Under the pieces are notes generated by a model, which searched no databases, had not been told where the DNA came from, and was given only the letters and a program-made list of their open reading frames with translations. The position numbers were made by a program, and so were the translations under genes. From NCBI GenBank assembly GCA_945872335.1, contig CAMBZS010000009.1:1-35434 (forward strand): a stretch of DNA of 35,434 nucleotides, in the 5' to 3' direction. Below, in pieces: positions 1 to 35,434 of this stretch. Within the stretch, counting starts at the first letter, position 1. Every line of letters starts with the position of its first letter. This stretch comes from Bordetella parapertussis. GTDB lineage: Bacteria; Pseudomonadota; Gammaproteobacteria; Burkholderiales; Burkholderiaceae_E.

Positions 1-1
1 G

Positions 2-124
2 CCAATCGCCGACATGTTCAACCGCCAGCAGACCATTACTGGGCAACTGCTCGGTTCCGAGGACGCCCGCGAGGGCGCGACGGCATTTACCGAAAAACGC
101 CCCCCCGTCTGGAAAGGCCGCTGA
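2..124 (+). CDS. Enoyl-CoA hydratase/isomerase (crotonase family), 3' end only
   Basis: Only the last 40 codons are inside the window; the gene begins upstream. The visible tail contains SEDAREG followed by AFTEKRPPVWKGR and a stop. This is the typical C-terminus of crotonase-superfamily enoyl-CoA hydratases, where the SxDxxEGxxAFxEKRxPxW segment forms the last helix. The family hydrates trans-2-enoyl-CoA to 3-hydroxyacyl-CoA or carries out related isomerase reactions in the cytoplasm. The cupin gene begins 3 bp after the stop, so it almost certainly belongs to the operon that follows. There it would supply the hydration step after the acyl-CoA dehydrogenase. The active-site glutamates lie outside the window, so the exact reaction cannot be read. 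Confidence 0.85.
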   Translation, partial: PIADMFNRQQTITGQLLGSEDAREGATAFTEKRPPVWKGR

Positions 125-127
125 GCC

Positions 128-877
128 ATGATCCGCGCCGCCACGCTCGACCAGGTTCGCTCCTCGCGCGTCACCCGCCGGATCGACACCTTCGAAGGCC
201 ACATCACCGATTTCATCGCCACCTTCGAAAAGCGCGCGCCCGGGCCGCAGGCCTTTCTGGTGGAGCAGAACCCAAACTGGGTCACGCCAACCCATTTTCA
301 TCTGGAGCATCAGTTCCAGGTGATTGTCGGAGGCTCCGGGTCGCTGGGACGCACGCCCGCGGCGCCGTTCGCGGTTCACTATGCGGCCCCCGAAACCGGC
401 TACGGGCCCATCACCGCCGGCCCCCAGGGCATCGCTTATCTGACGCTGCGTGCAGAAGGCGATACTGGCGCCTGGTACCTGCACAAACCAGGTGTGCGCG
501 AACAGATGCGTCCGGGCCTCAGGCGTGAGCAGCAGCACGGCATGCCGTCGGACGCGGTCCGCACGCCCAGCCTTCTGTCACTCGGAGCGCCCGTCACCGA
601 GGCGCTGATCACCCCGCGCGCCGACGGATTGGGCGCCTGGCTCATGCGCCTGCCGCCGAACCAGTCGGCCCAGGTTGAACCCAATGCGCCACATGGCGGC
701 CGCCACTATGTCGTCACCGCAGGGCTTGCGCAATTCCACGACCTGCGGCTTGAAGCGCTGTCGGTCGCGTTTGCCGACCCGAACGAGACTTCCGAGGTCA
801 CGGCAGGCCCAAGCGGCGCCGACGTCCTTGTTCTGCAGTTCCCATTACAAGCTCGACAACAGGAGACCCGCCCATGA
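128..877 (+). CDS. Cupin-fold protein of unknown function
   Basis: A 249-residue protein with a cupin-like motif near residues 54-71 (THFHLEHQFQVIVGG), where His56, His58 and perhaps Glu60 or Gln62 could bind a metal. The PHGGRHYVV stretch near residues 185-195 hints at a second degenerate cupin half. There is no signal peptide, so it is probably cytoplasmic. It starts 3 bp after the enoyl-CoA hydratase stop, with AAAGG about 10 bp before the ATG, and its end overlaps the next start by 4 bp (ATGA), so it is translationally coupled. I cannot name its reaction. Cupins in such operons may be dioxygenases, isomerases or small-molecule sensors. It is not related to the second cupin of the window (27662-28258) beyond the fold. 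Confidence 0.75.
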   Translation: MIRAATLDQVRSSRVTRRIDTFEGHITDFIATFEKRAPGPQAFLVEQNPNWVTPTHFHLEHQFQVIVGGSGSLGRTPAAPFAVHYAAPETGYGPITAGPQGIAYLTLRAEGDTGAWYLHKPGVREQMRPGLRREQQHGMPSDAVRTPSLLSLGAPVTEALITPRADGLGAWLMRLPPNQSAQVEPNAPHGGRHYVVTAGLAQFHDLRLEALSVAFADPNETSEVTAGPSGADVLVLQFPLQARQQETRP

Positions 878-1860
878 AGACGCGTACCCATGCGCTCACC
901 GCCACGCTGGCGCTTGCCCTCGCCAGCGCCGCGCCAGCCGCCTTGGCCCAGGCCACCAACTGGCCGGAAAAGCCGGTGAGGATCGTGATGCCTTTCCCAA
1001 CGGGCGGGGCATCCGACGTGCTCACCAGAATCCTCGCTGATCAGTTGCGCTTAAAACTCGGCCAGACCTTCGTGGTGGAGAACCGAACCGGCGCGGGTGG
1101 CAATATCGGCATGGAGGCCGGCGCCAAGGCAGCGCCCGATGGTTACACACTCACCAGCGCCACCATCGGAACGCTCTCGATCAACCAGTATCTGTTCAAG
1201 AGCCTGCCCTACGATCCCGAGGGCAGCTTCTCCTACATCTCAACGTTCTGGGCCAACTGCAATGTGGTGCTGGTTTCGCCCCAGCACAACCAGGCGCGCA
1301 CGCTCAATGACTTCATCACCTGGGCCAAGGCGCAACCAAAGGGCATCAACTTCGGCTCCTCGGGCGTGGGCACCACACCGCACCTCGCGGGCGAACTGTT
1401 CCGGGTCCGCGCCGGCATCTCGGCCACCCACGTACCGGCGCGCGGGGCGCCCCAGACCATCTCGATGCTGCTCTCAGGCGCACTCGACACATCGATCGAC
1501 AACATCGCAAGCTACGCAGGGCTTCTCGCCGGCGGTCAGGTGCGCGGCCTCGCGGTGACCTGCCCGGAGCGCTGGCCCACGCTGCCCGATCTGCCCACCA
1601 TGGCCGAGGCCGGCATCCCCGATTTCGTGATCACTTCATGGGGTGCGCTGGTTGCGCCTGCCGGAACACCGGCGGCAATCGTCGAGAAGCTCTCGCGCAC
1701 CGTGGCCGAGATCGCCGCCGACAAATCCGTGCAGGAGCGCTTCCTGACAGCGGGCGCGCGTCTCACCTCATCCACCCCCCAGGAGACCGTTGCCTTCGCC
1801 GCGCGCGAACGCATCAAGTTCCAGGAACTGATACGCCTTTCGGGCGCCAAGGCAGACTGA
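874..1860 (+). CDS. Bug-family (TctC-like) periplasmic solute-binding protein
   Basis: A 328-residue extracytoplasmic receptor of the tripartite tricarboxylate transporter type. Residues 1-25 form a Sec signal peptide (MKTRTHALTA, alanine-rich core, cleavage near ALAQ-A). The mature start, NWPEKPVRIVMPFPTGGASD, is the family hallmark of the first ligand-binding loop. Further typical segments are QTFVVENRTGAGGNIG (about residues 69-84), the GSSGVGTTPHLAGELF stretch and VAPAGTPAAIVEKL near the C-terminus. No TctA/TctB genes adjoin it, which is usual for the expanded orphan Bug families of Bordetella-like bacteria. It probably captures a carboxylate that feeds the surrounding operon, either for a distant TctAB pair or for sensing. 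Overlaps of 4 bp upstream and a 1-bp gap downstream place it firmly in the operon. Confidence 0.93.
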   Translation: MKTRTHALTATLALALASAAPAALAQATNWPEKPVRIVMPFPTGGASDVLTRILADQLRLKLGQTFVVENRTGAGGNIGMEAGAKAAPDGYTLTSATIGTLSINQYLFKSLPYDPEGSFSYISTFWANCNVVLVSPQHNQARTLNDFITWAKAQPKGINFGSSGVGTTPHLAGELFRVRAGISATHVPARGAPQTISMLLSGALDTSIDNIASYAGLLAGGQVRGLAVTCPERWPTLPDLPTMAEAGIPDFVITSWGALVAPAGTPAAIVEKLSRTVAEIAADKSVQERFLTAGARLTSSTPQETVAFAARERIKFQELIRLSGAKAD

Positions 1861-1861
1861 C

Positions 1862-2761
1862 ATGCCGGAAGTGAAGGATGCGCTCGCCACGGGCAGCGCC
1901 TGGCAACGCTGGGGTCCGGATGACGAGCGTGGTGCACTGAACACCATCACACCGGCGCAGGTGCGTCGCGCCACCGCGCTGGTGCGAACCGGCACGGTAC
2001 TCAGGCTCGCGCAGCTCCTGTCGCCAAAAACACCGGTGCCCGCGCATCGCTGCGGGCTGCAGCACTTCATGGGCCGTGATGGGGGCGACTACGCTGCCGG
2101 GGCAAGGCGTCCTGGCGGCTTTCAGTTTGCCGAGGACACGGTGGTGATGCCCCTTCACATCGGCACCCACGTCGATGCACTCTGCCATGCCTGGTACGAC
2201 GACCGCCTCTATAACGGCTACCTGGGCAGCACCCTTCGCAGCACCACGGGTGCGGCAAGACTGGGCGTGGACAAGATGCCACCCGTGGTCACCCGCGGCG
2301 TTCTGCTCGATCTGGTGCGCCTGCGGGGGCGTTTGCTGCACGATGGCGAGGTGATCACGCGCGCCGACCTGGAAGACGCCGCAAGCGCAATCGGCGTTCA
2401 TCTCGAGCCGGGCGATGCGGTGCTGCTTCGCACCGGCTGGCTCGAGGCACAGAAAACGGTTTCGCATCCCTCGTTCAACACTGAACCCGGCATCGACCTC
2501 GACGCAGCACAGTGGCTTGCCAATCAGGACATTGCCCTGGTGGGCGCCGACAACTTTGCGGTTGAAGTGCTGCCCTTTGCCGACGGCACCGTGTTCCCGG
2601 TGCACCAGTGCCTGATTCGTGACTACGGCATTCCCCTTCTGGAAGGACTGATGCTCGACCCACTCGTGGAAAGCGGTCGTCATACCTTCATGTTCGTGGC
2701 GAGCGCGCTGCCCATCGTGGGGGCGACAGGCTCGCCCTTGTCGCCCGTCGCGATTCTCTGA
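1862..2761 (+). CDS. Cyclase family protein (kynurenine formamidase-like metal hydrolase)
   Basis: A 299-residue cytoplasmic protein carrying the signature of the cyclase/kynurenine formamidase family (PF04199). The motif HIGTHVDALCH spans residues 99-109, with His99, His103 and Asp105 as the expected metal ligands. Members hydrolyse cyclic or acyl amides and lactones, for example N-formylkynurenine or isatin. The LRTGWLE segment and the ALVGADNFAVEVLP stretch are also typical of this family's long bacterial members, which often sit in aromatic or terpenoid catabolic operons. The ATG lies 2 bp after the receptor stop. Its place next to a CoA-transferase suggests that it opens a ring or cleaves an amide to give a free acid that is then activated. 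The substrate is unknown; it need not be kynurenine, since no other tryptophan-pathway gene is near. Confidence 0.88.
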   Translation: MPEVKDALATGSAWQRWGPDDERGALNTITPAQVRRATALVRTGTVLRLAQLLSPKTPVPAHRCGLQHFMGRDGGDYAAGARRPGGFQFAEDTVVMPLHIGTHVDALCHAWYDDRLYNGYLGSTLRSTTGAARLGVDKMPPVVTRGVLLDLVRLRGRLLHDGEVITRADLEDAASAIGVHLEPGDAVLLRTGWLEAQKTVSHPSFNTEPGIDLDAAQWLANQDIALVGADNFAVEVLPFADGTVFPVHQCLIRDYGIPLLEGLMLDPLVESGRHTFMFVASALPIVGATGSPLSPVAIL

Positions 2762-2769
2762 GACCCGTC

Positions 2770-3990
2770 ATGGCCACCGCCAAACGTCCGCTCGATGGCA
2801 TTCGGGTGCTGGAAATCGCCTCGATGATCTTTGGCCCGCTGGCAGGGCAATACCTGGGCGACATGGGCGCCGAGGTGATCAAACTGGAGCCGCCCGAGGG
2901 CGACCTCACGCGTGCGATCGGACCGCGCCGGTCAGCCAGGATGGGCTCGTTTTTCCTGACCTCGAACCGCAACAAGCGCAGCATTGTGGTCGATCTCAAG
3001 CGCCCGGAAGGCCAGCAGATTCTCGACCGACTGGTTGCGCAGAGCGATGTGCTGCTGCACTCGATGCGTACACCCGCAGCCAGGCGCCTGGGGCTCGATT
3101 ACGCTGTGCTTGGGCGGGTCCACCCCGCCCTGGTTTACTGCCATGTCACGGGCTACGCCGATCATGGCCCCTACGGCGGACGCCCGGCCTACGACGATAT
3201 CATCCAGGCGGCCTCGGGGCTTGCCCGTCTGCAAAGCGTCGTGGCGGGTGAACCCCGCTTCATTCCCACCATCGTGGCCGACAAAATCAGTGGCGTGCAT
3301 GCCGCCTATGCAATCGTGCTTGCGCTCATGCACCGGCTGCGCACCGGCGAGGGCCAGCAGGTCGATGTGTCCATGTTCGAGACGCTTGCCGCCTTCAACA
3401 TGATGGAACATCAATGGGGCCATGCATTCGAGCCACCGATTGCGCCAATGGGCTATGAACCGGTCGCAAAGGCGGTTCGAAGACCTTATCGAACCCGGGA
3501 CGGACATCTGGCCTTGCTTCCCTATACCGATGCGCATTGGCGGCGGTTCTTCGAGCTTGCAGGCGCCTCCGGGGTGATGGCCGACCCGCGCTTTGCGACC
3601 TTTGCCGCACGTCAGCGGCATTTCCGCGAGGTGTGGGACGAGGTCGAGCAACAGGTCGCCAGGAAAACCAATGCCGAATGGCTGCAACTGCTCACCCCCG
3701 AAGACATTCCATTCTCGGTTGTGAACAGCCTGGAGGACCTGGTGGCCGACCCCCATCTGCACGCCATCGGCTTCTGGAGCATCGAAGAGCATCCCACAGA
3801 GGGGTTGCTGCGCGTGCCGATGAATCCGCTGCGGCTGAGCGCCTCCCCGCCCGCGGTGCGCCGCCTGCCGCCAGGGCTGGGCGAACACAGCACCGATATC
3901 CTGCGCGAGTGCGGCTTTGATGCCGCCACCGTCGCGCGTTTCACCGAGCCGGGCGGCGTCTGTGCCGCCGAACCACTCAGCCCACCATGA
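2770..3990 (+). CDS. CaiB/BaiF family (class III) CoA-transferase
   Basis: A 406-residue class III CoA-transferase, which moves CoA between carboxylates through an aspartyl thioester. The N-terminus (LDGIRVLEIASMIFGPLAGQ, then LGDMGAEVIKLEPPEGD) is the family signature. The catalytic aspartate is probably Asp142 in RPAYDDIIQAASG (residues 138-148). KTNAEWLQLL near residue 298 is also characteristic, as is the length. In this operon it most likely activates the acid produced by the upstream cyclase-family hydrolase, using a CoA donor such as succinyl-CoA; this role is inferred. The ATG comes 8 bp after the previous stop, and the end overlaps the acyl-CoA dehydrogenase start by 4 bp. Confidence 0.93.
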   Translation: MATAKRPLDGIRVLEIASMIFGPLAGQYLGDMGAEVIKLEPPEGDLTRAIGPRRSARMGSFFLTSNRNKRSIVVDLKRPEGQQILDRLVAQSDVLLHSMRTPAARRLGLDYAVLGRVHPALVYCHVTGYADHGPYGGRPAYDDIIQAASGLARLQSVVAGEPRFIPTIVADKISGVHAAYAIVLALMHRLRTGEGQQVDVSMFETLAAFNMMEHQWGHAFEPPIAPMGYEPVAKAVRRPYRTRDGHLALLPYTDAHWRRFFELAGASGVMADPRFATFAARQRHFREVWDEVEQQVARKTNAEWLQLLTPEDIPFSVVNSLEDLVADPHLHAIGFWSIEEHPTEGLLRVPMNPLRLSASPPAVRRLPPGLGEHSTDILRECGFDAATVARFTEPGGVCAAEPLSPP

Positions 3991-5147
3991 TTCCACGCAC
4001 ACTCTTTGATGCCGATCACGAGGTCTTCCGGACCACCGTCCAGCGCTTTATCGCGGAGCGCGTCACGCCCCACCACGCCCAGTGGGAAAAAGACGGCGAG
4101 GTCCCGCGCACGCTCTGGCGCGAAGCCGCTCAGGCAGGGCTTCTGTGCTGCAACGTCTCCACCGACTACGGCGGCATGGGTGGCGATTTCCTGCACAGCA
4201 CGATCCTGATCGAGGAATTCGCACGCGCAGGCGCGACCGGCCCCACCTTCTACCTGCACTCCGATATTGTCGCGCCCTACCTGGTCGACTTTGGCACCGA
4301 GGAGCAGAAGCGCACCTGGCTGCCGCGGATGGCCTCGGGTGAAGTGGTGTGCGCACTCGGCATGAGCGAACCCTCGGGTGGCAGCGATGTGCAGGCCATG
4401 CGCACTCAGGCGATCCGCGATGGCGATCACTACGTGATCAATGGTCAGAAGGTATTCATCACCAACGGCCACAGCGCCGATCTGCTCCTTCTCGCCTGCA
4501 AGACCGATCCCAAGGCTCGGGCCAAGGGGGTGAGCCTCATCCTGGTGGAAACCGATCGACCCGGCTTCACGCGCGGCAGAAGGCTGGAAAAAATCGGCTG
4601 CAAGGCGCAGGACACGGCAGAGCTGTTTTTTTCCGACCTGCGCGTGCCGGTCGGCAACCGCCTGGGCGGCGAGGGCGAAGGCTTTGCCATGCTGATGACG
4701 CAGCTTGCGCAGGAGCGGCTGATCCAGGCCATCCGCGCAGTCGCCAGCAGCGAGGCGGCCATTGTCTGGACCCGCGACTACGCGGTAGGCCGCGAGATGT
4801 TCGGTCAAACACTGGCCGACTTTCAGAACACCCGCTTTCAGCTTGCCGAGCTTCATGCCGAGGTACTCGCGCAGCGCGTCTTCGTGGACCGCGCGATCGA
4901 GCTTCACCTGCGGGGCGAGCTCGATGCCACCGATGCGGCTGCAGCCAAGCTCACCACCACCGAGCTGCAGGGACGGGTGATGGACCGCTGCCTGCAGCTT
5001 TTCGGCGGATGGGGCTACATGTGGGAGTACCCGATCGCGCGCGCCTATGCCGACGCGCGGATGTGCAGGATCGGTGGCGGCAGCGCCGAGGTGATGAAGC
5101 AGATCATCGGGAACGCGCTCCTGCCGCGAGTCAAAAAGCCATCCTGA
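3987..5147 (+). CDS. Acyl-CoA dehydrogenase (LCAD/isovaleryl type)
   Basis: A 386-residue flavoprotein of the acyl-CoA dehydrogenase family, which makes trans-2-enoyl-CoA with FAD and passes electrons to ETF. The FAD and substrate loop CALGMSEPSGGSDVQAMRT (from about residue 116) and the C-terminal LFGGWGYMWEYPIARAYADAR are diagnostic. The place occupied by the catalytic glutamate in MCAD-type enzymes reads IGGGSAEVMKQII, with glycine instead. A glutamate is present on helix G in QLAQERL (Glu243), the position used by LCAD and isovaleryl-CoA dehydrogenase. The enzyme is therefore expected to be active. It is coupled by 4 bp to the CoA-transferase and followed by a phosphotransferase gene, a pairing also seen in ACAD10/ACAD11 and LvaA/LvaC systems. 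Confidence 0.94.
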   Translation: MIPRTLFDADHEVFRTTVQRFIAERVTPHHAQWEKDGEVPRTLWREAAQAGLLCCNVSTDYGGMGGDFLHSTILIEEFARAGATGPTFYLHSDIVAPYLVDFGTEEQKRTWLPRMASGEVVCALGMSEPSGGSDVQAMRTQAIRDGDHYVINGQKVFITNGHSADLLLLACKTDPKARAKGVSLILVETDRPGFTRGRRLEKIGCKAQDTAELFFSDLRVPVGNRLGGEGEGFAMLMTQLAQERLIQAIRAVASSEAAIVWTRDYAVGREMFGQTLADFQNTRFQLAELHAEVLAQRVFVDRAIELHLRGELDATDAAAAKLTTTELQGRVMDRCLQLFGGWGYMWEYPIARAYADARMCRIGGGSAEVMKQIIGNALLPRVKKPS

Positions 5148-5157
5148 CGGGTAAGCC

Positions 5158-6207
5158 ATGAACGCGCCCACCGATCGTGCAGTCACGCTTGACCAGACAG
5201 GCGCCGATCAACTTTCCGACGCGGTCATCAGCGGGCTCACTGCCCTGATCCGCGCCCAGACCCCACGGGCACGCGATATCCGTCTTGAGCGTCTCGTCCG
5301 CTCGGCCGGGGGTCTATCGCGCGAGAACTGGCGTCTCGATGCTTCATGGACCGACGCACGCGGCACGCACTCGCATGAGCTGATGCTGATGCGGGACGCC
5401 TCGGGCACCTTGCTCGAGACGGAACGCGACCGGGAATTCGCAGTGCTGTCGGCGCTCGCGCACAGCGATGTGCCCACGCCCCGTGCGCACTGGGCTGATC
5501 CCGATGGCCGCTATCTGGGCGCCCCCTCGATCGTGATGGATCGTATGCCCGGACAGTGCGACTACCTGGTCCTGAACGGCTCGGCGCCCATCGAGGCGCG
5601 ACTCGCACTCGCCCAGCGGTTTCTGGATGTACTCGCCAGGATTCACGCATTCGACTGGCGCGCGGCGGGCCTGGGAGCAAGTCTGGGCGAGCCGCAAGGC
5701 AAGCCCTCATCGGTTGAACTGGCGCACTGGACCAGGGTCTATCAGCGGGTGAGACTCGAGCCTCACCCGGAGCTCGACTACATCCATGCCTGGCTGTCGG
5801 CGCGCGAGCCCGAGGCCGAGGCGGTTGTGCTGGTACACGGCGACTTCAAGCCAGGCAACGCTCTGGTGGAGAACGGCCGCATCACAGCCAAGCTTGACTG
5901 GGAAACCGCGCACCTTGGTGATCCGCTGGAAGATCTGGGCTGGATCACCAATCCGGTGCGGCGCCGCGAGCATCAGATCGCCGATCATTGGGAACGCGAA
6001 CAGATCGTTGCTGGCTACCGGACCCTCACCGGCCGGATGGTCAATGAGCATCACCTTACCTGGTGGAACGTGTTTTCAAACTGGAAGCTCGCGGTGATTC
6101 AGCTCACCGCCATCGCTGAATTCGTGGCGGGTCGCTACGACCGCGTTTTCCAGACACCCTCCTGGCTCTACCGCCCCATGTTCCAGATGATGGAGCGCGC
6201 GTCATGA
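5158..6207 (+). CDS. APH-fold phosphotransferase (LvaA/ACAD10-like kinase)
   Basis: A 349-residue aminoglycoside-phosphotransferase-fold kinase. The catalytic loop VLVHGDFKPGNALV covers residues 225-238, with His227, Asp229 and Asn234. The metal-binding aspartate is Asp247 in AKLDWETAHLGDP. IVMDRMPG is the hinge region. Relatives next to acyl-CoA dehydrogenases, or fused to them (ACAD10, ACAD11, bacterial LvaA), phosphorylate the hydroxyl of 4-hydroxyacyl-CoAs. The phosphate can then be eliminated and the chain sent to beta-oxidation. Gene order here (dehydrogenase, kinase, small protein) suggests the same chemistry rather than antibiotic resistance; this is inference. The ATG lies 10 bp after the dehydrogenase stop and its stop overlaps the next ATG (ATGA). 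Confidence 0.9.
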   Translation: MNAPTDRAVTLDQTGADQLSDAVISGLTALIRAQTPRARDIRLERLVRSAGGLSRENWRLDASWTDARGTHSHELMLMRDASGTLLETERDREFAVLSALAHSDVPTPRAHWADPDGRYLGAPSIVMDRMPGQCDYLVLNGSAPIEARLALAQRFLDVLARIHAFDWRAAGLGASLGEPQGKPSSVELAHWTRVYQRVRLEPHPELDYIHAWLSAREPEAEAVVLVHGDFKPGNALVENGRITAKLDWETAHLGDPLEDLGWITNPVRRREHQIADHWEREQIVAGYRTLTGRMVNEHHLTWWNVFSNWKLAVIQLTAIAEFVAGRYDRVFQTPSWLYRPMFQMMERAS

Positions 6208-6698
6208 GACCCGATATGGGCGAGCAGATGGAGGGCACCTGCCGGATCCTCGAGCAGGTGGTGGCGCCCTGTGTGAACGATCCGTTCGCGCGCACGATTC
6301 TCGACAATCTCGTCGCCAATCTCAGAATGCTTGCTGGCGCCATGCCGGGGGTGGCGGCCTTTCTGCGCGATGACAATCAGGCAAGCGCGGCGCTGCTCGC
6401 CACGCTGCAGGCAACGCTCTCGCCCGAGCTCGCGCAGCGCGTCGCGGATACGCTCGCGAAACCCGCGCCTGATGCCGCTGACAGCAAGGCGCTCGATGTC
6501 CGGAACACCGCGCTTCGCACCCTGCTTTCCGAGGCGATCTGCTCACCCGGTCTTACTCCCGCGCACCACCAGGCGATTCGCAGTCACCTGAGCGAACGCG
6601 CCGCCAGGGTGCCCATGCGCTATGTCCCCACGGTTGCCGCAAAGCCTGCTGGCAACGCCCCCAACGTCACCTCACCGCACAATGCTCACGCCACTTGA
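6204..6698 (+). CDS. Small alpha-helical protein, possible kinase partner (LvaB/DUF6285-like)
   Basis: A 164-residue protein with no signal peptide or membrane segment. It appears largely helical over residues 1-105, with long alanine- and leucine-rich stretches such as LATLQATLSPELAQRVADTLA, and a disordered tail after residue 140. It starts inside the stop of the kinase gene (ATGA overlap) and ends 17 bp inside the next gene. In levulinate operons a small protein, LvaB, is encoded directly after the kinase LvaA and is needed for its activity. Many other ACAD-linked kinases have a small DUF6285 neighbour. By position and size this protein is a candidate member of that group. I cannot confirm the family by eye, so the function is a proposal. 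Confidence 0.7.
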   Translation: MRPDMGEQMEGTCRILEQVVAPCVNDPFARTILDNLVANLRMLAGAMPGVAAFLRDDNQASAALLATLQATLSPELAQRVADTLAKPAPDAADSKALDVRNTALRTLLSEAICSPGLTPAHHQAIRSHLSERAARVPMRYVPTVAAKPAGNAPNVTSPHNAHAT

Positions 6699-7830
6699 CG
6701 ACACGCTCTGGCATCAGTTGCCCACCACTTTCGACCATGTCTGGACCAGCGATCCACGTTTCTTCGACCGCTACTGGTTTGCAATGTATTCGGGCGACGG
6801 CCGCGTTGCCATCCAGGTCACCATGGGCGCATATCGCAACATGAATGTGCTCGACGGCGGCGTGGTCGCTGTGGTGGGCGGCAGGCAGACCAACTTGCGG
6901 GTCTCCCGGTCACTCGACGGCAGCGTTGACACCGTCTGCGGCCCGCTTCGAATTCGCCCGATCGAACCACTGAAATCGTTCGAGATCGAGATCGCGCCGG
7001 GCGATCACTCGCCCCACGGACGGATTGTCTGGGAGTGCGTGGAACCCGCCCGCGAGGAGCACCCGCACTACGAGCGTCTCCACGGGCGGACGGTGGAAGA
7101 CTATCGTCGCTTTGATCAGATCGGTGTGGCGAGCGGCGAACTGGTGGTGGGCGGTGAACGTATCGGCTTTGATCGCTGGTGGTCCTGCCGCGACCATTCC
7201 TGGGGCGTGCGCCGGGGCATGGGCGTTCCCGAGCCGGTGACGGGTCCGCGAACGCCGCTGAGCGAGAAGGGCCATGTGATGTCGTTTCTGTTTTTCTCCA
7301 CGGACACCATGAGCGGGCATCTGCTTTTTTCAGGGCGGGGCGATGATCCCCCCTACACGACCGGCACGGTCACCATGCGCCACACCGAGACGGTTCATCA
7401 TGCACAGTCGATCATCCTCGCTGTGGACCTGCATGAAGGGACCCGGCGCTTTCGTTCAGCCACCGTGACTGCAGTGTTTTCCGAGGGGCGTGTACTCAAG
7501 CTCGCGCTCGATGCGCAAGGCGCCGCCATCGCCATGCAGGGGCTGGGCTATAGCGGCGGCTGGCAGGATGGCAAGGGCCTGGGCGCCTGGCGCGGCGAAC
7601 ACGTCATCGAAACCGATGTCTGGGATGTTTCGCATCCTTCGCGCATCGTCTACCCGGACGGCACGCAGAAGGAACACTGGCACCGTATCCAGCCGGTCAG
7701 CGTGCGCGCCGACTTTTCCGGTGTGGTCAGCCACGGCACCGGCAGCATGACGCTAACCATTGCCGGGAGACTGCCCGGGCATCTGCAACTCACCGCGGCC
7801 GGAGCGATCCAGGCCGGTTCCGGTTCCTGA
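6682..7830 (+). CDS. CrtC/AttH-like beta-sandwich protein (DUF7064-type)
   Basis: A 382-residue protein starting at the ATG at 6682 (MLTPLDDTLWHQLPTTFDH). An upstream in-frame start at 6622 would overlap the previous gene by 77 bp and adds a poorly structured extension, so I prefer 6682, which still overlaps by 17 bp. The segment FDRWWSCRDHSWGVRRGMGVPE is the GxxRDHSWGxR motif of the lipocalin-like double-domain proteins related to hydroxyneurosporene synthase (CrtC) and AttH. The HWHRIQPVS stretch near the C-terminus belongs to the second domain. Members accompany steroid and terpenoid-like catabolic genes and acyl-CoA kinases, but most have no proven reaction. A role in handling a hydrophobic, perhaps polycyclic or isoprenoid, intermediate is possible. 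Confidence 0.75.
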   Translation: MLTPLDDTLWHQLPTTFDHVWTSDPRFFDRYWFAMYSGDGRVAIQVTMGAYRNMNVLDGGVVAVVGGRQTNLRVSRSLDGSVDTVCGPLRIRPIEPLKSFEIEIAPGDHSPHGRIVWECVEPAREEHPHYERLHGRTVEDYRRFDQIGVASGELVVGGERIGFDRWWSCRDHSWGVRRGMGVPEPVTGPRTPLSEKGHVMSFLFFSTDTMSGHLLFSGRGDDPPYTTGTVTMRHTETVHHAQSIILAVDLHEGTRRFRSATVTAVFSEGRVLKLALDAQGAAIAMQGLGYSGGWQDGKGLGAWRGEHVIETDVWDVSHPSRIVYPDGTQKEHWHRIQPVSVRADFSGVVSHGTGSMTLTIAGRLPGHLQLTAAGAIQAGSGS

Positions 7831-7845
7831 CCAGAGAGCCCCCGC

Positions 7846-9006
7846 ATGAGCCTGTCCGATCGCAGCTGCATCACCGGAATCGGTGAAACCGCCTACACCA
7901 GAAACTCCACGCGCAGCGCCTTTCAACTTCAGATCGAGGCCTCGCTCAAGGCCATCGCCGACGCAGGCCTCAATCCCAGGGCGATCGACGGCGTGATTCC
8001 AATCGGCATCGTGAGCGGCACCGCCGATGACTTCATCGAGAATTTTGGCATTCCGGACCTGCGCTTTTCCGCTGTCATTCCGCATGGTGGCGCGAGCCCG
8101 GTGATGGCGCTGCAGGCTGCCGCGGCGGCAATTGCCGCAGGCATCTGCCACCACGTACTGATCACCTTCGGGCGCAACATCAGCGCCATGGCCGGCAACA
8201 ACAAGGCCGGGGCGCGGATTCACAACATGCCCCAGTTCCACTATGTAACCGAGTTCGAGCATCCGATGGGGGCGAGCGCGCCCGCGCAGCTTTATGCGCC
8301 GATGGCCCGCCGGCATATGGCGCTCTACGGCACCACGGTCGAGCACTTCGGCGAAGTGGCCGTGGCTTGCCGTGCGCACGCCATCCTGAACGGCAATGCC
8401 CTGATGACCAAGCCGATCACGCTTGAAGACCACCGCGCCTCGCGCATGATCGCCGATCCTTTTCGGCTCCTAGACTGCAGTCTGGAAAGCGATGGCGGCG
8501 CCGCTGTGGTGGTCAGCAGCGCGCAAGCCGCGCTCGATGCCAGGCACCGGCGCGTGTTCATATCGGGCGTGGCCGCCGGGCATCCTGATTCACCAGGGTC
8601 CATCACCCAACGCCCCGACATCACCAGTCTGGGTATCGCCAAGGCCGCACCGCGGGCGTTTGCCATGGCCGGTGTCACGCACGACGACATTGATGTCGCC
8701 GAAATCTACGACTGCTTTACCTACGCGGTCATTCGGCAGATCGAGGACATGGGCTTTTGCAAGCGCGGCGAGGGTGGCCCGTTTGTGTCCGGTGGCCGAC
8801 TGAGGCTGGGCGGCGCCCTGCCCACCAACACCCACGGCGGACTCCTCTCGCAGGCGCATGTCTGGGGCCTCAACCATGTGGTGGAGCTCACGCGTCAGTT
8901 GCGCGGCGACGGTGGTGCCGCACAGGTCGCCGATGCGGAAGTGGGGCTGGTCACCGGCTATGGCGATCTGGGCGATGGCGCGCTCGCCATTTTGCGCAGG
9001 GAGTGA
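7846..9006 (+). CDS. Thiolase-fold protein lacking nucleophilic Cys (Ltp2/SCPx-like, probable C-C lyase)
   Basis: A 386-residue thiolase-superfamily protein of the lipid-transfer/SCPx branch. Where biosynthetic and degradative thiolases have the CASG nucleophile, it has HGGASPVMALQAAAAAI (from residue 80), so there is no catalytic cysteine at that site. It retains AEIYDCFTYAVIRQIEDMGF (Tyr288) and the C-terminal loop NTHGGLLSQAHVWG (residues 328-341). Steroid-degrading Ltp2 has the same arrangement and acts as a retro-aldolase, with tyrosines rather than cysteine, together with a DUF35 partner. A DUF35 gene follows here after 5 bp. I infer that this protein cleaves a beta-hydroxyacyl-CoA with a tertiary or hindered carbon. 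A plain ketothiolase is unlikely. It starts 15 bp after the previous gene, with a GAGAG-type ribosome site. Confidence 0.88.
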   Translation: MSLSDRSCITGIGETAYTRNSTRSAFQLQIEASLKAIADAGLNPRAIDGVIPIGIVSGTADDFIENFGIPDLRFSAVIPHGGASPVMALQAAAAAIAAGICHHVLITFGRNISAMAGNNKAGARIHNMPQFHYVTEFEHPMGASAPAQLYAPMARRHMALYGTTVEHFGEVAVACRAHAILNGNALMTKPITLEDHRASRMIADPFRLLDCSLESDGGAAVVVSSAQAALDARHRRVFISGVAAGHPDSPGSITQRPDITSLGIAKAAPRAFAMAGVTHDDIDVAEIYDCFTYAVIRQIEDMGFCKRGEGGPFVSGGRLRLGGALPTNTHGGLLSQAHVWGLNHVVELTRQLRGDGGAAQVADAEVGLVTGYGDLGDGALAILRRE

Positions 9007-9011
9007 AATTC

Positions 9012-9410
9012 ATGAATGACATTGCAGCCCGTCCGCCGCAACTGCCCACCGATCTGTCGCGCCCATTCTGGGAAGCCGCACTTGAGGGCAGGCTCGTGCT
9101 TCAGCAGTGTGCAAACTGCGGCGTGCTCAGACACTATCCCCGCCTGCTCTGCAGCCACTGCCATTCAGAGGCCGTTTCGTGGCACGAGGCAAGCCGCCGA
9201 GGCCGGATCCATAGCTGGACGGTGGCCCATCATCCGTTTCATCCCTCGTTCCGCGCCGAGGTGCCCTACACGCTGGTCACCATCGATCTGGAAGAAGGGC
9301 CGCGCACGCTGGGCCGGTGGGTGGGTGACACCCCCGTGCTGGGCGAGCCCGTGCTGGGCCGGTTCGAGCGCCGCGACGACGGCGTCGATCTGGTGTTTGA
9401 AAGGGCCTGA
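9012..9410 (+). CDS. Zn-ribbon OB-fold (DUF35/ChsH2-like) protein
   Basis: A 132-residue protein. An N-terminal helix (residues 16-30, SRPFWEAALEGRLVLQ) leads into a rubredoxin-like zinc ribbon with Cys33-x2-Cys36 and Cys47-x2-Cys50. An OB-fold follows, with the typical VPYTLVTIDLEEGPRTLGR strand pair. The ATG at 9012 is chosen because it follows the thiolase stop by 5 bp and gives the usual family length; longer versions would run back into the thiolase gene. DUF35 proteins bind thiolase-fold partners and form the acyl-CoA channel, as ChsH2 does with Ltp2. Direct adjacency to a cysteine-less thiolase indicates a heteromeric complex. It is the last gene of the first operon. Confidence 0.9.
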   Translation: MNDIAARPPQLPTDLSRPFWEAALEGRLVLQQCANCGVLRHYPRLLCSHCHSEAVSWHEASRRGRIHSWTVAHHPFHPSFRAEVPYTLVTIDLEEGPRTLGRWVGDTPVLGEPVLGRFERRDDGVDLVFERA

Positions 9411-9473
9411 TCCAGGCAGGCAGCCGACCGGCGCATGCCCATTCTGGGCAGTCACGCCGGCCGATCCCGCCAT

Positions 9474-9489
9474 TGTGCTAGGGTGCACA
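9474..9489. promoter_or_regulatory. Short inverted repeat TGTGC-N6-GCACA in intergenic gap
   Basis: Perfect 5-base arms flank TAGGGT, which itself resembles a -10 element. It lies in the 146-base gap before the DUF3429 gene, so it may be the promoter or operator of that gene. No clear -35 box or regulator gene is linked to it, and the arms are short enough to occur by chance. Confidence 0.2.
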
Positions 9490-9556
9490 TGCATGGCGCC
9501 GATCGCCTCATTGATCGCTACGCGCGCACCGCCCAACGCTCCCAGGATTGCGCTTC

Positions 9557-10033
9557 GTGACCACCGACCTCCGCCTCACTTCCCTGTTCCCGCTGCTTCG
9601 ATGGCTGGGCTATGGCGGCCTGATTCCGTTTGCCGCGCTGGCAGCGGGCGGCCTGCTGTTGAGCGATCCGGCCTTGCGCGTGCAGTGCCTGCTGCTGCTT
9701 CAGGTTTACGGCCTCTCGATCATCAGTTTCGTGGGCGCAATATCGTGGGGCATCGCCTTGATGGCAAGCAATCATCATGAGACGCTCCGGCGCCAGCTTT
9801 TTCTGTGGAGCGTTGTGCCATCGCTGATTGGTTGCGCGAGCTTCCTGCTGTCGGCGTCTGCTGGCTGCCTGTTGCTTGCCGCCACCGCCGCGCTTGCTTT
9901 CGTTGTCGACATGCGAACCCTCTCATTACTGGGATTGCCTGTAGCGTGGCGAAGGCTCCGCCTCCATCTGACTGCGGGCGCCATCATCGCGCTGCTGACC
10001 GGCGCGCAAGCCGCGCGTGGACTGGGAAGCTGA
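9557..10033 (+). CDS. DUF3429 family membrane protein
   Basis: A 158-residue hydrophobic protein with about five predicted membrane segments. LGYGGLIPFAALAAGG at the start and VYGLSIISFVGAISWGIAL in the second segment match the DUF3429 pattern (LGYxGLIPF, YxxxIxSFxGxxxWG). Its function is unknown. I prefer the GTG at 9557: an AGGA ribosome site at 9544-9547 sits 9 bases ahead of it, whereas the alternative TTG at 9548 would directly abut that site. It is separated from the catabolic operon by 146 bases and is probably an unrelated housekeeping-type gene. Its 3' end faces the leftward SDR gene. Confidence 0.8.
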   Translation: MTTDLRLTSLFPLLRWLGYGGLIPFAALAAGGLLLSDPALRVQCLLLLQVYGLSIISFVGAISWGIALMASNHHETLRRQLFLWSVVPSLIGCASFLLSASAGCLLLAATAALAFVVDMRTLSLLGLPVAWRRLRLHLTAGAIIALLTGAQAARGLGS

Positions 10034-10057
10034 CCGGTTTCGCCCTCGCCAGACGGG

Positions 10058-10072
10058 GCACGCGCTCCGTGC
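10058..10072. terminator. Weak hairpin between convergent genes
   Basis: GCACG-CGCTC-CGTGC forms a perfect five-pair stem in the 48-base gap between the converging DUF3429 and SDR genes. There is no T-run on either side, so intrinsic termination is doubtful. Confidence 0.2.
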
Positions 10073-10081
10073 AGCCATGGT

Positions 10082-10780
10082 CTACCAGGGAATCGTCAAG
10101 CCCCGATAGTCGAGGAATCGCGCACCAGGCCCAGGCTCGATGGCATCGAGTGCTGCCAGCAGCCCGCGCGCCGCGTCCTCGGGCGATACCGTTTCGGTGA
10201 CTGCCGACACGAAGCGCTGCGACAGGGGCGAGCGTACGGTTCCAGGCTGCATGGCCGCCACCACCAGTCCGGGCAGGCGGCGCTGCAACTCGATGGCTGC
10301 AGTCTGCAGCAGCATGTTCAAGGCCGCTTTGGAGGCGCGATAGCTGTACCAGCCACCCAGCCGGTTGTCTGCGATGCTGCCCACGCGCGCGGACAGCTTG
10401 CCATAGAGGCAACGCCCGCGGGCAAGCCGCGGCGCCAACTCGCGCAGCAGCATGAGTGGCCCCACGGCATTGATCTGCATGAGGCGATGCAGGTTCTCGT
10501 GACGCACGGCCGTAAGCGACTTCTCAGGACCGGTGGAATCGGCACTCAGCACGCCCGTGGCATCAATGACAAGCGACAACGGCTGGCCCGCGAGGAGAGT
10601 GGACAAGCTGTCGGCGAGCTGGCCCGGGTCACCCAGATCGAAGCCCGGATGGGTCGATCGACTGAGTTCGAAGACGCTGGCGCAGGCAGGGTCTGCGGCG
10701 ATGGCGTTGCAAAACGCCCGTCCGATCGTGCCTGATGCGCCGATGACCAGCGCGGTGTATCCATCGGGAAGGGAGTGCAT
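10082..10780 (-). CDS. Short-chain dehydrogenase/reductase (CsgA/C-factor-like)
   Basis: A 232-residue SDR oxidoreductase. The nucleotide-binding motif is GASGTIG (residues 14-20), the catalytic serine lies in GKLSARVGSI, and the catalytic pair is Tyr-x3-Lys in YSYRASKAALNML. The short form, with a final extension ARFLDYRGLTIPW, resembles the CsgA/C-factor-like SDRs common in proteobacteria. The substrate cannot be read. It starts 24 bases after the LysR gene on the same strand, so the two are probably co-transcribed. It may be a pathway enzyme of the divergent dioxygenase operon or an independent housekeeping reductase. Confidence 0.87.
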   Translation of the reverse strand: MHSLPDGYTALVIGASGTIGRAFCNAIAADPACASVFELSRSTHPGFDLGDPGQLADSLSTLLAGQPLSLVIDATGVLSADSTGPEKSLTAVRHENLHRLMQINAVGPLMLLRELAPRLARGRCLYGKLSARVGSIADNRLGGWYSYRASKAALNMLLQTAAIELQRRLPGLVVAAMQPGTVRSPLSQRFVSAVTETVSPEDAARGLLAALDAIEPGPGARFLDYRGLTIPW

Positions 10781-10804
10781 GGGCCTGCTCGGGTAGCTCG
10801 CCGC

Positions 10805-11689
10805 TTATCCCTGCGCCTGCCGCTGCAGGACCGCAAGCAGTTTGGCCGCCGGGCGGGACCGGACCTCGGATTCAGGGAAGATGGCGCGAATACTGATGGG
10901 AATGAAAGGCGACAGAGGGCGAAAGCTCAGCTCGCTGAATTTACCGCAGCGCTCGGTTGCGCGGTCGACGAGCGCGAGCCCCATTCCCCGGCTCACCATG
11001 AGACATGCGGCAAGCGATGAACTCGCCTCGATGCCTACATGCGGCGGCGCATGGCCGTGAGCGGTGAAAGTCTGTTCGATGAGACGCCCGAGCGGGGTTG
11101 AAGGTCCGGTTGAGATCACGTTCCGGCTGGCGAGCTCTTCAAGCGGAATGGCTCGTCGGCGCGCAAGCGCATGGCCACGCGGCAGCGCACACACCATTTG
11201 TGATTCCAGGAGCGGGCGGCTTTGGAGTGATGCTTCTGTAAACGGTTCGTAGACCACGCCGATATCGGCCTCACGGCGCGCCACCCGTGCCACGGCGAGC
11301 ATATTGGGTAGCGAATGAACCGATACCTCGAGCCTTGGGCTGTCGACTTGCAGCGCCGCGAGCGCCTGCGGCAGCAGCGCACTGACCAGGGTGGGCGGCG
11401 CGGCCACCACCAGTCGGCCGGATCGGACATCACGGAGCTGACGCATGAGCTGCGTGACCGTCTGCACCCGACCAAAGATCTCATTCAGCTCGGGCTCGAG
11501 TGCAAGCGCTTCCGGCGTGGGATGAAGCCGGCCGCCGGCACGCTCGAACAGATTCATGCCGAGCTGCAACTCAGCATGCTTGATGATTGCGCTCACGGCG
11601 GGCTGGGTGACATGCAGGGCACGGGCGGCACCCGTGATGCTGCCGGCACGCATGACCGCGTAAAGCGTTTCAAGCTGTTTGAGTGTCAT
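10805..11689 (-). CDS. LysR-family transcriptional regulator
   Basis: A 294-residue LysR-type regulator. The N-terminal winged helix-turn-helix covers residues 1-60 (MTLKQLETLYAVMRAGSITGAARALHVTQPAVS), and the effector-binding domain follows from about residue 90. It is transcribed away from the TauD dioxygenase gene, with a 107-base shared promoter region. This is the classic arrangement in which the regulator represses itself and activates the divergent genes in response to a pathway substrate. A palindrome with ATAAG/CTTAT arms sits directly before its start codon (11692-11708). By position it is the most likely regulator of the whole 11797-23700 cluster. The effector is unknown. Confidence 0.94.
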   Translation of the reverse strand: MTLKQLETLYAVMRAGSITGAARALHVTQPAVSAIIKHAELQLGMNLFERAGGRLHPTPEALALEPELNEIFGRVQTVTQLMRQLRDVRSGRLVVAAPPTLVSALLPQALAALQVDSPRLEVSVHSLPNMLAVARVARREADIGVVYEPFTEASLQSRPLLESQMVCALPRGHALARRRAIPLEELASRNVISTGPSTPLGRLIEQTFTAHGHAPPHVGIEASSSLAACLMVSRGMGLALVDRATERCGKFSELSFRPLSPFIPISIRAIFPESEVRSRPAAKLLAVLQRQAQG

Positions 11690-11691
11690 GG

Positions 11692-11708
11692 CATAAGCTT
11701 ACCTTATG
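11692..11708. promoter_or_regulatory. Candidate LysR operator, palindrome CATAAG-N5-CTTATG
   Basis: Perfect six-base arms with a 5-base spacer, 2 bases upstream of the LysR start codon. A third half-site ATAAG lies at 11720-11724, 12 bases beyond CTTAT. Several half-sites on one DNA face fit the recognition-plus-activation sites of LysR proteins. Overlap with the regulator's own start region suggests autorepression. This is visible in the sequence; the binding itself is inferred. Confidence 0.5.
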
Positions 11709-11796
11709 GCAGGGTTGCGATAAGTGATTTGCGCCCGCCAGACGCATCGACTCAGACTGCAGGAATTCCTTTTCAATCCAACGCACTCATCCTGCC

Positions 11797-12645
11797 ATGA
11801 CCCTGACGATCAAACCGCTCGCCGCGCCGCTTGGCGCCGAGGTCACCGGAATCGACCTGCGCCAGCCCCAATCTGCCGATGTCCGTAAAAAACTTTACGA
11901 CGCCTGGGTCGAGCACGCGGTGCTGGTCATTCGAGACCAGAAGCTCGAACCCGCCGAGTTTCTCGACGCTGCGCAGATTTTCGGCAAGGCCCTGCAGCAG
12001 CAGTTGCGCAAGTTCACCCTGCCCGAGCTCCCCCTGGTGGGAACCATCTCCAGCCGCGACCTGCCGCTGGTTGACGGAAAGCTCCATGTTCGGGGCGAGA
12101 ACTATCACACCGATCACTCCAACTATCCGGCGCCGCCTAAGGCCACCACACTGCACGCGATCAATCTTCCCGATACGGGCGGCGACACGCAGTTTGTCGA
12201 TGTTCGAAAAGCCTTCGACGATCTGCCCCAGTCGCTGCGGCAGACCATCGTTGCCCTCCGGTCCCCCCATGTCTACGAGGGCAGCCACAGCCCGCGCAAG
12301 ATGACGGCGCTGTCTGCCGAGGAGCGCGCCAAGGTTCCTCAGACAAGCCAGCCCCTGGTCATCCGTCACCCCGACAGCGGCCGCCATGCGCTCTATCTCA
12401 ACACCGGGCGGATGGAAGGCATAGAGGGAATGCCGGCCGACGACGGCTGGGCGCTGATCGACCAGCTCTACAAGCACGCCACCCAATCGCGCTACGAATA
12501 CCGACACCGCTGGCGGGCAGGCGATATTGTCATCTGGGATAACCGTAGCGTCATGCACCAGGCCAACGCTGACTACGACCCCGCCCAGTACCGTTTCCTG
12601 TATCGCATCATGCTTGAGGGCGCACCGCTCCAGGCCGCTGCATGA
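11797..12645 (+). CDS. TauD/TfdA family Fe(II)/2-oxoglutarate dioxygenase
   Basis: A 282-residue non-heme iron oxygenase. The facial triad is visible: His104 and Asp106 in ENYHTDHSNY, and His254 in NRSVMHQANADYD. Arg266 and Arg270 in RFLYRIM are placed to bind 2-oxoglutarate. The N-terminal ITPL-like start (LTIKPLAAPLGAEVTGIDL) is a family hallmark. Relatives hydroxylate taurine, aryloxyacetates, alkyl sulfates and similar substrates, often releasing an aldehyde by decay of a hemiacetal. Its distance from the divergent LysR makes it the first gene of the cluster, probably the entry step. The substrate is unknown. The downstream aldolase, lactonase and amidohydrolase would process the products. 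Confidence 0.94.
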   Translation: MTLTIKPLAAPLGAEVTGIDLRQPQSADVRKKLYDAWVEHAVLVIRDQKLEPAEFLDAAQIFGKALQQQLRKFTLPELPLVGTISSRDLPLVDGKLHVRGENYHTDHSNYPAPPKATTLHAINLPDTGGDTQFVDVRKAFDDLPQSLRQTIVALRSPHVYEGSHSPRKMTALSAEERAKVPQTSQPLVIRHPDSGRHALYLNTGRMEGIEGMPADDGWALIDQLYKHATQSRYEYRHRWRAGDIVIWDNRSVMHQANADYDPAQYRFLYRIMLEGAPLQAAA

Positions 12646-12703
12646 TGCGCGTCTGAACGAGGGCACCAGTCATCAGGCGCCCCGAAACCAAGTGAGGAGA
12701 TCC

Positions 12704-13699
12704 ATGGACCGCATCATGATCAGCCGACGAAACGCCTTGACTGCCGCCGCAGCGCTCGCCGCCGGTATCGCCGCAGTCATCGTCAAACCCGCCGCGGCGC
12801 AGAGCGATTTCCCGTCGCGCCCGATCAAGATGATGGTGCCGTTTACGGCAGGCGGGGGAACCGACATCCTGGCCCGGGCTCTCGCCTCCAAAATGTCCGA
12901 GAACATGAAGCAGTCGGTGGTGGTGGAAAATCGCCCGGGCGGCAACACGTTGCTCGCCACCCAGGTGCTTGCGCGCTCACCCGCCGATGGCTATACGCTA
13001 TTGATGCAGACCAACAACCTCGCCTCCAACCCAACGCTTTACGGCGCCAAGGCAGGGTTCGATACCGTGCGAGACCTCGTACCGGTATCGCTGGTGGCAG
13101 GCAATCCGCATGTGCTGGTGGTCACGCCATCCCTTCCTGCCCGCACCTTGAAGGACTACCTCGAACTCGGCCGCGCAAGCCCGGACCGGATCACCTATGG
13201 TTCGGCTGGCAGCGGAACCGTCAATCACCTGGCAGCCGAGCAATTGGCAATGCTGGCGGGGGTGAAGCTCCTCCATGTGCCGTACAAGGGAAGCGGGTCG
13301 GTGATGCCAGACCTGCTCGGCGGACAACTGAATTCGCTCGTTGCGGCCATGCCAAACGTGCGTCAGCACATTGAAGCCGGACGCCTGCGTGCGCTGGCCG
13401 TCACCACGCTCAAACGCTTTCCAGGGCTGCCCGACGTTCCGACCGTGGCCGAGTCTGGCTATCCAGGGTTCGATTTCCAATCCTGGTTCGGCGTTGTTGC
13501 CCCCGGCGGAACGCCACCCGCCATCATCACCCGCCTGAATACCGAGATCCGCAAGGCGCTCGCCGATCCGGGTGTGATGGAGCGACTCGGCAACTATGTG
13601 GTCTACGCCTCCTCGCCTGAAGAGTTCGCCGAATTTCTGGGTCGGCAGATCGAGGCGAGCGCGCGTCTGATCAAGGCGCTGGGCGTCACCGTCGACTGA
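12704..13699 (+). CDS. Bug-family (TctC-like) solute-binding protein, Tat-type signal
   Basis: A 331-residue Bug receptor. The start is placed at the ATG at 12704, 6 bases after a GAGGAG ribosome site; a longer frame from 12527 would overlap the dioxygenase gene. The leader MDRIMISRRNALTAAAALAAG carries a twin-arginine motif (SRRNAL), so Tat export is likely, with cleavage near AAAQ. The mature segment SDFPSRPIKMMVPFTAGGGTD is the family signature, followed by VVVENRPGGNT and the HVPYKGSGSVMPDLLGGQ ligand loop. It is the first of two tandem orphan receptors; the second follows after 73 bases. They share the fold but clearly differ in sequence, so they probably bind different ligands. Confidence 0.93.
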   Translation: MDRIMISRRNALTAAAALAAGIAAVIVKPAAAQSDFPSRPIKMMVPFTAGGGTDILARALASKMSENMKQSVVVENRPGGNTLLATQVLARSPADGYTLLMQTNNLASNPTLYGAKAGFDTVRDLVPVSLVAGNPHVLVVTPSLPARTLKDYLELGRASPDRITYGSAGSGTVNHLAAEQLAMLAGVKLLHVPYKGSGSVMPDLLGGQLNSLVAAMPNVRQHIEAGRLRALAVTTLKRFPGLPDVPTVAESGYPGFDFQSWFGVVAPGGTPPAIITRLNTEIRKALADPGVMERLGNYVVYASSPEEFAEFLGRQIEASARLIKALGVTVD

Positions 13700-13772
13700 T
13701 CACCCAGCCCCACCATCACCATCTCCAACCCCGGTGGATCCATTCGCCGGGCGACGCGACAGGGAGTCATTC

Positions 13773-14747
13773 ATGCGACGTCTTGTACTGAAGGGGTTGG
13801 GCGCCACGCTGCTGGGCGCCGCCGGGTCTGTGCGCGCGCAGAGCTCGCCCCCATGGCCATCCAGACCGGTTCGCGTGGTCGTACCGTTTTCGACAGGTAC
13901 CGCTGCCGATCTGGTTGCGCGGGCGCTGGGCACACGACTGTCGGCCATGTGGGGGCAGTCAGTTCTGATCGAAAACGTTCAGGGTGCAGGCGGCAACATT
14001 GGCGCAGCAACAGTCGCGAAGGCGTCAGCCGATGGCTATACGCTCTTGATGGGCGGCATCAATCTCGCCATCAACCCCTCGCTTTATCGCGACATGCAGT
14101 ATGAGCTGCAACGCGATTTTCGCCCGATTGCGCTGGTGGGTGTCGCACCGCTGGTCATCGTTGCAAACCCAAGTCTGCCCGCTTCCACGATCACCGAACT
14201 GATCGCCCTCAGCCGACAGGGCGACAAACCCATCCTCTATGGCTCAGGCGGCAACGGAAGCATCACGCATCTCGCCCTTGAAATGCTGAAGAGCCAGACC
14301 GGTGCCGCACTTTCGCACGTGCCCTACAAAGGGATCGCGCAGATGATGACCGACGTGATCGGCAACCAGATTCCCCTTGCCTGCCCTGCCCTCGCAAGCG
14401 CGCTCGGCGCAATACAGAGCGGGCGGATCAAGGCGCTGGCGGTAACCACGGCGCAACGCTCCAGTCTGCTCCCGTCGGTACCCACAGTGCGTGAGGCCGG
14501 AATCGCCGACTTCGACGTGTCGGCCTGGAACGGCCTGCTCGCGCCCGCCCGCACTCCGGATGAGGCGGTGGCGCGCATTCTGAGCGATGTTGACAGCGTG
14601 GTACGCATGCCGGAGTTCGTCGAAGGGCTGCGCAAGCAGGCGCTCGAGCCCGATTTCCGGGGCCCAGAGGCGTTCAGGAGTTTTCTCGCGGGCGAACTCG
14701 ACAAGTGGTCACGACTGGCGCGCGCTTCAGGCGCCCGGATGGACTGA
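13773..14747 (+). CDS. Bug-family (TctC-like) solute-binding protein, second of tandem pair
   Basis: A 324-residue Bug receptor starting at the ATG at 13773, which has an AGGGAG ribosome site 5-6 bases upstream. An in-frame GTG at 13734 is less likely because it would place 13 charged residues before the signal peptide. The leader MRRLVLKGLGATLLGAAGSVRAQ resembles a short Tat signal (RRLVLK). The mature protein opens with PPWPSRPVRVVVPFSTGTAAD. The normally glycine-rich PAGGGTD loop is altered to STGTAAD, so its ligand pocket may differ from that of its neighbour. HVPYKGIAQMMTDVIGNQIP is the conserved central loop. No TctAB partner adjoins it; the nearest is at 20750-22733. Confidence 0.92.
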   Translation: MRRLVLKGLGATLLGAAGSVRAQSSPPWPSRPVRVVVPFSTGTAADLVARALGTRLSAMWGQSVLIENVQGAGGNIGAATVAKASADGYTLLMGGINLAINPSLYRDMQYELQRDFRPIALVGVAPLVIVANPSLPASTITELIALSRQGDKPILYGSGGNGSITHLALEMLKSQTGAALSHVPYKGIAQMMTDVIGNQIPLACPALASALGAIQSGRIKALAVTTAQRSSLLPSVPTVREAGIADFDVSAWNGLLAPARTPDEAVARILSDVDSVVRMPEFVEGLRKQALEPDFRGPEAFRSFLAGELDKWSRLARASGARMD

Positions 14748-14767
14748 CAAACCTCAAGGGTAGGCGA

Positions 14768-16126
14768 ATGTCCAAGACTGCAACGCTTCGTATTGGCGCT
14801 GGCTCGAGCTTTGCCGATGACCGGATTGCCCCGGCGGCCGATCTCGCCGAGCGGGGCGCGATCGACTACCTGGTGTTCGAGTGCCTGGCCGAGCGAACCG
14901 TGGCGCGCGAAAACCAGACCCGGAGAAAGGACCCCTCCAAGGGCTATACCCCGCGCATGCTGGACCGCCTGGAGGCCGTGCTGCCGGCGTGCCTGCGCAA
15001 CGATGTGAAAATCGTGAGCAACATGGGCGCGGCCAATCCGATCGGCGCGGCCGAGCTCGCACGCGCCCATGCCCGCGACTGCGGTCTAGGCGATATCCAC
15101 TGCGCGGTGGTCACTGGCGACGATGTATCTGAACTGTTGCGTCGCCAGCCTCAGCTGCGGCTCATGGAGTCGGGTGAGCCACTCGAATCCCTGCTTCCAG
15201 CCATGGTGTCGGCCAACGCGTATCTGGGTGCTGACGCGGTGTGCCGCGCCATCGCCACCGGCGCCCGCCTGGTCCTCACCGGCCGGGTGGCCGACCCCTC
15301 GCTCTTTCTCGCGCCTGCGATGCACCACTTCGGCTGGTCCTATGACGACCTGCAACGCCTGGCCGCCGGTACCGCTGCCGGGCATCTGCTCGAATGCTGC
15401 GCGCAGGTCAGTGGCGGTTGTTTCGGTGACCGTCTCGGAGGCAAGGATGTGCCCGATCTCGCCCGACTGGGGTTTCCGTTTGCCGACATCGATGCCGACG
15501 GCAGCGTGGTCATCGGCAAACTCGATGGCACGGGCGGTCGAGTGGACGTCGCCACTTGTACCGAGCAGCTCCTCTACGAAATCCACGACCCGGCCGACTA
15601 CATCACCCCCGACTGCGTTCTTGACATCACCGGGCTCGACCTGTTTTCGGCAGGCGCTGATCGGGTCCGTATGACCGGCGCGCGCGCGCGTCCGCGAACG
15701 CCCACATACAAGGTCACGGTCGGCTACGACGATGGCTATATTGGCGAGGGCCAGATTTCCTACGCCGGCGAGCATGCACTCGATCGTGCACGCTGGGCGG
15801 CCGAAGTCGTTCGGGAGCGTCTGGCCGATCGGGGTTTCTCCTATCGGGAAACACGCGTCGACTACATCGGCATGTCGAGTCTGCACGGCATGGGCGGCGG
15901 GCGCGTGGAGCCCTATGAGGTGAGGCTTCGCATCGCGATGCGCTGCGACTCGAGAAAGGCTGCAGAAGCGGTCGGCTTCGAAACCCGCGCCCTGCACGTC
16001 AACGGTCCGGGTGGTGGCGGTGGTGGCTCCGACCCCATCGTGAAAGAGGTGCTTGCTGTTCAATCGGTCCTGATTCCGCGCGAGCAGGTGGATCCCCAGG
16101 TCCGGATCACGGAGCTTCGCTCATGA
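14768..16126 (+). CDS. AtuA-family protein (DUF1446), N-terminal part of split system
   Basis: A 452-residue member of the family of AtuA, encoded in acyclic terpene (citronellol/geraniol) utilisation operons and of unproven biochemical role. Segments supporting this are LRIGAGSSFADDRIAPAADL at the start, IDYLVFECLAERT, LTGRVADPSLFL (about residue 175), CFGDRLGGKDVPDLARLGFP and the glycine-rich NGPGGGGGGSDP loop near residue 420. The start at 14768 follows a weak GGGTAGG ribosome site; an upstream frame start at 14705 would overlap the receptor gene. Longer homologues carry an extra C-terminal domain that is here a separate gene, joined by a 4-bp overlap. The protein probably handles an acyl-CoA or hydroxy-acid intermediate, but no mechanism can be read. 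Confidence 0.9.
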   Translation: MSKTATLRIGAGSSFADDRIAPAADLAERGAIDYLVFECLAERTVARENQTRRKDPSKGYTPRMLDRLEAVLPACLRNDVKIVSNMGAANPIGAAELARAHARDCGLGDIHCAVVTGDDVSELLRRQPQLRLMESGEPLESLLPAMVSANAYLGADAVCRAIATGARLVLTGRVADPSLFLAPAMHHFGWSYDDLQRLAAGTAAGHLLECCAQVSGGCFGDRLGGKDVPDLARLGFPFADIDADGSVVIGKLDGTGGRVDVATCTEQLLYEIHDPADYITPDCVLDITGLDLFSAGADRVRMTGARARPRTPTYKVTVGYDDGYIGEGQISYAGEHALDRARWAAEVVRERLADRGFSYRETRVDYIGMSSLHGMGGGRVEPYEVRLRIAMRCDSRKAAEAVGFETRALHVNGPGGGGGGSDPIVKEVLAVQSVLIPREQVDPQVRITELRS

Positions 16127-16425
16127 CAGCGCTTCATCAGATTGCCCACGGGCGCGCGGGCGACAAGGGCAATACCTCCAACATCTCGGTGATCGCATTC
16201 GACGCGGCCGGATGGTCGCTCATCCGCGACCGGCTGACTGTCCAACGGGTGCAGCAAGCGTTCGTACATATCGCTACCGGACCGATTCGACGCTATGAGT
16301 TGCCGCGCCTCAAGGCGCTCAATTTCGTGATCGAGGGCGCGCTTGGTGGCGGGGTGACCCGCTCGCTCGCACAAGACGCTCACGGTAAATCGCTGAGCAG
16401 CCTCATGATGAGCATTGATATCTGA
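16123..16425 (+). CDS. AtuA C-terminal-domain protein (split partner)
   Basis: A 100-residue protein that opens with LHQIAHGRAGDKGNTSNISVIAFD. The AHxRxGDKGNxxNI motif is typical of the small domain found at the C-terminus of long AtuA-like proteins or encoded next to shorter ones. It also has LPRLKALNFVIEGALGGGVTRSL, a conserved second block. Its ATG overlaps the TGA of the main AtuA gene (ATGA), so equal translation and complex formation are likely. No catalytic residues can be assigned. Confidence 0.85.
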   Translation: MTALHQIAHGRAGDKGNTSNISVIAFDAAGWSLIRDRLTVQRVQQAFVHIATGPIRRYELPRLKALNFVIEGALGGGVTRSLAQDAHGKSLSSLMMSIDI

Positions 16426-16448
16426 TCCTGACCTCTGGGGAGAGTGGC

Positions 16449-17468
16449 GTGTCCGTTGTGGTTGCCTGCCTGGATAACTGGGCGCCTGCAGTTCGCGAGG
16501 TGGTGCGCGCGGTTGTCCGCCACCAGACCGAGCAAGCGCTCGAACTCTGCTTTGCCGACTCCTACGACGAGGCCGAGCAATATGGACTGATTGAGCGCGC
16601 CGAGATCGCGCTACCCGGTTGGGCGGCCATCACTGGCCCCATGCTTGATCGCGCCCATCGGCTTCGTTTCATTCAGAAGTGGGGCATTGGTGTAGACCGC
16701 ATCGACGTGAACGCTGTGCGGGCGCGAGGCATCCCGCTCGCCATCACTGCAGGGTCCAACGCCGCCCCGGTTGCCGAGCTGGCCATTGCGCTCATGCTGG
16801 GGGTTTACAGACGAATCGCACAGGTTGACCGCGCCATGCGGGAGGGTCGTTGGCTGAAGGCGGAGATGCGCGAGGTCTGCTTTCAGATCAGTGGCAAGAC
16901 GGTAGGCCTGATCGGTTTCGGCAACATCGGAAAAATGCTGGCAAGACGGCTTCGCGGGTTTGAATGTGAGGTGATCTATCACGATACGCTCCGTGCGCCC
17001 CCCGCGCTTGAGGTGGAGCTGGGCGTGCGCCATGTCGACTTCGCCCAACTGATCGAGCAAAGCGATATCGTGAGCCTGCATGCGCCGGCCACGCCCGCCA
17101 CCGAACATCTCATCAACGCCGACACCCTTGCCGCAATGAAGCGGGGCGCAATTCTGATCAACACCGCCCGCGGCGAGCTGATCGACGAAGCGGCGCTCGT
17201 GCGTGCGCTCACAAGCGGGCACCTGCGCGGGGCCGGTCTGGATACCTTCGCGCAGGAACCGCCGCCGGCTGACCATCCGCTGCTGCAACTCGACCAGGTG
17301 GTGGCGACCCCACATATCGGCGGTGGCGTATTCGACAACGTTGAAAATGTTGCGCGTCATGCGATCGGCAACATCCTGCGATTTCTGTCCGGTGCGCCCA
17401 TCGCGCCAGCTGATCTGATCGTCTGGCCAGCGCGAGCTGCGGCTTTTCAATCGACGAGGCAATCATGA
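16449..17468 (+). CDS. D-2-hydroxyacid dehydrogenase (phosphoglycerate dehydrogenase-like)
   Basis: A 339-residue NAD-dependent D-isomer-specific 2-hydroxyacid dehydrogenase. The Rossmann motif is GFGNIG (Gly156-x-Gly158-x2-Gly161). The catalytic arginine is Arg241 in NTARGELID and the histidine is His289 in ATPHIGG. FAQEPPP contains the partner glutamate. It starts with GTG at 16449, with a GGGGAG ribosome site 5-6 bases ahead. The family interconverts 2-keto and D-2-hydroxy acids such as glyoxylate/glycolate or hydroxypyruvate/glycerate. Next to an HpcH/HpaI aldolase, it may reduce or oxidise the 2-keto acid released by aldol cleavage. The end overlaps the aldolase start by 4 bp. Confidence 0.92.
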   Translation: MSVVVACLDNWAPAVREVVRAVVRHQTEQALELCFADSYDEAEQYGLIERAEIALPGWAAITGPMLDRAHRLRFIQKWGIGVDRIDVNAVRARGIPLAITAGSNAAPVAELAIALMLGVYRRIAQVDRAMREGRWLKAEMREVCFQISGKTVGLIGFGNIGKMLARRLRGFECEVIYHDTLRAPPALEVELGVRHVDFAQLIEQSDIVSLHAPATPATEHLINADTLAAMKRGAILINTARGELIDEAALVRALTSGHLRGAGLDTFAQEPPPADHPLLQLDQVVATPHIGGGVFDNVENVARHAIGNILRFLSGAPIAPADLIVWPARAAAFQSTRQS

Positions 17469-18325
17469 CTTCCCCTCCCGGCCAAACACCGCCTGGCGCT
17501 ACACCTCCTGGCGTTCGAAATCGGCTGCGCGAGCGCCTGCAGCGCGGTGGGCTCGGCCTGGCCATGATCGTCAAGCAGATGCGGTCGGTCGACATTGCAC
17601 TTGCCGCAGCCACGTGCGGCTACGACGCCGTCTATGTCGATCTGGAGCATGCGGTGATCTCGGAGTCTGAAGCCGCACAAATCTGCATCACTGCCGCCAA
17701 TATCGGCGTCACACCGCTGGTTCGTGTCCCCGGGCTGTCGGCCTCGGCCATCACTCGCATCCTCGACGCGGGCGCACTGGGCATCGTGGCACCACATATC
17801 GAGTCCGCCGAGGAGGCTCGCGCGGTGGTCGCTGCGGCCCGGTTTGCCCCTCTGGGCGAGCGTTCGGTGGCAGGCAGCTGGCCGCACTTTCACTACCAGT
17901 CGCTACCTGCCTCGCAGGTCCGAAGCCTCCTCAATGCCAATACGATGGTGGTCTGCATGCTCGAGACGCCGACAGCCGTGGAGCGTGCCGACGAAATTGC
18001 CGCGGTCCCCGGTGTCGATGTACTGCACATCGGGTCCAATGATCTTTGCGATGCGATGGGTATTCCCGGGCAGTTCGAGCACCCCCGCCTGGCCCGCGCC
18101 TACGATACGGTGGTTGCTGCCTGCCAGCGTCACGGCAAGACGCCTGGCGCCGGTGGACTCGGCGGATCACCCGAGGTCGCGCGGGCGGCAATCGGCCAGG
18201 GCATCCGGTTCATCACCGCAGGTAACGACTGGGCATTCCTGATCAGTGCAGCACGCCAGCGCGCGGCGCTGCTGCGCGAACTCGACCCGGAAGCATCGTC
18301 ACCCACCAAACAGGAGTCGAATTGA
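17465..18325 (+). CDS. HpcH/HpaI class II aldolase family protein
   Basis: A 286-residue metal-dependent aldolase of the HpcH/HpaI (citrate-lyase beta-like) group. VDLEHAVISESEA contains the conserved acidic start of the barrel. The likely metal ligands are Glu in CMLETPTAVERAD and Asp in IGSNDLCDAMG. LVRVPG supplies the substrate arginine. Such enzymes cleave 4-hydroxy-2-ketoacids to pyruvate or another 2-keto acid and an aldehyde. The first 22 residues are rich in proline and glycine (SPPGQTPPGATPPGV) and look like an unstructured extension. Within the operon it is coupled to the 2-hydroxyacid dehydrogenase before it and to the lactonase after it (1-base stop/start overlap), suggesting a lactone, hydroxy-keto-acid, aldol-cleavage order. 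Confidence 0.92.
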   Translation: MTSPPGQTPPGATPPGVRNRLRERLQRGGLGLAMIVKQMRSVDIALAAATCGYDAVYVDLEHAVISESEAAQICITAANIGVTPLVRVPGLSASAITRILDAGALGIVAPHIESAEEARAVVAAARFAPLGERSVAGSWPHFHYQSLPASQVRSLLNANTMVVCMLETPTAVERADEIAAVPGVDVLHIGSNDLCDAMGIPGQFEHPRLARAYDTVVAACQRHGKTPGAGGLGGSPEVARAAIGQGIRFITAGNDWAFLISAARQRAALLRELDPEASSPTKQESN

Positions 18326-19248
18326 TGCGTGTCATTGCGGAAGATCTGTGGTTCCCGGAGGGCCCCGTCTGGGTGGGCGATGGCAGCATGCTGGTCGTTG
18401 AGATCCGGCGGCGCACGCTCACCCAGATCTGGCTGGACGGGCGCAAGCGAATCGTGGCCGAACTGGGCGGCGGACCCAATGGCGCCGCCATCGGTCCCGA
18501 CGGCCATGCCTACGTCTGCAACAACGGAGGCTTTGCCTTTCGTCAGCGGCCAGACGGCCGTTGGGTCACTCACGGCACACCTGATGACTACGACACCGGT
18601 CGAATCGAACGGGTGAACCTCGCCACCGGCAAGGTCGAGCGTCTTTATGATCGGGTAGGCGACGGCAAGATTCGCGGGCCCAACGATCTCTGCTTTGATG
18701 CGCACGGCGGCTTCTGGTTTACCGACCCGGGCAAGACCCGACACCGCGACTGGGACCGCGGCAGCGTCTGCTACGCCAAGGCGGATGGCTCGTCAGTGCG
18801 TGAACTGATTTTCCCGATCCATAAACCGAATGGGGTGGGCCTCTCGCCTGATGGCAGAACGCTCTACGTTGCCGAGACCGAATCTGCCCGCCTGTGGGCG
18901 TGGGCACTCAAGGGACCGGGCGAACTGGCGCAGCCAGCCACGGCATCGCCCGACTCGCCGCATGGCAGCCGCCTTGTCTATCAGTGGCCGGGCTACGCGC
19001 GCTTTGATTCGCTCGCAGTCGAGGCCGACGGGCACATTGCGGTTGCCACCCTCGACCGCGGAGGGATCACCCGCTGCCACCCTACCGACGGGAGTGCAGA
19101 CTTCATACCTGTTCCGGGTGATACGCACATCACCAATGTCTGCTTCGGTGGAGAGGGCCTTCGCAAGGCCTACATCACCCAATCGTACGCAGGTCGCCTG
19201 GTCGAGATCGACTGGCCCCAGGCCGGTCTCAAGCAGTTTCAAATCTGA
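18325..19248 (+). CDS. SMP-30/gluconolactonase family protein
   Basis: A 307-residue six-bladed beta-propeller lactonase. EDLWFPEGPVWVGDGSM holds the metal-binding glutamate of the EGPxW motif. KIRGPNDLCFD and HKPNGVGLSPDGRTLYVAET carry the conserved asparagines and aspartate of the calcium/zinc site. These enzymes hydrolyse sugar lactones or other gamma- and delta-lactones. The ATG at 18325 shares its first base with the aldolase stop codon (TGATG), which implies coupled translation. An adjacent TTG at 18322 would add only one residue and is less likely. No signal peptide, so it is cytoplasmic. Confidence 0.92.
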   Translation: MRVIAEDLWFPEGPVWVGDGSMLVVEIRRRTLTQIWLDGRKRIVAELGGGPNGAAIGPDGHAYVCNNGGFAFRQRPDGRWVTHGTPDDYDTGRIERVNLATGKVERLYDRVGDGKIRGPNDLCFDAHGGFWFTDPGKTRHRDWDRGSVCYAKADGSSVRELIFPIHKPNGVGLSPDGRTLYVAETESARLWAWALKGPGELAQPATASPDSPHGSRLVYQWPGYARFDSLAVEADGHIAVATLDRGGITRCHPTDGSADFIPVPGDTHITNVCFGGEGLRKAYITQSYAGRLVEIDWPQAGLKQFQI

Positions 19249-19259
19249 AGGACATCCCC

Positions 19260-19559
19260 ATGCATTTCCTCGTCATCAGCACACCACGCCCCGAAAAACC
19301 GTCCGAGGCCCGCGCCAACCAGAAAGCGTGGTGGGCCTGGCTGAACCCTTTGATCGCGGACGGCACGGCCAAGCATGTCTACACCAAGCTGGGACGGGGC
19401 GCGGTCATCATCTTCGAGGTCGACTCGCTCGAGCGGGTTCACGCGCTGGTCAACCAGTGGCAGGAATGTGTGCCGGCCACGTTCGAGGTGATGCCGCTTC
19501 TGCCCTGGCAGCATCAGGCCGCGATCGCACAGGCGCAGACCAACCCGATGGCGCTTTAG
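19260..19559 (+). CDS. Small alpha/beta protein, muconolactone isomerase- or YCII-like
   Basis: A 99-residue protein opening with MHFLVISTPRP. Its pattern of strand, helix (ANQKAWWAWLNPLIADG), strand (AVIIFEVDSLE), helix (RVHALVNQWQ), strand (TFEVMPLL) suggests a ferredoxin-like, dimeric alpha/beta-barrel fold as in muconolactone isomerase, YCII-like proteins and Dabb proteins. Members isomerise lactones or act on small ring compounds, and many are uncharacterised. It follows the lactonase by 11 bases, behind an AAGGA ribosome site, so an isomerase acting on the same lactone is plausible. The family call is by fold pattern only. Confidence 0.65.
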   Translation: MHFLVISTPRPEKPSEARANQKAWWAWLNPLIADGTAKHVYTKLGRGAVIIFEVDSLERVHALVNQWQECVPATFEVMPLLPWQHQAAIAQAQTNPMAL

Positions 19560-19699
19560 GCCGGTACCCCGGGCGTTGCTGCCGCGACGCCGCCGTCACC
19601 CTGGCGGCCGCGCCGGGCCACACGCCTTTGCCCCCTCCCGAATCCTGACGCAGATGCTGGACGTCGCCCGCCGAATCCACTACCCTCGATTCGCCTGAA

Positions 19700-19722
19700 C
19701 GGGTTCGCGCGCAACGAACCCG
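19700..19722. terminator. Strong hairpin upstream of tctC (attenuator, terminator or operator)
   Basis: The arms CGGGTTCG and CGAACCCG form a perfect eight-pair stem with a 7-base loop, in the 214-base gap between the small protein gene and the TctC gene. A second short palindrome, GTTC-GA-GAAC, follows at 19725-19734. No T-run follows, so it may be an operator or mRNA-stability element rather than a classical terminator. It divides the enzyme genes from the transporter genes. Confidence 0.4.
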
Positions 19723-19773
19723 CAGTTCGAGAACAAGCGCACCGTGCGCAGACAACGTCCGAGGAGGAGCCCC

Positions 19774-20757
19774 ATGAGTTCGTCGTTTTCACGTCGCGAT
19801 GCGCTTCGCGCAAGTGCCGGTATCGCCACCTTTGCCATTGGCGGCAAGGCCATGGCCGCCTGGCCCGACCGCCCCATCACGCTGATCGTTCCCTATCCCG
19901 CAGGGGGCGGCACCGACATTGTTGCGCGCACGCTGGCACCCATCATGGAGCGCGAACTCAAGGCCACCATCAATGTGGTGAACCGGGCGGGCGGTGGGGG
20001 CGTCACGGGCCATGATGCAATCGCCCGTGCGCAGCCCGACGGCTACACGATCGGCATGATCACCAACGACCTGTCGTTCTACACCCACCTGGGTCAGTCA
20101 AAGCTCACCCATCGCGACTTCACCAAGATCGGCCAGACCAACGAAATCCTGGGCAGCGTCACGGTCAAGGAGGGCGCGCCCTGGAACACCGTCGGCGAGC
20201 TGCTTGCCACCATCAAGGCTCAGCCTGGCAAATTGCGCGGCACGGGCGCCGCGCCCGGGGTCAACTGGCATGTCGGTTTCCTTGGCATGATGGACAGCCT
20301 CAAGATGGACCCACGCTCGGTGGTGTGGGTGCCCGCGCAGGGCGGCACGCTGGGCCATCAGGACGTCGCAGCCGGCGGCTCCGAGTTTTCAACCTCGTCG
20401 CTTGCCGAGGCACGCGCGCTCCTTGAAGCGAAGAAAGTACGCACGCTCTGCCTCATGGGCGATGCGCGCGCCGAACAGTTCCCCGACATTCCTACCCTAA
20501 AAGAGGCCACCGGCTCGGACTGGACCTTCGCCGTGGTGCACGGCATGGGCGGACCAAAGGGATTGCCCGCCGAGATCACCGCCCGCCTGAGCGAGGCGCT
20601 TGCCAAAGCGCACGCCAACGCCGATTTCCAGGCGGCGTTGAAACAGCGCACGATCCGCGCCATCAATCGCAAGCCCGACGCCTGGGAAGCCATCCTCGAG
20701 CAACAGTTAAACGCTTACGGGCGCCTGCTGCGCGACGCCGGCCTCGCACGTGGCTGA
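19774..20757 (+). CDS. tctC: TctC: substrate-binding subunit of tripartite tricarboxylate transporter
   Basis: A 327-residue Bug/TctC receptor. The start at 19774 follows a GAGGAGGAG ribosome site. The leader MSSSFSRRDALRASAGIATFAIGG has a twin-arginine motif (SRRDAL), so Tat export is likely. The mature protein opens with AAWPDRPITLIVPYPAGGGTD, the standard TctC loop. VVNRAGGGGVTGHDAIARAQPDGYT follows. Unlike the three orphan receptors it precedes tctB (8-bp overlap) and tctA, so it is the dedicated receptor of this transporter. It diverges from the others in the middle (QGGTLGHQDVAAGGSEFSTSS), the part that contacts the ligand. The substrate is unknown but should be a carboxylate used by the surrounding enzymes. 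Confidence 0.94.
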   Translation: MSSSFSRRDALRASAGIATFAIGGKAMAAWPDRPITLIVPYPAGGGTDIVARTLAPIMERELKATINVVNRAGGGGVTGHDAIARAQPDGYTIGMITNDLSFYTHLGQSKLTHRDFTKIGQTNEILGSVTVKEGAPWNTVGELLATIKAQPGKLRGTGAAPGVNWHVGFLGMMDSLKMDPRSVVWVPAQGGTLGHQDVAAGGSEFSTSSLAEARALLEAKKVRTLCLMGDARAEQFPDIPTLKEATGSDWTFAVVHGMGGPKGLPAEITARLSEALAKAHANADFQAALKQRTIRAINRKPDAWEAILEQQLNAYGRLLRDAGLARG

Positions 20758-21202
20758 CCTCGCCCGGCGCCTGGGCACGGCGCTGCCCGTGGCGGCGCTG
20801 GGTATTGCGGCGATCTGGTTGTCGCGAGACTTCCCCCCGGTGCCCGGACAGACGTACGGGCCCGGGTTGTTTCCGACCCTCCTCGGCTGGGTGCTCACCG
20901 CCTGTGCCGTGGGGGTAGCACTTCAACCCGCAGGCGCGCGCGCCACCGCTGCGACGCCCCGGGGTCGCCTGGCTGCGGTGATCTACGCGCTCGCACCAGC
21001 GGTGTTTCTACTGGGCTGGGAATCCGTCGGCTGGCCTATCCTGTCGTTTGCGCTCGGCACCATCCTCCTCGCCGTAGGTCGGGTACGGTGGTGGCGATGT
21101 CTCGCGGGCGGTGCACTGATCGCGGTGCTCACCTGGGTGCTCTTTCCCATGCTGCTTCGCGTGCCACTGCCGCGCGGGCCGCTGCCTTTCATCCCCTACT
21201 GA
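20750..21202 (+). CDS. tctB: TctB: small membrane subunit of tripartite tricarboxylate transporter
   Basis: A 150-residue membrane protein with about four transmembrane segments. Segment 1 is GTALPVAALGIAAIWLSRDFP, and the following GQTYGPGLFPTLLGWVLTACAVGVAL is the TctB hallmark (GPxxFPxxLG). The GTG start at 20750 lies inside the tctC gene, overlapping its stop by 8 bases, so translation is coupled. TctB assembles with TctA in the inner membrane; its exact role in transport is not settled. Confidence 0.92.
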   Translation: MADLARRLGTALPVAALGIAAIWLSRDFPPVPGQTYGPGLFPTLLGWVLTACAVGVALQPAGARATAATPRGRLAAVIYALAPAVFLLGWESVGWPILSFALGTILLAVGRVRWWRCLAGGALIAVLTWVLFPMLLRVPLPRGPLPFIPY

Positions 21203-21218
21203 TTCCGCGAGGCTACGC

Positions 21219-22733
21219 ATGGACGCCTTGCTGCGTGCCTTCACGATGGTCGGGCAACCCGAGGTGCTGCTCACCATTGTTGTTTCATCGATCTTCGGCC
21301 TGGTGGTGGGCTTCATCCCGGGTCTCACGGCCACGATGGCAACCGCCCTCCTCGTGCCCTTTGCCATGTTTCTCGATCCGGTCTCGGCGATTGCATCCAT
21401 CGTCGCCGCCACCGCCATGGCGATCTTCGCGGGCGATATTCCCGGCACGCTGCTGCGACTTCCTGGCACGCCTGCATCGGCCGCCTACGTCGATCAATCC
21501 TATCGACTCGCAATGGCTGGACGCGCAGGCGAAATCCTCGGCATCAATGTCGTGTTCTCGGCGCTGGGTGGCATCTTCGGCACGATCGTGCTGGTCACCT
21601 CCGCGCCGCTCCTGGCCGACTACGCGCTGCAACTGTCTTCCTTCGAGTTTTTCTGGCTTGCCGTCCTGGGCCTGTCCTGCGCGGTATTCGTGGTGGGCGA
21701 CAACGTGGCCAAGGGCCTCGCTGCGCTCGCCTTCGGGTTGCTGCTCGCCACCGTTGGGCGCGACTACACCTCGGGCTTTCCACGCTTTAATTTCGACGAG
21801 GCCGATCTCCTGGATGGCATTCCGTTCGTTCCTGCACTGATCGGCTTTTTCGCGCTGCCGGAAATCCTCCGGACCATGCTTGGCGATGCCGCAGCACGTG
21901 GCCAGCCCATCACCCAGGCTGGCAGCATTTTTTCCGGGATGCTTCGCGCGGTCTGGCACTGGCGCTGGAATTTCCTGCGCTCGAGCGCGCTCGGCACCGC
22001 GGTGGGCGCGCTACCCGGTGCGGGTGCCGATACTGCCGCCTGGACCGCCTATGCGGTATCGAAAAAGCTCACGCGAGATCCCCAGGCCTGGGAGCGGGAC
22101 AGCGTGGAGGGCATCGTGGATTCCACCAGCGCCAACAACGCAGCGCTGTCCGGAGCCTGGATTCCGGCACTGGTCTTTGCCATACCGGGCGACACCATCA
22201 CGGCCATCGCCATCGCCGTGCTCTACCTGAAGAACGTCACACCCGGGCCCTCGATTTTTCTTGAGAACGCGCATGTGCTCTACGCGGTGTTCACCACTTT
22301 CTTTATCGCCAACCTGCTCATGATTCCGCTTGGCTGGCTGGCCATCCGGGTGGCGATTCCCATCCTCAAAATGCCGCGTCAGGTGCTGATGGCGCCGCTC
22401 CTCCTGTTTGCCTGCGTGGGGGCTTATGCGGTCGACAACAATGTGTTCGGAATCGGCGTGATGCTGGTCTGCGGTCTGGTGGGCTACTGGATGGAGCACC
22501 ACGGCTATCCGGTCGGCCCGGTGGTGCTGGGCATGGTGATGGGACGTCTGGTCGAAGAACATCTGATGACATCGCTCATCAAGGTTCAGGGCGATGTCAC
22601 CCGGTTTTTCGAGCGACCGATTGCCACTGCGCTCGCAGTATTCACGCTGGTTGTATGGCTGCTGCCGCTTGTGCGGTGGGTGGCCAGGCGACTGCGGCGT
22701 TCATCCCTCTCGAGTGCATCTGGCTCGGTTTGA
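21219..22733 (+). CDS. tctA: TctA: large membrane subunit of tripartite tricarboxylate transporter
   Basis: A 504-residue permease with about 12 transmembrane segments. The family signature GLVVGFIPGLTATMATALLVPFAMFLDP covers residues 27-54. A second related repeat, VGALPGAGADTAAWTAYAVSKK, lies near residue 265, as expected for the two inverted halves. It moves the carboxylate delivered by TctC, probably driven by proton or sodium symport. TctA is normally about 500 residues, so the gene is complete. It begins 16 bases after tctB and is followed by an amidohydrolase 10 bases later, so the latter probably belongs to the same transcript. Confidence 0.95.
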   Translation: MDALLRAFTMVGQPEVLLTIVVSSIFGLVVGFIPGLTATMATALLVPFAMFLDPVSAIASIVAATAMAIFAGDIPGTLLRLPGTPASAAYVDQSYRLAMAGRAGEILGINVVFSALGGIFGTIVLVTSAPLLADYALQLSSFEFFWLAVLGLSCAVFVVGDNVAKGLAALAFGLLLATVGRDYTSGFPRFNFDEADLLDGIPFVPALIGFFALPEILRTMLGDAAARGQPITQAGSIFSGMLRAVWHWRWNFLRSSALGTAVGALPGAGADTAAWTAYAVSKKLTRDPQAWERDSVEGIVDSTSANNAALSGAWIPALVFAIPGDTITAIAIAVLYLKNVTPGPSIFLENAHVLYAVFTTFFIANLLMIPLGWLAIRVAIPILKMPRQVLMAPLLLFACVGAYAVDNNVFGIGVMLVCGLVGYWMEHHGYPVGPVVLGMVMGRLVEEHLMTSLIKVQGDVTRFFERPIATALAVFTLVVWLLPLVRWVARRLRRSSLSSASGSV

Positions 22734-22743
22734 AGGAGCACGA

Positions 22744-23700
22744 ATGATGCAATCCGGATCCAACGCGCGGTTGAGCCCAGCGCACGGCCCCCTTCAGGAC
22801 ACCATCGCGGTCATCGATGCGCACCATCACATCTGGGATCTGGATACCAACGACCACCCCTGGCTTCGCGATGAGCCGCCCCCGCCCTTTCGCTATGGGG
22901 ACAGCCGCCCGCTGCGACGCAACTATCTGCCTGCGCAGTACCGTGCCGATGCGGCCGGGTTCAACATCGTGGCGACGGTCTACGCGGAAGCGGAACACGA
23001 CCCCGCTGACCCGCTTCGGGAAACACGCTGGGTGCACCAGATTGCCGAACGTGATGGCCTGCCGCAGGCGATGGCCGCAGCCGCGTTTTTCGATCGCGAT
23101 GATGCACGCGACATCATCTTTGCTCAGGCCGCCATGCCTCTAGTGCGAAGCATCCGTCACAAGCCGCGAGGGGTGGCCCGCCCACAGGACTACACCACCG
23201 GGCACCAGATCGCAGGATCGATGCGCTGTCCGCGCTGGCGAGCGGGCTACCGTCATCTGGTCGACAGCGGCCTTCACTTCGAACTGCAAACCCCCTGGTG
23301 GCATCTGGATGACGCGCGCGAGCTTGCCGCCGACTTTCCAGACACGCTCATCATCCTCAATCACCTGGGCCTGCCCGCCGATCGAAGCCCGGCAGCGTTA
23401 GAGGCCTGGCACGCAGCCATGTCGCGGCTTGCCCCGGCACCGAATGTGCGGGTCAAGCTCTCGGGCATCTGCGTGCCGGGCGCCCGGTGGACGCCGGAAC
23501 TGAATGGCTGGATCGTGCGCGAAGCCATCAGCCTGTTTGGCGCCGAACGCTGCATGTGGGCGAGCAATTTTCCCGTTGACGGATTGGTGGCGAGCTACGC
23601 CGACATCCTGAATGCGATGTTCGCAATCACCCTAGACCTTTCGCCTGCCGATCGCGCTCGGATCTTCAGCGGCACGGCGGCCGAGGTATACCGGCTGTAG
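22744..23700 (+). CDS. Amidohydrolase family protein (Amidohydro_2, LigI-like TIM barrel)
   Basis: A 318-residue metal-dependent hydrolase. The His-x-His metal motif is in VIDAHHHIWDLDTNDHPW (about residues 24-41). The barrel is completed by LIILNHLGLP, VRVKLSGICVPG and CMWASNFPVDG, the usual SNxPxD end motif of the PF04909 group. Relatives include 2-pyrone-4,6-dicarboxylate lactonase (LigI) and various lactone hydrolases or decarboxylases. The start at 22744 is preceded by an AAGGAG site; a longer frame from 22594 would run inside tctA. As the last gene of the cluster it probably hydrolyses a lactone or decarboxylates an intermediate. A second lactonase in one cluster (with SMP-30) suggests two distinct ring-opening steps. 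Confidence 0.92.
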   Translation: MMQSGSNARLSPAHGPLQDTIAVIDAHHHIWDLDTNDHPWLRDEPPPPFRYGDSRPLRRNYLPAQYRADAAGFNIVATVYAEAEHDPADPLRETRWVHQIAERDGLPQAMAAAAFFDRDDARDIIFAQAAMPLVRSIRHKPRGVARPQDYTTGHQIAGSMRCPRWRAGYRHLVDSGLHFELQTPWWHLDDARELAADFPDTLIILNHLGLPADRSPAALEAWHAAMSRLAPAPNVRVKLSGICVPGARWTPELNGWIVREAISLFGAERCMWASNFPVDGLVASYADILNAMFAITLDLSPADRARIFSGTAAEVYRL

Positions 23701-23713
23701 CCGCGCACGAGCA

Positions 23714-23730
23714 GGCGCACTGCCAGCGCC
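23714..23730. terminator. Hairpin between converging genes
   Basis: GGCGC-N7-GCGCC, a perfect five-pair stem in the 32-base gap between the amidohydrolase and the oppositely oriented DCC-COQ7 gene. No T-run is present, so it is at best a weak bidirectional terminator. Confidence 0.25.
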
Positions 23731-23732
23731 GG

Positions 23733-24818
23733 TCAGATCAGCTTGGCAGCCCGCACGGCAATCGCCGAGCCGCGCTCAACCAGCATGCACCATGCGCGAA
23801 GCGAACGTTCGCCCGGCGTTGCGAGTTGCGCTGACGGATCAGTCAGGCCCGGAGCCGTCTGATCGTCGAGCGCGCGCGTTGCGTCATCGCGATGCCGGCA
23901 TTCGTCATTCCTAAAGGACACCAGAAGCGACAGCAGCTCCCGCAGCCGGTCTGCCTGTGAATCAGGGCTCTCGGGTGCGCACCACCCGGTGCTGCAGTCG
24001 CTGATCGCTGTCTGGCGGGTGATCGGATCGCCTATCCGGGCGTCGATCAGCTGCTGCAAAGCCTCGATCTGCTCGAGGTAATGACGGTCGACAAACCGCT
24101 CCACCGCTGCGATCGTCGCAAGCGTCCAACGCTGGCCTCCCAGTGCCGCGACTGCGCCCGTGACTGCGCCCGCAATCCGCCATAGCACCAGCAGCCGACT
24201 TCGATGCCGCCAGGGCAGCAACGCATTGAAAGCATCCAGATGCTGGCGTTCCTGCGCAGCGTGCTCCTCAAGAAGCGGGCGCAGCCCAGGATCGCGTTGC
24301 AGGGCCAGCATCATCCGGTAGATCCACACCGCGCCGGTTTCGCCGGCATGGTCCGAACGGAGCGCTGGAATCATCTGAGCCGGAAGCGTCTGCTCACGAA
24401 CCAGATGGCGAACAAGCTGTTGCAGGCGAGGCCGTGCCCGGAGAAACAGCGAATACACGGTATCCATCACCCACAGGCCACCGGGCACCCTGCCGATCAG
24501 CGCCAGCGTGCGCCACGACCGCCCGAGTCGCGCCCATAGCAGCGCGAAAGCCGGCGCCCCGTGAAGCCAGCGCCCTTCGCTGCTGAACACATGGAAGCGC
24601 TGCATGAGCGTTGCGGGGTCGGGCCGATAGCCCAACCGATCGCACGGAATGCTGAGCCCGGGCTGCGATAGGTTGTTCCAGAGAATGTCAGCGGGGGACT
24701 GTCTGCGATAGACCGCCACCTCGCGCACGCACATCGGGCAGGACCCGTCGAAAAAAACGCTTAAAGTCGGACGCATGATAAGGAGCATAACGCGGGCCGC
24801 AGGCCGCAAGCTCGTCAA
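23733..24818 (-). CDS. Fusion: DCC-family thiol-disulfide domain + COQ7-like di-iron hydroxylase
   Basis: A 361-residue two-domain protein. Residues 15-135 form a DCC (DUF393) domain with FFDGSCPMC, the redox-type Cys-x2-Cys (Cys27 and Cys30). Residues 150-361 form a COQ7/demethoxyubiquinone-hydroxylase-like ferritin fold. Likely di-iron ligands are Glu160 (DHAGE), Glu190 and His193 (QERQH), Glu240, and Glu306 and His309 (ECRHRDD). COQ7 hydroxylates the ubiquinone precursor ring in the last part of ubiquinone synthesis. A thioredoxin-like DCC partner on the same chain is unusual and could supply electrons or assist folding; that is inference. The start is uncertain: TTG at 24818 has a GAGG site nearby, while ATG at 24776 begins directly at the DCC domain. 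Confidence 0.88.
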   Translation of the reverse strand: MTSLRPAARVMLLIMRPTLSVFFDGSCPMCVREVAVYRRQSPADILWNNLSQPGLSIPCDRLGYRPDPATLMQRFHVFSSEGRWLHGAPAFALLWARLGRSWRTLALIGRVPGGLWVMDTVYSLFLRARPRLQQLVRHLVREQTLPAQMIPALRSDHAGETGAVWIYRMMLALQRDPGLRPLLEEHAAQERQHLDAFNALLPWRHRSRLLVLWRIAGAVTGAVAALGGQRWTLATIAAVERFVDRHYLEQIEALQQLIDARIGDPITRQTAISDCSTGWCAPESPDSQADRLRELLSLLVSFRNDECRHRDDATRALDDQTAPGLTDPSAQLATPGERSLRAWCMLVERGSAIAVRAAKLI

Positions 24819-24846
24819 ACATCCTCTGCAAGGAGGGTCAATCAGT

Positions 24847-24877
24847 GGGCCCTGGCAAAGCGATCGTTACCAGGCCC
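24847..24877 (-). terminator. Candidate terminator after leftward SDR gene
   Basis: GGGCCCTGG and CCAGGCCC can pair through eight base pairs with one bulged C and a 14-base loop, just beyond the stop of the SDR at 24894 and before the DCC-COQ7 gene. No T-run is visible in the leftward direction, so the assignment is tentative. Confidence 0.3.
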
Positions 24878-24893
24878 GGCAGACTGTAATCGC

Positions 24894-25637
24894 CTAGTAG
24901 CCCCCGCCCGCATCAATAATCGACCCGGTGACATAGGACGCCGCCCCGGACAAGAGCCAGATGACGGCTTCCGCCACTTCGTCGGGACGCCCCATTCGCC
25001 GCATCGGGATCACCTGCTTCATCCGCTCCATGAGCTCCGGCGGATTCGCCGCATGAATCTCGGTATCGATCACGCCCGGACGAACTGCATTGACCCGAAT
25101 CCCGTCGGCCGCCACTTCCTTCGCCAACCCGAGGGTCATCGTGTCCAGGGCCGCCTTGGAGGCCGCGTAATGCACCCAAAAATTCGGCGAACCGCTGCGG
25201 GCCGCGGCGGAAGACACGTTGACAATGCTGCCACCGGCCCCCCCTCGCGAGTGGGCCATTCGGCGAACCGCCTCGCGCGCACAAACAAACGCACCTACCG
25301 TATTCAGGTTGAACACCGCGCTGAGCTGGTCGGCACTCACATTCATGACCGTGCTTTGCCCGCCCGTCATGCCCGCATTGTTGACCAACCCGGCCAGTTG
25401 CCCCTCGCGATCTGCGACCTCGAAGCATCGAAGGATGTCGTCTTCGCGACCAACGTCGGCGCACACCGCAACAGCGTGGCCGCCATCGCGCCGAATTTCA
25501 CCGACCAGCGCTTCGGCATCATGATGCCTGGTGTGATAGACCACCACGGGAACGCGCCCCTCACGCGCAACGCCCCGGGCGATCGCCGCGCCGATGCCCC
25601 GTCCACCACCGGTAATGAGGACAACCTGGCTTGGCAT
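24894..25637 (-). CDS. Short-chain dehydrogenase/reductase (FabG-like)
   Basis: A 247-residue classical SDR. Motifs are TGGGRGIGAAIA (cofactor), NNAG, SIVNVSSAAARSG (catalytic serine), YAASKAAL (Tyr-x3-Lys), VNAVRPGVIDTEI and a C-terminal SYVTGSIIDAGGGY. The start is set at the ATG at 25637 with CAGGAG seven bases upstream; an earlier TTG at 25661 would add eight residues (MPGRPGAL) not seen in the family. It is the last gene of the leftward group, 36 bases after the E1 gene. A role as 3-hydroxyacyl or 2-/3-keto reductase in the pathway is plausible, but the substrate cannot be read. Confidence 0.92.
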   Translation of the reverse strand: MPSQVVLITGGGRGIGAAIARGVAREGRVPVVVYHTRHHDAEALVGEIRRDGGHAVAVCADVGREDDILRCFEVADREGQLAGLVNNAGMTGGQSTVMNVSADQLSAVFNLNTVGAFVCAREAVRRMAHSRGGAGGSIVNVSSAAARSGSPNFWVHYAASKAALDTMTLGLAKEVAADGIRVNAVRPGVIDTEIHAANPPELMERMKQVIPMRRMGRPDEVAEAVIWLLSGAASYVTGSIIDAGGGY

Positions 25638-25673
25638 CAGCGCTCCTGGGCGCCCCGGCAAGGCCCGATTCGG

Positions 25674-27665
25674 TTAAACGATTTTTCGGATGGCATCCTC
25701 GATCACCTTCTGCGAAGGAATGACTGCAAGCTCGAGATCTGGATTGAACGGCATGGGCACGTCGGGCGCACCGATCCGCATCACAGGCGCATCGAGCCAA
25801 TCAAAGGCTTTCTCCATCACCATGGCCGCCACCTCCGCCCCAAAGCCGCCGGTTTTGACCGCCTCATGCACCACCACCAGGCGACCGGTCTTGCGTACCG
25901 AGGCCAGGATCGTTTCTTCATCAAGCGGTCGGATGGTTCGCGGATCAATCACCTCGACGCTGATGCCTTCACGCTCGAGTGCGCTGGCCGCTGCCAGCGC
26001 GCGCGCCACCATGGCAAGCGTTGCCACCACGGTGACATCGGTACCTTCTCGCTTGATGCTCGCCTTGCCGATCGGGATCGCATACGGCTCGACCGGGACA
26101 GGCCCGCCTGGCCCGTGGTAGAGCAACTTGTGCTCGAGAAAGATCACCGGATTGTCGTCACGAATCGCAGCCGTGAGGAGCCCTTTTGCGTCATAAGGCG
26201 TTGACGGTGCAAGCACCACCAGGCCGGGAATATGAGCAAACCACGCCTCCAGGCTCTGGCTGTGCTGTGCAGCCAGGCGGATCCCGCCGCCCTGCGGCCC
26301 CCTGATCACCACGGGCACGCTGGGCTTGCCGCCCAGCATGAACCGGAACTTCGCCGCCTGATTGACGATCATGTCCATCATCTGGGTGACAAAGTCGAAG
26401 ATCTGGACCTCGACGACCGGGCGCATGCCGGCGATGGCTGCGCCAACACCCGCTCCGCTGAAGGTGGCCTCCGAGATGGGCGTGTCGCGAACTCTGGACT
26501 CGCCGAATTTTTCCGATAGCCCTTTTGAAACCTGGAACAACCCGCCGGTCTCGGCCACGTCTTCACCCATGACGAATACCGAGTCGTCTCGCGCCATTTC
26601 CTGATGCAGCGCTTCGTTGAGCGCCTCGCTGACGGTCAGTGTTCGCGAACCCGTGGGTCCGGGCTCATGATGGGCAAGGTGCGGACCAACCACTGCAGCA
26701 AACATCTGGCTCACGGTCGGCTCATCGCTCGCAAGGCCAAACGCCACCGCGTCGGCAATCTCCTGCTCGGCGGCTTGCCGAATGGCTGCGCGTTGCGCTG
26801 CAAACCCGGTGTTGTCGTCCGCCCAGCGTTCGAAACGATAAATCGGATCGCGGGCCAACCACTCGTCCATCGCATCCTTGGACCGCGGATCCGGCAGGTT
26901 GACGCGCAGGCTGTGTTGCGTATGGCGCCATGTCATCGCTTCAATGAGCGAAGGACCTTGACCCGCCCGTGCGCGCGCCACCGCTTCGCCTGCCGCCTCA
27001 TGAACTGCAAGCGCATCGTTGCCGTCGATCGTTACACCCGGAATATCGTAAGCCGCCGCCCGCGCAGAAATTCGCTCAACCGATGACGTCTTCAGAATCG
27101 AGGTGTTGAGCGCCCACTGGTTGTTCTCGCAAACGAAGACCATTGGCAGCTTCCAGACCGCTGCCAGATTGAGCGCCTCGTGAAAAACGCCCTGATTCGA
27201 TGCGCCATCGCCGAAGAACGCCACCGTCACCTGATCGGTGTTGCGAATCTGAGAGGCAAGCGCTGCACCCGCGCCCAGTGGCATGGTTGCACCGACGATG
27301 CCATTGGCGCCCAGAATATTGAGCGCCATGTCGGCCACATGCATCGAACCGCCCATACCGCCGCAGTAGCCACTCGCTTTACCCATCAGCTCAGCGAGCA
27401 TCCGGTCCATGCTGGCGCCCTTGGCAATGCAGTGTCCGTGACCTCGGTGATAGCTTCCAATGTAATCGTCGGGACGAAGGTGAAAGCACACGCCTGCCCC
27501 AATAGCTTCCTCGCCCGCATAGCTGTGAGCTGTTCCCTTCACAACGCCTGCCTGGAACAGCTCGAGCACCTTCTCCTCGAACAATCGGATCCGAACCATC
27601 ACCGAGTAAAGCCGAGCGAGCGTCTCGGCAGGCATGAGCGTCGCCCGGCTGGTTGACATGTTCAT
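25674..27665 (-). CDS. 2-oxoacid dehydrogenase E1, alpha and beta subunits fused
   Basis: A 663-residue thiamine-diphosphate enzyme in which the two E1 chains are one polypeptide. Residues 1-335 are the alpha part: YAGEEAIGAG, GSYHRGHGHCIAKG and the TPP/Mg motif GDGASNQGVFHEA (residues 152-164) ending at CENN (179-182). Residues 340-663 are the beta part: VSEALNEALHQEM, FVMGEDVAETGGLFQV and DTPISEATFSGAGVG. It decarboxylates a 2-oxoacid and transfers the acyl group to the lipoyl domain of an E2. The loop sequence resembles branched-chain and acetoin dehydrogenase E1 more than pyruvate E1 of the AceE type. The ATG overlaps the cupin stop by 4 bp. The matching E2 lies on the other strand at 33978. 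Confidence 0.94.
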   Translation of the reverse strand: MNMSTSRATLMPAETLARLYSVMVRIRLFEEKVLELFQAGVVKGTAHSYAGEEAIGAGVCFHLRPDDYIGSYHRGHGHCIAKGASMDRMLAELMGKASGYCGGMGGSMHVADMALNILGANGIVGATMPLGAGAALASQIRNTDQVTVAFFGDGASNQGVFHEALNLAAVWKLPMVFVCENNQWALNTSILKTSSVERISARAAAYDIPGVTIDGNDALAVHEAAGEAVARARAGQGPSLIEAMTWRHTQHSLRVNLPDPRSKDAMDEWLARDPIYRFERWADDNTGFAAQRAAIRQAAEQEIADAVAFGLASDEPTVSQMFAAVVGPHLAHHEPGPTGSRTLTVSEALNEALHQEMARDDSVFVMGEDVAETGGLFQVSKGLSEKFGESRVRDTPISEATFSGAGVGAAIAGMRPVVEVQIFDFVTQMMDMIVNQAAKFRFMLGGKPSVPVVIRGPQGGGIRLAAQHSQSLEAWFAHIPGLVVLAPSTPYDAKGLLTAAIRDDNPVIFLEHKLLYHGPGGPVPVEPYAIPIGKASIKREGTDVTVVATLAMVARALAAASALEREGISVEVIDPRTIRPLDEETILASVRKTGRLVVVHEAVKTGGFGAEVAAMVMEKAFDWLDAPVMRIGAPDVPMPFNPDLELAVIPSQKVIEDAIRKIV

Positions 27666-28258
27666 GTCATTTTCGCGTGTTGGCCCGAGATTCCGGCGGT
27701 GAACTGGAAGCCGACCTTCTTGACGTGCTCAAGCGCAGCCGAACCGAATTTCGCCTCGATGTCGTGCCCAACACTTGGCGCATAAATCAGGTCATTCATG
27801 TCATGCGTGCCACCCGAGATCAGCACCAGCAGGTACGCGGTTTCATCGCCGACATTCTCGAAGCGACGACTGACCGCCGCCGGTACCGCGAACGTGTCAA
27901 ACGGCTCGAGTATGGTTTCGTACTCGCCTTTGTCGCCCCATTGCAGCTTCCATTTACCGCTTAGCGCCATGAAGGTTTCGATCGTCTTGGCATGCATGTG
28001 CAGCGGCACGCCACCGCCAGGCGGAAGTTCGGCGATGATGTTCACGTAGTCTGGGACCTTGACCCGCGCCTCACCCCACGGCCCGTTGTCGAACTCAGGC
28101 GCGGTGATTGCGAACGCCGGCGCGGCCAACATCTTGTAGACACCCTCAGGAATTGGGCCTTCCTTGCGTTTTTCGCCGGCCCCCATGTACTTCAGTTTCT
28201 TGAACCGGACGATGCACTTCTCTTCCATATCTTCAGGCGTGTAGTGCTTGCTTTCCAT
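27662..28258 (-). CDS. Cupin domain protein
   Basis: A 198-residue cupin. The first motif PLHMHAKTIETFMALSGKWKLQWGD (about residues 88-112) gives His-x-His and Glu for a metal. The second, FDTFAVPAAVSRRFENVGDE, is the usual PxxxxHxxxN-like block with histidine replaced by arginine. This replacement leaves a metal site lacking one ligand. The start is the ATG at 28258 with a GAGGAG site 6-7 bases before; a longer frame from 28342 has no such site. Its stop overlaps the E1 start (ATGA). It may bind or isomerise the intermediate handled by the neighbouring dehydrogenases; I cannot name a reaction. Confidence 0.85.
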   Translation of the reverse strand: MESKHYTPEDMEEKCIVRFKKLKYMGAGEKRKEGPIPEGVYKMLAAPAFAITAPEFDNGPWGEARVKVPDYVNIIAELPPGGGVPLHMHAKTIETFMALSGKWKLQWGDKGEYETILEPFDTFAVPAAVSRRFENVGDETAYLLVLISGGTHDMNDLIYAPSVGHDIEAKFGSAALEHVKKVGFQFTAGISGQHAKMT

Positions 28259-28286
28259 GGTGATCTCCTCTTTTTTGGGATGAAGG

Positions 28287-29174
28287 CTACTGCGGCTTTG
28301 AAATTCGGGTGGCGGATTCGAGCATTTCAAACACCGCCGCAACCTCGTCGTCTTGTTTGCCCTGGGACATCATTTTCCCAAACCACTCAAGTTGCGCCTT
28401 GAGCACCGGGGCTGCGAGCCCCATCCGGTCGCTCTCGTCTCGAATGAACTGCAGGTCTTTCCACAAAATATGAGCCGGACCCGGCGCGGGCTTGAACTTG
28501 CGCTGCGCGATCATGGGCGCGCGAAAATCGAACACACGCGACTGCGCGGCGCTCGGGCCGATCACCTTGATCATCAAATCAGGATCCAGACCCGCCGCAA
28601 CGCCAAACACAAAGGCTTCGGCAACCACCAGACTGTTGGCGCCCACGATGAAATTGGTGACCAGCTTGATCGCCATCCCGCTGCCGAAGTCTCCGACGTA
28701 GTAGTTCTTGGGGGAGAACGCATTGATCACATCGGACCAGCGGTCGGCGACCGTCTTGTCTCCGCTTACGAACAGCACACAGGCTTTGTTCGCAACCATT
28801 GAGGGCGTGCCGCTGATCGGGCTGTCCAGCATGACCGCACCGGTGGGCTTGAGCGCCTCTGCGAGTTCGGCCTTGAGCGTCGCAGGAAAGGTACCCATTT
28901 CGAGAATGGTGAGGCCGGGATGGGCGCCAGAAACGATGCCGTTTGCACCCGTGAAGCCTTCCACCATCGACTCTTCGGTTGGCAGACAGGTGATGAGGAG
29001 ATCGCTCCTGCGGGCGAGTTCGGCTGCCGACTCCACCAGCTGTCCCCCAACCCCGGCAAAGTCGTCTGTGCTTGGGCGCCGAACCGCAAGAACCGAATAC
29101 CCTTCCTTGAGGAGATTTTCGCCCGCCGCGCGGCCGATTTTTCCGAGCCCCAATATGCCAATGGTTGGCTTCAT
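28287..29174 (-). CDS. NAD(P)-binding beta-hydroxyacid dehydrogenase (3-hydroxyisobutyrate dehydrogenase family)
   Basis: A 295-residue member of the 3-hydroxyisobutyrate/tartronate-semialdehyde dehydrogenase family. The cofactor motif is GILGLGKIGRAAGENLL at residues 5-21. The substrate loop is DSPISGTPSMVANK, and the catalytic lysine is in GSGMAIKLVTNFIVGAN. The start at 29174 follows an AGGGAG site; a longer frame from 29213 lacks one. It heads the leftward group, 28 bases before the cupin gene. The family oxidises beta-hydroxyacids to semialdehydes or does the reverse. In combination with a branched-chain-like E1/E2 it fits catabolism of a branched or 2-methyl acid, but this is inference. 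Confidence 0.92.
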   Translation of the reverse strand: MKPTIGILGLGKIGRAAGENLLKEGYSVLAVRRPSTDDFAGVGGQLVESAAELARRSDLLITCLPTEESMVEGFTGANGIVSGAHPGLTILEMGTFPATLKAELAEALKPTGAVMLDSPISGTPSMVANKACVLFVSGDKTVADRWSDVINAFSPKNYYVGDFGSGMAIKLVTNFIVGANSLVVAEAFVFGVAAGLDPDLMIKVIGPSAAQSRVFDFRAPMIAQRKFKPAPGPAHILWKDLQFIRDESDRMGLAAPVLKAQLEWFGKMMSQGKQDDEVAAVFEMLESATRISKPQ

Positions 29175-29360
29175 GCTGTCTCCCTTGTTCCCGTAGACAG
29201 CCAACGCGACCATGTCTTTGCTGGTGACGGGATTGCTTTACTTGATTGATATTCGAAACTTGAGGCGCGCGACCAGCACGCTGAACGCTGGCTTAATCGT
29301 ATAACATGGGTTTCAGCAGGCCGAGCGTCGTCAATTCCAAAATATAAGGGGGAGTTTCAA
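29175..29360. promoter_or_regulatory. Divergent promoter region between dehydrogenase and importer genes
   Basis: A 186-base AT-richer gap separates the leftward beta-hydroxyacid dehydrogenase from the rightward importer. A TATAAC box at 29300-29305 could be a -10 for the rightward operon, though no convincing -35 lies 17 bases ahead of it. ACTTGA occurs twice, at 29240 and 29258, with a TTCGAA palindrome between (29252-29257), as a regulator site might. No regulator gene is next to it. The importer's ribosome site AAGGGGGAG precedes the ATG at 29361. Confidence 0.4.
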
Positions 29361-30536
29361 ATGATCAATCATGGTGTCAGTCCTCAGCGCCTGCGGGCCC
29401 TGATTTGCGTGTCGGCGCTTGCCGCCGCGGTCGTCACAGCCTTTGCAACACCGGGTACCGCACAGGCTCAGCAGGCCACCGGCGAGCCCATCAAAATCGG
29501 GGCCATTCTCGCCATCACGGGCCCTGGCGCTGGCCTCGGCGGCCCGACCCGCAACGGCATCCTGCTCGCCGAAAAAGCGGTCAATGCGTCGGGCGGTGTC
29601 CGGGGTCGTCCAATCAGGGTGATCATCGAAGACGACGCGAGCAATCCCGATAACGCGCGCACCAAGGCGAATGCGCTGGTGCACAACGAAAAAGTGGTGG
29701 GTCTTCTCGGGCCGTCACAGATTGCTCAAGCGCTTTCAACAGGTGCCATCACCGACCCGCTGAAACTGCCGCAGATTGTTCCCGCCGGCCTGTCGGTCCC
29801 TGTCGAGCGCGAGCGCAAGTGCATCTATCACGTACTCCCCTCACAGGAGCTGAATGCCCGCGCGCTCATGGAATACGCGGCCACCGCGCTCAAGGCAAAA
29901 CGGGTCGGCGTGCTGCATGACTCGGGCTATGGCAACGCCGTGATGGGCGCGCTCAAGGCAATCTCTTCCTCCTACCCGGGCGTCGAGTTCGTCACCATCG
30001 AGAAATTCGAGATCGGTGCCACCGACGTCACCACCCAGGCTGCCAAGGTCCGTGCGGCCAATCCCGACGCGGTGATGGTGATCGCCACCTCGGGCGTCCC
30101 GTTCCGCGCAGTCAAGCAGGTTCGGCTCGAGGCACCCGTCATCGCAGCCATCGGCTCGTCGTCATACTCCTATGTGAAGGCCATGGGCGAAGGTGCCGAC
30201 AACGTGGTCATCCCCGAGTTCCTGGTTGGCGAAGATCCCCTGCCGCACCAGAAGGCGTTCGTTGACATGTATCGTCAGGAGTACAAGGAAACGCCCAAAA
30301 ACTTCGAGGCAGCAGGTTGGGACATGGTTCAGTTCATGGTCGCCGCCCTGCGTGCGGTTGGCCCAGAGGCGAAGCCGGCTGAAGTCTGCGAGTGGCTGCG
30401 CCGCCCGCACTCGGGCGTTCTTGCCGACTATGACTTCCGCGAGTCCGACCTGACCGGCATGAAGCTTCCGAGCTATGTCTACTCGAAGCTGGTCAAGGGC
30501 GAATACACCCGCCTGCCATTCCGCGTCGCAAAGTGA
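29361..30536 (+). CDS. ABC transporter substrate-binding protein (LivK-like)
   Basis: A 391-residue periplasmic receptor of the branched-chain amino acid/amide type (HAAT family). The signal peptide runs to about residue 37 (LAAAVVTAFATPGTAQAQ). The mature start IKIGAILAITGPGAGLGGPTRNG is typical, as are LAEKAVNASGGVRGRPIRVIIEDDASNPDNARTKA and the central VGLLGPSQIAQAL. The receptors of this family with a catabolic neighbour often bind aromatic or branched carboxylates rather than amino acids. It is followed by two permease and two ATPase genes in canonical order, so the importer is complete. The ligand cannot be deduced from sequence by eye. Confidence 0.94.
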   Translation: MINHGVSPQRLRALICVSALAAAVVTAFATPGTAQAQQATGEPIKIGAILAITGPGAGLGGPTRNGILLAEKAVNASGGVRGRPIRVIIEDDASNPDNARTKANALVHNEKVVGLLGPSQIAQALSTGAITDPLKLPQIVPAGLSVPVERERKCIYHVLPSQELNARALMEYAATALKAKRVGVLHDSGYGNAVMGALKAISSSYPGVEFVTIEKFEIGATDVTTQAAKVRAANPDAVMVIATSGVPFRAVKQVRLEAPVIAAIGSSSYSYVKAMGEGADNVVIPEFLVGEDPLPHQKAFVDMYRQEYKETPKNFEAAGWDMVQFMVAALRAVGPEAKPAEVCEWLRRPHSGVLADYDFRESDLTGMKLPSYVYSKLVKGEYTRLPFRVAK

Positions 30537-30584
30537 TGACGACCCAGGGTCTTGCCCTGGGGCCGGGACGAGATTGAGCTCGCC

Positions 30585-31472
30585 ATGACGCTCAGTCTCG
30601 TCGCTCAGGCCGTCCTGTCCGGGGTCACCAACGGCGTGATCTATGCCTTGATCGGCATGGGGCTTGCCGTCATTTTCAAGGGTAGTCGCGCCATCAACGC
30701 CGCTCAGGGCGAGTTCTCGCTGATCGGTGCGGTGGCAAGCGTATTTGCCATGAAGGCGGCAGGCTTCTCATACCCCGCGGCATTCGCTGTGGGTGCGCTG
30801 GCTGGCGCAGCAACGGGCGTCCTGATCGACCTCCTTTTGGTCCGACCCATGATACGGCGTCGCGCACAGGAAGACGCATTCCTGTTGCTCACCATCGGAA
30901 TCGCCTTCGCCATCTCAGCCGCAGTGTTGTTCTTTGCGGGACGCGATTACTTCACACTGCCCTCGATCGGGTCCGATGGCGTGGCAATCCTGTTTGACGC
31001 CACCATCCGCTACCACGCGATCTGGGTCATCGTGACCACTGCGCTGATCGTCATTGCGCTGCGCGCGTTCTATCGTAAAACCAACATCGGCCTGTCGATG
31101 ATGGCTGCCTCCATCGATGCCGATGGCGCATCCACCACGGGCATCAACGTCGACCTCATGCGCACGGCAACCTACGGCATGGGTGGCTTGCTCGGCGCGT
31201 TGGCGGGGCTACTGGTTGCGCCGCTTGTGCCCATCAGCTTTTACATGGGGCTGGTGTTCACTCTCAAGGGCTTCTGCGCCGCCATGATCGGGGGGCTGAC
31301 CAATCCGATGGGTGCAATCGTAGGCGGGCTTATGCTCGGACTGCTCGAATCTCTTGCCATCGTCTTTATCGCTTCGGCATACAAGGATGTGGTCGCTCTC
31401 ACCGTACTGATTGTCATCATGATTCTTGTACCCCACGGCATCCTCGGTCGCGCCGGCCGGGCGGGCGGTTAA
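30585..31472 (+). CDS. Branched-chain-type ABC transporter permease (LivH-like)
   Basis: A 295-residue inner-membrane permease with about eight transmembrane segments. LSGVTNGVIYALIGMGLAVIFKGSRAINAAQGEF at residues 9-42 is the LivH hallmark, and GGLTNPMGAIVGGLMLGLLES near residue 240 is the ATPase-coupling EAA-like loop. The ATG at 30585 is preferred over a TTG at 30552, which would add an unusual charged prefix. It lies 48 bases after the receptor gene. Confidence 0.94.
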   Translation: MTLSLVAQAVLSGVTNGVIYALIGMGLAVIFKGSRAINAAQGEFSLIGAVASVFAMKAAGFSYPAAFAVGALAGAATGVLIDLLLVRPMIRRRAQEDAFLLLTIGIAFAISAAVLFFAGRDYFTLPSIGSDGVAILFDATIRYHAIWVIVTTALIVIALRAFYRKTNIGLSMMAASIDADGASTTGINVDLMRTATYGMGGLLGALAGLLVAPLVPISFYMGLVFTLKGFCAAMIGGLTNPMGAIVGGLMLGLLESLAIVFIASAYKDVVALTVLIVIMILVPHGILGRAGRAGG

Positions 31473-31476
31473 CACC

Positions 31477-32436
31477 ATGAATCGTCGCGTGCTGTTCGCA
31501 ATCGCGATCCTGGTCTGGGCGGTGCTGCCAATGGTCCTGCCCAGGCATTTCACCGATCTGCTGGTATTTGCCGCCATTTATTCGGTCGCCGGCCTCGGCG
31601 TGGGACTGCTCCTGGGGCACTGCGGCATCGTGACCCTTGCCCAGTCCGCGTTTTACGCGATCGGCGCCTACGCGTCAGCGATTGTCACGGTGAATTTGAA
31701 GCTGCCCATGATCGTTGGTGTCGCTGCTGGACTCGTCACCAGCGGAGTCATTGCGCTTGCGCTGGGCTGGCCTGTTCTCAGGCTCCGCGGATACTTTCTG
31801 GCCGTCGCCACGCTGGCGCTCGCAATGATTGCAAGCGCACTGTTTTTCGAATGGGACTGGCTCACGGGCGGAACCATCGGGCTGGGCGGAATCCCCAAGC
31901 TTGGTGCGTTCGGCGTGGTACTCGATACGCCGCAGTCGTTTTACTACGCAGCCTGGATCACCGCGGCGCTCTCCATGATTCTGGTGCACAACCTGGTGAG
32001 CGGCCGTACTGGTCTCGCCATGCGAAGCATGCGTGACGCCATTGATGCAGCCCGTGTGCTGGCTATTGATATTCACAGTCTGCGTGTCCAGATGTTCGTG
32101 CTTTGCGCGATGCTGGGCAGTCTTTCCGGAAGCCTGTTCGCCCACTACACCGGCTACGTCAGCGTTGCGAGTTTTTCAATCGACAAGGCGATCCTCTTTC
32201 TGCTGATTCCAGTCATCGGCGGTGCGGGGTCCATCGCGGGCATCATCGTTGGCGCACTTTTCATCACATTTGTTCCAGAAGTGCTCTCGAAGATCGGGGA
32301 CTTCCACGGCATCGTATTCGGCCTTGCCCTGGTGATTGTCGTGATCGCAGCGCCGCACGGTATCGTCGGTACCGTCGAACGCTGGTGGCACAACCGGCGC
32401 TCGGGCGTGTCTCCAACGGCAGAGGCCCGGCGATGA
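31477..32436 (+). CDS. Branched-chain-type ABC transporter permease (LivM-like)
   Basis: A 319-residue permease with about nine transmembrane segments. VAGLGVGLLLGHCGIVTLAQSAFYAIGAYASA and the coupling loop IGGAGSIAGIIVGALFITFVPEVLS are LivM signatures. The ATG at 31477 lies 4 bases after the LivH stop; a longer frame from 31426 would overlap LivH by 47 bases. The end overlaps the LivG start by 4 bp. Confidence 0.94.
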   Translation: MNRRVLFAIAILVWAVLPMVLPRHFTDLLVFAAIYSVAGLGVGLLLGHCGIVTLAQSAFYAIGAYASAIVTVNLKLPMIVGVAAGLVTSGVIALALGWPVLRLRGYFLAVATLALAMIASALFFEWDWLTGGTIGLGGIPKLGAFGVVLDTPQSFYYAAWITAALSMILVHNLVSGRTGLAMRSMRDAIDAARVLAIDIHSLRVQMFVLCAMLGSLSGSLFAHYTGYVSVASFSIDKAILFLLIPVIGGAGSIAGIIVGALFITFVPEVLSKIGDFHGIVFGLALVIVVIAAPHGIVGTVERWWHNRRSGVSPTAEARR

Positions 32437-33185
32437 CCTCGCTCGACGTTCGCGAAATCGGCCACAGCTTCGGCGGCCTGAATGTTCTGACCAATGTCAG
32501 CTTCGAGGTGCCGGCTGGGAAAATCGTTGGGCTGATTGGTCCCAATGGATCCGGCAAAAGCACGCTCTTCAACATCATCAACGGATTTCTGGTCCCCCGG
32601 GCAGGCAAGGTCTTGCTGAACGGCATCGATCTTTCGGCCATGAGCGTTGAGGCACGCAGTCGGGCGGGACTCGTTCGGACCTTTCAAACTCCCAAGGTGT
32701 TCGAGCACATGACCGTGATCGAGAACCTGATGGCAGGTGCCTACAAGCTCACCCGTTCGGGGGTGCTCTCGGACATGCTGCGCCTGCCAGGCGCACGGCG
32801 AGACGTCGCAATGATGCGCGATCAGGCGCATGAACTCTGCCGACGATTCGGTCTTGAGCGCCTCCATGCGACTGCAGCCGGCCTCCTCACAAGCGGGCAG
32901 CGGCGAATGCTTGAGCTCGCTCGAACCTATGCCGGCAAGCCCCAACTGCTGCTCCTTGACGAACCCTCGTCGGGTCTGACTGCCGAAGAGGTTTCGCAAC
33001 TCGGTGAGTGGCTCAAGACTTTGAACAACGAAGGTATGACGCTGCTACTCGTCTCCCATGACATGCAACTCATGAACGTGGCGAGCATGGTGCATGTGCT
33101 TTATTTTGGCGAGATCGTCGCCACCGGCACCATGGACGACATTCAGCGAAACCCAAAGGTGCGCGAGGTATACCTTGGCGCGTAA
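32433..33185 (+). CDS. ABC transporter ATPase (LivG-like)
   Basis: A 250-residue ATP-binding subunit. Walker A is GPNGSGKST (residues 36-44), the signature region reads LTSGQRRMLELART (near 155, with TSGQ in place of the usual LSGGQ), and Walker B is LLLLDEPSSGL (near 172), followed by the H-loop LLVSHDMQLM. The signature has one glycine fewer than the consensus, as many LivG proteins do (LxxGxxRxLEIAR). The ATG at 32433 overlaps the LivM stop. Confidence 0.95.
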   Translation: MTSLDVREIGHSFGGLNVLTNVSFEVPAGKIVGLIGPNGSGKSTLFNIINGFLVPRAGKVLLNGIDLSAMSVEARSRAGLVRTFQTPKVFEHMTVIENLMAGAYKLTRSGVLSDMLRLPGARRDVAMMRDQAHELCRRFGLERLHATAAGLLTSGQRRMLELARTYAGKPQLLLLDEPSSGLTAEEVSQLGEWLKTLNNEGMTLLLVSHDMQLMNVASMVHVLYFGEIVATGTMDDIQRNPKVREVYLGA

Positions 33186-33208
33186 CACGCAATCGCCCAG
33201 GGGTAGTC

Positions 33209-33922
33209 ATGCTTGAGACGCATCAGCTCGCAAGCGGCTACGGCAAGATGACGATCCTGCGCGATATCGGGATCCGCATCGATGATGGTGAGGTTGTGGC
33301 GATCGTTGGCGCCAATGGCGCTGGAAAAACCACCCTGGTGCGAACGATCTGCGGCCTGATCGCCCCCAGTGCGGGAAAGATCATCAAGAACGGCACTGAC
33401 CTGACCCACGTGCCCACCCACAAGCGGATGCGGCACGGAATCGCAGTCGTGCTTGAAAACCGACGTCTCTGGGGCGAGTTGACTGTTCGAGAGAATCTTC
33501 GGCTTGCAGAGGTGAACGCCCGATCCACGGCGTCGCCCCGAATCACCTACGAAGACGCGGCCAAGCTGTTTCCAATCATCGCAGAGCGCCACGCCAGTCC
33601 GGTTGAACTGTTAAGCGGCGGCGAGCAGCAGATGGTCGCCATCGCCCGGGCACTCCTGATGCAACCCGATTTGCTCATCATGGACGAGCCGTCAACGGGT
33701 CTCGCGCCGAAGATCGTGAAGGACATCCTCCGGGTTTTAGGCGGTTTGCGGGAACGCGGAATCAGCCTGCTGCTGGTTGAGCAGAACGTTGCCCTGGTAT
33801 CCGAAATCGCCGATCGAGGTTACGTCATGTCCGTGGGGAAAATTGTTCATACCGTCGGCCCCGGAGAATGGGCCGGCTTCCTGGCTGACGAGAAACTCGT
33901 CAAGGCCTATCTGGGCGGATAG
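33209..33922 (+). CDS. ABC transporter ATPase (LivF-like)
   Basis: A 237-residue ATP-binding subunit and the last gene of the importer. Walker A is GANGAGKTT (residues 34-42), the signature is LSGGEQQMVAIARAL (from residue 135), and Walker B is LLIMDEPSTGL, then LLLVEQNVALV. RRLWGELTVRENL is the LivF-type Q-loop neighbourhood. It starts 23 bases after LivG and is followed 55 bases later by the E2 gene on the same strand. Confidence 0.95.
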   Translation: MLETHQLASGYGKMTILRDIGIRIDDGEVVAIVGANGAGKTTLVRTICGLIAPSAGKIIKNGTDLTHVPTHKRMRHGIAVVLENRRLWGELTVRENLRLAEVNARSTASPRITYEDAAKLFPIIAERHASPVELLSGGEQQMVAIARALLMQPDLLIMDEPSTGLAPKIVKDILRVLGGLRERGISLLLVEQNVALVSEIADRGYVMSVGKIVHTVGPGEWAGFLADEKLVKAYLGG

Positions 33923-33977
33923 GCACCGCTTCGGGCGTCAGCGCCGCGCCCGTGTCTCACCTGTCAGAGGACCATCC

Positions 33978-35255
33978 ATGCCCATACCCGTGATCCTGCC
34001 GACCCTGGGACCGGCGATCGAGGAAGCAACGCTGGTGAAGTGGCTTGTTCCGATCGGGGCTTTCGTGCGGCGCGGCGACCCGCTGTTCAGCGTTGAAACC
34101 GACAAGACGCTCACCGACATTGAAAGTACGGATGAAGGGTATCTGATCGAAATCAAGGCGGCGGAAGGGTCCACCATACGGGTTGATCAGGAGCTTGCGG
34201 TCCTGGACGAACATCCCGCCCAAGGCGCTGCCACGCCGGTGTCCGCACCGCCACCTGCACCGCCACCTGCAGCGGTCGTACCGCCAGCGCCGAAGGCGGC
34301 CGCCTTCGCCGAGTCGGCAAAAACGCCGACTCACGAAGCCGTCGCGGTATCGGACGCGTCAGCCGAACGTTTTTCAGAGACCGCCCCGACTGGCAAGCCG
34401 CACGCCTCGCCGCGCGCGAGGCGACTGGCGCGCGAGTCGGGCGTTCCTATTGACCAACTTCAAGGCAGTGGCCCAGGCGGGCGCATCATCGAGAGAGACA
34501 TCACAGCCTTTGTTACTCAGGCGGTCGCAGGCACATCGGGCGCGACTACGCAGCCCGCCATGTTGAAACGATCCGAGCAGTTCCGTGACCTGCCGCTCTC
34601 CGCCGTACGTCGCTCCATTGCGCGCAGGATGATGGAGTCCGCGCAGGGCGCGCCCGTGTTCTTCACCACCGTCAAGGTCCTCACCGACCCGCTCACCGAA
34701 TTCCGTTCGCAGCTTGCCCGCGCGAGGTCTGTTCAGGTGAGCGTCAATGATGTGGTGGTGCGCGCCTGCGCGCTTGCGCTCCGGCAGCATCGCGAGATCA
34801 ACGCGAGCTTCACGGGCGATGCCCTCAGGATCTTCGAGGACATCGATATCTCCATTGCAGTGGCAATCGACGACGGCCTGATCACCCCTGTGCTGCGCAA
34901 TGCTGACCAGAAAGGGCTGATTGCTGCAGCCACAGAAATCAGAGCGCTCGCCGACAAGGCGCAACGCGGGCAATTGTTGGTGAATGAATACCAGGGTGGT
35001 ACGTTTACAGTGTCAAACCTTGGCATGTTCGGTGTGGAGTCATTTACCGCCATCCTCAATCCTCCTCAGGCCGCCATCCTTGCGGTAGGTGGCATCAGCC
35101 GAGAAGTCTGGCTTGATGCGGGGGCACCGCGCGAACGAGGGGTCATGAGGCTGACACTTACTTCGGACCACCGGGCGATCGACGGCGCACAGGCCGCCCG
35201 CTTTCTTGCTACGCTCAAGGCGCTGCTCGAGAACCCCTTCAGCCTGGTTGTCTGA
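33978..35255 (+). CDS. 2-oxoacid dehydrogenase E2 (dihydrolipoamide acyltransferase)
   Basis: A 425-residue E2 with three parts. The lipoyl domain is residues 1-80, with the lipoylated lysine at Lys43 in VETDKTLTDIES. A proline/alanine linker (80-135) leads to an E3-binding domain (about 140-175, ASPRARRLARESGVPIDQLQGSG). The catalytic domain follows, with DHRAIDG holding His398 and Asp402 close to the C-terminus. It receives the acyl group from E1 and passes it to CoA. The ATG at 33978 gives the canonical lipoyl start MPIPVILPTLG; a longer frame would overlap LivF. Its partner E1 is probably the fused protein at 25674-27665. A dihydrolipoamide dehydrogenase (E3) gene is not in the window. 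Confidence 0.94.
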   Translation: MPIPVILPTLGPAIEEATLVKWLVPIGAFVRRGDPLFSVETDKTLTDIESTDEGYLIEIKAAEGSTIRVDQELAVLDEHPAQGAATPVSAPPPAPPPAAVVPPAPKAAAFAESAKTPTHEAVAVSDASAERFSETAPTGKPHASPRARRLARESGVPIDQLQGSGPGGRIIERDITAFVTQAVAGTSGATTQPAMLKRSEQFRDLPLSAVRRSIARRMMESAQGAPVFFTTVKVLTDPLTEFRSQLARARSVQVSVNDVVVRACALALRQHREINASFTGDALRIFEDIDISIAVAIDDGLITPVLRNADQKGLIAAATEIRALADKAQRGQLLVNEYQGGTFTVSNLGMFGVESFTAILNPPQAAILAVGGISREVWLDAGAPRERGVMRLTLTSDHRAIDGAQAARFLATLKALLENPFSLVV

Positions 35256-35343
35256 CGCTCAAGCATTTCGAAAATATCAACCCCGCCGCTGTCACCCGGA
35301 TTGCGTCCACTACGCTCACCCAGAATGCCGAAGGAGATGACGG

Positions 35344-35434
35344 ATGCATGAACCCCGGTCTTTCGCCGATGTGTCCTACGATGAGGCAATCGGCCGCGCC
35401 ACCGCAATGATTCCGGTACTCCGCGAGCGGGCCC
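35344..35434 (+). CDS. Start of a probable acyl-CoA dehydrogenase-fold flavoprotein (truncated by window end)
   Basis: Only 30 codons are visible. The start at 35344 follows an AAGGAG site. The peptide SYDEAIGRATAMIPVLRERA resembles the first helix of group D flavin monooxygenases and acyl-CoA dehydrogenase-fold enzymes such as HsaA, DszC or hydroxylase components (xxxARxLxPxLRERA). An FAD- or FMN-dependent oxygenase or dehydrogenase is likely. It lies 88 bases after E2, on the same strand, so it may be the next gene of this group. The rest lies outside the window. Confidence 0.6.
   Translation, partial: MHEPRSFADVSYDEAIGRATAMIPVLRERA

What the first reader, a model, noticed from the sequence alone, without database searches (positions are those of the whole stretch)
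2..9410. Eleven-gene operon that matches no pathway I know
A hydrolase that may open a ring, a CoA-transferase, dehydrogenase, kinase, hydratase, C-C lyase with DUF35, and a CrtC/AttH-like protein are packed with gaps of 15 bp or less, along with their own periplasmic receptor and a cupin. A plausible scheme is: receptor-captured carboxylate or lactam/lactone, ring opening by the cyclase-family enzyme, CoA activation, dehydrogenation and hydration, optional phosphorylation-elimination to move a hydroxyl, then retro-aldol cleavage. Presence of CrtC/AttH-like and Ltp2-like proteins leans towards an isoprenoid or alicyclic substrate. The whole route is inference.
Basis: inference. Interest (0 to 1): 0.65.

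Follow-up and report, generated by a model that had tools for sequence, protein, structure and literature searches.

The report
Kinase and phospholyase terpenoid-type catabolic operon
This bacterial operon pairs an enzyme that probably puts phosphate on an alcohol with a relative of a lyase that removes such a phosphate as a leaving group, so it probably strips a stubborn hydroxyl group from a ring-shaped, terpenoid-like compound; the substrate is unknown.

Summary
Ten complete genes and the tail of an eleventh lie on one strand of 2-9410, 15 bp apart or less. The operon is cut by the contig end: in a same-genus genome it has 17 genes beside a divergent LysR gene, and the missing genes sit on another contig of the source genome that ends in the same hydratase gene.

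The key is the "CrtC/AttH-like" protein (6682-7830). It is homologous to the solved 25-phosphosteroid lyase (profile E 1.2e-78). With the kinase (5158-6207) and an unnamed helical protein (6204-6698, remotely DUF6285-like) it forms a kinase-helper-lyase triad, complete in 23 of the 27 closest relatives found. I conclude that this is an ATP-dependent dehydration module: an alcohol, probably tertiary, is phosphorylated and phosphate is eliminated.

An upstream monooxygenase, a cyclase-family hydrolase, CoA-activating enzymes and an Ltp2/DUF35-like pair suggest an alicyclic or terpenoid substrate. That is inference; 15 of 25 triad loci show no such monooxygenase nearby.

Verdict: new variant of a known kind; substrate unknown.

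The parts
2..124 (+). C-terminal 40 codons of a crotonase-family enoyl-CoA hydratase; the rest lies on contig C3 of the same genome
   Evidence: PF00378 E 0.0028 over the profile's end, below cut-off; 5' part of the gene ends at C3:1; full-length orthologue in G004
128..877 (+). cupin-like protein, role unknown
   Evidence: H-x-H cupin-like motif read by eye; no Pfam/NCBIfam model passes; orthologues 86% in L027, 60% in L028
874..1860 (+). periplasmic TctC/Bug-type receptor (third of three in the full operon)
   Evidence: PF03401 E 2.7e-56
1862..2761 (+). cyclase-family hydrolase, proposed lactone/ester opener
   Evidence: PF04199 E 9.3e-28; HIGTHVDALCH motif at residue 99; solved relative 5ibz E 3.7e-52, uncharacterised
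2770..3990 (+). CoA-transferase family III (CaiB/Frc-like)
   Evidence: PF02515 E 3e-111
3987..5147 (+). acyl-CoA dehydrogenase of LCAD/IVD type (Glu next to Arg244; Gly in the C-terminal IGGGS)
   Evidence: best solved relatives 2pg0 E 3.9e-114 and LCAD 8w0t E 3.8e-110; residues
5158..6207 (+). APH-fold kinase, proposed alcohol or hydroxyacyl-CoA kinase
   Evidence: PF01636 E 1.1e-28; HGDFKPGN and LDWE motifs intact; solved relatives 3dxp, 9o56, ACAD11 kinase, 3ats, 9fsg
6204..6698 (+). unnamed helical protein ('H'), proposed kinase partner, remotely DUF6285-like
   Evidence: no Pfam/NCBIfam hit; between kinase and lyase in 23 of 27 best relatives; hhalign to DUF6285 prob 88.6, score 41.7; helical model pLDDT 87.5
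6682..7830 (+). Rv3169-family protein, proposed phosphate-eliminating lyase
   Evidence: NF053593 244.5 bits against cut-off 150; 25-phosphosteroid lyase 9fzn/9g2i/9g4c, phmmer E 1.2e-29, profile E 1.2e-78
7846..9006 (+). SCP-x/Ltp2-type thiolase-like protein, proposed retro-aldolase; no Cys seen at the place of the thiolase nucleophile
   Evidence: PF22691 E 4.4e-47; solved relatives 4u4e and lipid-transfer protein 6ok1; Cys positions
9012..9410 (+). ChsH2-type DUF35 protein, probable partner of the preceding gene
   Evidence: PF01796 E 4.1e-15 and PF12172 E 8.1e-15

Best explanation
The segment is the 3' part (11 of 17 genes) of a catabolic operon. Its distinctive core is a three-gene ATP-dependent dehydration module: an APH-fold kinase (5158-6207) phosphorylates a hydroxyl, probably tertiary and perhaps on a CoA-bound acid; a small LvaB/DUF6285-like helical protein (6204-6698) assists the kinase; and a 25-phosphosteroid-lyase homologue (6682-7830) eliminates phosphate to leave an alkene. 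Around it I propose this order, all inferred: receptor capture; CoA activation; oxygen insertion by the luciferase-like monooxygenase (a cyclohexanone-monooxygenase-like enzyme in some other lineages); opening of the lactone by the cyclase-family hydrolase; CoA activation of the hydroxy acid; kinase/lyase dehydration; dehydrogenation and hydration; and retro-aldol cleavage by the Ltp2/DUF35-like pair, which suits a branched carbon that cannot be oxidised to a ketone. An alicyclic, isoprenoid-derived substrate is the best guess.
For: Lyase homology: profile of Rv3169-like proteins against 25-PSL E 1.2e-78; the window protein alone E 1.2e-29 over residues 2-186; 29 of 35 strongly conserved model positions identical in 25-PSL. 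Kinase motifs HGD/N and DWE intact. The order kinase-H-lyase is complete in 23 of the 27 best relatives (L027-L053); L034 starts inside H at a contig end; L050-L052 lack it. An acyl-CoA dehydrogenase gene lies directly before the kinase only in window, L027 and L028, so the module seems not to need it. H resembles DUF6285 (prob 88.6, score 41.7; best of 60 column shuffles 16.3; reversed 22.5), and LvaB, a 12-kDa protein, was pulled down with the kinase LvaA (PMC6692424). 25-hydroxysteroid kinase acts on a tertiary alcohol and phosphate is then eliminated (PMC8449060, PMC7411048). LLM protein: best solved relative 3,6-diketocamphane 1,6-monooxygenase E 5.4e-28. Flavin-binding monooxygenase genes (Pfam-tested in L030 and L034; CHMO-like by my reading) lie about 5.5 kb before the lyase, with ligase, cyclase and kinase between, in L030, L032, L033 and L035, and 6.7 kb after it in L034.
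Against: Nothing was assayed. The lyase is a distant relative of 25-PSL (the single-sequence match covers the N-terminal half). The kinase profile ranks 3dxp, 9o56 and ACAD11 above 3ats and 9fsg, the last of which I only suppose to be 25-HSK, so a CoA ester is as likely a substrate as a free alcohol. Recombinant 25-HSK is highly active from one gene (PMC8449060, heading), and Pseudomonas citronellolis has no lvaB next to its lvaA, so a helper is not always needed. No flavin reductase gene was recognised in the operon. Of 81 Rv3169-family loci, 45 show no kinase by my profile within 4 kb (some are cut by contig ends). Of 25 triad loci (window, L027-L049, L053), 15 show no LLM- or CHMO-type gene in the stretch held: L028, L029, L031, L037, L040-L049, L053, so the Baeyer-Villiger link is not general. 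Eight loci (L041-L048), mostly Acidimicrobiia by title, have a dehydrogenase-profile gene 5-7.5 kb away. H is not recognised by the Pfam DUF6285 model, and with N-terminally cut DUF6285 rows hhalign gave only prob 32.1.
Confidence: 0.65

Rival explanations
1. LvaABC/ACAD11-type route: kinase plus H phosphorylate a 4-hydroxyacyl-CoA and the acyl-CoA dehydrogenase eliminates phosphate; the Rv3169-like protein has another role.
For: The kinase profile matches 3dxp best and the ACAD11 kinase domain third; H is DUF6285-like; kinase and dehydrogenase genes are adjacent in window, L027 and L028.
Against: Counting from Arg244, taken as the conserved R631 of ACAD11, the window has Q, Q and R where R626, H634 and R637 stand (PMC12440821); no HCMR anywhere and no Asp in the C-terminal IGGGS stretch; best solved relatives are 2pg0 and LCAD. 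The dehydrogenase is not next to the triad in the other loci. No LvaD-type reductase gene was seen in the operon.
Confidence: 0.13
2. Steroid or bile-acid side-chain degradation: the operon handles a steroid side chain with 25-HSK/25-PSL chemistry and Ltp2/ChsH2-type side-chain release.
For: 25-PSL homology; Ltp2-like thiolase with DUF35.
Against: No steroid-ring gene is among the window products that I named, but neither the rest of the window nor the genome was searched for such genes. Three Bug receptors and an LLM monooxygenase suit a smaller substrate (inference).
Confidence: 0.13
3. The kinase-H-lyase triad is a detoxification or salvage unit that acts on alcohols independently of the flanking beta-oxidation genes.
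For: The triad occurs with different neighbours in Proteobacteria, Nocardioides and Acidimicrobiia; Rv3168-Rv3169 form an operon under a TetR repressor in M. tuberculosis (PMC5340868).
Against: In the window it is embedded with overlapping or near ends in a longer operon whose order is kept in L027 and, with an inserted CoA-transferase and a changed CoA-transferase III place, largely in L028.
Confidence: 0.09

Closest known systems
25-hydroxysteroid kinase / 25-phosphosteroid lyase (Sterolibacterium denitrificans; PMC8449060, PMC7411048; 25-PSL in PDB 9fzn, 9g2i, 9g4c)
   Same: kinase plus a homologous lyase; ATP-dependent dehydration through a phosphoester (proposed here)
   Different: Here kinase and lyase genes are neighbours with a third gene between them, whereas PMC8449060 saw no lyase candidate near the kinase gene; the operon has monooxygenase and CoA-activation genes; substrate unknown; the kinase looks closer to LvaA/ACAD11 types
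LvaAB(C) of Pseudomonas putida and ACAD10/ACAD11 (PMC6692424, PMC11342911, PMC12440821)
   Same: APH-type kinase; small partner gene beside it; acyl-CoA context
   Different: No LvaC/ACAD11-type dehydrogenase residues; elimination is assigned to a separate lyase; H is only remotely DUF6285-like
Rv3168-Rv3169 of Mycobacterium tuberculosis (PMC5340868; 3ats is taken as Rv3168 from recall)
   Same: Rv3169-family gene in one operon with an APH-type gene
   Different: operon of Rv3168-Rv3169 beside a TetR regulator; no H gene mentioned; function not tested in the passages I read
Ltp2/ChsH2 and other thiolase-DUF35 pairs (6ok1)
   Same: thiolase-like protein followed by a DUF35 gene
   Different: No MaoC hydratase partner recognised; a crotonase gene is upstream instead
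Diketocamphane monooxygenases (type II Baeyer-Villiger enzymes; 4uwm)
   Same: best solved relative of the upstream LLM protein, E 5.4e-28
   Different: distant; no flavin reductase gene recognised; ketone oxidation not tested

Membership tests
25-phosphosteroid lyase family (Rv3169 family) | sequence homology over the full length | tested here: met
   NF053593 above its cut-off; 25-PSL match to positions 2-364 of the 379-position profile, E 1.2e-78
25-phosphosteroid lyase family (Rv3169 family) | family-conserved residues kept | tested here: met
   29 of 35 strongly conserved profile positions identical in 25-PSL; which of them are catalytic is not known to me
25-hydroxysteroid kinase/25-PSL system | steroid C25 tertiary alcohol as substrate | not testable with these tools
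   needs assay
25-hydroxysteroid kinase/25-PSL system | molybdenum steroid C25 dehydrogenase in the genome | not tested
   not searched
LvaABC / ACAD11 4-hydroxyacyl-CoA pathway | APH-type kinase with intact catalytic motifs | tested here: met
LvaABC / ACAD11 4-hydroxyacyl-CoA pathway | LvaB-type (DUF6285) partner | tested here: inconclusive
   Pfam model silent; hhalign prob 32.1 with cut rows, 88.6 with longer rows, above shuffled and reversed controls; that LvaB itself is DUF6285 is recalled
LvaABC / ACAD11 4-hydroxyacyl-CoA pathway | dehydrogenase with catalytic Asp and R/HCMR-type residues | tested here: not met
   Q, Q, R at the three offsets from Arg244, Gly in IGGGS, no HCMR in the protein; residue list from PMC12440821; the offsets are ungapped and assume Arg244 = R631
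Ltp2/ChsH2 retro-aldolase | Ltp2-type thiolase homologue with adjacent DUF35 gene | tested here: met
Ltp2/ChsH2 retro-aldolase | thiolase nucleophile Cys absent | tested here: inconclusive
   no Cys between residues 8 and 101; the CASG stretch of 6esq has no counterpart in the alignment of the G004 orthologue; no structure-based check
Type II Baeyer-Villiger monooxygenase | homology to diketocamphane monooxygenase | tested here: met
   E 5.4e-28 over residues 2-357 of the G004 orthologue, which is 95% identical to the gene on C3
Type II Baeyer-Villiger monooxygenase | flavin reductase partner and ketone substrate | tested here: inconclusive
   no reductase gene recognised in the operon; substrate untested

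The most novel reading that the evidence does not exclude
The operon encodes an undescribed aerobic route in which Baeyer-Villiger oxidation and lactone opening leave a tertiary-hydroxy acid that is dehydrated by a three-part kinase-helper-phospholyase shared by Alpha- and Betaproteobacteria, some of them from lakes and ponds. Its natural substrates could include tertiary-alcohol terpenoids of lakes such as 2-methylisoborneol or geosmin; my two searches on these (listings only) showed no paper naming such genes. By extension the Rv3168-Rv3169 and DUF7065 modules would be alcohol-dehydrating kinase-lyase pairs too.
Probability: 0.18. Interest if true: 0.82.

Novelty: new variant of a known kind. 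Interest (0 to 1): 0.6.

Why it matters
It gives a testable function (phosphate elimination from phosphorylated alcohols) to Rv3169-family proteins, for which I saw only family names, and shows kinase and lyase genes in one operon with a third, unnamed protein. If true, ATP-dependent dehydration of hard-to-remove hydroxyls, which the papers I read describe from anaerobic sterol degradation, is also used beside oxygen-dependent enzymes. Use in the degradation of terpenoid odour compounds or other tertiary alcohols is speculation.

Tried and rejected
H fold: AlphaFold2 gives a confident helical model, but Foldseek's best PDB match has E 1.4 and VIA-align gives only generic helical matches, best Z 7.4. 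H in relatives: 4 of 150 genomes match, the own one included; of the other three only G004 has the operon; G066 and G136 are weak (2e-4, 5e-4), the G136 match has stops inside, and no operon gene was found in the stretches read, 3956 and 18001 bases. The H profile in 369 class genomes: own and one weak match, 7.8e-5. The lyase: 6 of 150 relatives, own included, the other matches outside G004 at 29-35% identity; 1 of 4 same-genus genomes carries it, one of the four being only 78% complete. Plasmids: 22 records with distant lyase relatives, 24-37% identity. Promoter/terminator scan uninformative. Papers: none for DUF6285 or Hopanoidivorans; in the listings (5 of 5; 15 of 146; 12 of 20) I saw titles and abstract starts only, and none named a cluster of this kind. 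Of 20 papers naming Rv3168 or Rv3169 I read passages of one. Considered and set aside: the ACAD as phosphate-eliminating enzyme; a carotenoid-hydratase-like reading of the 6682 protein (25-PSL homology found instead); geosmin/2-MIB as a stated substrate (no direct evidence).

Selections: A2 holds 20 H sequences; L034 (truncated), L035, L045, L049, L053 (shortened), L064 and L089 were left out. A3 holds 8 kinases. The DUF6285 alignment first held rows cut at the Pfam match (prob 32.1), then longer rows (88.6); both held two rows (L036, L038), of which the L036 one was tested and not recognised by Pfam. Without the two, prob 87.5 and score 41.0, reversed 24.2. With the first 11 H rows alone, all proteobacterial, prob 64.9 over 47 columns. 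Gene calls in the related loci are a rough script's, some in wrong frames. Recheck: my draft had left L028 and the L040-L049 loci out of the count of triad loci without a monooxygenase gene and had called L038 empty; the mended count (15 of 25) made me lower the main confidence from 0.68 to 0.65 and the novel case from 0.20 to 0.18.
Full report
What is there. The window is the whole of contig C9 of a 3.88-Mb, 323-contig genome assembly. From 2 to 9410 it carries, all on the + strand, the end of a crotonase gene and ten complete genes spaced -4 to +15 bp, with one longer overlap of 17 bp before the Rv3169-family gene if it starts at 6682. Family scans name the receptor, cyclase-family hydrolase, CoA-transferase III, acyl-CoA dehydrogenase, APH kinase, Rv3169-family protein, SCP-x-type thiolase and ChsH2/DUF35 protein. 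Two products, a cupin-like one and the 164-residue protein here called H, match no Pfam or NCBIfam model above cut-off.

The operon is longer than the window. In the same-genus genome G004 (contig 44 = CAIPNM010000044, ErkenSummer_bin-5116) the same genes stand in the same order with 76-97% protein identity. Upstream come Bug1, an AMP-forming ligase, a luciferase-like (LLM) monooxygenase, Bug2, an ADP-forming CoA ligase, an NMO-like flavoprotein and the complete crotonase, next to a divergent LysR gene (the Bug1, Bug2 and LysR names are by reading and by similarity to the window's receptor). In the source genome the matching genes (82-97% identity) lie on contig C3, reading towards its first base and ending inside the crotonase gene that the window continues. 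That the two contigs abut is inferred from this and a 7-base overlap seen by eye.

The lyase. A profile of six Rv3169-like proteins (A1) matches, up to E 1, only two distinct chain sequences in the PDB, both 25-phosphosteroid lyase, best E 1.2e-78 (alignment). The window protein alone matches with E 1.2e-29 over residues 2-186. Of 35 strongly conserved profile positions, 29 are identical in 25-PSL. In anaerobic sterol degradation the tertiary C25 alcohol is phosphorylated by 25-hydroxysteroid kinase and phosphate is then eliminated to an alkene (PMC8449060: abstract, outline and passages; PMC7411048: passages; PMC11061730: passages). PMC8449060 states that no lyase candidate lay near the kinase gene. 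Here kinase and lyase genes are neighbours.

The triad. L053, counted among the 23, carries a shortened H. By record title these loci include sphingomonads, Comamonadaceae, Rhodoferax, Gammaproteobacteria, Nocardioides jensenii and Acidimicrobiia. Across all 81 loci looked at, 36 have a kinase-profile gene within 4 kb and 26 an H match within 3 kb, so the wider lyase family is not tied to this module. Lyase identities of 72-74% between the window and sphingomonad loci, beside 1 carrier among 4 same-genus genomes, suggest horizontal spread. L027, L030 and L035 bear Lake Erken or pond names in their titles; whether the other close carriers are from fresh water I did not check, and MAG sampling may explain it.

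H. Twenty H proteins align over their length, and the model is a confident helical one (pLDDT 87.5) without a clear solved relative. Against DUF6285 proteins cut at the Pfam match hhalign gave probability 32.1; with longer rows 88.6, score 41.7 over 110 columns. The best of 60 column-shuffled controls scores 16.3 and the reversed alignment 22.5; with the nine Pfam-found rows only, probability 87.5 and score 41.0 against 24.2 reversed. LvaB is a 12-kDa protein pulled down with the kinase LvaA, and both genes are needed for growth on levulinate in P. putida, but P. citronellolis has no lvaB there (PMC6692424, passages). That LvaB belongs to DUF6285 is recalled, not tested. I therefore propose H as a kinase partner.

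The kinase. HGD-K-N and DWE motifs are intact in the window and in the relatives printed (in L042 the second pattern first matched elsewhere, but LDWE follows HGD there too). The profile of eight triad kinases ranks 3dxp, 9o56 and the ACAD11 kinase domain above 3ats (Rv3168, by recall) and 9fsg. I suppose, without a source, that 9fsg is 25-hydroxysteroid kinase. So the kinase side looks LvaA/ACAD11-like and the lyase side 25-PSL-like.

The dehydrogenase. ACAD11 uses an Asp and an Arg/HCMR set that is shared with LvaC (PMC12440821, passages; PMC11342911, passages). Counting from Arg244, which I take for the conserved R631, the window enzyme has Gln, Gln and Arg at the places of R626, H634 and R637; HCMR occurs nowhere in it, and its C-terminal IGGGS has no Asp. 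Its best solved relatives are 2pg0 and long-chain acyl-CoA dehydrogenase. A dehydrogenase gene lies directly before the kinase only in the window, L027 and L028; L041-L048 have one 5-7.5 kb downstream of the lyase.

The substrate. The best solved relative of the LLM protein (G004 orthologue) is 3,6-diketocamphane 1,6-monooxygenase (E 5.4e-28). In four sphingomonad loci (L030, L032, L033, L035) a flavin-binding monooxygenase-profile gene (Pfam-tested in L030; CHMO-like by my reading) lies about 5.5 kb before the lyase, with ligase, cyclase-family hydrolase, kinase and H between, and an acetyl-CoA-hydrolase/transferase-type gene (Pfam-tested in L030) follows the lyase. L034 has NMO- and crotonase-like genes (74%, 80%) and such a monooxygenase downstream. 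L036 has an LLM-profile gene 8 kb, L038 and L039 flavin-monooxygenase-profile genes 8-10 kb away. With the window (through C3) and L027 (through G004) that is 10 of 25 triad loci; the other 15 (L028, L029, L031, L037, L040-L049, L053) show neither in the stretch held, some of which are short. The last pair of the window operon resembles Ltp2 with ChsH2 and shows no Cys at the place of the thiolase nucleophile. A route of oxygen insertion, lactone opening, CoA activation, kinase/lyase dehydration and retro-aldol cleavage fits these parts and would suit an alicyclic isoprenoid. Every step of it is inference.

What is known. Single parts are known; the combination was not seen in searches of an open-access library, which holds few subscription papers, and most of those hits I saw as listings only. 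The M. tuberculosis pair Rv3168-Rv3169 is an operon repressed by Rv3167c (PMC5340868, passages). I file the finding as a new variant of a known kind: LvaAB-like kinase parts with a 25-PSL-like lyase in an operon with oxygen-dependent enzymes.

Noticed in passing
L036:3228-8521 and L038:3737-8098, minus strand: Beside the triad lies a second, divergent kinase module: APH-type gene, small protein, AMP ligase and (L036) a DUF7065 protein that the Rv3169 profile also finds; DUF7065 may be of the same lyase superfamily.
   Followed up: partly
L094, L100, L106: In Actinomadura/Thermomonospora loci the Rv3169-family gene lies near kinase, LLM, DUF35 and thiolase profile matches, perhaps an independent recurrence of the association.
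   Followed up: no
window:23736-24818: One protein fuses a DCC1-like thiol-disulfide oxidoreductase domain to a COQ7 domain.
   Followed up: no
window:14705-22733: A second catabolic and transport set: AtuA-family protein, 2-hydroxyacid dehydrogenase, HpcH-type aldolase, SMP-30-like protein, TctC, TctA.
   Followed up: no
window:25677-27665: E1 alpha and beta parts of a thiamine-dependent dehydrogenase are fused in one 663-residue protein, near what read like branched-chain-type transporter genes (not scanned).
   Followed up: no
L037: The record is titled Klebsiella pneumoniae, but its genes resemble those of the gammaproteobacterial MAGs L036 and L038; possibly a mislabelled MAG.
   Followed up: no
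L053:4059-4418: The H gene of this locus lacks an internal stretch present in the other H proteins.
   Followed up: no
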